Shown here: positions 1-64,000 of the stretch, piece after piece
Position numbering within the stretch: the stretch's first letter is position 1
Layout: every line of letters begins with the position of its first letter
NCBI GenBank assembly: GCA_023078555.1
Contig: CM041198.1
Location: forward strand, 8,665,836 to 8,729,835
Length of the DNA stretch: 64,000 nucleotides
Reading direction: 5' to 3'
From: Ulva prolifera
Taxonomy: Eukaryota; Chlorophyta; Ulvophyceae; Ulvales; Ulvaceae
Position numbers and translations under genes: made by a program
The notes under the pieces: model-generated
What the model saw: only the letters and a program-made list of their open reading frames with translations
The model's database searches: none
What the model was told of the DNA's origin: nothing

Positions 1-549
1 CTGCATGGGACACCTCGATCATCAGTTGTAATGCACACCAGGCAGGTGGTTCGCAGCAATATGCTCTGCTTCGTTCATCTGTATTAAACTGAACCATACA
101 ATTGTGTTGTGCTACCAGTACAATCTTTCAAAAGACCGAGAGAATTGATGCATGAAGCATTGGCTGTATCGCCTCCAAAAATCTAATATCAGTGTGACCA
201 AAGTGACCAGTTCTCAGCTAGACCACCTGCAGTATGTCGGGGTCTGCACTCCGGCCATCTACACTAGCGCTAGCTTCCCGCGTCCATGCCTCAGCTGTGC
301 GCTACTCGTGTGGGGACAAGTGTGATCCCTTGCAAGCCAGCGGCACAGACACATGTGCAACTACAGCACCAGAGCCTGTGCTTGGAGGATCCCGGGGCAT
401 CAATCACAACATGGCATGTTGAATATGACAAAAGGCATGCAAAGACCGGGATGCTGCTCTGAAGACAGCTGCGCGTCTTATTGGTGTGTCTTCTTTGCTT
501 AACAACAACGATGACCATGTGCCAAACTGGGGATACAGGCGAGACAGAC

Positions 550-1345
550 CTGGACGATCGCTCCAGTCTCGAGAGTGGCAGGCTTGGTGGCTCCCTGTGC
601 TGTGTTGCCCTTGACAGCTGGGTCAGATTGCGTTACCTTCAGGTCCATATTCTGCGGGGGCTCTACCGAGATGACCTCGCCGTTGTAGAACAGGAGGTCA
701 CAGTTGGTGCCTTCGGGCAGGTACTGCGCCCACTCGTCATCGCGGGCGATCCGAACTTCCTCGTACGTCTCCATGTCCATGAACACAAACGTCTCGCCCT
801 GAAGCAACGCCAGTGCCGTTGTGTTGAGCTGTGGCAGGCTGCTGACGCATGAGCTTCATTAAGCTAGACACTGGGCCTACCCCAAGCAAGCATCATATGT
901 GTGTTTCTTTTGATGCACAGCATAGAGGTCTGCTGCTGCTGCAGGCAAGGTGGCCGGTCGAAGGAGCAGCACCTCTGTGTAGGTGAACTGGCATTGCTGC
1001 TTGTTCACATCGGCCGCTGTCAATGGCTCACCGGCTCGAAACGTCTTCTCGACGGTGTTGCCGGTGCGCAGGTTCTTGATCTTGGAGCGCACGAATGCTG
1101 CGCCTTTCCCTGGCTTCACATGGAGGAACTCTGCACGTGCCACAGGATGAGCCACCGAGCAGCATGCGGTGGCAGTGCTAGAGTCCCAAATCCCACAGTA
1201 GCTGTCATCAACACGGGCTGCTTACATGCCAGCAGATAGAAAGCTCACCCACGACCTTCCAGGGAGCGTTGTCTATGTCTAAGGTTGTTCCATTCTTGAT
1301 GTCGTTCGATGTCAACCTCACTCGCACAAGCCGAGCAGGTTGCGG
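550..1345 (-). CDS. efp: Elongation factor P, bacterial/plastid type (partial, 3' end outside window)
   Basis: EF-P binds ribosomes stalled at proline stretches and promotes peptide-bond formation; this bacterial-type version is probably plastid-targeted (inference). Three exons join in phase on the minus strand: 1345-1249, 1130-973 and 798-550. They read [20 protein letters not shown], then [18 protein letters not shown], then [18 protein letters not shown] and on to [12 protein letters not shown]. The KOW-like N-domain loop VKPGKG keeps the lysine that is modified in E. coli EF-P. The last visible exon stops at a GT donor just before the expected VPLFV... C-terminal OB domain, and no matching exon is visible down to base 1, so the 3' end should lie left of the window. 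The 5' exon with start codon and transit peptide was not resolved; 1345 is an acceptor (CTTGCAG), not a start. Family assignment is firm, exon ends good. Confidence 0.9.
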
Positions 1346-3042
1346 CTGCAAGCAACACGGGTCTCATTTCGAACATCGGAGGCGTGTGTCTGGGCTCTCA
1401 CTTGCCGCCCTCAATCCAGATCTCACTGTTAACTTTAAATGCACTCTGGTGCATTTGAAGCATGTACACATGACAAACAGCATACACCAGACAGACTCAA
1501 TTTAACTTGCAGTCGGGTACGAAAATTCACGATTGCTCATGTGAATGGGGGTCGCACTCGTGAAGTTTGGAAGGACACGAACGGGCGTTGCGCCACTGAC
1601 CTGCACAACAGTGCGTTGATCAACTGCAGAAAAAGAAACAAGGACGCATAATGAAATTCAGGTCGTTCACGACTGCGTCTTGCGCACCCCGTCAACTTCA
1701 TATCGACTTGAATGTGCTTCGACGGAAGAAATGCTCCGCCACCACAGCGATGTGATCGTGACGACGCTCGACAGCCAGTCGCAGGAAGCTACAGCAAGGG
1801 AATATGTCACAGTAAGGCTCTGATCGGAAAGCTGACTTTTGATATGATCGGGGTGTCCTGCTATATCAAGTGATATTTCACCCTGCACGGTGGAAGCACC
1901 GTTCGCCACTGACCCTTTCGTTCCTTTTTGAACAGCATGCCGCATGCACTCCTGTTGCTAGGGCTGCATGATTGTAACAGCTTCACATACATAGATGCAT
2001 CCTCCCTGAGACCTCTCTCGAGAATCCAGAAGAATGCTGCTTTGAGCTGATTTTAGAGCAATGGTGGGAACATGTGCGTCTTTCCAGGCATCATTATTAC
2101 CGCATGCATAGAGCAGCATCCCCTTCTGCCCGTTCTTTGCCGATGATGTGCTTTCGGGCCTGGGAAGTCAGAGGGACATGCGAAAGTTCCTGCACATTCC
2201 CAATAAATGTACTCAGGCTGTGTTGATGTGCCTCTGCTGATCTTGCAGTTGGCTCTCAAGGCCCTCCGAGGCCGGCATCCAAAGTTCCTGCCTTGGCACC
2301 ATTTGTACTGGGCCCGGTCTTTATTGTGACACCAGCTTCACAGAGCGAAAGGGCAGCTCGGAGGATGGTGAGCAAATCATTGCAAGGCTGCAACACAGCT
2401 GTGCACAAGCGCAATGCCGCCTGCTGCAAGTGGCTAGGGATGTACAGGTAGCACTGCTGCAAGAGCACATGCATGCTGTTGAGTGCACGCCGGTTGCCAA
2501 TGAGGACTGCGTGATGGGGTCAACCTACCGGCCGCGCCCGATCGTCTTTGAAAAATGGATGTCATCCACTCGTGTTCGACAGCTTGAGATCGGCAGAGAC
2601 TGCAAAAGCATACTTTGCCCGCTTGCGGTAGAATCGCCGATCGCAAGCAACAACTCCGCGACTTTGTGCTTCTTAGACGCACTCCGATACATTCGCAACT
2701 TGCGGTGGCGTTCGTTTGATTCTTGAGATCGGTGTTGGCGCTTGAAGGGCTGTCGCCTGCAAGGTGAGGGATCTCACATTTTTGACAATCCTCCAGCGCC
2801 TCTCAGTGCGTGCAACTAACAGATCTGGAGAACTATATGTTCCATTTTACGTCGATGCCCTTGTGGAGTCATGTGTACATCGTGATGTGTGGAGGATCTG
2901 CACCAAGCACGACCCCATACAGTCATTCTCGAGGATCATCTGAAGCACTAAATACCAATTGCGGAGGTGTATTCAACAAAGGCTACCTGAATGTGCCGTG
3001 CCTATGGTCATTTACTGTCGTTGTCTGTGCAGGCATCTCAAA
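1346..3042. other. Spacer between EF-P and the ferredoxin-like gene
   Basis: The first 200-300 bases probably hold the unresolved 5' exon and promoter of the EF-P gene. The rest contains only short open frames with no recognisable domain, splice pattern or repeat. The plus-strand gene beginning at 3043 should have its promoter in the right-hand part. I see nothing else I can support. Confidence 0.4.
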
Positions 3043-3997
3043 ATGCTCTCTCGTTTGACATCTTGTGCAAGGTCGATGGCGCCCGCGTTTTCCAGCAACG
3101 TGACCACAGTCTTGAGGCCATTTGCCATCACTGCGCCTTCAATCTATGATTACCTGATCCGTTTCCATATCATCGATAGAGCTGGTAAGCGCCACACCTT
3201 GCAAGGGCTCGCAGGAGGAAGCCTGGCTCAGGCACTATATGAATCAGGTGTGGTGCATGTTGCACGTTCGGGTGGAAGCAGTAGGATCTGACATGTCTCA
3301 CGTGTTTTGACGTCTTTTGACGCTTGATGCTGCACTGCAGGCCGCTTCACGGAATTTGACGATTTCATCTTCGGCCCGAATCATAAGGAACCTGATGCTC
3401 ATGTGTACGTCAGCAATGACTACACCGACCTGGTGCGGCTTATAACGGACGAGGAGCGCGGTGCAATTGAGCTGTGTGCAGAAGATGTGAGGGCCAAGTA
3501 CGTCATCCCTTCTCCATGTGGTCCACAGTTCGCACTCTCCAGGCTGTCGTGCGATTGCAAGTGAGGCTGCATACATCTTATGTGACATCCCAGTGCAACT
3601 TTGGTGTACAGCGCAATGCCGATCTGACGTACTGGCCCGCTGTCTGCTTCTGTCACACTGATCATTGATTTTCTGTCAGTGTTCAAGTGCACATGCATGA
3701 AACAATGCAAGTCTGTGTCCTACACAACCGGTGCAGCAGCCGTTGGAAACGTTTCACGATTTTGGCACCTCCTGATGGTCGTGCTGACACTCTCGTATCC
3801 ATCCCCTTTCTCATGTCTACGCATTGCGATGCAAGTTGTGATGGAGACTCTCGCTAGCTTTGGTATACTTCTGTCAAGCAGCACATGACCTACCTGTGCA
3901 ATGCAGCTCGAGGATGGCATCATACATCACGCTGGACAAGACGTTGATGGATCTGACCGTTGCCCAAGCGCCGCACCAGCCCACGGTATCACCGTGA
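3043..3997 (+). CDS. Mitochondrial ferredoxin-like complex I subunit (C1-FDX-like)
   Basis: Three exons join in phase (3043-3247, 3341-3497, 3907-3997) into a 150-residue protein. Residues 1 to about 35, starting MLSRLTSCARSMAPAF, are Arg/Ser/Ala-rich and free of acidic residues, like a mitochondrial presequence. The rest has a beta-grasp ferredoxin outline: IYDYLIRFHIIDRAGKRHTL, GGSLAQALYESG, then FTEFDDFIFGPNHKEPDAHV, and the C-terminal strand NSRMASYITLDKTL. Order and C-terminus resemble the plant/algal ferredoxin-like subunit (C1-FDX) of the respiratory complex I bridge. The Cys cluster motif of active 2Fe-2S ferredoxins is absent; only one Cys lies in the domain, so a structural role is likely. 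The donors are GTGTGG and GTACGT. It could instead be another degenerate ferredoxin-fold protein. Confidence 0.62.
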
Positions 3998-4232
3998 TAT
4001 GTAAGGCATTGAAGCTGTGATATGTTTTGTGCGGTGGCTGTCAGATGTCCTGGCGCATTCGAGTGTACAGCCAAGTAGTCTGTGCCCGTTGTTGCTTTAG
4101 CGTTGGTCAGGCACACATTAAACGGGTGAGGACATGTAATCGGAGAGAGCATGTGCCCTCGGATGACAAATTCATCTATCCTAAACAATTGCATGTTTCA
4201 ACTGTGAGCCATGATTCTCTTGCACGGCCGCC

Positions 4233-4710
4233 TCACCTCCTCTTAGATTTTGACTTGTCTGTCGCCTTCCCTGGGTCGGCTTTGCGTGAGACTCCCATCA
4301 ATTTAAGCCCCTTCTCCCAAGTTGTGGGTGGTGGAGGTGGTGCGTCAGGAGGGTCCAGTGGGGGCAACCACGTAAGTGGATTCCGATTGAATGCCCATGA
4401 AACGGGCCAGTACTTCGAGTCTGGGGCTAAGAGCACTATCGTCGTCAGCCCAACTGCACAAGGATGCATGAGTTGTTGCATCAGCTCATGGGACCTGGCT
4501 CAGCTCTTCTACTGATCATCAACCCGTTGAGATTAAGGCGCTTGCTGTCTGGACTATTTGGCGGTACTTTGTTGACATACCTGCTCCATATACCTTGGCC
4601 ATTAAGTCCAGGTCTTTCAGATAGAAGCCAATAGCCCAACACACCAATCCTTCCACTAAGAAGAGCAGGACGGAAAGATGCTCGTACAGTGCCTGCCCGA
4701 CATAATCCAT
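4233..4710 (-). CDS. Small single-pass membrane protein, function unknown
   Basis: Two exons (4710-4581 and 4420-4233) join in phase 1 through a GTATGT donor and a CCCCAG acceptor and give 105 residues. The protein starts MDYVGQALYEHLSVLLFLVE and has one hydrophobic segment at about residues 12-31 (LSVLLFLVEGLVCWAIGFYL). A conserved-looking stretch SKYWPVSWAFNRNPLTWLPP follows, then a proline run (DPPDAPPPPPTTW) and a basic tail ending KSKSKRR. I do not recognise the family. Size and topology would suit a small subunit of an organelle membrane complex or an ER protein, but that is a guess. The start is the first ATG of the open exon; an upstream 5' exon cannot be excluded. Confidence 0.55.
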
Positions 4711-5571
4711 GATGAAACACCTATTCACAAACTAGTTGAACAGGAGGTGATGTTATCCCTAGCCAGCTGGGTGAGAACGGATGGACTTGATGACAGGAGT
4801 AGCCTGGGTCGCGACTGCGGTCGCACAAGTTTCGATCTTCGTAAAGGGATCATGCTACATGGCACTTTCTGGTAGCTGTTGCAACATTGGTGTTCCGCCA
4901 ACGGCGATGCAGTCTCGAACAGGGCGAAAGCCAGTTCCCAGGTCGGGTGAAGCTTCGCGCCAAGACGAATGCAGATGCATTGGAATGACTCTCGAAGATG
5001 CATGGGCTACTTCTCGCGGCTGCATTCCAATGTTCCCGCTGACCACGGAATTCAGGATTTCCTGGCGCAATAATGCCAAATATTCTCACATTAGCTGGAT
5101 CACCTGGAATATACCGATGTGGGTTGGTTCGGCTTTGACAGCCCTGTCCTGGCATACCTGGTATGTTGGCCTCGCGCTTTGCAAAGCTTCACGCTTGCAG
5201 CAAGAAAGATCGTGACGAGAGATGAAACCTGAGCAATCGTGTTTGTCGTTATCTATTACGAGTGCACATCGGATCGCAAAGTGGAGGCGTACTTCCGTCG
5301 CGTGTCACTCTGTTTAAGCGTCTGGCGTGTCTTCGCTTTCGACTAGCCAGCATTAGATTTGAATGGCAGCAGCATTGGCCCTGGCACTTTGTTGTTAGGC
5401 TCAATAGGCACGCTGCGTATGTCTGCGCCATACGCGCGTGATGCTTGTCTTGACAGGCGAGAGGTCAAGTGGCCTGCAGCGATGATACCTCTCGCTTCTG
5501 CGCCAGTTTAAGGAGAAATAATATCGGAATCAAGTTTATAGAACTTGACTGGCTCTGTATACGCCATTTTG
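4711..5571. other. Unresolved stretch, possible exons on either strand
   Basis: A plus frame runs open from 4781 to 5215, and a minus frame reads NPHRYIPGDPANVRIFGIIA near 5150-5050. Another plus frame (DHLEYTDVGWFGFDSPVLAYL, 5094-5159) ends at a good GTATGT donor. None of the three could be joined into a convincing model, and I recognise no domain. The right end should hold the 5' UTR and promoter of the chromatin gene that starts at 5572. Confidence 0.25.
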
Positions 5572-8500
5572 ATGGCGCCTAAGAAGAAAGGGTCTTCGCC
5601 CATGGCGGTGGCACTAACTGTAGTGGAAAAGCTGATGCAGCAGCCTCTGGCAATTCAGCTTTTCAATACGCCGGTAGACATTGAAGCTCTTCCTGACTAC
5701 CGCGACGTTGTCAAGGAGCCCATGGATCTGGGGACCATTCGCTCTCGTCTCGCTGCCGGTCAGAGCAAGAACGATTCCAAAATCGCCTACTCTTCGCCCG
5801 CAGAAGTGCTGGAGGACATCAAGCTGGTGTGGAACAATTGCATTCTCTATAATTCGCGGCCAGATGAGGAGCAGATCGCGCAAGCGGCTCGTGAGATGGC
5901 TCAGAAGACGGAACAGCTGTGGGGCGCGGCTGGTCTCGGGGGGAATCCTCGCTCATCGCTTGTTACACAGCCATCCGCTCCCGTCGCGGAAGAAGACATA
6001 CCTACGACATATGATGCACGAGGTGGTGTTTCTGCGATTGCCTTCGCCATATTAAAAATCAGTGTGACTCAGCTTTCAAACCCGAATTCGTACTTGTGCG
6101 TGCCTAGAGATTCTGCACCGTGCAGGACCATCTGATGTTCCAGTTCGAGTGATTCAAGACCTGATTGTGTATGGTGAAGACCGTGGTGTCGTGAGAATGT
6201 GGACTTTGGACTGTCAGTTGAATGCCTTGGGCGCTTTGCCAAGCTCATCAACATCGACAGTACCTGCCACACTTTTCGGTCGTGGTACATTGAAGGCTCA
6301 GAATTCTATGGACAGCTCCGACAATCCGGCCTCAAGTGCGTTCAATAAGCAGCCCCATGTCTGTGCGAGCTTACAATGTACCAATGGGACCCAGCCAGCA
6401 GTGAGCCTGGTCCTTGCACACTGCATGCATCGCAGCGAAGTTTGATGGAACATGCAGGTATAGAAGTCGAAATCGGACCGATTCTAGATTGGTCAGTGAC
6501 TGTTGAGGCCGAGGCACAGGTCTGTGTGCAGACAGGCATGGGGTGGTATCGTGTAGCTGGTGCAGCGCAGGAGTATGAACCGCTGTTCTTCCTGCCCCTT
6601 CTATTTGCACGGCTGTGCAAATATGTCATCAAGTCCATACAAGAGATGCCCGCGGTCGAACTGAATGGCCTGCTCGTGCTCGTCTGCAAGTACCTCTTGC
6701 AGACACAAGCGAAGGAGAGCCTGCTATTTCACATCAAGGTGTGCATCCTGACAAGCCCTGACCAGCACATCAGAAGCTCCTCTGGGAGCGCGACCATTCC
6801 ATATCTCTGCCACTGATGTACAGGCATGTGAAGCCCAATGCTGGTGGGGCGTGTGACATAACCTCTCCACTGCCACCGCCCCCGTTACATTCTTCTGCAT
6901 CAATGTTGCTGCATGACATCAAGTCGCTTTTGACTCCTGACAGTGCAGTGGCTCCCGTATGCTGCACTGTCATTGCGCATCGCTGCATCTGCCCGCAATC
7001 TCGCAGCACATCAGCAGCCTCTTGCAGGCACAATTCCACATACCTGCATCACGACGAGCCAAGAATGTGTGACTCGGCTGTATCACGGTCATTCCACAGC
7101 AGCATTAAAGCACAGCTGCATAACAGTGCAGCCTCGATGCGCTGCGGTGTACGCGTCTCCTGCAGCTTGCGTGAGTGAGGGCCGCCCAGTCGACTGCACA
7201 GGCACCTCTGATCATATTCAGCTCTGCCTGCAGCTCTGCCTCCCCCAACTCCGCACCTTCCTTACCGCCTGGGCAGAGTCCCAAGACGTCGCGATGGCCG
7301 CGGCCCTCGGCTCCACAGCCGCCCCGGGCGAGCAGAAGCTCGCCCCCGCAGACACAATCAAGTCCGCACGTCGCCTTGCGGATGAGCTGCGGGAGCTGCA
7401 GGCCGACAATGTGGATGCCCGCCTGAAGAATATCGCCCGCGTCTTCGGGCAGCTGCGGCAGCATTGCAGCAGCGGCGGGCCGGATGGGGACGGCAAGGGC
7501 GCCACGGCGGAAGAGGACTTCATCGCCGCGATGACTGCCGAGCCGGAGCCCCTCTCGCTGGAGGCTGCGCTACTCGCGGGGTCCGACAGCGGCACCGACA
7601 CGGAGAAGCGCCGCGCGCATCTGGAGAGCAAGCGCGTGTACGAGGCGGAGCGTCGGCGACGCAAGGCCGCGGAGGAGGACCTCGCACGCTCCGCGGCGGA
7701 GGCTGCGGCCGCGGCCGCGCGCGGCGCGCCGCCGCCGCTACGCGGCGGCTGGCGCACGCCGGCGGCGCTGCTGCCAAACCTCCTCTCGGTCTGGGACTTC
7801 CTTGGCACCTTTGCGGACCAGCTGTGGCTGCCGCCGATCCCGCTCGCGCGGCTCGATGCGGCGCTGTCGCCGGACGCGGAGGCGCCGGTAGCAGCGGACG
7901 AGGCGGCGGCGATCGTGCTGCGGGACGTGCACTGCGCGTTCCTGCGTGTGCTGGAGGGCCGGGCGGGCAAGGGCGCGCAGCCCCCGAGCATCCCAGTGCT
8001 GCGCTCCGGCCGCACCAACGTCATCCCCTGCGTCGGAGACCACCACTGGCAGGCGCGCATCCCCACGCCTGTCGTCGTGTGAATCTCAAGTCTCGCCGGC
8101 AGCTGCATGCGTGTGGCTGCTGGGCACCGTGCCATGCGTGGCTGCTGGTAGGCTGGCACATGCTCTCGCACCCGCGCGTCGGGCGCATCAGCCAGCACGG
8201 CATGCACCACGAGGTGCCTGCGTCGGCGTCTGCACAAGTGTTTTCGACCGGCATCGCCGTGCCATGCTTGCACGGTGCTTCAAACATCTCCGGGGCGGCT
8301 GCAGGTGCGGCTGGCAAAGATCCTCGAGGGGCGCTCGTACGACGCGGCCATCGCCGGCGAGCGGCACGCGGCGGAGGCGCTCGAGGAGCTGCGCGCCGGC
8401 GACTACCTCAGCCTCTCGCTGCTCCACCGCTTCGCCATCCTCAACGTCTGCCTCACCATTGCGCTCGGCGGCGAGCTCCTGCGGTGCGGCCCCGCCCCCG

Positions 8501-11500
8501 CGCATGTGCACCAGAACAACCTTTGCATGAGCTCGGATTGTCATACGGTAGAGCACCAAAGCTTACTTCCAGGCGTTGCAATCAGAAGCAGCGCGTGTGG
8601 ACGAGGCACACAATCTGCAGCGTTGTTCGAGATGCCATCCAGTAGTTAGACCTAGAAACTTGAAATTGTTCCATGCGATTGGGCCCGACAATGCAACATT
8701 GGCTGCAATGCGGATTTCAAGTTTGGCGGGGTCTTGTGTGTAGGACGGAGATTGGGTATCGCGTGGAGGACTTCCACGCGATCCGCCTGCTGGAGCGTGG
8801 CGTTGCCGCCAACGCCGCGCCGAAGAATGGTGAACCCAAGGCCAAGGGCGGCAAGGGCCGCAAGGGCTCCAAGGCGGCTGCACCCGCGGCCGCGGGCGAG
8901 CCCGCCGCGCAGCTCAACGGCAGCCGGACGGCCCGGAACAGCGGCTCCGGCGCCCCGGCGACGCCGGCGACCGGCACCGGCAGCCGATCCGATGCAGACG
9001 GCGGGAAGACAGACGCCGCGGACGATGACAGCATGACGGAGGATGGAGGCTCGGGCGGGGGCCAGCGGGACGGAGGGGCTGGCGGGGGAGATGAGGAAGA
9101 GGAGGGGGGGGGAGAGGACGCGAGTGCGGAGGACGCGGCTGCCGCAGAGGGCATGCGTGAGTGGTGGCACTTCATGTACCATTCGCGTGTGGGCCTGCGG
9201 CGGTTTCTCGGCATGGACTCGCTAGGGCGGAAGTACTGGCTGATGGCGGGTCGCGCGGGCGCGTACCAGGTGCGGCTGCTTCACGCACTGTGGTTCAAGC
9301 TGCAATGCGGTTCATGCTGCAATGCGGTTCATGCTGCAATGCAAGGTCTGGTCGCCGGCACTCGATGATTTTAGTTTTGCTGTCGCGCGGGGCAAGGGGC
9401 TCAGGGCAGGCTGACATAGGGACGGAGGTGTGCGTGCGCGGTGTGAGCTGCCTGCGGCATTCCAGCATGCACGCACCGGCGGTGCCCTGGAGCACAGGCG
9501 TGATTCATGCTGGCAGCGCTGATGTGATGCCTGAACTCCGGGCATACCTGCGTCGCCCCCAGAAGCCTGATCGGCAATGTAGCAGCTGCCGTGCAGGTGG
9601 TGGTCGAGACGAATCCTCAGCTGCCAGACCCGGTGTCTGGCGAGCCGACGCGGGGCGTCAGCTCATCAGCAGAGCCCCTCTCCTGGGGCATCTACATCCC
9701 CTCAGACATCTTCAAGCTCATCTGCTGGCTGCGCGCCGGTGGCATGGCGCAGGAGGAGCCCCTGCTTTCGGCGCTGGAGCGCGCCCCGCTGCCGCAACCG
9801 GAACTGGGCATGCCGGTGTCCGCGGCATCGTGGCGCGACGTGCCGGTGTCCGCCGCCGCGACAGATAAAGACGGTGTACTGCCAGATGGCTACAAGGGCG
9901 TCCTCGCGCCGGCGCTGCCGGGCGCGCTGATCCAGCCGTTCACGCTGCCGAGGGAGGAGCCCCCGGCGACGACGCAGGCGCGGCGTGCTCTGCACGCTGC
10001 GGCGACCACGCTGCGGTTCTGGGCGCACGGCCACGCCGACGCGGAGCCCCCGGCGCGCGCCGCACTGCTGCAGCTGCTGCTGCAGCTGCACGGCAACACC
10101 CTGCAGCCATCGTCGGCGCCGCGGCTCGGCGCTCCCGGCGTGCCGCCGCTGCCGTCCGCGACCACAGAAGCGCTGCGGCGAGACACGATGGCCGTTGCAG
10201 AGGCGCTCTCGGCCGCCGACGCGATGGCGCCGGAGTGGCAGGAGCGGCGGCGGAACTGGACCGAGAAGCTCGCAGGGGCCACGTCGACGCGGGAGATCGT
10301 CGCGCTCATCAGCCTCCTGTGCCTGAACATCGCGTGGCGCCGCGACCCGCGCGTGATGCACCGCGGCTCGTTCCACAGCTTCACCGCGACGCAGCACATC
10401 CCGCTCCACTTCCCCGTCCCCGGCGACCGCGTCGCGATCCTGCGCTCCGGGCTTCTCGCGAACGTGCAGCGCATCCGCGACATGGTGCAGATGCCGACAC
10501 GATGGGCCAGCCGCGACGGTGGCGGCGCGCCGCGCGCCGCAGCCGCCGCCGACGGCGACTCCAAGGCGGAGCCGAAAGCGGAGGTCAAGGCCGACCCCGA
10601 CGCGGATATGGATGCGACCGACGGGCCACAAGCTGAGGGTGCCGGGCTGCTACAGCACAGCGGGGCGGTGAGCAACGGCACGGCTCCCGCGAAGGTGCTG
10701 GCGGACCTCCCGCCGGTGCCGCCGCCGACGGCGAAGCAGGAGGCGTGGCTGACCGACGTGGCAGAGGTGGAGCGCGTGGCGCGCATGCTGAAGCCGGTGG
10801 AGATGATGTCGGTGGCTGCGGTGGCGTACGCGCCGGCGGACCTCCCCGACGCGTTGCAGCAGTGCGGCCCCTCTGCCTCGAGACGGGGCGCCTTGCGCTG
10901 CCGACCGTGTCTGATTGACCCCCGTGCGGGGGGAGATCGGTTTCTGCGATTCTGTTTGATCTTGCTGCTGGTGCTGGTGTTGGAACCTCGGCATGACGGC
11001 GGTGCGTATCGTGTTGACATGAGCAGATATGTGGCGGGGGTGCCCACAAACCCCGCCCCGCCTGAGTTCTCCAACTGCTGTCATGTGGGGCGCACTGCCG
11101 CCTGGCGTGGCATGCTGCAGCTTTGCGGAAGTGTCTGGGCACGTACGTAGGCGCACAGCGCGGGTCTCTGCGTCCGGACTCAGAGCATCCGAGAGCACGC
11201 AGTGGTGCCCCACAGCTCCGGAGCTGCAGCGCCCAGGGGTGCGTCCGTGCTGCAGGGCCGGCTGGACGTGCTCGTACCGGCCGCCCACCGCGTGGCTGCT
11301 GCTGCGGCGCGACGCGCCCTCCGGCGAGCGCGAGCGGCCGCCCCTCGTGCTGCCCGTGCACGCCGACGCCGCCCTCTCGGACTACGTCGTGCCGAAGGCC
11401 TCCTTCGAGCGCGGCCTCGCGACGCGCTGGCAGGCCGGGGACCGCTTCCGCATGCAGTTCGGCGGGCGCAAGGGCAGCTGGTACCGGGGGACGGTCGTGA

Positions 11501-13316
11501 CGGTGCGCGGGCCGCTGAGCGGCGCGATGGCGGACCCCTGGGAGGCGCTCGCGGTGAAATGGGAGGACGGCGGCAGCTCGGCGATGCCGCGGGTGTCCCC
11601 CTGGGAGGTGGAGCTCGACCCCAACAGCATCGAGGTGCGGGGCCACATCTAATGCATGTTGTCGGCCACGGCGCCGTCCTGCCGTCACGAGGGCTCTCTC
11701 CACCCATCGTGTACCTTGGCCTGCGAATATGGTGCCAGGCATACCGCTTACAGTACTGCTGCGACGGTGGGTCATGGTTGCTGCGGCGGGTGCAGGCCAA
11801 GGTCGCGGAGCAGCGGTCGCGGCTGCAGAAGGAGTGCCGGCGGGCGCGCACATCGAAGCGCACCGCCGAGGGGGGTGCGCCCGACGCTGAGCCCGAGCTG
11901 CAGCGCATGCGGTCCGACACGCTGTCTGGCTCCCTGCCGGGCGCGGCGCCCCGCGACCCCGCCGCGTTGTCGACGACCGGCGAGTCCCGCCCCCGCAGCA
12001 CGCGCGCCGCGGCGGCCGCCGCCAGCCGCGGCGGCCGCTCCGTCTCCCTGGAGGACCTCCCGGAGCTGCTGCCGTCGACGCTGCTGCTGCCGTCGAGCCG
12101 CTGGCACAACCACCCGATCGCGGCGGACCTGCTCGCTAAGGTACCGGACGGGGACCCATTCCAGCACATGATCGCGAACTTCCACCACGGCCGTGGTAAC
12201 ACGCGGTTCAGGGTGCCGCAGTTCAACGGCGGGCCGCTGGACCTGAGCGCGCTCTTCGCGGAGGTCCTCGAGCGCGGCGGCGGTATCTCGGTGACGCAGT
12301 CAAAGTCATGGAAGGACGTGGTGCGCGCCTGTTGCCACGTTCCTCGTTTTGCCTGCATAGTGTGCTGAGTTGAAGTTGTGGCGATCTGTTCCTTTCGGAC
12401 ATACGTGCTGTAGCATCCTTGAACTTGAAATTACTTTGATTTGGTTCAAGCTGCTGTTGGACCGGCAGAAAGTCGAATATCGATGATTGGCGTGGCGGGG
12501 ACCCACGTTGCCTAGCTGGCGGGGATCGTGGTGTTCGATGAGGGCTGTGGCGCCGTGCGGGCCTGGAGGCTGACGGGGGCCAGAGCGGTGCAGGTGAGGG
12601 TGATGGGGCTCGACGCGAACAGCGGCGTCACGACGACGAACCTGCGCTCCGCGTACGATAAGTCACTGCGCTGCTTCGAGCTGTACATGCGCAGCGGCGC
12701 CTTTGCGCGCGACGCCGCCGCCGACCAGCTGCCGCCCCAGGCACAGACGTTCTCCCGGCAGGACCTCGCACGCTTCTGGCAGGGCTCCGGCGTCCCGGAG
12801 TACGCCACCTTTGTCGCGTATGACTACCTCGCCGCCGCCGCTGCCGCCACGCCGGCTGCGCCGGCAGCGCCGGCTGCCGCCGCCGCTGCCCCAGCGGCCA
12901 TGAAGGCGAAAGCGCAGCTGGCGCAGCCGGCTGCGCCGCCGCGAGCCGCCGCCAACGGCGCCGCGGCGGCGCCGGCGGCGCCGACTGCGGTGTCTGCGCC
13001 GGTTGCGATGCCGCAGCTGAAGCTGGCGCCCCAGGGGCCGGACCCGACGCCGCCGTCGCAGGACGCGGCCGCACTTGTTGGGCGGGAGCTGTGGCGCAAG
13101 TGGGAGGGCCGTGGGTACTACAAGGCGACGGTCGCGACGTACGACAAGGAGAGTGAGATGTTCACGGTGGTATACCACCGAGGCACGGCACAGCAGATGG
13201 AGGAGCGCATGAATCTGTTCAATGCTCCCGTGGAGCTCTCCTGGAGAGATCCAAACCACCTTGTGCGGGCAGGCGCCGCGCAGGGTGCGGGTGGCCGCAT
13301 GCCCGGGAGGGCATGA
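5572..13316 (+). CDS. Multi-reader chromatin protein: bromodomain-RFD-DDT/WHIM-cryptic Tudor-ARID-Tudor
   Basis: Eleven exons: 5572-6022, 6126-6335, 6458-6738, 6774-6827, 7222-8052, 8305-8483, 8744-9269, 9597-10861, 11256-11634, 11796-12320, 12594-13316. Phases agree throughout; total 1807 residues. Domains: bromodomain about 16-118 with the acetyl-lysine Asn in LYN (N94); replication-foci domain (DNMT1-RFD type) about 155-300 (VPVRVIQDLIVYG; LDWSVTVEAEAQVCVQTGMG; WYRV; EYEPLF); charged coiled coil about 430-500; DDT about 510-640 (LLSVWDFLGTFADQLWLPPI); WHIM motifs near 640-690 and 820-900 (LRRFLGMDSLGRKYWLM); BRWD/PHIP-like cryptic Tudor about 1328-1392 (ending RVSPWEVEL); ARID about 1494-1610 (GGPLDLSALFAEVLERGGG); second Tudor-like domain about 1727-1785. 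No enzyme domain is seen. A nuclear scaffold reading acetylation, methylation and DNA is inferred. Weak joints: the 35-base intron 6739-6773, the start of exon 5, and the GC donor at 8053. Confidence 0.8.
9296..9345. repeat. Intronic 17-bp tandem repeat
   Basis: Within intron 7 of the chromatin gene, a unit close to CTGCAATGCGGTTCATG occurs about three times in tandem. It has no coding role in the model. A single diverged copy of CTGCAATGCGG also lies in the preceding intron near 8703. Confidence 0.7.
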
Positions 13317-14373
13317 GAGCGGCCTGCCGTGCTGATGTTTGTGTATGAACCGTCCTCCCACGGCGAGGGGACGTGTGTGCGCTGGCTGATGGCGGCCATG
13401 GCGCGTGCTTGCCGTGACATCTGCCGCGGTGGCGCGCAAGGCGTGGGCACTGCGGCACACGTATGCAGGTGCCGGGCAGGCGAGCCCTGTTGAGCACGCG
13501 CAGCGCGCTGTGTGCAGGCAGCTGCTGTGTGTGCACGTGGATGCCGCTTCTCGCTGCTTGATCGCATGCGTTTGTGTGTAGGCAGGTTCTGGGGCAGCGG
13601 CCGTGTGCTGGGAGGTGGCGTGGGTGGAGCCCTGCCCCGGGTGTAAGGTTGCCGGATGTCTGTGTTTTTTTGTGGTGTATGGGTGCTTGTGCTGTGTGGT
13701 TGTGTACTCACCAGCGACGGCGGTGGGTGCTCTTCGCCGCGTTCTGTCACAGGGCAGCGGACTGAACAATGAGGATTTTTGCGCATCTGCTTCGATCGCA
13801 CCGTGGTGCAAAGAATCGGCGATCTGGAGGGCCTCTGTGCTCTGCTCCGGCATGGCGCCTCCATCAAGCAAGTGGCTGGCTCGCCATTGCTCGAGGTTCG
13901 ACACTGCATTCTGCAAAGTCGAGACGTGCTGGCTGCGTGATGCAGAATAGTTTGTAGAACAGGCACGGTGCATGCATCCAGGGGTGAGTTCCTGTGTCTT
14001 AGGGGCAGCTGTGAGTGAGTGTGAGCAAGGACCTACGTGCCTGGGTTATTGTACAATCTGTATGCACAGCCACAAAGGGACCACGGGTCCGGCACTGACC
14101 ATTCTCACCCTGCACGGCTTCGCCTCGCACTCAGTGCAAAGACCAGGTGCAACAGGCAACGCAGGCCATATCCAACGTACGGAAATCTGCATGTATGACT
14201 GACAAGGCCGCAAACATGTACACCCAGGCATCAGGCACCACAACCATGCGCAGCGCATGACCCTGTGAATCTTCACAGATAACCATGGCGCGTATGGTGG
14301 TGGCCCTCAACGCTGGACCTCGCAGTCTTGTTGTGGATCAACTCTGATTTAACCCGCAGCCGGACGTCGCATG
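13317..14373. other. Convergent 3' spacer
   Basis: This spacer separates two convergent genes, so it should hold both 3' UTRs. Only short frames without domain similarity are present. Several GCATGC motifs and G/T-rich runs occur around 13550-13700. I see no tRNA, no long inverted repeat and no transposon ends. Confidence 0.4.
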
Positions 14374-16486
14374 TCACACCCCTCGGTACCAGATTTTCAC
14401 ATAATTAAACCCGAGCTCCTCCTCTGCACCCTGCCCAGCAGGCTGCACATGCACCTTGTCGTATGCATCCAGAGCCCATTCCATGAACTCTCTGCCAATC
14501 TGCAGCAAGTACTTCCCCCGAGGCGGGAGCTGCAGTGTGGCGCGGATCCAAGCCGACTCCCTCACCTCCCCCAACGCCGTCAGCGTCACCTTCCGCGTGC
14601 CAGGCATCCTCTGCAGGCATTTCCCGACACACCGCAGCATGCCGGTGTCAAACGGCTTCAGCTGCAGCTCAAGCACCTCGAGGCACATGAGACTCTCCAG
14701 GCAGCCCCGCAGCCGCGACTCACACAACACGCTCTCGAGGCACAGCTCCCGCAGCCGTGTCAACCGCTGCAGCTGCGGAGCGATGGCCGCAGCGTTGAAG
14801 CTGCAGCACGAGCCGGTGCACGACAGGCTCGTCAGGTGCGTCAGTGCTGAGAGGGGCATCTGCAGCACGGCGGACTGCACCTCCAGCCACTCGGCGCTGT
14901 CCAGGTCGACATCTCCAAAGTGCACTCGCAGCTCCTGCAGCGCTGCCAGGGTTCCGAGGGGCCGCAGGATGCGCACCGGTGGCTCCCCGACGGTGGCATC
15001 ATGCATGATCGCATTCGACACGGCCAGATGCAGCTGTGTCAGCGCGGGCAGCCGGGCAAACGCAGCGGCCGCGGCGGCAACGGCAGCCTTGGACAGCTGC
15101 GCCGACGGCCCAAACTGGACCGACAGCTGCTGCAGATGTGTCAGCGCGCAGCAGCGTCGGTGCAGCACTGCAGCGGTGCGTGTGTCGGGGTGGGGCAGAG
15201 CCACGTGGGCGTTCTGCAGCACCGGCTGGCGCGGGAGCGCCTCAGCCACAACAGCGCTCGGCCGCAGATCCGCGCCCCCGCCGCAGCGGAAGCTCAGGCG
15301 CACGTCAGCGACGGCAGCGGGCTGATGCACGGCGGCAATGCATCGGGCGCCGCCGGCCGCACGGTGGGGCGGTGCCCGACTGCCGCCGCGCAAACGCTCA
15401 GACGCGGGAGGCGCAGAAATGGGCCGTTGACGTGGCTGAAGGGCCATGGCTCACAAGACTGAGGCCGGTCGGCACAAGACAGTGTCAGCTCGGTGAGGCT
15501 GGGGGCTGTGGAGAGCACAACGATGCCAGTGTCGAACGGGGCGGCGGGGGAGGGGAGGGAGAGCCTCGCGCGCTTTGCACCGGCGCCGCCCGGTCCCGGC
15601 TGGATCGCGCTATCGGAGGGGGCTGTGGGGTGGCCGCCGCGGTCACGTTGGTGCAGGCTGAAGCTGGCAAGGCTGTGTCAAGCCGCGATGCTGTCGGCGA
15701 GAGCGTGGGCGGTGCGGGCGATCGCAGCGGCGGGGGCTTGGGCGATGCCGAGGTCAAGGCTGGTGAGGTGTGAGAGGCAGCGGAGGGTGGGGCAGAGGGC
15801 TGTGGCGGGGTTGGCGGCGGCTGCGGGAGGAGCAGGTGTGAGGCTGGCAAGCATGATGGTGGAGAGGGAGGTGGCGTGGTGCAGCAGCACGTGGGAGAGG
15901 AGCGTGGCGTAACCGAGCGTGGCGATGGGCGTGTGGAGGTAGAGGCTGTGTAGGCCACCAGGTGGCGCAGAGCGAGCGGGCCAGGTGGGTCAAGATGGTT
16001 TGGTGGTGTGACGCGCCTTGAGAGGGGCCAATAGGCACACTGCCTAGCAGTTTGCCATGGGGGCAATGCCCAATCATGTCGGTGCCATTGGCGACAACGG
16101 CGTCGAAGTAGATCTGCACGTTGACGGGGGGTGTGAGCGCAAGTCCGTGGTGGTGACGCAGGACGGTGGGGAGGGTGTGGGCCTGGCACCTGTTGAAGTG
16201 CTAGTGACCAGGCCGCAAGCACAGTGTCGCCACTCGAGCTCAGCCTCTCGCAGACCAGCTGCTTCACATTGGAGATTAAAGACATGAGTGCAGCTTGCAT
16301 CTCATCGCTCTTCGTTTCGTCATTCCATTGCGTGTCATCGAGTCTGCGTGCCAAGGCGCCTGCGAAAGTTGGCATGTCCTCATCACCTAGGATGTCGCCG
16401 ACCTGCAGCGACGCAAAACGTGAGGAGAACGCTGTCTCACTAGCAAAGTCAGAGCGCAATGTCGGTGGTGCTGTGTTAGTGGCCAC
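14374..16486 (-). CDS. Leucine-rich-repeat protein (RNI type), exon structure partly resolved
   Basis: The 3' part is clear: from about 15150 to the stop at 14374 the minus strand encodes repeated LRR units such as LPALTQLHLAV, LAALQELRVHF, LTHLTSLSC, LTRLRELCLES and LMCLEVLELQL, followed by a non-repeat tail ending KIWYRGV. The 5' exon is 16486-16190 (TLRSDFASETAFSSRFASLQ, then DEDMPTFAGALARRLDD), ending at a CAG/GTGCCA donor. It opens at a GTG after ATTAG, so it may be preceded by another exon. Between them, 15890-15680 (LSHLTSLDLGIAQAP) and 15518-15294 (LSTAPSLTELTLSC) carry further LRR units, but frame changes there leave intron borders unsettled. It resembles the LRR gene at 33-37 kb and may be its paralogue. 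Function: probably protein binding. Confidence 0.7.
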
Positions 16487-16542
16487 CTAATAGAGGACCT
16501 CACGCACTTCATCCGTTCTCAAATATTGATCATTGGAAGTCA

Positions 16543-16587
16543 TGTGACAGTCCAGTGATAAAACCTCTCTACCACTGGACTGTCACA
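16543..16587. repeat. 15-bp perfect inverted repeat, 15-nt loop
   Basis: TGTGACAGTCCAGTG (16543-16557) is the exact reverse complement of 16573-16587. About 25 bases downstream lies CGGTTCGATCCC (16610-16621), which matches an RNA polymerase III box B, but a cloverleaf cannot be drawn. It may be a tRNA-derived remnant or a hairpin upstream of the LRR gene. Confidence 0.6.
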
Positions 16588-16720
16588 AAAGCTGGGGAAC
16601 CCGAGATCGGCGGTTCGATCCCTGAAGTCCACCTAGTCCCCACCCCGCTTCAGCTTGCGGACGGCATGGAGAGTGCTGCTACGTTGATCTTCCATTGCGC
16701 CTTAACACAATGAGCCCATA

Positions 16721-16762
16721 ACCTGTGAAAGAACACAGCTGCTGTGAGTGTCTCCCTCTAGA
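16721..16762. repeat. 42-bp direct repeat, copy 1
   Basis: This sequence, starting ACCTGTGAAAGAACACAGCT and ending TCCCTCTAGA, recurs exactly at 16933-16974. The 212-bp spacing suggests a recent local duplication, or the flanks or long repeats of a small element. Confidence 0.85.
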
Positions 16763-16932
16763 GTGCTCACAGATTCATGCAGCCTGCATTCAATGTGCTG
16801 AGTTATACCAAGCAAACTATGTGTCCACAAGCACAAACCAACGACACAACCATGCATGTCAGCTAGAGGACACCATACCTGTGTTTAACTCCAATAGACA
16901 AGATCACAAAGGTATACACTAAGTGGAAGTAC

Positions 16933-16974
16933 ACCTGTGAAAGAACACAGCTGCTGTGAGTGTCTCCCTCTAGA
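16933..16974. repeat. 42-bp direct repeat, copy 2
   Basis: Exact second copy of 16721-16762. The sequence between the copies is unique and non-coding as far as I can tell. Flanking bases differ on both sides. Confidence 0.85.
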
Positions 16975-18073
16975 TATGCTAGCCTCTAGCTCCCTCACAG
17001 CAGTCTCCTATTGAGCCATGCTTGTGATTCTCCTGAAACTCCTGGTTTCACCACACGCTGTCCAGCCTTATCATTCTCATGCATGTACCAGCTTCACACT
17101 GTACTGCAACAAGTCATGACCGGGCATCATCCTCATGAGGCTCCAGGAGGGGTGTTGACTGATCGGGTAGCGCAGGGAGCTGGGCACCCTATAGCGAGCG
17201 TACAAAAAACGACAGGAGAGAAAGACAGGGGTCACAATGCTGCACACAGTGGAATGACTGGAACAGAAGCACCCCAATCGACCAAAGGTAATTGTGTCGA
17301 TCACAGCAAAGCACTTGGAATATATGTGCCCAGGCCCATCCCTGCTTTGTGCTGCCCTCGCTACTGATAGCTCTGTGGAAGTGTGGAATCGCGCTGCTTG
17401 TTGATCTCTGTACGGATCAGGGTGCAGCATCCTGCGAGATCTGGCGATCCTCTGCGGGCATTGGGATTTGGCATGTATCATTCTGGCAATCCAATGCAGA
17501 AAGGCCGTGCTCCATGGAGACGCAGACTAGACTGGGCGGGCATGTTCATTGATGCTGCACCCTTGGCGTGCGCAAGCGCCGTCCAGGGGCATGCATGCTC
17601 TGCATGCATGGCGTGTCACGCACTGTGCTGGCACTTCGCACTGCCAAAAGGCTGTGGGATAATGTGGCATGAAACATATATGGGATTGGTATGTGAGATT
17701 ATGCACGCTGAGAGATGCTGGTGGCACTTTTTGGGCACGTGGAATTATGCACGTGTAGCTGTTTGCATGCAGCTCATGTGCACAGCTGTGACTTGGTACA
17801 GGCCAGCACTCTGAGGTATGAATCACCTCTGATATCTTCAGTATACTTCTGGCTAGCACATGCTAGCAGGGCACTTGCCTGAGAAACATACACATGCATC
17901 CACAATTGGTGCCTGCATATCTGGAATATGTGTACACACATATGTGTACCATATGTGTACCATATGTGTGGTGCCTGTATGTCTGGAGCATGTGCATCAA
18001 GAAGTTCTGAGGAGACAGACTTGGTCATTACAAGAAGGGGCGGACGGGCAACCCACACCAATGCATCTGATCT

Positions 18074-18170
18074 CCAATATACCTTGGCAATGTATGGCCA
18101 CCGCTATAGTGGTGACATGGCAACCACATCACCACTAAAGTGGTGGCCATACATTGCCGAGGGGGATTGG
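18074..18170 (+). ncRNA. Long fold-back hairpin, pre-miRNA-like
   Basis: Arms 18082-18115 and 18129-18162 pair over 34 bases with two mismatches and one G-U, around a 13-base loop. After a 3-by-3 internal bulge, CCAAT (18074-18078) pairs with ATTGG (18166-18170). A stem of this length, with few defects and a short loop, looks like a plant or algal microRNA precursor or a miniature fold-back transposon. No terminal duplication was found. Either strand could be transcribed; plus is shown only by convention. Confidence 0.5.
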
Positions 18171-18939
18171 GCTGGGGTCTGGGGGCTGGGGGGCCCCGGC
18201 GGCTTTCGCGTTGGGGCGGCGCCGGCCGGGCTGCACGGACGGCAGGGTCGTATTTCGTGCAGGCGCGGGGGTGTGTGTGTGTGTTGGGGGGGCTGAGCGG
18301 GGACGGGTGCGTGGGTGTGGTGTGGGGGTGTGGGTGCGGGTTCCGTGGGTTCCTGTCGGGCTGAGGCGGGGTGATGTGTGCGGGTGCTTGCTGTGACTTG
18401 GCCCTGCGTTCGGGCGGATTTGAGGTGGCTGTCGCTCTCCTGACGCGTTCGTGTGCTTCATCGTTGTCCTGGTGGTGCTACCGGCCCCTCCGGCTTTGTC
18501 CTTGAGTAATTCATTCAAGTTGGCGACACCCATGGCACCCACAAGCATCGGCACAGAGACCGGCGATGCCTGCCGTGCAACCAGCCTTATGTGAACTCCC
18601 GATTGTGATACCCTGTGACACAATGCCCGTCCACCAGCGCACAGTCAGCCGCCACTCCATCCTCATGAGGACGGAGTGGCCCTGCAGAGCCCTGCGCAGG
18701 CCTCCGCCCGGATCCTCCCTCGCTCGAGCGGTGGCACCATGGTGACCCAATTCTAGGGCTTCAGCCCCGCCCAGGGAGCGCCGCGCGCCGCTGCCGAGAC
18801 GCACTGCGGCTTCGTCGCACGCCCTCGCAGCCACGCCGCTCACGGAGCGGCAACAACGTTGCACATGGCGGATTCGGAGGTGGATGCCTGGCACGTGGGG
18901 CCCCCGGGCCGGCACCTGTCTCGCACTCGCGAGCGTGGA
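18171..18939. other. G-rich stretch left of the hAT element
   Basis: Bases 18170-18370 are extremely G/T-rich on the plus strand (runs such as GTGTGTGTG and GGGGGG). Minus frames at 18623-18135 and 18915-18511 stay open but are low-complexity. The same GC-rich character resumes right of the transposon at 19818, so the two flanks were once continuous. I recognise no domain. Confidence 0.35.
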
Positions 18940-18947
18940 TCTGCAGC
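18940..18947. repeat. Target-site duplication, left copy
   Basis: TCTGCAGC lies directly before the left terminal inverted repeat and is identical to 19810-19817. An 8-bp duplication is the signature of hAT-superfamily integration. Confidence 0.88.
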
Positions 18948-19809
18948 TAGGGCTGCAAATTTAGGCACCCGAAGTTGCAATTAAGGGTTAATTAAGAACA
19001 CTTAATTAAGGGTAATTTTTCGTGTAACTTACTCGTGTGCAAAATCGTCAAATTAAGGGTTTTTTAAGTGCCTTAACTTGTGTTCGTGGCATCGAATTAA
19101 GGTTTTTTTACAGATTAATTTTAACTTGCGGAACACGTACATATGTACACACGTGTGTCTACTTGCAGCCTTGGCTGCCGTTGCAGGGCAGCTGCCCTGC
19201 AACAGCAGCCAAGGCTGTCAAGAGTATCATATGCTGATATATGCTGATCATGACAGTGTGTAGCCATCTCCAATGCAGTTTTCTGATAGTGCACGCAACT
19301 TGGATACCACATCCATACGTCATGCTTGCCTAGATGGGTAATAGAAGACATGCATGTGAACAACACTTTCATCACAACACACAGCGCTGCGCAGCAATGC
19401 TGCACTGCAACTCAATTGCGTGCATTCCCTAGTCCAGCACAATATGCACTACCTGGCAGAGTCTCGGAAGTAGTGAGACAAAGAAGTGACACAGACAGCC
19501 TAAATCTGTTTGCCACTCTGAACACACAAATTCATGCATATGTATCCATGCTGCATCAAGCAATCGTGTTCATCGATGTGCATTCACGACGCGCACATGC
19601 GCAGGCATGAGGGCAGCACGCCAAGTTATTTGAATTAAACAGGCCGAAAAGCAGATTTTCAAGTTACAAATTCATCATTTAACTTGAAGCAAGTTACACA
19701 TTAAACTGTCCAAGTGAATCGTCAAAAACACAATTAAGGGTTAATTAACAGGGCTTAATTAACTCCAAGTTAAGCTTTTAACAGGCTTAACTTGTAATTT
19801 GCAGCCCTA
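18948..19809. mobile_element. Non-autonomous hAT-type DNA transposon (MITE), 862 bp
   Basis: The element begins TAGGGCTGCAAAT and ends with its exact reverse complement, ATTTGCAGCCCTA. It is flanked by the perfect 8-bp duplication TCTGCAGC. The subterminal regions are AT-rich with many TTAAGGG and TTAATTAA motifs in both orientations, a likely transposase-binding pattern. The interior has no long open frame, so it would need a transposase from elsewhere. Base composition contrasts sharply with the GC-rich flanks. TIR sequence and TSD length both fit the hAT superfamily. The perfect TSD suggests a fairly recent insertion. Confidence 0.88.
19166..19217. repeat. 52-bp near-perfect palindrome inside the MITE
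   Basis: The halves 19166-19191 and 19192-19217 are reverse complements with one mismatch (G-U in RNA), centred on GGGCAG/CTGCCC with no spacer. It is GC-rich within an AT-rich element. It could form a cruciform or a very stable RNA hairpin. Confidence 0.85.
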
Positions 19810-19817
19810 TCTGCAGC
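19810..19817. repeat. Target-site duplication, right copy
   Basis: TCTGCAGC follows the right terminal inverted repeat and matches 18940-18947 exactly. Confidence 0.88.
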
Positions 19818-20596
19818 GCCACTTCCAGGTCAAGCCAAACTATGCACGGCAGAGCGTGCCACATCAGAACCAGCAACGAGACCGCACGCCCGACGGCAGA
19901 TCCAGCCCACAGGCTACCCTGCGCAGCGCGCACGGCGTTCAAAGGGTCATCCCGGAGGAGGCGAGCGCACATGATCCGCCAATCCCGGCCGCACCCTGTC
20001 TCGGGATATGCATGCAGCAGCAGGTGCGCCTGGTCCGCCCAAAAGGCGGTGCTCACCAGGCGCTTCGCCATACCATCAGTGACGTCCTGGATGCGCAAAC
20101 ATCTGCAGAGCAACGGTGGGCGCTTGCACAGCCACAACCGGCCCGGGGTGCTGCACCAATACCCAGAAGTCTCAGTTCACTATGGAAGGCTGCGCACCCA
20201 TCATCATGGCGCACCCCAGGGTGCGCCAACCCTGCGGTTGTGCACCGTACTTAACCGGCATTATAATTTGTGCAGACGTGCTGCGACAGCTCAAGGATTC
20301 TGGCACCGTCCCACGATGGCATCAAGTACTACGGAGCATTCCCCCTCGTACCATCAACACCCTGTCGCCACAATCCCCGGCGAGGCACCGGGATGTCGAG
20401 GGAGGCAACCCTTGGAAGGCAGACGCAGGCATGCCTGCTCAATCCTGTACAGCCACAACGGTGCAGCCTCTGACAATCTGTAGGAACTTCCCATCGGGAT
20501 CTTCCCTGACGCACCAACCGCCCGTGGACGTGATACGCTCCCGCTACATCGTGGCTACCACAGGTAAAAGTAAGAAGCAGGTGATACTGCCTGTTT
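19818..20596. other. GC-rich sequence right of the MITE
   Basis: This is the right-hand continuation of the sequence split by the MITE. Its minus strand stays open from 20137 to the element (WADQAHLLLHAYPETGCGRD), which hints at a decayed coding or retroelement sequence, but I recognise no domain. Confidence 0.3.
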
Positions 20597-20703
20597 TGCA
20601 GCCTGCCGGGCTCGAACCGGCGACCTCAGGATGGCTCTCGCTTCCACATATTGTTGATCATGTGTTATGAGACCTACGCGCTAGCCAAATGCGCCAAGGC
20701 TGC
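20597..20703 (-). tRNA. tRNA-Met (CAT), elongator-like, with about 34-nt intron
   Basis: On the minus strand the acceptor arms GCAGCCT and AGGCTGC pair over all 7 bases, with discriminator A. The D arm is GCGC/GCGC with a box A, and the T arm GCCGG-TTCGAGC-CCGGC is perfect. The anticodon loop reads CTCATA, anticodon CAT, followed by an insertion of about 34 bases after position 37 that contains its own CACAT/ATGTG hairpin, as expected for a nuclear tRNA intron. The anticodon stem pairs poorly (TAGGT against CCTGA), and no T-run terminator follows immediately, so a decaying gene is possible. Confidence 0.62.
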
Positions 20704-21132
20704 TTTGGCCGCGATGACCCAACAACCGTGGTTATCGATCCCACAAGCGCGTATACATACTTAACTAATTAGTGTCAATCTGCAGAAGATTTTGAAGAAA
20801 AGCAGCCAGCGCATCCGCGATGGCCGAGGCGCGTCGCCGCCGTGTCGAAATTTTGAAGCGGCGCCATGGCGCGCCATCCCTACATGCTGCCAATTAATGC
20901 TAGCTGTGTCATCCGCGGCGTCCAAAGTGCGCAAGCTTTCCAATCGTTTGGATGCAGCTACTGTTCTCTGCACTGGAAGAAGAGCGCCATGGCATCGCGG
21001 CTATTGTCGGCGAAGCCAGCTGGGTCGAGCGGTATATACTGCTGTGAGCCTGCGGTGTATATAGCGAGAAGGTACCGGTGCAGATGTCCACGTCAATGCC
21101 ATGCACGCGCGGGATTACCAACAGCGTCTTTG
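20704..21132. other. Spacer between tRNA and recombinase-like frame
   Basis: Short frames only, on both strands. The minus frame at 21151-20909 may continue the recombinase-like remnant to its right. Nothing else is supported. Confidence 0.3.
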
Positions 21133-21669
21133 TCACACCAGTCCTGGGCACGACCTCGAGATTTGAAACACTGTGACAACGAGCTTACCAGGCCGAACAA
21201 AGTGGAACTGGCCACATCCGAGGTGAGACCGCTGCGGCCGGTGAGAGTGGGCAAGAGATGACAGCGTATGTAACAGCAAATATCTGTCGGGGCGGCAGAG
21301 GCGCCAGCCAACGTCCACGCTAGGAAACATGCTCCCGAGGTAGGCGCTGAAAGAAGCGTGCGCACGCTGATAGTTGGAAAGGGTCCGAGGATGGCGAGAA
21401 AATTCCATCTCCTCTGCAACAAGAGCGACGCGCTCCGCGTGCAGTAGCCGCTCCCTCTCCATAGGAGAGACGGGCGCATCTGGCATTGGTGTAAGGTCGG
21501 CGCCATACCGGAGGAGTGTAAGATGCTCAAGTGCATCAGCCTGCAGGTGTGCACAGCGGGTCAGCGGAGACAATACTCGGTGGGAAATGCTGCGTGCAGC
21601 GGTAAGAGTGCACAAGGGAGGGAGGGGCCTGGAAGAATCTTCCAGCGCGAATCCCAAAAGCATTCTCAC
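21133..21669 (-). pseudogene. Possible tyrosine-recombinase (core-binding domain) remnant
   Basis: An open frame of 178 codons contains MERERLLHAERVALVAEEME and then SRHPRTLSNYQRAHASFSAY, followed by LLHTLSSLAHSHRP. The pattern (a helix, then RTxxNYxRAxxxFxxYL) resembles the N-terminal SAM-like core-binding domain of tyrosine recombinases as found in Crypton and DIRS-like elements. No catalytic domain with the R...HxxR...Y residues could be found in any frame downstream, so it would be a truncated relic. This rests on a short pattern only, and the frame could also be chance. Confidence 0.3.
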
Positions 21670-24600
21670 CAGCGACTACCATCAGCACTGTGTCGCAGTG
21701 TAGAATCATTCTGCTGTCTAGAAGGCACACCCTCGGACTGCTCACCGCCAACTGAGTGCTCACCTCTGCGGTGCGCCATGGCCACGTCACGGAATGTAGA
21801 ACATCACAGATACCAGTGATGTGGACCACCCAAAGGTGTACGCAGACACTAAAACACGTAGACTGCATTGACTGCCCCCTCAATGCTCTTTCAGAGCCTT
21901 TTTCGCCAAGGTACAGTCTCGCTCACCCACATTTGGCGCACCCCCGTTAGTGGTTCACCCTGGTGAGGCAATGTGGCCGTAGTCACTGTGCGCGCGTGGC
22001 CTGCAGCACGACATTGGCAGCCCGAGTGCCAGTGATCATCCCCTGCCAGCACAATTCCTCAAAGGACTCGGCCGTGCTCATATATGCTTATGTATGCTTC
22101 AAGGCATCGGATGGCTGCTGTGGCCTTTTCATTTGCAGTGCTGATTCACACGCGCTTGGCAAGGCCGTCATGTCGCAGTGCACGCTGCGCATGAATGCAT
22201 GGCTGAGGAGGTTGGAATTGTTTTACGCCGCTCTTGATCTATGCTCTTCCTAAATCCACTGAACGACGTAAGGAATAAAGCATACTGTGATAAAAGTACA
22301 TCGCGGCTGTCAGGATGCGCACGCCCCCGGCGTCAAACACTGCGAACATCTGATCTCCTGTCAAATTTGTAGCGGCGAGGCAGTTGGTCGCTTGAAGATT
22401 CGCAGCGTATTTTCTTCTCGTGTAGCGCTAGTGTGGGCCAAGTATGCCGCCTCCGGGGCGCATCAGAGACGTGTCAGGCAATGTCCCCAAGGTACGCCTG
22501 CGGATACTGCACACAGTACCATGATACGGCCTGACAGAAAGGCAAAAATCGTACAAATTCTTTCATGCCATAAGATAGTGTGCTTGCTCATCGACATCCG
22601 TGCAATGCAGCTCCAACCTGCTTGGTGTGAACATCGTTAAGGCCGCGGATCCTCCTTGGGGCGCGCGTCATTAGGCAGCGACGCAACATCTTAGATCTCA
22701 GCTTGCGCCTGAATTAGAGGCAACGTCAAGCTGCTGATCAAAGGCTTGACGATGCGTTGTTGTCAGCGGTCGAGATCGCGAAGTCGAAATGAGTTGAAAG
22801 AGTGCCTACAGCTTTGTCCAGATCGAGGCATGCCTTCAGTGACAACGTTGAATGGTTTCGTGTGATGCGTTTTCGAAGCGGTACATAGCTTTTCTCACTG
22901 GTGCTGAAAACGTCGTGTGCGTTCGTAGGCATGCACGGTTTTATTCGGGTTGAATCATATTGAAAATTGCGACAACTAGTTACTTTTTCCGGATCTCAAC
23001 GGATGCTGTGGCCCGCTCGGTGCTGATGCCTATCTACCGCTTTGTGCGGGTACCAGATCGGCGTGCCCGTGCAGCATGACTTTGGGCCCATTGCATAAAA
23101 GGCCGCCAATTCCTCCTGTGACCTTCAGAACCGGAGATTATGCAAGACTGCGTCCTGCAAGCAAGGTAGCAGAAAAGATTCGCAAGACGACACCAGACAA
23201 GTGTGCAGACAATCCTCGTCCTTGCAACGCCAAAGCGCTCCACCACTGTGCGGTCGGTCGTCTAAAGGTGAGATCAGCACCTTTGAACATGCACTGGCTT
23301 GTCATAGGCTGATGTTATGCGTGGAACTTGTTGGATGCGGACCCACTTGTACGACCGTGTTGAGCAGGCTGGGCGTTGCCGAGGCCATGCCGTACACAGC
23401 AACTCCATCCAGAGTTGTAAACTCGTTTATACGATGCGATATTACTGCCTATACGCTCATCTTAACCTGTCTGGTTTATGATAGGGCTAAGCAAACAGGT
23501 CTCATGCATATTTCGCATATTCAGCATGCACCGTTCCTCCTGTCCCGGATGTTCTCGTGTCTTCCAGGTGTTTTGCAGGCAGCACTTCACGTTGTGTATG
23601 CCCATGATCCATTCTCCTTGCACATGTTTTGACTCGGACCACTGCTGTAGAATATGCAGCATCCAATGGCACAAGCGGCGCAGATAGCTTCTGCTCCAAT
23701 GGCTGTGAACTTGAGCTGAGTCCACAGAGCTCTCGTGACGCAGCCCATCTCACGTTAGCCTTCGAGCCCAGGCTTGACGATGAATGGCCCGTGCTCGACC
23801 CCTTTTCTCACCAGAAGGAGCCTGTTCTGGCCATGACTGCGTATGTCCATGATGCCATCGCATCTGTTGAAGACTCGACAGATCTATCTGCTGGCCCTGC
23901 ATCACTGCAGCACGACTGGTGGGCATGCACATGCCCAGACGAGGAATCTCCCGTTGCCACTCTCACGCAGCAACTCAGGCGGCTAAGCTTTCCTGTACAC
24001 CTAGTGCCCCGTGCACCTAGATAGATGACACAGGCCTGCTTGCCTTAGCAATTTTGCCCCAACCAGAATCCAGCAGTGGGAGCTAGGCCTGTCAGCCACT
24101 CCTGCATGGACAATCCTGTCGTGCCAATGCAGTGTAGATGTCTGTTTTGACTGCCCTGTGTGCTTCGTGGTGCTGCACCGTGGCCAGCCTGTGCCCAGCC
24201 TGGGGCCATGCATGTGGCAGGGATGCCAGTGAAACAGGCTGCCTTGCCTGATGGTGCTCCGCTCTGACTCCTCCCACGGCGGCAGCCGCTGGGAAAATTT
24301 TGGTGCAGCTGCATTGTAACGGGTGGCCTGCCAGCTCAGCCCGGTGGCCGCAGCACAGTGCCCTGCGGCCAGCGGCTCTGGCCGCCGAGCTCCGGCGCCG
24401 GCGCACAGCTGACCCGGGCAACTGTGCAACATGCCACTGGTTACGTAGTGCCTATGTGGCGGCCTTCTCTGCCGCGGCTGCGACATCTGTGCGGGGAGGC
24501 GCAAGCTTGGCGGAGGCCTCACGTGTCTGGCGTGTACGGCGGTTGTCTTTGAAGCAGGCGTGCGCGCGTGTGCATGGCCAGGGTGATCGGCTCACGAGTG

Positions 24601-25810
24601 TGCTGAGTAGTATCGCGTGCCCCGATATGGTCTGCAGTGCTGTGCCAAATAAGCAAAATGTCCACAAAGACGCAGTGAAGCATAAGTCCAGTCCCTCAGT
24701 AAGCCAGCAATACCCGATCCACACCAGATCATGAGTTTCGAGATCAGGGTGGACAGGAGCGTACTGTTCTGTCATGCTGAATAGCTCAATCAATGCCAAA
24801 GGTCTGTTGAAAGCTGAGGCACCTGGAACTGAACGAAGCCCCGGCAGCACCGCACGCGTTACGCTTGCGCTGCCGCCGTGGCATGCCACAGAGCATGGGA
24901 GGCGAGCCTTGCAAGGAGAAGGCAGCAACGCCAAAGGCCCCAGAGCCATCACCGGCACCGTCAAACAGCACTGGCGGTTGTTATCATTCATTCATTGCTG
25001 TTGATGCAGTGGAATCGCCACAGTGGGTGTGAAGTGCGCTTCTGTTAGGTGCTACAAAATAGCCGCGCCGCAGCAGTGGAAAGGTTACGGTGATCACCCA
25101 GCCAGTCCCCATAAGCCCAACAGTGAACCCGATTGCGCACACCGAATTTCCCCTGCCAGAACATTGGGGAATATCAACATCACCCCAGGAATCCAATCAT
25201 CACCAAGAGCGATCCGGATCATCGCTGAAGAGGATGAAACATGTGTCAAGTATCACAGCATTGGTTGACGTCAGTGTCAAGGTTATAATGATGACAATGT
25301 GTATGCAAGCGCGGAGGAGGTGTGTGCTCCGTGTCCACACATCAGAGCAACACAGTGGCAGCAGCCCGCCTCTACTCTCACAGTCACACGCCCGTTGACT
25401 AAAGTGCTGCATGCTTGGCAGACGTGCCACTGCTTACGGCCAGAATGCTGTCGTCGGCTGGGCAAGAGCCGGAACAAAAATGTAAAAGCCATGCACAGCA
25501 AACGGCAGTGGCTCATGCTCAGAGTCGACATGCACATATTACACAGACACTCAGCAACCATCATCACACATCCACCATGCTTGACATACACCATATGTAA
25601 AATCGGCCATGTAGGCGATACTGCCGCGGCATCATCAGTCATGCTTGCGCCGACTTTGGCCTGCCCCACACCCCACTGTTCATGACACGTCCAGACTGCA
25701 CAGTCCGGGCCGTGCCGGGAACAGCTGCGGCCGCGCAAGACACGCGGTGCGCTCTACCCAGTGGCCACCTATCTGCCCGCCGCTCACCTCGTCCACGTCA
25801 GGAGCCCACA
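21670..25810. other. Long stretch without a supported gene
   Basis: The best open frame is 23644-24024 (plus), with an acidic composition (FEPRLDDEWPVLDPFSHQKE, then LTQQLRRLSFPVHLVPRAPR). It could be a terminal exon, but no partner exons or family were found. Bases 24300-24560 are GC-rich and open on both strands without a domain. The remainder has only short frames. I see no tRNA, terminal repeats or long inverted repeats. Confidence 0.3.
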
Positions 25811-27414
25811 TCACCAGCTCACACCGTCCCCTCCGCCGCGGCCAAAAGGCCACAGAAAGTGCTGCGGCGCAAGCGCCGAGCGCCAACGGCCACTCGCGCT
25901 CTTGTACCAGTCCGAACTGGTGCGCATGCCCGGCGCGCGGCTGGCCGTCGAACGGCGCCCAAACGATCTGAAGCGCTGCCCGAACGACGCCGCGAGCAGC
26001 ACCATCGCACGCAGCGCACCCGCCGGCGGCGGCCCCGGCGCCCCCCCCTCCTGCACTGCCCCCATAGACGGCACCGTCGGCAGGCTGTCGCTCCGTGGTT
26101 CTCCGCCCTCCGAAGTCAGCAAGCTGTGCAGCCCCGCGGGGTCCCCGCCGCGGCCGAACGGCACCGACACGTTCGAGTGCAGCAGGTCAGAATGCGCGAG
26201 GCTCTCCAGGTGGAAGTCCCGGTCCAGCTGCGCGCTGTGCCGCGAGAGCGCGTGGCCGTGCGCCGGGGAGTCGGGCAGGCTGCCGCTGCCGTAGCTGTCA
26301 TAACTGAAGACCGGCTGCAGCATGCACAGCCGCAGTGCGCTGTTCGCCCGGCCGCACGGCGTGGCTCCGGTAGGCTGCACCCGTGTGGGCAAGATCCGCT
26401 GGAGGACGTGCTGGCAGCACGCGAGGAACGCAGCGGCCGGGCTGGTCGGGGGGGCTGCGGCGTCCGCGGTGCTGTGGTGGGTGAGTCGTGCCATCGTGAT
26501 TTCGTCACGCATGGCAGCGACCGGGAAGTCAAAGGCGCCGCCGTCGCTGAAGGAGAGGGGGAGGGGGGCGCGGGCGAGGGTCTGGGGCCCGCCGGAGCAG
26601 GAGTGGGCCCCGAAGGAGACGAGGCCGCAGTGACGGAGGTCGCGATGGCTCGGCCACGGCAGCAGGGACTGGGATGAGGTGCGCCGGCGGTGCGAGGCGC
26701 GTGGTGTCAGAGCTCGGGGGTCGGGCCCTGCATGGCGAAGAGTGGATGACGTGCACGCTGCGATGACTGGGTCCGCACGGAAGACGCAGCAGGGGGGTGG
26801 CCGGTGGCGATGTTGTTTCCTCGATACGTGCATGATTGTTTCAGGGACTGTGGCAGAGGCGCTGGGGAGTCAAGGCCGGCAGGGGGAGCATGGTGGGAGA
26901 GCTGGCTGCAGGAGCGGGCGTCTCCACTGCTTGAGCGGGGAATGGTATCAGGCCGGTGTGGGGGCTGTGCGTTTTAGTGCATGGGCTACAGGTTGCAGCG
27001 TGGTGCCTTCAGATCTACTGTGACAGGTGGCACCGCATGATTCTCACATTCTCAAAATCTGGAACATCTGCAGGAGTGAGATGCCGAGCAGCCGCAGATG
27101 CGTCGTGTGTTCATTTCAGCACTGAATGCCAGAGCACAAATCGACTGCACCATCACTGCAGTGCTTCAGTGGACTCGAAGACCTTGTCAAAAGATGCGAA
27201 TCCATCTCAGTTTGCACAGTAACCGCACAGCATCAGGAAGCAATATGTGGCGATGCGTACCTATCTCGCCGCCTGAGGCGGTAGGCGGCTGCTGCAACAA
27301 CGTAGATGCGACATTTGGGGCTTGGCTCATCTCGGCAGGCGTACCACGCGGGATGCGTTCTAGCACTGGCCGATCCAGGGCCTCATTGCTGCACATTGAG
27401 ATGGGTTCATCCAT
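25811..27414 (-). CDS. Hypothetical low-complexity protein, three-exon model
   Basis: Exons 27414-27261, 27067-27048 (a 20-base micro-exon) and 26668-25811 join in phase and give 343 residues. The start MDEPISMCSNEALDRPVLER follows no other ATG in frame, the first donor is GTACGC and the last acceptor is ATCCCAG. The product is rich in Ser, Pro, Gly and Ala. It has a possible conserved core (HCGLVSFGA; FSDGGAFDFPVAAMRDEITM; FLACCQHVLQRILP) and a basic Ser-rich tail. I recognise no domain. The large exon is also open on the opposite strand because of its GC-rich codons, but only the minus strand gives a spliceable model. The micro-exon is the weakest element. Confidence 0.45.
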
Positions 27415-29457
27415 GCTTGGTGTGCGAGCTCAGTCCTCTGAGGATTATTTGACACGGTTGTGTCCGTGTCACCGGGTTGAGAATCGCCGGTGTGACGTAC
27501 ACAGCGCGAGCACCCGCTGCCCGACAGTCCACCAAATCCGAAACTGGCCGATAGCCTCTTTACAGTAGTTCAATATCTGCATGACGCGTGAGCTGCTCAG
27601 GTGCCTGCTGATTACCGCGACGGGCAACGATGGATGAAAACGTACATGCTAATGGCTCGGCTTGTGCGCAGCGTTGCGCCAATGCCGCACTGCAGTCTAC
27701 TACACGAACAAATTAACTGAACGTCGACGTAGTACATCTGTCTGTCGCATGCACGCACAATATAGTAACGGGCAGCAAAGGCCCTTGGTGTCCATGAAGC
27801 TGTGCACGGCGAACCCGTAGCCGGCAGCTGAACAGCCAGCACAATGGCCAAATGGGTCATGCAGTTGATGTGATCGAGCCATTGTGTGCACAAGGGCGTC
27901 AAAGTGATGGCGCCGGCGAAGTGCAGTACTGTGACGCATCCGTTTCAGCAGCAGCGCGCATGTGGCTCAAGTCTCCCTGCCGTACACGAAACGCAAGCAG
28001 TGGCGTCGTTTCAGCAGCAAGAGTGTAGAGCATCCATTCTGGGGCAATATCTCACCTCCGCCGCGAGCCTCAGCTGACACCCTTGGGGCGATGTGTGCTT
28101 GAAGCACCGATAGCCAAGAGCACAGACAGACAGTGCAGACAGGCTGACGTTCACAGCACGATAAATCAAAAATGGCGATACTACAGTCCTTCTAGAGCCG
28201 TTGTGTAAGACGGCAAGCTCAGTCGACAGTGCTGGCACTCACTCCAGGGCTTGTGAAATGGACACGCGCGGTATACACGCAGACGTAGTGTTCTGGACTG
28301 CAACCTCAGTCGACGGGAAAGATTTCTATGATAATGTGTGGCCATTTCCGCCCTGGGCGTTCGCGTACGTCATGGCGTGTACGCATGCATACCCCGGAGA
28401 GCGCACCCATATCCGATGAGCAGGATCAATGCCTTACGTAGTTGCACCTCTGTACAGTGGATAAACTCCAGTACTGTGCCCTGTCCAGCATATACTGCGC
28501 TCTGCACTGCTATGAAAGCATGAAATTGTCACTGGTGACACGGATCGTACATTCAAGCCGGGCGGGACGCCGGTGGAGCCAGTGGGCCAGCCATGCGTAC
28601 TCCATTGCAACATCAACCTGGAGTGAAAAAGTAATCGCGCCGGACTTATGGTGCAACATCGACAGAGGCATGCGGCACAGCACATCTGTTTGTTCCCTGA
28701 TGATTGCACCACTGCCATCGCAAACACGACCTCCTGTGAATGCTGTGAATGCTGACAGGTTGATTTGACAGATGCGCAAACTGTCAATGCAATGACGTGG
28801 ACTCACCTACTCCTGTGCTGTCAACGGCAGAAAGGTCAGGAGACCATCTCGAGCTGTGCTCGAGATGGCGACATAGCCACATGGAGGTGAGCGTAAATGA
28901 ACAATCAGTCGCGCAGTCAGCACAAGGCTACCCTGCACGAGCCTCGAGGCTCGCAGTGGAGGCCCCTGCCCAGTACACCACGCCATGGCAATCTGTGGAG
29001 CAACCGTGTGGGCTGGGGGGCACTGCAAGGCACACATCACAGGCACACATCACGTGGCAGCCAGCACGTTTGAGCAAGACAAACACAGCGATCGTGATGA
29101 GCATTCACGGAAACACACCTACGGATGGGCCGGCAGTTCCGATCCACGCCCCCTGGCCACGGCCGTGTTCCCTGGAAGGCTGCTGCAGCTCACACACGTC
29201 AGCGGCCCTGGGCTTGCAACATTCGCTTGCATGCGTGGGCTGCCCCGGTGGTAGCCAGTGCCAGAGACTGGCCTGCCAGTGCAGGGCCCTCCCATGCCTC
29301 CACTCCAGGTGGACGTGTAGCATGGCAGCTGGAGAGCGCCCATCCGCTATGCCCTCGAGCGTGCCAGCGAAGCCCCTCCACCACAGCCCCGCTTTGATAC
29401 ACAGGCACTGTGCTGTCTTGATGGGAGAGTCGGTAGCAGACTGCAGGCAGCTGGGCC
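27415..29457. other. Spacer without a supported gene
   Basis: Both strands show only short or low-complexity frames. A plus frame open over 28797-29636 overlaps the small minus-strand gene to its right and has no domain or splice logic. I see no structural RNA or repeats. Confidence 0.3.
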
Positions 29458-30089
29458 TCACAGCCGCTGGTCAGCGGTGCTGCGAGGCTGACGGTGCAGC
29501 CGCTGCGGGGAAGCGGACTGCTCGGCAAGCCTCGAGAAGTCTGCAGCGAAATGCAGCCAGCAGACCTCCAGCTGCTCACGGGGCAGGAGCCTGGATGCCG
29601 ACAGGATGCTGCGCCGGGTGGTGTTCAGCTGCTTGATCTCGTCTGCAGAAGGCCTGGGCACGGTGCTGCAGGCCTGCAAGAGCAGCTACCATCTCGTGCA
29701 TGCCTGCTTGAATGCGATCTGAGCGAGCATGCCACTGACGCACGCATCATACTTCCAGGCACGTCACACCGTCGACATTTCTCTGGTGTCCTTTTGTACC
29801 GCCAGCTCCAGCCGCCGAGTCAAATGGAAGCCCGAACGCTAACGCGAAAACGAAAACGCACTGAATGGATGCTGTCACGCGAGGCCATGCCAGGGCGGCT
29901 GCTGTGTGCAAACTCCTGTGACGAGCAGGTTCGGGTGTATCTCACCTGCTGCATGATCTGCCGCGTGGCGAGATCGAGCTGGTGGTAAGGACTGCTGCTT
30001 GGTTGCATGGCCACCGAGGCCGTGGTGTCTGGAGGGTCAGAATTGGGTGAGAGGCGGTTCTGCCAGAAGGCGGCAATGCTTGATTTCAT
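29458..30089 (-). CDS. Small protein of unknown function, two exons
   Basis: Exons 30089-29946 and 29673-29458 join at phase 0 (donor CAG/GTGAGA, acceptor CTTGCAG) into 119 residues. It starts MKSSIAAFWQNRLSPNSDPP, continues SPYHQLDLATRQIMQQ and then SADEIKQLNTTRRSILSASR, and ends RSTADQRL. The middle is predicted helical and amphipathic (QLNTTRRSILSASRLLPREQ), which suggests a coiled-coil or helical-bundle adaptor. I do not recognise the family. It lies in the same orientation as PSTK, about 0.5 kb downstream. Confidence 0.5.
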
Positions 30090-30530
30090 GTCTGGCCTGC
30101 ATGGGCCGGTTCATGTAAAAGCACAGTCAAGTGGATCTGGATTCACTCGTACAAGGTTCAGAGGACGTGGACAACTCCTAATCAACAGCACCTCATGCTG
30201 AAGGGGTAGACCACCTGGAAATCCCTCTTGGACAACCGTACGCAACTCACAGGCGATCCTATTCCCAGGGCCTCACGCAGCAGCGACCGTGGGCAGATGC
30301 GCATTGACACCAACATGTAGGAGCTGCTCACAAGTGCTGGTCGGATTCGCGGATGGGAACAGACGTATGTGCAAGGCGCTATGGCTGCAGGCCTCTGCTA
30401 CCCCCAAGGTGACTGCACAACACCAGTGGTGCAGGCAGTGGAGGGGGACTGGCACCCAGCCCTGATGCACGTCCACCGCCGGTGAAATGCAAAGCAGAAG
30501 ACCGTGACTTCGAGGCAAACTCGAACAGAA
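30090..30530. other. Spacer containing the unresolved PSTK 3' end
   Basis: The PSTK reading frame remains open to 30379, but the sequence beyond about 30700 no longer looks like the family. The true stop and 3' UTR therefore lie somewhere between 30379 and 30720. No other feature is visible. Confidence 0.35.
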
Positions 30531-31484
30531 ACTCACAAAAAGAGAGAGTTGGGTCTCCGGGGTGCGCAGCCAGGCCACAACATCTGCGCTGCTTGCCAAC
30601 TCTCAACGAGGCGCTGCAGGCATGCTGTTTCGGGAGTTGCAGAGGAGCACACCACACCGCCAGAGGAGAGGCTTGCGGACCCACAGGGCCAGCAATGGTT
30701 GCTGTGGATGCCTCCCACGGGAATCTGGCGGCATCTGGCCTCTGAAGCGCATTGTGCATCCGCTCGATGACTCCAGCATGCACTCGATCCTCGACAGGCC
30801 GTCTCTCATTGCTAGTCAGTGCATCGTCCAGCTGAGTATCCACAAACAGCTGCATGTATGCACATCGACCTGCGTGATAGGGCCATGCTGTGAGATGTCC
30901 GGCTGGCGTTGGTGCGTGGCAATGACAAGCAGAGGCGATGAGAGGTGCTACAATGGTCGCTGCGTACTGCGTTTGGCGATGAGGAAAATCTGCTTCCGCA
31001 TGCTCCTGTAGAACATATTGTCGTCGACTATGATCATGCCACTTGTGTCTCTGCTGGACATGGCCTCTGCCAGCTGCTGAACTTGTTCCTGCGCAAGCTC
31101 ACGTGAGGCCTGCAGAGCACAAGTGATGGACACCATAACAACAAATGCATACCGATTGAGGTTCCTCTCGGCTGGCTGCCCTCTGCAGAGCAGTATGAAA
31201 GCTTTCCGGACCATACCTTCCATGCCTGTGGGCTGAACTCTGCTGTTGACCCCTCCTCCAGCAGGTCATGCAAAATGGCGTCGTATTCAACATGGTGTAC
31301 TGCAGGAATTGACTAAGTAAGACGCCCGACTCTTTCAGAGTGCAATGCATAGGGCAGCCTCGGGTTGCAGACCCTCTGTGTGCGTGGTACTCAGGTGATG
31401 TCCCAGCCATCTCCCAAGTGTCGTCTTGCCGGAGCCAGGCAGACCCATGAGCAGCAGAACAACAGGGAAATCAGGAAACGCCAT
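30531..31484 (-). CDS. PSTK: L-seryl-tRNA(Sec) kinase (PSTK)
   Basis: PSTK phosphorylates Ser-tRNA(Sec), giving the substrate that SepSecS turns into Sec-tRNA. Exons 31484-31391, 31299-31217, 31109-30968 and 30869 onward join in phase. The first has a Walker A loop, LLLMGLPGSGKTTLGRWLG. Next come HHVEYDAILHDLLEEGS and FSPQAWK, then ASRELAQEQ, and the family hallmark MIIVDDNMFYRSMRKQIF. The last exon reads YMQLFVDTQLDDALTSNERR, then RMHNALQRPDAARFPWEAS, matching the NxxR...P...WE region of PSTK. The C-terminus is unresolved; the end given is approximate. The ATG at 31484 sits just before the P-loop, as is usual. Its presence predicts that this organism makes selenoproteins. The related KTI12 family is less likely because of the DDNxxYRSMR context. 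Confidence 0.85.
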
Positions 31485-33038
31485 GAAGTCTCCCACAATT
31501 TGTAGGGGATTTCCCTATGCCAAGGGCGGGAGGGCTGTGCGCCAGAACGGCTCGCGTGCTGCAAGCACGCATGTTCGGCCAGCGTTGCTCAAGCTCAAAG
31601 CAGTCTGCAAACCACTAATGCGCTGGAACCGCAACTGCCGACTGCACCTCCAGCATTTGGCTTCTGGCGTCATTGACGTCTGCCCTGGTTTCGAGATTAT
31701 TTCGTGGTTGGCTCAGCCTTTCCTCGCGCCGAGGCATCCCTCGCTACGTCGAGGTTCGGCTACTGGATGCAGGTAGGTGAGCGTGAGCTCCTCCGACGCC
31801 GTGGACAGCATACACCACCAGATGAGAAGATGCAGCGCATCAGAGCAATGGCAATGACGATGTCAAAGCAATGATGAAAAACCCGAAACCAGAAGTCAAG
31901 CCAGCTCCCTGTCACGAACAGTATACGTCATGCACGGTGATGCTCAACCTGCCACCTCCCACTTGCAAATCTGGTAGTCATTGTCTTGGTCTATAGGATA
32001 GACCATATTACTGCTCGCCCATCTAACACGAACACACGACACCGTAGGCTACATCAGCACCATGCCTTATGTGACCATCTGCCTGTCGCAACATGACATC
32101 ACTGACGTCATTGACATCACTGACGTCATTGTTGTGGAAGGAGGTGGTCTCAGCTCATTAAGAGCTTTACATGGATCAGAAGAGGGTCAGGATGCCCTCT
32201 TCATGGACACAGGCCTCACATGCCTGCCTCCACGACACCAAAAAAAAAACAATTATACAGGCGTGCCGGAGCGCCCACGTGCACCCATGTTCACATGAAC
32301 ATCTATTCGCAACTTGACATGCCCAACATGCCTGCAGCGTGGCCTTGTCTTCCATGTGAAGACCCTCCGCCAGCGCCATCAGTGCACCCTTGCGAGACAG
32401 GGGCACTTCACCAACACATCAAACATCGCACATCTCCACGCAGGCCAGGCCCAAAGCCGCACATAACTCTCCACAATACCGGAAACGATGAAGGAAAGGA
32501 AAGGAAGCAGGTGCTGCCCAAACACGGCAGACCCGCAGGTTATTTAGAAACGCATGCGGCAGTTCGGCGACTGCCGTTGCGAGCCCGTGGACGACGTGGC
32601 TCGCAGCACACAGAACATCAGCCACATCTCACCTCACGGCGGTTGCCCGCCACCCCACATCACAACGCACATGTGCCACGGCACCACCCCGGACCCACAT
32701 TCCTTGCAGCTCCCTGAGCAACTCATGGTGTCCTGGCCCGAGGTGCCATCCCCTTTGCCGACGCGCACCCAACTCACAGAGCCCAGGCGCAAAGGCATGA
32801 CTTTCACCCAACTCGGCGCAGGGGCCGTACACAAAGATGACATCGCCATCGCGGCACTCCAGGTGAAGTGCGCACGCGCTCGGCCGCCACCATGCTGTCC
32901 TGTCACCCAACAGCTGACTCACGACCGTTGCACGCGCAGCGCCATCGACATGATCCTCCGCCCACTGTGATTGACACTGTGATTGATCCCACCCCCCTTC
33001 CCCCCCCCTCACTCGTTCCTCTGATGGCCCGATGCACC
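31485..33038. other. Spacer with CRE-like repeat
   Basis: The left end should hold the PSTK promoter. A small hairpin, TGGTCTATAGGATAGACCA, lies near 31987-32005, and a tandem CRE-like repeat at 32095-32130. Bases 32640-33000 are GC-rich and open in several minus frames, one reading CRDGDVIFVYGPCAELGESH, which might be an unplaced exon. I could not build a gene there. Confidence 0.35.
32095..32130. promoter_or_regulatory. Tandem 18-bp repeat with two TGACGTCA (CRE) palindromes
   Basis: GACATCACTGACGTCATT occurs twice in direct succession. Each copy carries TGACGTCA (32103-32110 and 32121-32128), the full palindromic site bound by bZIP factors of the CREB/ATF and plant TGA types. It lies about 610 bp upstream of the PSTK start codon. 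A regulatory role is inference. Confidence 0.5.
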
Positions 33039-36000
33039 CTACAGCAGCACACCGTCCTCCAGAGGCAGCTCCACCACCGCCGCCAACAGCAGCGCCGCCG
33101 CCCGCGGCCCCAGCGTGTTCCCGCGCACATCCAGCAGCCGCAGCCCCCGCAGTGCCATCACCGCGCCCGCGAGCAGCAGCGCGCCGCCTTCGTCCACGCC
33201 ACACTCCCGCGCCGCCAGCTCGCGCAGCCCCCCCGCCTCCCCCAGGTGGGGTGCCAGAGCGCGCCACACTGCCGTCGATAGCGGGTTGTGGGACAGGTCC
33301 AGCCGCGTCAGTGCCCGCAGCTGCCGCAGGCTCCTCCCAAGCACCCGCGCCTCTTCCGCGCCTGACTCCACCCTGAGCACCCCCCACAGGGCCAGTGTCT
33401 GCAGGCGCGTGAGCTCCCCGATGCCTGCCAGCAGCCCTGCGGACTGCGCACGCTGACGCAGCATCGCCATGAACCCGGCCGCAGGGAGCATGTGTGCTGT
33501 GCTGCTGGGCGCGTGGCTGCCCAGATCCAGGCGCGTGAGCGCCGTCAGCGCCGGGAGTGCAGGCGTCAGCGCGCTGACTGTCAGCCGCGCGCCTGGCCTC
33601 GCGGACGTCACCCGCAGGTCCTGCAGCTCCGCGAGCTGGTTGAGATACACCCCTAGCCACGGCAGCGACTCGTCCACGGCGCTCTCCACCTGGAGCCGCC
33701 GGAGCTGCGTGCACGCGCACACCGCCGTCGCTATCGCCTGTAGCCACACATCCGGCACGCTGCCCGTTGGCCCAACAAACCCCCCCAGCCTCAGCGCCGT
33801 CAGCGCGCTCAGCCGCACCACATGCAGCCACACATCTGGCTGCGTCAGCGACACGAACGGCAGGTGTAGTGTCTCGAGGTGCTGGAACACTGTGAGGTTG
33901 CGGTGCGTGGCGCGGAAGACTTCTGCGGCGGATGCGAGCTGTAGGAATGGGAGCGAGAGGCTGCGGAGGCTGGAGAGTGCGGTGAGGGCAGGCCAGGCGC
34001 CGGCAAAGGCGACCGCGAAGACGTCACCGTCGGCCACGTCGCCGGGCGGGTGCAGCAGAAGCGAGAGGTGGCGGAGGGTGGGCATGGTTGTCATCGCTGC
34101 GGCCAGGGGCACAAGCCGGTGGCCGGCGAAGCTGAGCTGCAGCGTGAGGGCTGTGAGGTGGTGCAAGGAGGAAAATGCCTGGAAGAGCGCCTGCACGTCG
34201 CCGGGCGTCAGGAGTTCGCCGCGGCGGGGGGCTGCGGATGGCGAGCGCGGGCGGGACCATCGGGTGGCTGGAGGGGGCTCGTACAAGCAAGATGGGTACG
34301 ACCGGGTGGGGAGAGGGGCGCATGTGGGGGGATATGCTACGGCAGGGGCTGCGGACAGAAGGCCGGGTGGATGGTGGGGGAGAGGGCTGGGGTGGGGGGG
34401 GGGGGGTGGGGGGTTTGCGGTCAGGTATGTCGCTTTTGCATGCTTTTCGGGTGGGGAGGGTCCGCCTCGAGGGACTGGGAATACAGCATGGGAGTGGGGG
34501 GTGATCGCTGCAGGCGGCGGTGCATGTGGCATCCCACACGGACGGACGCAGTGCTGTTGGACACATCCCGAGCAGGTTGAAGGGGTGGCTTGCAAGGCCT
34601 GTGCCTTCGACAGTGCCTGTTGGCCAGCGGACGAATGCATGAGGGACTGTGCCGCCTTACACACGCCATGATAACATATCATGTGCACTGTGCATCTTCG
34701 TGGCATAATGGACTGGTTCCATGCGCGCATAGCGGGTGCAGGTCCACCTAGCTCGCCCCGGACATGGTCTCTGATGCCGGAAATTTGCAGCGGTCGGCCA
34801 GTTCCAGGGTGGACAACAGCACACACAATTCAGCTTATGTCTATCCTGAAGATAAGGCGGAGCATTCGCTGTCACACAAGTGCTGTCACACACGTTCTGG
34901 CGGAAGAATCTGGCATCGTAGCTGCCTCATGTTGACAAGTGGCTGCAGGGCCGCACCTCCTCTGCTTCTGTGCTGAGATCGCGTCCGTGGAGCTGCAGCG
35001 CCGCAAGCGCAGAGAACAAGGGCAGTGCCTGGAAGACACTCTGCGCATCCGTCTCCAAGGCAGGCTGCACGCCCGCTGGAGGTGGTGGCAGGAAGGCAAG
35101 ATCGAGAGAGGAGATGCCTGCCTGCTGCCCCAGATGCTGCCAGAAGCTGCTTGAGAGGCTCAGTGGCGGTCTGAGCTGCAAGGACTTCAACTGCTGCAGC
35201 TGCGAGATGGCAACGGCAACCTGGTCTGCCTGTGCTTCGACTGCAGGGCCGATGGGCCTGTAGCTGCATTGATCAAGTGATGTGTATGGATCTTGTCGTC
35301 CTGGAGAAGGGTCTGCCGTGTACAGGTCTTGCCGCGAGGGAAGGTGCTGTTCTGCGGCTTGTGCCTCAGTGTCTACGCCAGTCAGCGCTAAACCTGTCAG
35401 TGCTGTCGCCCGGGACACGATCTCTGCGATGGCTGGGAGCGGAAGTTGGGCAGTGCACAGCTGGAGGCTGTGCAAAGATGGTTGGGAGAGAACACCACTG
35501 TTGATGAGGTCTGAGACGACCTCGCCCGGTAGCCGGTGTGGGAGGCTGAGGCCGTACAGCCCTCCTGCCTGTAAGCATGGAAGGACAGCCCGCAGCAAGT
35601 TTGAACGCGACCCAGCATCGCCCGCAGGTTCTCGCGCAGATCTGGCCGCCTCCGGCTCCATTGAACAAGTCACTTGAAGATGGCCTGCTTGTGTTTCTAG
35701 CGTGCGGTTCACGATTTGTTGGGTGATGCCGGATGGCAGAGCGATGGCTTCGTGCAGGCGTACGTGCGACGCAAGCACAGCACCGGCAGCCTCAGGCAGT
35801 GCATGGAGACCTTGCAGCAATGTCTCGGGCAGGCTGGCAGTTGAAATCCTTCGATGAAGGCGCCTGAGCTCATCTCGCGGGCTTCGCGTCTCCGCCCCGC
35901 TTCGGTAGTGGCGCCGAAGCTGACCGGCCATAGCTGCTGCTGCTGCATGGGCTGAGGTCGGGTCATCTAAGCTAACAGAAACCTGCATGGCATTGAATGA

Positions 36001-36960
36001 GACGTTTGCTCAGGTCACAGGCTACAGCGTACAGGATGAGCGCGTTGTGCACAGCTCCGAAGGAGCTGCGGACGCACCAGCCGGTCGCAGTGATGCAGTA
36101 GTACGACCCAATAGGACTGACTATGATGGAGAGTAGTTTTATGTGAATTGTTGGGCAGTCCTGGGATATAGAGGATGCGTCAATTACAAATTCAAGCGTA
36201 CGGGGCCACGGCACGATGAATTTGAGCACGTCGGAGCCTCCTATCAGCCAAACCAGTCTCCATTTCTATATGCGACATCACAAGGCAGGGCATTTGTATC
36301 CGCATGGAGTCTTCAATGACAGGTTTGCCCCGCATCCCGTGGAGAATTCTTGTGACGTTCTCCGCGTGACACCGTCGATTCGCAACGACAGCATCGCTGA
36401 ACGCAGATTCATCAGCACTGCTACTTCTGCGGCTAAGTGCGCTGGCCTTTATAGGAACCACGTGCATCTATTCAACAAGCTGGCATCATCGCCGGCAGAG
36501 GACGTACCCAGGTGGCGCGATGTATTGCAGCATGCACAAGCCAGGGAAAACGGCATGTCGTGGAACATTGACGAGAGAGTAGCAAACTGGCATAAGCTTG
36601 CAATTCAGTTTGGACGAAAGCATCACCAGGGCCATACGGAGTTGACGGCACGCGTGTGCACACACCTCCTCGTCGACTGTTTCGATTGGGCTTGGTACAG
36701 CGTAGGGAGCGCGCCTTCAGCAAGGACACCAGCTGCATCAGCTGTGACGGCAAGACTTGAGGAAAGCTGATCCAGTCTGATATCTGGGTCGCGTCGAGGC
36801 TTGTGTAGCGCTCTTCCTGCTGCCGAACGATCGCACCCAGCACTGCGCTCCTACGCACGACGTCCGCAGGAATGACAAAAAGCACACTGGAGCCCTGAAT
36901 AACTTGCACATTGTCTCCATGTCCTCTCAGTGCTAGTTCGGGCGGCCTGCTTTCGTCCAT
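33039..36960 (-). CDS. LRR (RNI-type) protein with BTB-like N-terminus
   Basis: Exon 36960-36666 starts MDESRPPELALRGHGDNVQV and continues VIPADVVRRSAVLGAIVRQQ and QISDWISFPQVLPSQLMQLV, which follows the BTB/POZ pattern (beta strands, a DVVxxxSxxL helix, then an LP-rich helix). Exons 35982-34957 and 34190-33039 join at phase 0 through a GTGCGG donor and encode many LRR units: LTGLALTG, LKSLQLRPP, LAALQLHGRDL, LTALTLQLS, LRSLSLPFL, LTRLDLSHNPLS, LRLLDVRGNTLG. The protein ends VELPLEDGVLL. One or more exons between 36665 and 35983 were not resolved. BTB-LRR proteins could act as cullin-3 substrate receptors, which is inference; the BTB call is weaker than the LRR call. Confidence 0.72.
34391..34412. 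repeat. G-rich tract in LRR gene intron
   Basis: A run of about 13 G followed by T and another 6 G lies in the intron between the two large LRR exons. It is probably length-variable. Confidence 0.7.
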
Positions 36961-38507
36961 CGTCCCCGGTTGGGCTTACAACGTTCCATCGGCGTGCGAG
37001 ATATGCATGCGCTGATACAGGAACCAAGCTTAACGTCTTGCGTTGAGCTTGCGCAGCACCTCTAGAACAAATCGACACGCTATGCTGCACTTCCTCTGAT
37101 GAGTCCGAGTCGAATGATCCAAGTGCCACATGTATGCTCCGACGCCAAGTGCAGAAGCAAAGGCATCCACGCAGCGCATGCAAATGCCAACACCATCCAT
37201 GCATGTACCGCTCGAAGACTATCCACTGACATCAGCTGATGATGCATCAGCGGAGTAAAGAGCCTTTCTCTAGAAACCAGATCTCATCGCGGAACGGAGC
37301 GGTTCGATCGCACAGGGCTCGGGCGCACGAAGGTATGCTGCAGCATGCTGCTAGGATTCGGTGACGGGCTTGATCATGTCGACATGCGCAAACCGTGTAC
37401 ATGTGCGTGCTCACAATCCCCGCAACGTGCGCCGTCCTTTTCCCACACACCACACAGCCTAGCGCCACCTGTCCAGATGATGTATTCGCAAATGTCTGGG
37501 AGGCGCTGGCAAGGCCGTGATATCGCGGCTCATGCGCGTGTGTACGGCCGGCAAATCATCGCGGGCTCACGCCCCATCTGCATGTACGCTGCTACGCAAG
37601 TATGCATGCGCACAAACGTTACAGCCATATGCACACTGCCGTCATCGCCGCGGAGCTTTACGCCCCGGATCTGGCCTGCCTGAGCAGCCAGCGCTCGCCG
37701 TGATCAACCGCAACATTGCCCCTGCAGCTGTTCGCGTACCCTGTACGTTACGGCGGACCATGGTGTCACGGCCACAGGCTGCCGTCAGAACCACTGGCCA
37801 AGCTCCGTCACGACCTTGCAGCCAGCCTGGTCAAGACAATCTGGTGAAGACAGTCCGGTGCAGTGAGCATGGGCAATGCTGGGGCCCAAGTGCAGGTTGT
37901 CTTCAGGCGTGGACCATGCACAGTCTGTGTATGTCTCTCTTGAGATAATTATGGCACCTGTGTTGCACTGCCTTCACAGCGGTGTGTTTTTGTTTGTTGC
38001 AAGGCTACAGATGGCACAAGCTAGCTAGAGCTCTGTAGATCTAGGTCCAGTAACAGCCTGATGTGCTGTGGATCTGAGCTGCATGGAGATCAATTAATCA
38101 CTCTCCACCCGAACTTCAACTGATTCGGGTAAATGCGATCTCAAGAGGCTGCCGGGCGTCCCCAAGTGGAAGGCTTCATAGGTCTATCTATTTGGAGATA
38201 CAGTACTAGTGCAGCATGCTCCAAACATGCATCATGATCAGAAGGCCTGCTCCTCACCTTACCTGACTTTACCTCACTGCAAGCCTGGATCAGCTGAGCC
38301 TACATGCACACCACAGCCCCCATGGTACATAGAATTCGTGTGATGTCAAATGACGCAGAGCCGACAATGCATACACTGCATACAACAGCTTTCTAGACAC
38401 TGGCCGTGGAGACGTTTGGCTTTACTAACTAGTAGGTGACGGCTGCGGTGCGGCTTCAGTGTGCATTGTTCCTGTGCAGTTCTTGCTGTGCTACCTGCCA
38501 CTCTGAC

Positions 38508-38527
38508 CCCCCCCCCCCCCCCCCCCC
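38508..38527. repeat. Poly-C tract, 20 bases
   Basis: Uninterrupted run of C, likely unstable in replication and sequencing. On the minus strand it is a G-tract. Confidence 0.9.
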
Positions 38528-38963
38528 GCCGCGTTGTGTTGCACTGTAGCCGGTTGTGACTCACTGGCACTGGCTTGACGTTAGACCCTTAGCTCTTCTG
38601 TGGAAATTTCGTGCAGATTTGGGCTTGCGCACCGGTGGCCACCGGCCTTCTGAATGCAATCTGCTGCTGAGTTTCTGTGATGCACATGCCGCACAGTCTG
38701 CAGGCACTTGCCTGGCTGCATCTGTCCTTGGTACACCCACACACTGCAAGCGCATATGGCACCATGCGCAACTGCTACTAGTAGTGCAATTCATTGCAGG
38801 CCTACAAGGGTGAGGCCGTCAGCAGATGTACGACGTCGGGAATCAAAACAGCCGTACGTGACCACCTCGCTTAGCACAGGAGGAGGCCTGCGAGTTGCGT
38901 ACAGACGTCTGAGGGGGGTTTCCAGGTGGCTTATCCCTTGGGCATGGTTGGTCCCGTTCACTT

Positions 38964-38993
38964 GGAGTTGTCAATGTCCAATAGGGTACGGCT
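38964..38993. repeat. 30-bp dispersed repeat, copy 1
   Basis: The sequence beginning GGAGTTGTCAATGTCCAA and ending GGGTACGGCT recurs at 54016-54045 with two mismatches, in the same orientation. Flanks are unrelated. Confidence 0.75.
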
Positions 38994-39372
38994 CAGTAAA
39001 TTCAGATGTACTTTACTTTACATGTACCTCACGTATTGTACAAGGAAGGACAGTGGCCGTGGTGCACTCCTATGCAGCCCCCTGCAGGTCCTGCGGCGGA
39101 CTTCATGCAGGCTCAAGGCGGTTGCGACCTGGGACATCGGCCTGAGACGTGTTACCGAGATCCCACAACAGCTTCCTTGCAGACAGGTCGACAAAATCCC
39201 GGGGGCAGGTAGCAAGAATGTCAGACGATGTCGTACGGCCGGAAGCACGCGCAGGAACAGGAACACCAGCGCCATCGCCGCCAGTGCACCTGAGTGGCCC
39301 TGAGATGTGTGGCTGGTATACAGCCCTGAGGTAGCGAGGTAGCGTGGGCAGCGCTGACACGCCGGCGTGCAC

Positions 39373-39404
39373 GGGGGCAGGAGGGGCAGGAGGGGCAGGA
39401 GGGG
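39373..39404 (+). repeat. 10-bp minisatellite with G-quadruplex potential
   Basis: Four runs of four or five G are separated by CAGGA spacers: GGGGGCAGGA, GGGGCAGGA and so on. This meets the usual four-run criterion for an intramolecular G-quadruplex on the plus strand. Confidence 0.75.
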
Positions 39405-39603
39405 CTGTTTACGTGTGACGTCACTGGTGTGTGTGCAGTTCTACACAGGTCGGGGGGACTCCTTGGAGGGGGTCTGAAGCTCTGGATCAAGGTCATGAAC
39501 TTGAGTCACACATCGTGGTCTAGCGACAGTGGCGTTTGTTCCCTCTCGGCTCGGACCGTCCTACCAGCGGACACAAGTGGTGCACGTACATTGAGGCATC
39601 AGG

Positions 39604-39666
39604 TGCCCACCGGTGGGCATCAGGTGATGACGGTGGTGATGACCGATGATATATAGGCCTATATAT
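39604..39666. repeat. Two perfect palindromes
   Basis: TGCCCACCGGTGGGCA (39604-39619, 16 bp) and ATATATAGGCCTATATAT (39649-39666, 18 bp) are perfect palindromes 29 bp apart, with GATGACGG/GGTGATGACC-type repeats between them. Confidence 0.8.
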
Positions 39667-39678
39667 GATCACGGGCAG

Positions 39679-39691
39679 CCCCCCCCCCCCC
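39679..39691. repeat. Poly-C tract, 13 bases
   Basis: Short homopolymer just right of the palindrome pair. It is followed at 39699-39746 by two nearly identical 24-bp units around GATAGACGGCTG. Confidence 0.8.
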
Positions 39692-40060
39692 GCCAGCGGC
39701 GATAGACGGCTGCAGGCCCATCTGATAGACGGCTGTAGGCCCATTCATCACGCGCTCCCCACGGGCAGCAGCGCAGCCGCAGCCGCATGCGAGTTCGGGC
39801 ATGCTTCTGCAGACTGCTCACCACCCCGAACCGAGGTGCATGCATGTAGTGGCAGAGGTGTGCGTAGGTGCATGCCACGTGGGTACTACCTAGTAGGTAT
39901 ATATACCCATTGCATGCAGGCCAGCAAGCTTAGTCTCGGCCACATGCCCAGCCCAGATATCGATGGTCTGTGCCTGTGCAGGTTCGCTGATCTCAGTCAT
40001 CCTGTTGTCTCTCCGAGCAGCTGCATGTTGCAAGGCTCAGCAGAGTGTTAGTCAGGAGCA

Positions 40061-40156
40061 GGTTCAGCTGCTCAGCAGGGCATGCTGAGTACACATGCTA
40101 TGTATACTATGTACGGGCCACACCACCAGGTCCAGGGTCAGCTGCTCAGCAGGGCA
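40061..40156. repeat. 22-bp direct repeat pair
   Basis: GGTTCAGCTGCTCAGCAGGG plus CA (40061-40082) recurs with one change at 40135-40156. The unit contains CAGCTGCTCAGCAG, itself partly self-complementary. Confidence 0.7.
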
Positions 40157-42142
40157 CGCATCATGAGCTGAGGGGCTTCCCCAGACAAGTTGCTGACTGC
40201 CTGGGCGGGAATCTCCTGGACTGTGCCTGCAGCGGGTAGGCCGAAGTCCTCAACTTTTCTCAACCTGACGCCCGGTGTCGGCTGCATGCAACTATGATGG
40301 CAGCCCCTGTCACACGCTCTCAAGCACAACTTGAAAGCACTGGAAGACGAAGCAGAACAGGGACCATGAACAGGGTGAACAGGGAACTTGAACAGGCCTA
40401 GGGGCACACTCGGCCGTGCAGTGTGAATTGCGAAATATGCATGGCGTGGTCTCTGTCTAATGGCCATGCATCGACTCCAGCATCCGAGGCGGCCACCGGA
40501 AGGTCAGTTATGGCAGCTCAGCCTAGGGCGCGCTTCATGCATGCACAGGCCGCCTTGGTGCTGCGGATGACCCATTGGATCCATTGAACTGCACAGGGAA
40601 ATCAAGTATGTAGAGGGCAGTGCGCGGGTTCAAAGCTTGTGGGGTTGTCGCTTTGGTGTCAGAGCGTGGGGCTGTGGCATCCAGCAAGCAGCAGGAGCTG
40701 TGCCAGGGCCAGGGCAGTGCTGCGTGTGACGGCCCGCTACAGGTCAGAAATGCTCCCCCGCCTCCACTGCAGGTGTGTAGGTGTGTGCCGCACCATGTTG
40801 TTCCCTGTTGCCGTTCCCGGACTGCTGTGCCACTACATTAACAGCCAACACCAGAGGAAGCAAACAGAGCAGACGTATGTATGTGATGTCACTGATGTAG
40901 CAACGCGTCAGCAGTGGTTGCAGCTGTCTCGTTATTCACATCCTGCAGCATAGATTACATAGGGGGTACACAATCGCTTGTGCAGGCGGGGTGCAATGTT
41001 GCTGCTGCTGTTGCTGATCTTGATCTATGCGATCTATGCATTGCTGCCACGTGCCTCAACAAATAGACACCTGTGCCTGGCTGTCTGTGGCTGTATGGGT
41101 TCCAATGTAGGGGCAGCACCGCTTGTCAGCCTGCTCACCAGACACCTGGTGTAATCCTAATCCTGGCAATCTGCCGACTGCTGCGACCTTTGCTTGGACT
41201 GCGACCTTTGCTTGGATGCTGGCGGAGTTGGAACAGGACAGGGCATAACAAATTCCCAGGGCTGACAAACTTGCTGTTGCTCGGCTCTGCATGTGGAGTC
41301 AGGAAGGAACAGCTGCTCCATAGCAAGGCCTTGGCTTCTGGTGGCTGGGCTCAAGTCCCAATCACCTTGGCCGAAGCTTCACAGGAGTGTGGAGTACTGG
41401 TTTAGCGAAGCTGCACATCCTTGTAACACACAGCATGCGCAGCGAGGAGCACCAGTAGCACCAGTGAAAGGGGATGGGGCCAGCCACGCCATGAACTATA
41501 TCGGCAAGCAGTGTTCCTGGCTAGCTAGTCTTGTTTGAGCAAGCCGCCAGCATCGCCGAAGTAGGTGAGTTTCACAGCCAGCAGAGATTGTTCCCTGGCC
41601 ACCCGCAGCAGTTTTTTAAAACTCAAGCGGCTGCAGCCAAGCAGCTTGAGCGCCTCTGCCGGGTAGCCGTGCTATTGCAGGCTGTGGCTCTCGACGTTGC
41701 AACGCGATGGGCGGCCATTGTCGTGGCATGGTCCATGTGTAGGTGAGCGTAAAAACGCGACGAGCTTTGAAGCTTCCGGTGTAGCTGCTCCACCGGCGTA
41801 CAACTGTTTTGAGGTGTAGTACCACTGAGACGTCGACCCAGTGCTTAGGCAGCCAGGACGCCTGCAACATTCCTAGCCTGTCCACTCCCGGTCCCCTTGT
41901 GGATTGTAGCGGTGACGGGACATGAGATGGCCTGCACGTAACAGTAGTTGAAACAGAGCTATCGGTCTTCCGCGATGTGGGCTCCTCATGAGCCACACGA
42001 TCGCACGTCATGCAGCACGTATCGCACGGAACGTGTGAGTAATCTGGGAGCAGGCTACTGAGCTTGCTACTGCTACGTGGGCAAGCCACGGAATCAGCAT
42101 TCCTGCATCCACCAGGAATGCTCACCTCTCGCACTTGGTTGC

Positions 42143-43291
42143 TCATGTGATGCGCTTGATCCCTGGTAGATCAACGTTGCTGTACAGCGCATAGTTTCGC
42201 CACTTGTTAGGCTTCACATGTGCGTATTCCAGGATAAACTTGGTGCGCTTGAGGTTGAACGCCTTGAATGTCTCGAGCAGCAGGGGCTCCTCTCTCTTGA
42301 GGAAGCCAAGCATGAGCTTTGTGGACGTATCTCCCCCGCAGGCAACGAGCACGGCAGCATGCAGCTGTACCATCGGCACGTAAAAGAACGGAGGATCGAA
42401 GACTATCACTCGGAAGGCGTTTTGTGAGCATGCCATCGTCGGTACAGGAGCTTGGATGTCCTGCGGCAGGTTATCTGAAGTGACAAGGACAGAGTTGGAG
42501 AAGCAGGGAGCACCGCAGCACCCACACAGGATTGTCCTGTGAGCTTGTGAAGCATCACAACAAACACCGAATTCAGTGGCACCTATGAAGATCCAGCACA
42601 TGTAGGCCAGTACGTGGTTATGGTCCACTGCGAGACTTTGGCCTGTCACCAGAACGGTCACGACAGTTCCTGACACATGGCCAGTGATGTGACCCCTCTT
42701 CGACCACTCCCCGGTACCACTCGAAGCTGTCTAGCTAGTGACACATCCGCAAAAATGTTCGGCTTACAGCATGTCAAGGACTGTTGGAGAGGCAGGTAGC
42801 ATTTCTGGAACCGCACAGGAACACAGCACAGTCAAGCCACACGGCCGTTCGTCGACAGACATACATGGCAGCCGTCAAGCGTCCGTGTAGAAACATGGCA
42901 ATGACTGCGATGCAGCAGGATATACATAGATGAGTGCGGTGATATTAGTAATTGATATAGGGTGAATTATTCTGCTGCCACAATGATCATCGCGGGCTCA
43001 TCCAGCATGGGCAAACGGGCGAGCAGAGTGACACGAAAGAGTTCCTGGTGGCAAATGCAGCATGTCAGCGGAGCAGGTGCTAGTCCGGACTGCGCACCCA
43101 GTACTGGAAACCGGGCAGAAACGCCAAGCGTGTGTCGATGTCCAGCAAGCGCTCGACTCGTCCAGCAGCATGCATACCCACGGCAAGGGATGGCGCAGCC
43201 ATGCAGCAGCAGTCGGGAAGATGCTCCAAAGCCTGTATGAGTCGCCCTACTGTTGCTCTCGTCCAGAAGTATTGCTCGATGTCCCGCCGCT
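42143..43291 (-). CDS. DPPF-motif adenine-methyltransferase-like protein (5' end unresolved)
   Basis: Two exons are supported, 43291-43112 and 42474-42143, joining at phase 1 (acceptors TTTGCAG and CACTTCAG). The first reads RRDIEQYFWTRATVGRLIQA, then LLDIDTRLAFLP; the second FRVIVFDPPFFYVPMVQLHA, then KREEPLLLETFKAFNLKRTK and NYALYSNVDLPGIKRI. The order QYWFT-like helix, LLDIDxRL strand and DPPF catalytic loop follows the class I methyltransferases of the N6-adenine type, including those that methylate protein lysine (EEF1AKMT1 type) or RNA (ZCCHC4 type). The substrate cannot be told from sequence. A likely upstream exon near 43428-43360 (MAHIESPYLASYTSSRSLTE) could not be joined in phase. 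The first donor, GTTTCC, is weak. Confidence 0.55.
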
Positions 43292-43428
43292 CTGCAAAGC
43301 CTCGGGGAAACATAGTGCGCGGATGCACCCGCGCCTCGCCAGAATGTGTCGCCATACCTCTCGAGATACTCCGTCAGACTACGAGAACTCGTGTAAGACG
43401 CCAAGTATGGTGACTCTATATGCGCCAT

Positions 43429-44313
43429 TGGTATGTATCACCTATCACCTTGAGCAGTTGGGGTCGCTGTCAATGGGCATGCGCCAGGCGGCTTCGCAGA
43501 CAGTGGGTGGAAGCAGGCGAGTTCAATGCAGCATCCTTCCTCGGTACTAATAATAGCGGCACTTGAAATGGCAGCATACATGCTACAGTGAGTGAATACA
43601 GCTGAATCTGGTCTGGCTCACCCCAATCTACTTGGTTGCCACACGGTAGACACGTAGAATGAAACATGCACATTCTTACCAGCTGACTCACTGAGACAAC
43701 ACCACCACGCAGAGAAAATCCTACCATGAAACAGCTTTTGGCCTCATTCATGAGCAAACTGGAGCCAGCCCCACCTGTCTTGCTACTATTGATCGAGTTT
43801 CCGTACGCAGCCCCCCATCGTACCTGGCGGTACTGCAGACGCAACCCACTTATTCAATGATCTGACACAGCACTGGAATATTGAGCTTTTGATCAGAGCC
43901 TGATGCACACCCGCTGTAGCTGCACTGCCGCATGCAGTCGCACCACTGCATCCAATACACCTAGTGCCTCCTACAACTTAATCTCGTTCTGCACGAAAGC
44001 CTGTCTCCAAAGCACATACGAAGGCATGTCTGCAAAGCACCGACGCCAACTGGAATCTTGACGGCAACTGAACCTTGGGCACCCTCACATGCTCCCGCCA
44101 GCTGACATGCCCCCAAACATGCGCACAACCGCATGACCCCTCAGCAGCACACCAGTGCAGAGCCACCACACCATTCTGTTGCGGCAGTGATCCTAACATT
44201 CCACCCACAGTCGCGGAACAACCTCACGCGGATTCAGTGTCCCCCCCTGCACACATGCCAACGCATTGGACCGCGGGCAATCCGTAGCACAGCATCACCA
44301 CATATACAGCGCC
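43429..44313. other. Spacer without a supported gene
   Basis: Short frames only. Its left part should contain the 5' end and promoter of the methyltransferase-like gene. I see no repeats or structural RNA. Confidence 0.35.
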
Positions 44314-44952
44314 TCACGAGCGATGGTCAAGCATGCGCCGCGCCACCGCCGAAAACGACTGCGGCCGCTCATCCTCCCCATCCAAAACCGCAATCGGCAT
44401 TCCTCCGCGGGAGGACCCGCGGGAGGCCCCCCGGCGCACGCCGCAAGCATGCACGCCGCACAGCCGCCCCCGCCGCGGCACCGGCCCTTCGTCGTCACTC
44501 CCCTCCGTGCAGAGATCCACCCGCCTGCTCCCGACACCTTCCGGCCGCAGCGCAACCCTCGAGTTCACGCGCCCTCTCTCATCGACCGCCAGCTCCGGGA
44601 CATCAGCCGCGGCAGCAGCCGCGCGGCCGCTAGCCTCGCTGAACCGTTCGCTGTGACAATGTGATCCGTGCTGCGTGCTGCGCTGGGTGCGGCATAACGC
44701 GGAGGGGCCGCCGGCGGCGGCCCGAGGCGAGGTGGCTGCGCGGTCGCGCTCATCGCCACCGCAGCCGCTGCTGCTGCGGGGGGTGCTGGCGGGTGGTGTG
44801 GCTTCAGGGTCCGGCGGCGCCTGCGCGGCCGCGGCGACGGCCGCAGCTGTCGGCGCATCGACGTTGACGAAGACGGGAGGCAAGTCTGCCACCCCGGCTG
44901 CGCCTGCATCCGCCTCGGCAGTGCCAGACTCTCCTGCACATGCGCCTTGCAC
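44314..44952 (-). CDS. Low-complexity open frame, perhaps an extra 3' exon of the lipase gene
   Basis: The minus frame is open for 212 codons, Ala-rich at first (TAAAVAAAAQAPPDPEATPP) and Arg/Ser/Gly-rich later (RRGASRGSSRGG), ending QSFSAVARRMLDHRS. It begins close to an acceptor-like GTGCAG at about 44938. It follows the lipase stop codon by only 140 bases in the same orientation, so it could be an alternative terminal exon, but no in-phase donor was found. The high GC content keeps several frames open here, so coding status is uncertain. Confidence 0.3.
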   Translation of the reverse strand: MQGACAGESGTAEADAGAAGVADLPPVFVNVDAPTAAAVAAAAQAPPDPEATPPASTPRSSSGCGGDERDRAATSPRAAAGGPSALCRTQRSTQHGSHCHSERFSEASGRAAAAAADVPELAVDERGRVNSRVALRPEGVGSRRVDLCTEGSDDEGPVPRRGRLCGVHACGVRRGASRGSSRGGMPIAVLDGEDERPQSFSAVARRMLDHRS

Positions 44953-45093
44953 CGCGATTTAAAGCCAGGTTCCGAACCGCGATTTCAACATGTCGAGCAT
45001 CAAGACAGAACAAGGGATTCAGACAGACTAATCAATTTGATATTGCTCCTAGAGATGTCACACAGAACATGAAAGAACCCCGTGGCCGCTGTA

Positions 45094-48000
45094 TCAGTGG
45101 TGGGCGTACTGATGGTGAGCGTGAGCCTGCATTGGGTGACAGGAAGCAACGGTGGCCGCACCCTCGAGGATGCTGGAATGGGCGGCAGCACCGATCTCGA
45201 CCGTGACGTCAGCTGTGGCGGCGTCTGAAATCACCGAAGCTACAGCATCATGGTCGCTCTGGCATCCCGCCTCCTCCTCTTGCCGGAACGCCTCGATCAC
45301 GTCACCAAAGGCCACCGGCGATGCAACGAGGCTGCCGCTCGCGTTGTGGCTCCGTATCGAGCTCCACACCGACACCTGCGAGTTCTCCTCGCTCGACTGC
45401 GAATTCCCGTCCTCTGAGCCGCCGTCCGCTGCGTCCGCCTCGTCTGCGCCGCCGTTGTATCCGCCGCCACGGGCGGCCGAGGCGCGCCGCCGTGTGGACT
45501 TGCGCTGGACGTGGCGGCGATCGGCGCCGCTTTGGGTGCGGCTCGCGTCCGTGGTCGTGCGGCCGAGGCCGGCGGAGTTGCGGGACTGTGACGGTGCGGC
45601 GCTGAGTAGGCGCGCGATGCTGGCGCTCTCGCGGGGGTCCTGGCACAGGCGCTCGACGCGGCCGATCGCGAGCGCGAGGCGCTCGAGATACTTGCCGGGA
45701 AGGTGCTCCGTGAAGTGCGAGCGGCCCCCCAGCTGCAGCGCAACCAAAATGTGTTTGGCCGCTGGGGCATGGGCACGGGTGCGGCAGAAGCCGACACTGT
45801 CGGCATGCATGCCTGATGCAGGTTTACGCATCGCGGCTGCGCCCAGCGATTGGGATTCACGCAGAGGTGCATGCGGTTGCGCTGCTGCTTGTCTGAAGCG
45901 CCCGGAGATGCGACTTGGCGGCGCCAGTGCACTGCTGTATTCAGAAGCGGGAACGGGGTCTGAACGGAGATGCATGCGGCACCAGATGCATGCGGCACCA
46001 GATGCATGCGGCACTCGACTCCTCCAGAAACAGCCTCCCCACACACGCGCACAGTGCGCTGCGTACGTGGCTAGCGTTCCGCAGCCTGGAAAGCGAAAGC
46101 GCTCGCACCCGATGCAGCACATACTCGAAGAACGACGGCCGCACGATCAGCTGCTCATCCTTCGTCACGAGCACGCGCTGCCCGGAGCTCTTGTAGCAGC
46201 CGCCGAGCTTGCCCCACTGCGTGACGACGTCACGGCCGTTGATGATGTGCCACGTGTCCGGCACTGTCGCGTCCGCGTAGCTCGCAAACGCGCGGTCCCC
46301 GACGCGCGGGCAGCCGATCGTGTACACCACCACCTGCTCCCTCCGCAGCCCGCAGCCCGCCGCTATGTCCACTGCACGCCGCGACGCAGTGACTACGAAG
46401 CAGTGCAACTGAGCCTCTGGGTGGCTGAAGGTGTCCATCGAGTGAACTGAGGGACGTTTGTGAGTGTGTGTGGGCAGGGGTTCGTGCTGCAGCACAGGGT
46501 GCCCCCTGGCAGTGTCTGCACGGCGTTTCACTACACGCAGCACAGGTGCTCTGCAGGCGCGGGATGACCGCAGCGCTGAGTGACCGGCCAACTCGCATGC
46601 TGCAGCGCCGATCCTGTGCGACAGGGTGAAGCGCTGCATCTCTGATTCAGCCCTGAGCTCTGATTCGGCAGCGCCAAGAAGGGATATAAGGTCACTCGGC
46701 ATCAACAAGGTGGGCGCCGCGGGCTCACCTAGCCCGCGAGAGAAATGGATGCACGGGTGACGTGCTATGGCCCATTTGCACTGGACACACAGCTCGCTCG
46801 GTGAAGCGAGGCAGCCGCTGGGCCGCCGGCGGCACAGCGGGAAAGCAGTGATGGCAGGGGCCGCACGGGAGTTGAGGACGGCGAGCGCGCTGTGTGTCTC
46901 AGGGACTCCCAGCTCATGCATGTGGCAGTGACCTCAGGAAACCCATTGCGGCATGGGAGCCAAGATTTATGTGATGGCTGCCTAGCTCCGGACATTGGTC
47001 AACATCCCCGGTTTTCAGGGTGCCAGTCAGTTTGGCCAGGGCTCAGGGAGGGGCGCACGGGAGTTGAGGACGGCGAGGGCGCCCCCGAGGGAGTGGCCAC
47101 AGACGTACACTGTGCACGCCTCCCGGTCCACCTCCCCCGCCTCCAGCAGGCTGAACACATGCATGAGCAGCCGCTGCGCGACACCTGAGCTGTGGTACGT
47201 GTCCCAAAAGCCGCTGTGCACCATCGGGTGGCCCGGCGGCACCGACCGCCGCAGCATGCCCAGCACGCCGCACAGCGTGCACGAGCCGGCGGCGTCGGAC
47301 AGTGACGCAGACACGGCGCCCTCTGGTAGGCCGGGCAGGGGCGTGCGCGAGACGTGGAGGTCCATCTTGGCGTTGGTGAGGGTGTTGGTGCCGCGCCAGG
47401 CGATGACGATGGCGGCGCGGCCCCACGCGACGGTGGCCTTGGCGTCGCTGCGGTGCTCCCAGAAGAGGCGCAGGTCCGTGAGGCCGAAGAGGGCCATGGC
47501 GGGGCGGTGCGAGTGGTGCAGCGCAGCAGCGACGGCCGGGTCGATCGAGCCGCGCAGGTGCGGCGCGTCGGACAGCTTGTACGCGAGGTTCATCCAGAAG
47601 AAAAGATTCACCGCGCGCTGCATGCTAAACATTGGCACCTGCATGCATGCGCACATATGGGGCCAAATCGGGTGGCAGATTCGCACGTGTAGGTGCAAAT
47701 GCATGAATCTCATGCATTGTGGGACAGGAGGGTGGCTGAGGGGACGCGCCTTGGAAGTGTCATGGGGGAGGGCGCTCTTGTCGCGCGCCGCCTTGGCCTC
47801 TGCCAGGTCATCGTCGTTCCAAACGAACCGCTGCAGGTGCTCATGCATGGGCCGCTTGCATGCAGTCGCGAGCACGGGCCACACGAGCGCAAGCTCGATC
47901 GCGGCGATGACGGCCATGACCGTGTTGGTGATGGGGTTGCCGAACATGATGCCGGCGTAGGTGGCGCATTCGGCGGGCGTGGAGAGGCGCTCCGGGATGG

Positions 48001-51000
48001 CCACGCCGGCGCCGCTATCGTCAGAGGTCTGTAGGATGTCTGCTGTCTTGGTCTGCCAGCCGGGGAGGTTGGAGGCAATCGCGGTGAGCACAAAGATGGC
48101 GACCGATGTGGAGCTGAAGCGGCGCTGCATGGACACAGCACCACCATTCGAGCGGCGTTTGGGAGGCATCATGCATGCTTAGGACAAATTCAGCACGTCT
48201 CTCGCAGCTTCCCGGGTCCCGCTCATGGCTTGGCTTCGTAGGGAGACCCGAGAAGCACGTGTGCTCTGACGCGGATGTATGTGACACGCGCACGCAGGGC
48301 CACAGCCACAACACGGCGCAGTGGAGGGCTCTTTCTTGAAGACACAATGCGTGATTGCCGCATGTTGCTCTACCGTGCATTCGCTCGCCGAACCTGTGCC
48401 GCTGCCGGTGCATGCCCCGCTGATGGCGCTCCATGCAGATAACGGTGTCATACAAATTTAGACAAATTTCGATCGGAATGATGGCCCGCAGACGCACCGA
48501 GATCGTGAGCAGCGCATGCGTGTGGCGGTTGCCCATGTACACCTTCCCAAGCAGCCGCCGGCGGCCCCGCCAGAGGTCGACCGCGAGCAGCACGACCAGC
48601 CCGCCGTACAGCGTGACGACGGCGATGGACATCTTGACGGCCGCGGCGCTCGACTCGCGGCACACGAGGGTGCCGGTGCCGCAGGTGCACCCTATCTCGG
48701 CATCTGCGGCGCCGCCGATGACGATGTCGCTCGTGCTGCATCTGACGCCGTTGCGGCGGAAGTCTGCGAAGCGGTCGCGGGCGCTCGAGTACGCCAGGAT
48801 GAGGCCTGCAGGGTTCCGGCAGCGTGGGCGTGGGCCGAGGCCGGTGACGACGGGGTCGGCGCTTGGAAGATGACGTGCCAGCGGATGGATTGGTGGTATG
48901 TGGCGCGTGTCTATCTACCGGAAATTTGCTTTTCTTAGCCGTGCCATTGTTACACCTCAGCTGCTCCAGAGGCCCGGCACCGCATATGCACGCCGCAGGT
49001 GTCGATCACCTGGACGTCCCCTTCAGACGACCAGACATGTGTGCGTGGCTGCAGAGGCGGCGTGGTGTTGCGCCGTGCGGAGTGAGGCAGCGGTGCGGGC
49101 CATGCCGTGGAGTGAGTCGGTGCTGTGCACGAGGAAATGGCACGATGATGACCCAACATGCATGCAGCAGCGCATATAAAGGCGAGGTGCTGTCCGGCCA
49201 CCTCTACTGGGCCACAGCTGCCCTGCAGGGACGCGCTGATCTGGGCCGCCACCTCCGGCTTGGCAAAATGTGGGCTTCGGTGGGGCATAGGACAGCATTG
49301 TCACCGCCAGCCAGCTGAGCGAGTGCATGCACCCGGCATACAGCCACTGCGGCAGGTAGCAAACCAGAAATCAACAGCAGGGGCACACAGGGTGCAGCAT
49401 GCGCACCTATGGCCACGCCGGCCACCACCCACACGTGCCACGCCCACAGCAGCAGAGACTCTGACAGCGCCACCACCGGCACCTCCTCCTGCCCGTACGG
49501 CCTCCGGCAGCCCCCCCCCTCCGGGTCCACTTCTTCGCCCCCGGCCACACCCGCCTGCCCCGGCGTCGCCGAGTCTGAGGCTGCCTGCCGCTTGTCGTCA
49601 CCGGCGCGTGCGTGCCCGTCTCCGTGCCTTACCTGCACAGCGCCGTCGGCGCGGAGCGATTCAACGGCCTCAACCCCCGCGACGCGCCTCTGCGGGGCGC
49701 CCGGCGGGGGCGAGTCATCACGACGCGAGGCTGATGTGGACTGTGGGGGGGTCGCAGGCTGCGCGGCGTCGGCAGCGGCGTCGTCACAGGTGTACGGGAC
49801 GGTGGACGGGGGCGCGGGGGGAACCGCGGTCGTCGCCTTGAGCTGGTGCGCAAACGCCGCAGTGCGGTGGACAACCGCGTCCGGCAGACACGCATGGAAG
49901 ATCGCTCTGACTTTGCTCTGGCGCTTCGTGGGGTCGACCAGCAGCAGACAGCGGATCTGCATGCATTCGGGCCTCGCCTGCTGGTCGTGTTCATGCATGC
50001 ATGCGGGGCCGCCGTCTGTCTGAAGCTCTGAGTCAGGTCACTGGCACGAGCCGGTCGTGGAGCACGGCGGCGGCGTGTGCGTGGACAGGCATGGCGCACC
50101 GCCCTCGTGTGCACAAAGATGCCAGATCTTATGGGCTGAGTTCCGCCGCCGCGTTGTTTGGGGCCTCACGTAAACAACACGTTCCGAATCAACGGCGACC
50201 AAGACGCGAACAAGATGCGCTGGTACAGCAGCAGGGTTCTGCCCCTCTGCATGCGATTCAGCCTCGCTATCTCCAACTTGGCCGGACTCCCCCGAGCCAC
50301 AATCCATATAGCTCGAGTCAGTGACAGCAAGCGTATGTTACACGCAGGGCGGGCAATTATGGTGTCCGGAGGGGGCGACTGTCAGAGGGTGGGGCCATAC
50401 GCACCTCAGTGCACTTGATTGCGATGAACACAAACGCCAGCACCTGCCGAATCGCCGAGGACCACCGCACGAGCGACCCGGGGCCGTCGCTGTACATGCA
50501 TGAGCTCAGGAGCACGACGAGGTTGGGCAGCGCGGTGAAGGCGGCCTCCGCCGCGAGCACCGCGACCGCCATGCTGCGCAGCGCCACCAGCCGCCGCTGC
50601 ACGATCGTCCTGCATGCATGCGTGCCATGCAATGCATGTGAACGTGGCACTGCCGCGTCGTACCTGTGTGTGAGAGTGGGGGGGAGGGGGGGGCAAATGC
50701 CAGACGCTCATGCATGTGCGCATGTGCGCAGACAGATTGCACAGGACATGTGATGGGATACAGCGCAGACGGCGGCACGAGAGAGTTGTCCCGGTCTGTG
50801 GTTCACCGTGTCCATGACCCGACCCCCGTCGCGAAGCCGCCTCGGCAGACTGTGGGTGAGGCGTGGCGGCGTCTCCAGAGGGGCAAGCACGCGAGCGAGC
50901 GGAGTCCGGGGGAGCGGGGGCACACCAGCGGCGGCCGCGCAGCTTGAGCCATGCCCTGACCAGCATGCGCAGCATGGCGATCATGGCGACGAAGGTGAAG

Positions 51001-51803
51001 GCGGGGAGCAGCGTCGCCGGGGCGTGCTGCTCGGGGCTCAGCACGTAGCGGTCCGGGCTCTGCATGCATGCTCCGCTGACTGTTGTGCGTTGGAGCGGCG
51101 GCCGATGCTGCTGCAGCTATGTTCTGGGCAAAGGGCCGCTACGCCGCTGCCCCCATGCTGCAGCAGAGTGTAAGTTATACCTGTGCACGGCATGGACTGC
51201 TGGAGCTAGTGTTCCAGCGAGTGTATGCAGTACCTGCAGTTGAATGCACGACTTGCGTGCCGGGGCGAAACAAGTGCCGCGGCAACAAGCAAAGCAGCAC
51301 AGCCTAGGCAGAACGTCTGCCCTGCATGACCGTCGGCCTTGGCACCCGTCGAGGCGGCTTAATTCTGCAGGCACGAGCACCAACAAATAGCAATCGGAGC
51401 ACAAGTGAAAGGCATTCAGCAGCGGACCGCTGGCCGCAGGGCTCGTCTGGGCTGTGCTGCGTGCCTGGGTTTGGGACAGCTTTCAGGTAGGCTGCACTCA
51501 CTTGTGGATCCCTGCGACTGTCTGAGACAGCACCGGGGCCACGCGGCACGCTTATTCTACCGCGACGTCTGAGAGGGGTGAGCGCATAGCGTGTGCGCGT
51601 GAGCGGGGCGTGCTGCCGGGAGAGCTGCCGGGCTGGCGGCGCACGCGGCGGGCCTGTGCGGGGTGTTCAGCAGACAGAAGCAACGTGTGGCGATGTTTCG
51701 TTTGGAGGGGGGGACGCACCAGTCTGTACTTCAGGACGAGCGTCAGCGCCAGCGAGGGTGGAGCCAGCCACAGTGAATACGTCGCCACGCTCACCCGCTG
51801 CAT
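45094..51803 (-). CDS. Polytopic class-3 lipase (diacylglycerol-lipase-like)
   Basis: Many exons. Supported pieces: 51803-51720, 51059-50926, 50609-50405 (several membrane segments, e.g. TLLPAFTFVAMIAMLRMLVR and AVAVLAAEAAFTALPNLVVL), about 50378-50170 (MQRGRTLLLYQRILFASW), 49956-49633, a membrane exon near 48680-48420 (MSIAVVTLYGGLVVLLAVDL), about 47610-47059, 46392-46067 and 45732-45094. The catalytic part is a class-3 (Fungal_lipase type) fold: AIVIAWRGT, nucleophile elbow YVCGHSLGGALA (Ser), VVVYTIGCPRVGDRAF, INGRDVV (Asp) and SHFTEHL (His). An N-terminal membrane bundle plus this domain resembles sn1-specific diacylglycerol lipases. The C-terminal 170 residues are Ser/Asp/Glu-rich. Several middle exons and two phases are unresolved, so a second gene hidden between 48 and 50 kb is possible. 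Confidence 0.7.
45968..46015. repeat. 16-bp tandem repeat in lipase intron
   Basis: AGATGCATGCGGCACC occurs three times in tandem inside the intron that precedes the last lipase exon. Each copy contains TGCATGC, the motif that recurs at the 3' ends of other introns of this gene. Confidence 0.8.
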
Positions 51804-53300
51804 GCAACAGGAAATGGTGAGGCGCTACCACGGCTGGTGCTGGACTGCCCAGGCAGGCGCATGTGCTGCTGGCTCCAGGCCAGGTGGTTTTTATCTATAA
51901 CAACATATGTGATGTTGCTATTTGTGCCTTGCGCACGGACGCTGTGCCCCTCTGCTGTTATCCACATGCTGCATCCTGGCTGCTGGTGATGTGGCATGCT
52001 TGTCACGCTGTCATGCCATGGCAGGTGGTTGTGGGTTCGTCAATCATTGGAAGATTTGGCACCCGTCTGTGTGTCAGGTGGCGCTGAGGCGAATGAAGAT
52101 GTGCCAATGGGTGATGCCGGGTGCTCGGTGTTGGGGCGCATGCGCGAACATGGATTGTGGCGAAGCACAACAGCATGGTACGCGGTCACAGATAAGGCAA
52201 TCTGGGCATCTCTGATCGTGAAGCACTGGTGCTGGCATGCCCATGGCCCAGGGCAGCGGCCTGATGTGGCAACGGGGCAACGCTGCGCAGAGCCAGATCT
52301 GAACGATGCAAATCCCAACACTGACTCATCATGCGAGAGTGGCCACACGGCCCGCTCTGCTGACACCAGATGCAACAGCAAGGCCATCGTGAGCTCACGG
52401 CCAGACAAATCACAGTTGCGCTGGGATGCTGAGCAGGGCTGGTCGGATGGCCAGGTGTGCAGCTGCTCCGGAGCGCATGGTGGAGCGACTCAGATCTGTG
52501 ACTGAGTGATGCGACAGGCGGCACAAAGAGTCCAATATTCGTTTAGGACTGCGTGGAAAGTGTCGAGGTCGCTGCAGGCTGGGACGGCCAGACTTTGCGA
52601 CAAGCACAAAACATCGGAAGGGACCGCAGCTGAGCGGCGAGGCACACCCTTGCAAACCGATCCGACATCACCTGCAGCAGCAACGCTACTCTTCCATCTA
52701 CCGGTGTCCCCTCGTTGAAGACTGGATCGACGCGGGTCCATGCGTCCGCGCTCTGTTGCTCCATGCTGCTTGCGGCTCAGCACTCACATAACTCCTTGCA
52801 GCGGCAGGACGATGCTATGCGAGGCTACACATCTGAATAGAACATCAGTACGCATATCAGCATCGGCGCGGTTGATCCTGTTTCTCACAATGCTTCACTC
52901 GCGAAAAAGCCGTTTTCCCCGCTACAGCTTCCCGGGACTCTGTTCAACAGGCATGTGTAGCAGGAGCACAGAGACATCAACCCTTGGCGCACACGAGAGA
53001 TACGAGGAGGCACAAGAACAACGCATCGTCTAGAGGCAGTCGCGAGGCGTGCTCAAAAGAGGTTGCAGGCTGTGTGCAAGTGTGGCACGGCCTGTGTAGC
53101 ACGGCCTCACGCTTGTCTGGCTGAGCTCGCTGCACCATCACCGCATGCACAACGTACGTACCGTCACACCACTGGCCTACATAATCGCAAATTTACTGGA
53201 AGTGTCCGCAGCACAAGTCACATGGCGTTGCAGGGAAGGTTCGTGGACTGAAGGCTGAAACCGAACAACTCAGTGTGGCATTATATGGCACAGCTGCTTG
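51804..53300. other. Spacer, possible small minus-strand exon
   Basis: A possible first exon lies at 52764-52673 on the minus strand (MEQQSADAWTRVDPVFNEGT, then DGRVALLLQ with a CAG/GTGATG donor), but the continuation could not be chosen. The left end should hold the lipase promoter. No repeats or RNA genes were seen. Confidence 0.25.
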
Positions 53301-53451
53301 CAATGCCACAACTTCCCATGGGGCGGACAGATCACAGACAAGTCCACCACCGGCCAGGGCAAAGTCTGCGGACATATCCTTCTACGCTGGGCACAGGTGA
53401 AATCAGGTCGGGAACAATCGAGGGGGCTGCCATGGAACGTGGGGGCTGCTA

Positions 53452-54720
53452 TTGCGAGGGACCTCCTGCCGTGGATGTCAAGTTCAGACAGTCCTGTATG
53501 CAATGCACCACTTCGGATCATGCCCCTTCGCTTGCCGCACCTCCCGGCGGATTACAAACATGCCTGTGGCAATGAGACTCAGCCGCGGCTGTGTGAGTTT
53601 CGCCTCGCAGCTAGGTACAGGCCCCCTCCCCATGCATGGAGTGAGAGTTCAACCGGGTGTGTACCCCCGCCTGCAAAAAGATGGCTTCACATCCTACATC
53701 GCAAGTGCACCCATCGGGTCAGTTCTGCCACCTGTCCCAATGGCACATCGTGATCGGCATGTCTCTGCCGTTGCGCCTTTGGTGCGGCAGTTGCTTGGAC
53801 GCCCAGGTCCTTATGACAGTGCCTCTTGTGTTTCGTGGTCTGGTGTAGCAGTTGTTCTTATCGGTGTTGATGGTGTTGGTGGTGATGCTGGGGTGCCGGG
53901 TGTTGCAATTCGCCCGTCCCCTCTCGCTGAGTTGGCTCGTGTTGTTGTATTCTGTGGCGCAAGTCAGAGTTTGCGGCAGCATGTTGCTTGGATGCCTCTT
54001 CCGGTCCCGGATTTCGGAGTTGTCAATGTCCAAATGGGTACGGCTATGTAATCATACATACATACATCGCGCGTGCGGACGCGGCGCCGGCACCTGCGGC
54101 TGCTCCGGCCGCCGACGCCGATGCCGGACACAGCGCCCAAATGGGGCGCCACGCGCCAGACGCGGCGCAGGCTGCGGCCCTGGCGGCGGCAGCGGCGCCA
54201 GGTGGCCAGGGTCCGGCGGGGCCTGGGGAGCAGGCCGCTGCCGCGCAGGCAACGGCGCTGGCGCAGGTGTTCAGGGCAGTGGCCCAGGAGAAACTGGGGG
54301 ACATCATGTTTATGCCGCCGGGTGACCCTTTGTGCATAGGGGATGTGTCGGTTGTGAACCCCTGTGCTGGTTCCTATTGCGGCCGTGCGGCCCGCGAGGA
54401 CGGGGGTGCTGCGGAGACGCAGGACGTGCAGAAACGCACTGCTTATCGGTTGTACGACCCTGATGCGTATAGTTTCGTGCCGTTATCGCATGAGACGCAT
54501 GGTCGCTTGGGACGGCCTGCCATGAATCACTTGAATCGGCTGGCGGAGGTTGCGTCTCGGTGTGGTAAGGTGAACCGTGCTTTGTTTGTGACGAATGCTC
54601 TGCGCCGGTTGAGTGTGGCGTTGTGCAAGGGGAATGCTCTTGTGCTCCGTGCGGGGCTTCAATCTTTGGCTGGCATCACCGGCCGAGCTGTGGTACGTGC
54701 TCGTGCCCGGCCTAGTGCCA
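53452..54720 (+). mobile_element. Retroelement fragment A, C-terminal endonuclease-like region
   Basis: From about 54060 the frame to 54731 reads an Ala-rich linker, then IGDVSVVNPCAGSYCGRAAR, TQDVQKRTAYRLYDPDAYSF and VPLSHETHGRLGRPAMNHLN. This D...(E/Q)xxK...Y...ExxG layout is what is seen after the reverse transcriptase and zinc-knuckle region of algal and oomycete non-LTR-like elements, perhaps a PD-(D/E)XK nuclease. Bases 53452-54051 are open but frame-disrupted and probably belong to the same relic. No reverse transcriptase catalytic box, terminal repeat or poly-A end was found. It is degenerate. Confidence 0.45.
54016..54045. repeat. 30-bp dispersed repeat, copy 2
   Basis: 28 of 30 bases match 38964-38993. 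It sits at the point where the readable part of retroelement fragment A begins, followed by a CATA microsatellite. Confidence 0.75.
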
Positions 54721-54731
54721 TGACTGCGTGA

Positions 54732-55700
54732 GTGGATTTGCGTGTGTATTCCTGGCAACGGCTCGCTGCCCGGCCTCTGTCCTTTGTAACTACATACATA
54801 CATGAGGGCACCGTCATCACCGGCACGCCCATCGGCACCCCGGCGTTCGAGTCGGCGCACGCGGAAGCGACGGCCGACAAGGTGTGCGCCACCATCGAGA
54901 AGATGATGCGCTTGCCCCTGAAAGCGCAAGACCAGTTCTTGCTGCTCCCGATGTCCTGCCAACGCCGTATGCTGCACTACGCCAGGGCGGTGCCGTGGGC
55001 GCACATTTCCGATCATATGCGCCGGACGGAGGTGTCTGTCCTGGCTGCGGTGAATGTAATCATGCGCGTCCCGCGGGACGACCTTCGTGCGGCCGCACAA
55101 GCCGTCCTTCCAGCACGCCTCGGAGGCCTGGGCGTCATGTCCACGCCGCAGGAGGTCGCGGACGGAGTGTACCTCGCTGCAGCTGCGGTGAGCCAAAAGG
55201 CCTTCGCAGGAGGCCCCGAGTGCATGCAGCCGTACCGGGGGCCGCACGGGCAACACTTGCAGGAAACCTGGCAGGCCCTCAACGTCGCTCAGCAGCTCCA
55301 TCCGGAGCTGCCCGGGCCGGCGAGCGGCGACACCATCGCCAAGGTGTTACCAGGCCATGGTATGCAGCAGCGTATCACTAAGGTGGTTGCCCTGCGCCGC
55401 CGGGCAGCTCTGCTTGCCAGCCATGACGTCGCCACGCTCGAGGGTGCATGCAACTTGGCACGGCTTCGCAGCTGTGCTTGCCGTGCAGCCACCCTTTGGT
55501 TGAGCACCCTGCCGCTCTCCCAGGCGCTGCGCATGACTGACATTGAGTTCATGCTGAGCATCAGGACCATAGCCCTTGTGGACACTGTTTGCTCCTACCA
55601 CGTCCCGCGTGTCGCCTGGGCGTGCTTGCTTCGCTCGCCGTCGGTGTTTTCGCCCTTTTCCAAGACCGATCCGATCCACCTCAGGCTGCCTCGTGTGGTG
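54732..55700 (+). mobile_element. Retroelement fragment B, reverse-transcriptase thumb/connection region
   Basis: One frame runs open from 54732 to beyond 55700. It contains GTPIGTPAFESAHAEATADK, QDQFLLLPMSCQRRMLHYAR, AQAVLPARLGGLGVMSTPQE and VADGVYLAAAAVSQKAF. The LPxRxGGLG motif followed by a long helical segment typifies the region after the palm of reverse transcriptases in retroelement ORFs of algae and oomycetes. The YxDD box and fingers are absent, so it is 5' truncated. It lies directly downstream of fragment A, which encodes the region that should follow it, so the two are separate copies placed head to tail. Confidence 0.55.
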
Positions 55701-55754
55701 CTACACGCCTCCCTCGTCACGTCCCATGCGCCGCCGCGCCGCACGCGGCCCCTC

Positions 55755-55755
<1 letters not shown>

Positions 55756-55785
<30 letters not shown>

Positions 55786-55797
55786 TTCCCCCCCCCC
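55756..55797. repeat. Poly-C tract interrupted once by TT
   Basis: Thirty C, then TT, then ten C, right at the end of retroelement fragment B. Its length is likely to vary between reads, and it may mark a retroelement 3' junction or an assembly weak point. Confidence 0.9.
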
Positions 55798-55989
55798 AGG
55801 GGTTCCCCGCTTCGACCCCTCCGCCCGCCGCCGCCGCCCCCGCACCGCGGCTTGGACGCCAAAAAGAGGCTCTAAGGTGATAAAGTGTCGTGAGACGACA
55901 ACGCACTGCCCCGTGGGGTCGAAGCACGCGATTTGCTGTGAGAAGGGCATGCATATGCATGACGTATGATGCCGGTATACGCACATTGA

Positions 55990-56009
55990 AGGTGGCCTAT
56001 AGGCCACCT
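55990..56009. repeat. 20-bp perfect palindrome
   Basis: AGGTGGCCTATAGGCCACCT is fully self-complementary and is followed by a (TA)n run, a combination prone to cruciform extrusion. Confidence 0.85.
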
Positions 56010-56395
56010 GGTATATATATATATAGGAGTTGGTACCAGCTGGGAGTTGGTGCACTTGCGAATGCCCCCATGCAACAAAGCGAACACATAAATATGTAGC
56101 TATGTTCTCTCAGTGGCGGCGCTTATATGGCGTGAGTTCGTCGGTACTAGTTTCGTCAGTACTGGGTTTGTCAAGCGCGATACGACCACATGGCTAGAGG
56201 TGCATGCGGACCGCGCTGTCAACACATTGTTCGCAACTGGGCAGAAGGTGCTCGCAATGTCTGCGCAGTCTGTAGACACGGCGTGGCCACCACCCTTATG
56301 TGATGGGCCACCGCTCACGACTACAAATGTACGTTGGCCTGGCCCACGCGTTCCTCGTCACCAGCTGGGCCAGCTGCAGGCTACGTACGTACGTT

Positions 56396-56663
56396 ACAAA
56401 AGAGTGAACGGGAGAAGACAGGCTCGCTACGTATGTATACAAAGCTGCTATACACATCAGCTGTCTCATCTTCCAGTTGAGGTGTGATCCCCATCCATAG
56501 CTCGAGTTGATAGACACTCGTTGCCTGCACGACGACATCGGAACAGCCTTCAAGAGCTAGTGAACTCGACTGCATGCCCGCTCTATTTGTACTCGGTACA
56601 GCAGTTTTTACAAAAGAGTGAACGGGAGACAAAAAATCTCTATTTGTACTCGGTACAGCAGTT
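56396..56663. repeat. Interleaved direct repeats
   Basis: ACAAAAGAGTGAACGGGAGA occurs at 56396-56415 and 56610-56629. A 26-bp unit starting CTCTATTTGTACTCGGTACA occurs at 56581-56606 and 56638-56663, flanking the second copy of the first unit. This suggests stepwise local duplication. Confidence 0.8.
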
Positions 56664-58997
56664 GTTCGAATTCCGGCGTGTAACTGGGCGCCGGCGGTCT
56701 CACTGGCAGTCGGATCGCACGGCCTGAGCTCAGGCCATCAGACCTCAGGTACAACCTTTCTCGTCCATCTGTCCCGAGTGTGGTGCTCAGCGACTTGTGG
56801 CAGTGGTCTCGCGAGTTCAGATGGAAAGGACGCTTGCGCGGATGGAGTCCGGATCCGCTACAAGAACGACTTCACCCGTGACAGGCGCCCGTGACGCTTT
56901 TTGGACCCTTTATCACGGGCCCTTTTACTCGACTTCGGTGCTTCGTGATCGACTCCTGTGGGCTGGCAATTGCACCCCATCACGTGCAGAAATATCAAAT
57001 GATGTTACAGGTTGCATACCGTGTGTCCTCGGAAATAAACGGGCTGGCATGTCGACCGTGTCCAGCGTGTTTCGGTGAGTGCATGCCCAACAGGCGGGTA
57101 CCGTAGATGCGATCCAAGACGCTCTTGTCAGCTTGAATGCCACTAAAGCCGTTGAATCCCTCGATCGGTCTATTACTGGTGAGCAGGTGGTGGTTCAGTA
57201 AACGTTGGCGTTGACCTGCAGATATGGTGCCTGCCATGATCGCGACTGCCGGGTTGCGTACTGGCGAGAACGACACGTTCTTAGCCGCCTAATGTCAAGT
57301 TGGGCAGGTATGTAATCGTTTTGGAATGTCTGCTGCGCCATGGCGTGTGCGGTCCGTAGCGGGCGTCCAGTTAAGGCCTGCTCGCCAATATCTATGTGGT
57401 TCGTTTGCAATACAGCTGGGTCAATGATGCGGCCGCGATTGTTCACATTCACTAACGTCTGTATCAAGGTTATAATTCCGGCGATCTGCCTGCATGTTAA
57501 TAGTGTCACCTGCGACGATCAGGTGCGTAAGTAGGTGTGCCGGCCAAGCTCCATTTTCGATGCGGCTTGGCCTCGAGGCTCGACCCAGGGGGATATTGGT
57601 TTACAGAAGCCGTGCTTACTTTCAGGCTCGGTATGGCTGTACTGGGGCTCTGGTGGACCTGATTTTACATCTGTGAGTAGCTACTCTGCTCACTCGAGAA
57701 CCGCGCCTGGTCGATGCCTGGGCCATCCCAGACCTGGAAACAAGCCCACTCGGTACACTCATTCAACATACAGCTGACTCGTCTATCGGAATGCATCGTT
57801 CCGCGCGCGTACATTGGTTGACGCCTCCCCGTGATAAGCTGTTACGGGCACGTCAACCTGTAATCGCGTTGTGTAACGGGCGACGCGTGTCACGGGTGCA
57901 CTACCGCCAGGCCAGTACCAGCGCATGCGCAGCGATGCGACACCATCAATCAGCAAGTAACATATTACAGTATTGTACATCACATACGATTGTCCATGGC
58001 GTGCCCAGCCACATTCACGCATGCTCGGTACCAGCGCTAGACCGCCAGCGCTGACATCATGTCGTCCCTACTCCCACGAAACCACTGGGCTGGCCAGGTC
58101 ACATCTCCTTCAGCATAAGCTGCAGCCTGGCTCCTACGCCCGGCAGTGCAGACCGGGCGCCTTTGAGCGTGCATCCGGCACAAACACTGTTGGGAGACTC
58201 GATTCCGTCCTCTACTTGACTTCTGCTTGACGTCCTTGACTTCTGTGAGCCATAGTGGATTTGCTCGTTAGTGTCAGGACTCTATGCTGTTGTGCCGTTT
58301 CTAGCTGTTGCCTGCAATTGGGACAACTTCAGAGGCGAAGCAGCCAGCACAGCAGTCTAGCATGCTCATCTTCGTGCACAGACACTGACAGCACAGAGAA
58401 GAACAGTGCCCACCTTGTGCTTCTTGCGGCAGGTCAGTGTTGGCTGCAGTTGCGAATCTGCAGCCCTCTCAATTGACACAAGCAGCACAACTGCTGTAAC
58501 AATCTGCTCCTAGCCCTGAAATCATGCTCATGTGTCGAAATTGCCATGCAATGTCAGGCTCAGGTGTCAAACCTGTTGAATGTGCACAAATCAGCACCTT
58601 TGTAGAAGCATGCCTCGTGTGGCAGATCTACTGTAGGCTTGGGCTTTGTCTCAGGCTCTGTTGTGGTGAGGCAGAAGCTGATCAATCATGGGTTTACCTG
58701 TATGAATCGGTATGTATGACTGCAAGTCTTGCTCATAAATCTGGCTAGGTGATCATACTCGTGCATGTTCCGGCATCTCTGAGGCAGTTGCTAGGTCTGC
58801 TGTTGATGTGAAAGCACCTATCGAGACATCATTTCGAGATATATGCTACAGCATCAGCAACTGCAGTGCTGAAGTGTCTTGAACGGAAGGTTCAATCTGT
58901 GTGCTTGCCCCCCCTGCACATTGACTTGATGCTGACAGATGTAGCCTGATCTATTTGCGACCTTTGTCTGACCGTAGGACGCACAGACGCTGCTGCC

Positions 58998-59201
58998 ATG
59001 GGCGCAGTTGACCAGGACCAGTGCAATGAAGCGACAAGGCAACCGCCGCACCCCCCAGACACACCTCTTCCAAAAGACAGCATGCAGGGACTCGATGTCA
59101 AATGGGGAGGCCTGCACATCGATCTGCGTGTTGCTCTGCTGAAGCTGAAGTCGCCGATGATCGCTGCGACACTACTCCGCAACAAAAATGAAATATTTTA
59201 A
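58998..59201 (+). CDS. Possible terminal exon or small gene, unknown function
   Basis: The frame from ATG 58998 encodes 67 residues: MGAVDQDQCNEATRQPPHPP, then LDVKWGGLHIDLRVALLKLK, ending LLRNKNEIF. A good acceptor (GACCGTAG at 58969-58976) lies just upstream in an open frame, so it may be the last exon of a longer gene whose earlier exons I could not identify. No domain is recognised. Confidence 0.3.
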   Translation: MGAVDQDQCNEATRQPPHPPDTPLPKDSMQGLDVKWGGLHIDLRVALLKLKSPMIAATLLRNKNEIF

Positions 59202-60270
59202 GCGACGACAGAGACAGCTGCTCAGCAGTACACAATTTCTGTTGGTAGACACCGACATCGTGTTGGCTAGACTATTCGCGGTTCGGGAAGTTGCAGTACG
59301 ATTGCAGCGTGAACGGACGTCTGCACGCAGCCTCCAAACATTTGCAGGCCACATCACATCATAAACTTCCACCTGTCAACATAACTTCTACTCCCCCAAT
59401 GTGAGGTATATCTCCAATATAATGTGCAGGCGACATGTTCGCTTCTACTTGTGGCGACAAGGCCTTGCGGGACGAACGGCTATATGTCGAGACCGACTAG
59501 ACATCCCGTCAACGCGCAGCTCAGATCGGCAACCTCGACATATGTATGATGATTGCGGAGTGCTATGCAATATCAAATCCAGTGCAGGGGCGCCTGTACT
59601 GTCACAGAGTGTTGACACACACTCGTAACTCTTGCAGTGGTAACAAATGTCTGTCATCTGGTGAACATTTACGAGTGCTTCCGCACTCCTGTCTAATCAA
59701 TTCCGAAGTCAGGCTGGCGTCATTGGTGATAAGTTCGCAGATTCACAAACGGCACATTCAGGCGTATGCTAGGCTCCCGAATGCGGCGTCCCGCGGAGCA
59801 AGGCAATACGTTATGCTGCCAGCGTGATCCATTCTTATTGAGTAATGCCTGGCTGAGAATACTCCAAATCCAGTTTACGAAGACATCAGAACGCTGATCC
59901 TGTGTGCTTTCAGCTGCCTCACCTCTGCAGCCAACACACCACCTGTTGCTTGATATGTAGCATCGGTTGGCTGGAAGTTGGACGTTGAAATTCGATGCAG
60001 TTGTCGCGTAGATAGCACCACGATAGTTTAGTCGTTCAGCACGCGCAGTATAGGCCACATTGCGCAAGCGTCCTGCAAAGAGCATTCGAACACAAACAGG
60101 CTTCCAAGCAGCTTTCAGACCCAGTCACCCGAAACTGCTGCAGTCCGCTGTCTCGGGCGGGCGATGGCCGACCGCCCACGACAACGCACCCGATACACAC
60201 ACGCCAGCTTGTAGCGGGCAGCCACCGGCAAAGGTGCGAGCCGCAGGCCCGTAATTGCACACCCGTGACA
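59202..60270. other. Spacer upstream of the kinase fusion gene
   Basis: Short frames only. The right end should hold the promoter and 5' UTR of the plus-strand gene at 60271; CCCGTGACA repeats around 60262-60300. I see nothing else. Confidence 0.35.
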
Positions 60271-63200
60271 ATGTCTCGGGCGAGATCGACAGCCCGTGAC
60301 ATGTCACGGGTGAAAGTCGTTCTTGTAGTGGGAAGCACGGGGTCGGGCTCCGACGCCCCTTTGCCTGAAGACCTGGTGACTTGCCCCATCACATTCGAGC
60401 TCTATCAAATTGCAAATGAAGAAGAGGGAGATGATTACGTGCCAATGGATCCGCCCTGCCGCCATACGCTGTCGAAGATTGCCCTAAAAGACGTGCGTCA
60501 CCCGCAGCTGCTATCGAGTCGGGGCCCGGGCACCTGCCTCGTAGAGACTGGCCACACGCGGCGAGGCCCCACGGGCGTCCCACCTGCGAGCCGCATCCCA
60601 CCTCACTGCGGCTGTGTGAGTGGCTGTTTCCGTCTTGTCGGCCATGGCCAGCATCATGATCCGGATCCGGATCTCGTTGTAGGATGCATATGCAGGCCTC
60701 GCGCGCCGGAGCTGTGTGACGTGGGCGCTGCCTACCGTGTGCCACCATATGGTGTATACAACGGCCTGTCATGCGATCCTGCTAACGACACCCGCGTGTG
60801 TTACAAAGGAATTACTGGGAGAAGCAAATATTACAAAAGAATCTCATCTGAATCAACAGCAACAGCAGCAACACTGCAGCAACGCACACGCACACCCACA
60901 CCCACACCCACAACCTCACCTCAGTCCGGCAGGATCGCGTGACCAGGCCCGCATCATGGATATGATTATCATGCCGCAATTAATCCTTACTCACGCAAGA
61001 TGACAAGCCCCGACTTCTGATACATCTGCACATTGGCCCCCAGCTATACCACCCGCGCATGCACTGGTATCTGCAGGGACCTTTGCCTTGTGCTCCTTTG
61101 CAAGTCCTCGCGTCTGCAGATTCTAGCGCAGCCCAATCTGGAGAAGTGGCTCTGCCCGATGTGCCAGGAGCAGCTGCCCTCGAATGACATCAACTTCTAC
61201 AAGCCCAACCGCTTCGCCTTGGGCGTGCTGGAGGCGATGGAGGTTGCCAGGAAGCGTACAAGCATCATACGCAAGATACCTCGAGGGTGGTCTGGAAGCG
61301 CAGCAGGCGGCGCCTCCGCCGAAGCGCTGCCGGATGGCTGGGATCAAATCTGCACGGAGTTTGATGTTCAGGAGCTCGGCGGCGAGCTTCAGCGCTTCCA
61401 GGTACAGCAGGACGTTGTGGCGCGGCACCGCAACGGCCTCGTCAGTGCCGGTGCGCCACCCTCTCGCCACCCTCTCACCGGGTATCACTCGCAAGCCACC
61501 TCGTCGGCGGGCTTTCCGGTAGAAATACTGCCGCACAGTTGGGCTGTGAGGGAACCTGTCTCGGCACAGCCACACCAAACCTGAGAACCCCTGGCAGGCA
61601 GTTTGTGCTAGAGCGCATCACTGCGGCAGCGGGCTAAGGCGCGCGCACTTGCAGGCATTCTGTCCGTGAACGGCCGCGACACGCGCGTCGCGGTGAAGCT
61701 GGTGCTCCCGACCGATGCCGGCAACGCCGACGGCAGCGCGGCGAGACGCGAGGTGGCGGCGCTGGCGCAAGCCACGCGGCAGGTGCCGGCCGCCGTGCTG
61801 CAGCTGCGCGGCTTTGTGCATGCTGGCAGCTTCCTGATTGCGCAAGAGATGCCAGGCACCTCCCTCATCAAGCATGTTGAGAAGGTGATGAATGAGCAAG
61901 GAGGCCTCAAGGCCTCCACATGGGTGCGTCCCCCCCCCTGGCACCATGCATGTCACTCATGCATTCCAACCATCACTCCACAACCAATGCACGTCCAAGC
62001 ATGTCCACAATGTTAGTTTGTGTTGACCACGCACACTTCCGCAACCTGGGATGAATGCCCCGATGCTGACTGCTTGCTTGTGTCTTTTGTCAACTGCGCG
62101 CCTACGCTGCAGCTGGAGCTGATGCTTCAGCTGATCGACTGCCTGCGGCAGCTGCACGGCTGTGGCGTCATCCACTGTGACATCTCCCCCGCCTCCGTCA
62201 GCCGCTCCGCCACCGGAACCCTGAAACTCACCGACTTCTCGTCGGCGTGCCTCGGTGCCCCTCCAGAGGACGGCTCCACGCTCCTGGCAGCCCCTGCGGC
62301 CACGTTCTCCTCGAAGCGGGTCGCGTACCTCGCCCCGGAGCAGCTCGTTCAGGTCCCGGCCATGAGGCAGCAGGCTGCAGCACAGCAAGGTGCCTCCTCT
62401 AGATCTGCCATGCCGCTTTCCGGCCCTGCATGCATGCTCCCGCAACGTCCGCGCACTGGCCTTGTCCCGATTGGTGCCCGCCACGTTCCGCGACTCCACA
62501 ATGCATCGGACGCTGGCCAAGGCAGAGTCCACTGCGGCGCTCTGGAGAGGACACTGCACACATGCATGCACTGCACACATGCATGCACTGCACAGTGCCC
62601 CACAGGGTATGCAGACAGCAGTCGTACTCAGCAACATCAACATGCGGCAGGGTTTCCCGCAATGCTGCCCGCCTCGCCTGCTTTGCTTTTGGCCCACGCA
62701 TGACAATTAGGATCCTCTCTGCATGCATCACTCGGCCTATATAGGTCTCGCCGCACCCTGATACCCTGCTGCTGTGCCTTCCGCCAGGGCCTTTGAGATT
62801 TCTGTTTACCCCACACCACTAGCAGCGCTCGCATCAGCATCGTTCTGCGCTTGTCTCAGTCACGGAGGCATGCAGTGCCGCTGGTCAGCGCATGCACAGG
62901 GTTCGCATCATGCCTGTGCGGTGTCAATCATGCAGGGGGCGCGCCCGGGCCGCGCGCGATGCCCGGGACGGTCACCGACCGCACCGACGTCTGGGCGTTT
63001 GCGATGCTGGCTCTGCACCTGTGGACGGGCACGCCGCCGACGCGCGGCATCACCCCTGACTGCTCTGCCTCGACCCTGCCCGACCTCCTGCGCGACCTCT
63101 TCATGGGCTGCCTCCACCCCTCGCCAGCACAGCGGCCCGAAGCGAGAGACATCTATGACACCCTATGCATGGTCACAGAGCTGAAGGACGGCATCGAGCA

Positions 63201-63960
63201 GTTTGCCGAGGAGACGGAGATCTGCGTCGGCGTGCCCCCGCAGGCTATGCAGCCACAACGCGGCAGCCACGCTAGCATGACTCGGAGCCGCTCCGGCTAT
63301 GCTGCATCAGTCCCTCTTGTCGCGGCCACTGCCACGGCCGCAGTGGCGCCGGGAGGTCGCCCCTCACGACGTCCTCTGGGCCCTCTCGCCGCAGGGCCTC
63401 GTGCCGCGGCCCCTGCAGTGATGGCCCCCGCCGCGACGGCGCAACCGACGTCCACACGTCCCACGCAGGTGGCTGCAGCGCCTCTTGTGGTTGCAGAGGA
63501 GCCGTCAAATCCGCCGCTGACACCATTCCAGCAAGCGCAGGCGGACCTGGAGATAGCGCGACTCGATGCACTTGCTCAACAGCCAAATGACGCCGTCGGA
63601 CATCAGGGTGTGTCCCCCGCCTCTCACTTGCTCAACTCATTGTTGCCACATATGCCTGCGCGCATGCTGGTCGTCGCTGCCGTGGGCAGCACTGCCTTTT
63701 TTTTCCACTGGTTTCTCCGCATGCGGCAGCGCAGCTGTGACAGTCCGGTGATAAGGCCGCAGCAGCGCATGTGGTGGCGCTGCATGTGTATGGCGAATGG
63801 CTACAGCACATATGAATGTAGCATTGCGCTTGCCCGTGGTGCCTTGATTTTGTGGGGCCATCATGGAAGCAGCGAGCGTCATCATTTCGGTGCGCCATGG
63901 TTTTCAGGGATATTTGGCCGAGTGCGGCAGCTCATGAGGGCGCACAGCGGTGCTGGCTAG
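60271..63960 (+). CDS. RING/U-box-like and protein-kinase fusion
   Basis: Five exons (60271-60492, 61132-61440, 61639-61923, 62113-62389, 62936-63960) join in phase and give 705 residues. Residues about 30-90 form a RING/U-box-like module: DLVTCPITFELYQ, DPPCRHTLSKIA, EKWLCPMCQEQLPSND. The second Cys of a classic RING is missing, as in U-box or degenerate RING folds. Residues about 178-470 are a kinase domain: RVAVKLVL (Lys197), VIHCDISPASV (HRD to HCD295; the usual Asn is Val), LTDFSSA (DFG to DFS315), YLAPEQL, TDRTDVWAFAMLALHLWTG and a C-lobe RPEARDIY. A Pro/Ala-rich tail and one hydrophobic segment (MLVVAAVGSTAFFFHWFL, about 580) follow. A ubiquitin-ligase/kinase or pseudokinase scaffold is inferred. 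Weak points: the AAG acceptor at 61638 and the possible 3' intron after 63607. Confidence 0.72.
62560..62600. repeat. 16-bp tandem repeat in kinase-gene intron
   Basis: CACATGCATGCACTGCA is repeated in tandem in intron 4, again built on TGCATGCA. Confidence 0.75.
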
Positions 63961-64000
63961 CTGAGGCCGGCGCTGCAGCCGCGCGGGGCCACCGCCGCAC

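Follow-up and report, generated by a model that had tools for sequence, protein, structure and literature searches.

The domains concerned here are known from several groups of proteins. ARID4 combines a Tudor domain, an ARID and a chromodomain with RBB1NT, and the RFD of DNMT1, which in DNMT1/MET1 is accompanied by BAH and DNA methylase domains, recognises H3 or PAF15 carrying ubiquitin during replication. BAZ1A/ACF1, BAZ1B/WSTF and yeast Itc1 carry DDT, WHIM1 and WSD/WHIM2 in that order. ISWI binding has been postulated as a common property of WHIM proteins, and WSTF pairs with SNF2H and is located on pericentromeric heterochromatin while it replicates (PMC8536118). In predicted ISW2/ACF models, SLIDE is contacted or engulfed by DDT and WHIM1–3 (PMC12093815). 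Arabidopsis MBD9 has a bromodomain, DDT and WSD in a single chain, together with an MBD, two PHD domains and FYRN/FYRC; RFD, AD and ARID are not listed for MBD9 in the available part of the source (PMC10451976). ADs of one family (PF06507/PF25313) occur in PHIP/BRWD and in auxin response factors (ARFs), and PMC11685440 assigns the architectures recovered in that study to ARF or to PHIP; a chlorophyte protein with an AD flanked by an ARID was described in 2018, only those two domains being named in the part available (PMC5873896). The Tudor domain of RDM15 (PDB 7DE9) is an H3K4me1 reader, in which Asp643 and Asp645 contact the monomethyl-lysine (PMC8184781).

One predicted gene of Ulva prolifera, located at positions 5572–13316 on the + strand of the window (the whole stretch of 64,000 nucleotides analysed, from contig CM041198.1), comprises 10 exons and encodes 1785 residues. 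One continuous chain carries, in this order, a bromodomain, a DNMT1-type RFD, DDT, WHIM1/WSD, an AD (BRWD/ARF-type, Tudor-like), an ARID and a C-terminal Tudor-like domain. Splice pairs were listed, in place of an automatic gene model that left out the N-terminus of the RFD, and exon ends were then corrected by alignment to the U. mutabilis protein Ulvmu1 UM010_0088.1 (P0001, 1814 aa), which is 74% identical to the window protein in an end-to-end alignment. A sequence-only reading of the same DNA had given the span, start and stop found again here, and its 11 exons and 1807 residues are superseded by the re-derived model. The features are as follows.

5572..6022, + strand: exon 1; bromodomain at about 5617-5886 (Pfam PF00439), YN motif (Asn94) retained in the alignment with the BRD4 YN
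6126..6335, + strand: exon 2; N-terminal part of the DNMT1-type RFD, from the gene model, conserved in P0001 and relatives
6458..6738, + strand: exon 3; RFD core, PF12047 in frame, with a genome-search match at window 6445-6687
7234..8052, + strand: exon 4; sequence after the RFD core, then a charged linker and DDT at 7774-7953 (PF02791)
8305..8483, + strand: exon 5; WHIM1 region, by alignment with WHIM1 of the relatives
8744..9269, + strand: exon 6; acidic low-complexity linker, then start of WSD (WHIM2), by a weak match and the family alignment
9597..10861, + strand: exon 7; remainder of WSD, then a conserved middle region, by the family alignment
11256..11634, + strand: exon 8; Tudor-like ancillary domain (ARF_AD / BRWD_AD), profile match at 11419-11625 (PF06507)
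11796..12320, + strand: exon 9; basic linker, then first part of the ARID from about 12159 (PF01388)
12594..13316, + strand: exon 10; end of the ARID, a linker rich in Ala, a Tudor-like domain at the C-terminus (about 13074-13223; PF21743/PF09465) and stop, by alignment with P0001
13642..13646, + strand: TGTAA, candidate poly(A) signal past the stop codon

Exon 4 ends at a GC donor (CAG|GCGCGC) placed by the P0001 alignment, and intron 4 is a GC-AG pair, provided that the U. mutabilis protein serves as guide. TGTAA is the poly(A) signal of chlorophytes, and a single copy, that at 13642, is present on the + strand between 5401 and 14100; as 1.6 to 2.6 copies are expected by chance, its position gives weak support for a single gene.

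A Pfam profile search was run on the exons separately, with curated cut-offs applied. These were exceeded by the bromodomain (E 3.6e-19), DNMT1-RFD (5.8e-6), DDT (7.4e-7; 29.6 bits, cut-off 22), ARF_AD (5.3e-10) and ARID (9.8e-9), including the three domains, RFD, ARID and DDT, for which failure in profile searches had been named as a risk. BRWD_AD (2.7e-6), PTM/DIR17 Tudor (9.1e-5) and LBR Tudor (3.2e-4) fell below the cut-offs in the exon search, and the last of these reached 22.9 bits against a cut-off of 22 once the 76-residue piece was scanned by itself. In the window protein, WSD (WHIM2) was matched weakly (E 0.14) and WHIM1 not at all by Pfam; both are assigned there because the family alignment places them. 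The modules named in the sequence-only reading were recovered at different levels: bromodomain, RFD, DDT, AD and ARID over their cut-offs, WHIM through the family, and the second Tudor through a family profile.

The AD of exon 8 was also matched in a profile search of the genome. When the AD profile was compared with the PDB, the matches at E up to 1 were auxin response factors and one unrelated chain, with no PHIP chains among them. The family profile of the C-terminal block matched 7de9, the RDM15 Tudor, at 6.8e-8, and the Tudor call is based on this match because the Pfam Tudor models matched few members (E up to 1; LBR 3/11, PTM/DIR17 2/11). The positions of the RDM15 cage residues W616, Y623 and Y641 are aromatic in all 16 members having the block, and equivalents of Asp643 and Asp645 are absent in the same 16; the three cage aromatics are shared and the Asp pair is missing, a pattern that departs from an H3K4me1 reader of the RDM15 type. 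With both Asp missing, the C-terminal Tudor is predicted not to prefer monomethyl-lysine strictly.

The family set comprised 20 proteins, namely the window protein and 19 relatives, and the members looked up by name belong to the Ulvophyceae, Trebouxiophyceae and Chlorophyceae. Matched Pfam domains occur in identical order in 20/20 proteins, and six modules were matched within one chain in five of them; bromodomain, RFD, DDT, WSD, AD and ARID are also matched in a single chain in Nannochloris P0006, in P0014 and in Bryopsis P0018. The curated cut-off was exceeded by the RFD in 16 members and by DDT in 12, and by WSD and WHIM1, at aligned places, in 13 and 10 members, respectively (P0001: WSD E 0.027, WHIM1 E 0.061). 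The RFD gave no match in 4/20 members, two of which (P0002, P0013) are not short fragments. The conservation of order across three core chlorophyte classes indicates that the architecture is old. A search for it in other green algae, as the earlier reading had proposed, found it in core chlorophyte relatives and, on these alignments, the combination is a property of a core chlorophyte family and not peculiar to the U. prolifera genome. The claim that no such protein had been described holds for the whole combination, for which no description was found in the open-licence papers searched (closed papers may mention it), but not for its parts: AD with ARID had been reported from a chlorophyte in 2018, and bromodomain with DDT and WSD is known from MBD9. 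Matched by description alone, the 2018 protein is probably a member of the same family (PMC5873896).

Each of the described systems shares only part of this architecture. The order of DDT, WHIM1 and WSD/WHIM2 in the family is that of ACF1, WSTF and Itc1, to which the window protein adds RFD, AD, ARID and Tudor; ACF1 and WSTF also share the bromodomain, which is C-terminal in them and N-terminal in the window protein, and WAC and PHD gave no Pfam match there, which places the protein outside the BAZ/ACF family proper. With MBD9 the window protein shares the bromodomain and DDT, and WSD by its weak match, whereas MBD, PHD and FYRN/FYRC are absent among its Pfam matches. WD40 and B3 gave no Pfam match, and the protein is neither a PHIP/BRWD nor an ARF; its AD lies between WHIM and ARID, and its bromodomain is N-terminal, whereas that of PHIP/BRWD is C-terminal. 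The RFD is shared with DNMT1/MET1, but no Pfam match to a methyltransferase or BAH domain was obtained. The ARID is present without a Pfam match to a chromodomain or RBB1NT, which sets the protein apart from ARID4.

It is extremely improbable that two or three adjacent genes (bromodomain-RFD; DDT-WHIM; AD-ARID-Tudor) were wrongly joined by splicing, even though GC3 rises abruptly, exons 1-3 having 0.44-0.62 and exons 4-10 having 0.82-0.99 (in the model before two exon-end corrections), this jump falls at intron 3, which is 495 bases long, and the RFD profile gains nothing from exon 4 (27.4 bits with it, 29.0 without). P0001 runs through both places where a break had been suspected, near 6.8-7.2 and 10.9-11.2 kb, being continuous over both introns with residues conserved at the junction (LLFHIK / LCLPQLRTFL), and on its alignment a split at the GC3 jump was rejected; the six-module chains of P0006, P0014 and P0018 also argue against separate genes. 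The join of exons 3 and 4 is accepted because homologs continue across it, not because of the RFD profile score. As the relatives are themselves predicted proteins, an error shared by several annotations is conceivable.

The presence of DDT and WHIM makes an ISWI partner most likely, and the gene is considered, with a probability of roughly 0.7, to encode a non-catalytic subunit that targets an ISWI remodeller and belongs to a core chlorophyte type. The SLIDE of the ISWI ATPase would be held in a cradle made up of DDT, WHIM1, WSD/WHIM2 and the region after them, and the surrounding readers would steer ISWI to nucleosomes with combined marks, which would be spaced there; as predicted from related families, like ISWI binding itself, the ligands would be acetyl-lysine for the bromodomain, DNA for the ARID and methyl-lysine for the C-terminal Tudor. 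The conserved middle region of exon 7, for which a PDB search gave no convincing solved relative, is WHIM3 at a guess. A profile search of the reading frames of the genome identified one locus matching an ISWI-type SLIDE. A WSD profile search identified four loci elsewhere, the window gene not being among them, and ISWI thus has other candidate partners; the idea that the window gene, as the only DDT match, is the sole DDT/WHIM protein of the genome was dropped on this account. It is unlikely that the protein is instead a subunit of a different complex, be it SWR1, SWI/SNF or a reader scaffold standing by itself. The ARID would suit SWI/SNF, and MBD9, with its bromodomain, DDT and WSD, has been found in plant SWR1 (PMC10451976), so that a different remodeller is possible; however, in ISW2/ACF/WSTF the module predicted to hold ISWI consists of DDT together with WHIM motifs (PMC12093815, PMC8536118), and ISWI remodellers also interact with MBD9 (PMC10451976), a bridge between SWR1 and ISWI.

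Against the PDB, the RFD profile reached E 6.2e-25 with chains named DNMT1 and E 3.6e-7 with the human construct 5wvo; among the PDB matches listed, 15/17 were below E 1e-4, all named DNMT1, and the remaining two had E above 1. One strand of genome sequence C3 carries DNA methylase exons together with two exons encoding RFDs, taken as a MET1-like gene with two RFDs, and SRA exons lie behind a RING-like frame in the genome; together, these genes suggest that the RFD pathway is present. The targeting subunit might belong to a replication-coupled ISWI remodeller of core chlorophytes, a tentative and rather doubtful extension in which the RFD would read the ubiquitin with which, behind the fork, a UHRF1/VIM-like ligase marks H3 (or PAF15), MET1 and nucleosome spacing would be recruited by the same signal, and bromodomain, AD, ARID and Tudor would add checks of marks and DNA. 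Least certain is whether the RFD ties the protein to replication and the UHRF1/VIM-MET1 pathway. There is nearly an even chance that the RFD is no longer a ubiquitin reader and is retained as a structural or protein-docking module: it is one of the folded parts with lower conservation, with low identity to the window protein and a mean column identity of 34% in a 12-member alignment, and the RFD of DNMT1 has an autoinhibitory role as well (PMC8594673). Against this stand the 16 members in which it exceeds its curated cut-off and the four columns (L, G, W, Y) that are invariant in the 12-member alignment.

The chain joins an RFD, from maintenance DNA methylation, to a DDT-WHIM module, from ISWI remodelling, two systems that to our knowledge are otherwise found only in separate proteins. 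Should the RFD function as a reader, nucleosome spacing and CG methylation would both respond to one ubiquitin signal, and no other RFD is known to us to act as a reader except in DNMT1-type enzymes; if replication-coupled reading is true, the family would represent a second, independent solution to the job of animal WSTF-ISWI. The ancillary domain of ARF and PHIP gains a third home, and the AD sequences scattered over chlorophytes (PMC11685440) are likely explained, at least in part, by this family. As predicted targeting subunits of one ATPase, these proteins would illustrate the extent to which such subunits can diverge in green algae.

A first model of the gene at 5572-13316 (+), derived from a splice-pair listing, comprised ten exons and 1819 residues. 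Alignment to P0001, the end-to-end homolog (label jgi/Ulvmu1 ... UM010_0088.1, in which we read Ulvmu1 as Ulva mutabilis), shifted two exon ends and gave a window protein of 1785 residues in ten exons, replacing the 11 exons and 1807 residues of the sequence-only reading. P0001 (1814 aa) shows 74% identity to the window protein over the whole alignment, its precomputed Pfam set is identical, and both points at which a break into separate genes had been feared (near 6.8-7.2 kb and 10.9-11.2 kb) are spanned by conserved residues, in agreement with the single chain originally proposed. This alignment is the strongest test of a single gene, and argues for one from relatives that are all predicted proteins. 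GC3 rises from 0.44-0.62 in exons 1-3 to 0.82-0.99 in exons 4-10, with the shift at intron 3; because distant relatives also have the bromodomain and RFD (the DNMT1-type module) joined to the rest, this shift would reflect regional composition and not a gene border. With P0001 as guide, intron 4 (8053-8304) has an apparent GC-AG splice pair (CAG/GCGCGC). Next to the gene, a minus-strand frame of 358 residues at 14374-15450 (-) is leucine-rich-repeat-like by eye.

A Pfam profile scan of the open frames of 5572-13316 identified a bromodomain (E 3.6e-19), DNMT1-RFD (5.8e-6), DDT (7.4e-7), ARF_AD (5.3e-10) and ARID (9.8e-9) over their cut-offs, and BRWD_AD (2.7e-6), PTM/DIR17 Tudor (9.1e-5) and LBR Tudor (3.2e-4) under theirs. 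In the window protein the WSD (WHIM2) match is weak (E 0.14), and no WHIM1 was found by Pfam at E up to 5. The domains named earlier are present by Pfam, with the WHIM part standing on family evidence and not on the window protein's own matches.

At least 19 relatives (P0001-P0019) were identified by protein searches that scored only the 8000 candidates with the most shared words each; such searches reach only sequences sharing exact five-residue words and say nothing on other plants. Pfam was run on all 20 proteins, with the window protein entered as the 1819-residue model (E up to 5 for it and P0001-P0003, up to 1 for the others). The curated cut-off was exceeded by ARID in 19 of the 20, RFD in 16, WSD in 13 (19 at E up to 1), DDT in 12, WHIM1 in 10, the bromodomain in 8, ARF_AD in 8 (19 at E up to 1, the remaining P0014 matching BRWD_AD) and BRWD_AD in none. 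The order of matched domains is constant in 20/20, and the architecture that was to be sought in other green algae recurs: bromodomain, RFD, DDT, WSD, AD (the Tudor-like ancillary domain) and ARID occur in a single chain in five of the 20, namely the window protein, P0001, Nannochloris P0006, P0014 and Bryopsis P0018. By Pfam, Scenedesmus P0002 has neither a bromodomain nor an RFD match, P0013 has a bromodomain but no RFD match, and DDT is unmatched in P0010, P0011, P0015, P0016 and P0017, although the DDT region nonetheless aligns in the last three. P0010 (1237 aa), P0011 (1121 aa) and P0004 (without ARID) look incomplete; P0016 retains only the bromodomain end in the family alignment, and several other relatives start with the RFD, perhaps as a result of where annotation began. 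Taxonomy, checked for five of the ten members with organism names, places Ulva mutabilis and Bryopsis in Ulvophyceae, Micractinium tetrahymenae and Symbiochloris in Trebouxiophyceae, and Scenedesmus in Chlorophyceae. A tree of the 20 proteins (654 conserved columns) gave full support to the Micractinium pair and a Nannochloris-like group; a long branch leads to the pair of Ulva proteins, without an Ulva and Bryopsis grouping. Support is poor for where Bryopsis (64) and Scenedesmus (44) fall.

The YN-motif Asn, which has an acetyl-lysine role in bromodomains, is kept in all eight members with a Pfam bromodomain match when aligned with BRD4. Of the 16 members in which Pfam matched an RFD, 12 were aligned (omitting the window protein, P0003, P0004 and P0009); the resulting profile matched PDB chains named DNA (cytosine-5)-methyltransferase 1 (9peb and three others, ~6e-25, two stretches each) and the human construct 5wvo (3.6e-7), a complex with ubiquitinated H3. 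The RFD of DNMT1 recognises ubiquitinated H3 and PAF15, as stated in a passage of PMC8594673. The AD profile, built from 13 of the 20 members, matched auxin response factors in PDB (2e-7). A C-terminal Tudor-like block is present in 16/20 proteins (missing in P0002, P0004, P0012 and P0019), and its profile, from 11 of those 16, had 7de9, Arabidopsis RDM15, as top PDB match (6.8e-8). A passage of PMC8184781 describes RDM15 as an H3K4me1 reader with a cage of Trp616, Tyr623 and Tyr641 together with Asp643 and Asp645. In numbering derived from the profile-7de9 alignment, all 16 blocks resemble RDM15 in having aromatic residues at the three cage positions but, unlike it, have Asp at neither the Asp643 nor the Asp645 position; judged from these residues, methyl-lysine reading is therefore plausible and a strict monomethyl choice is not.

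No description of the whole domain set in one protein was found in topic searches of open-licence papers, consistent with the earlier statement that none was known. Passages of PMC5873896 mention a chlorophyte protein with an AD flanked by ARID, and those of PMC11685440 describe the AD sequences of chlorophytes and red algae as scattered and merge the architectures that paper found into ARF or PHIP; the present family probably accounts for some of these scattered sequences. Arabidopsis DDR1-3, with zf-4CXXC_R1, DDT and WHIM1 domains, share DDT and WHIM1 with the family but are another land-plant kind, without any of its readers as portrayed in passages of PMC10538959.

Candidate partners were searched exon by exon in the U. 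prolifera assembly (88.9 Mb, 44 contigs), and the counts are lower bounds. At least one SLIDE locus was identified (contig C5:4630579, E 5.4e-37), around which the frames resemble plant ISWI HAND-SANT-SLIDE by eye. The DDT profile matched only the gene at 5572-13316, as did BRWD_AD (2 candidates scored); judged by the BRWD_AD profile alone, PHIP/BRWD may be absent from U. prolifera. The WSD search found at least four loci elsewhere, the gene at 5572-13316 not being among them. At one of these, C4:7240439-7240981, the frame is 753 residues long and two TGA codons fall within the WSD match, so that the locus may be a broken gene or the match may run through an intron. The genome profile search also identified the following:

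C3:9589928-9591859, same strand as the DNA methylase exons, at least two RFD exons
C3:9584914-9586396, same strand as the two RFD exons, DNA methylase exons
C10:994085-994763, SRA exons, one of at least three SRA loci

Two RFDs are also reported for Arabidopsis MET proteins in a passage of PMC8594673. Upstream of the SRA exons on C10 lies a frame that is RING-finger-like by eye, an arrangement as in VIM/UHRF1, and this locus is perhaps a VIM/UHRF1-like gene.

For Itc1/ACF1 the prediction is that DDT and the WHIM motifs wrap around the SLIDE domain of ISWI (passages of PMC12093815; PMC8536118), and the window protein is therefore most likely an ISWI partner whose readers choose nucleosomes. Its DDT and WHIM would hold ISWI via the SLIDE domain, and its readers would select nucleosomes for ISWI. 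The sequence-only reading likewise predicted pairing with an ISWI ATPase. The most interesting point about the window protein is how its RFD may be used.
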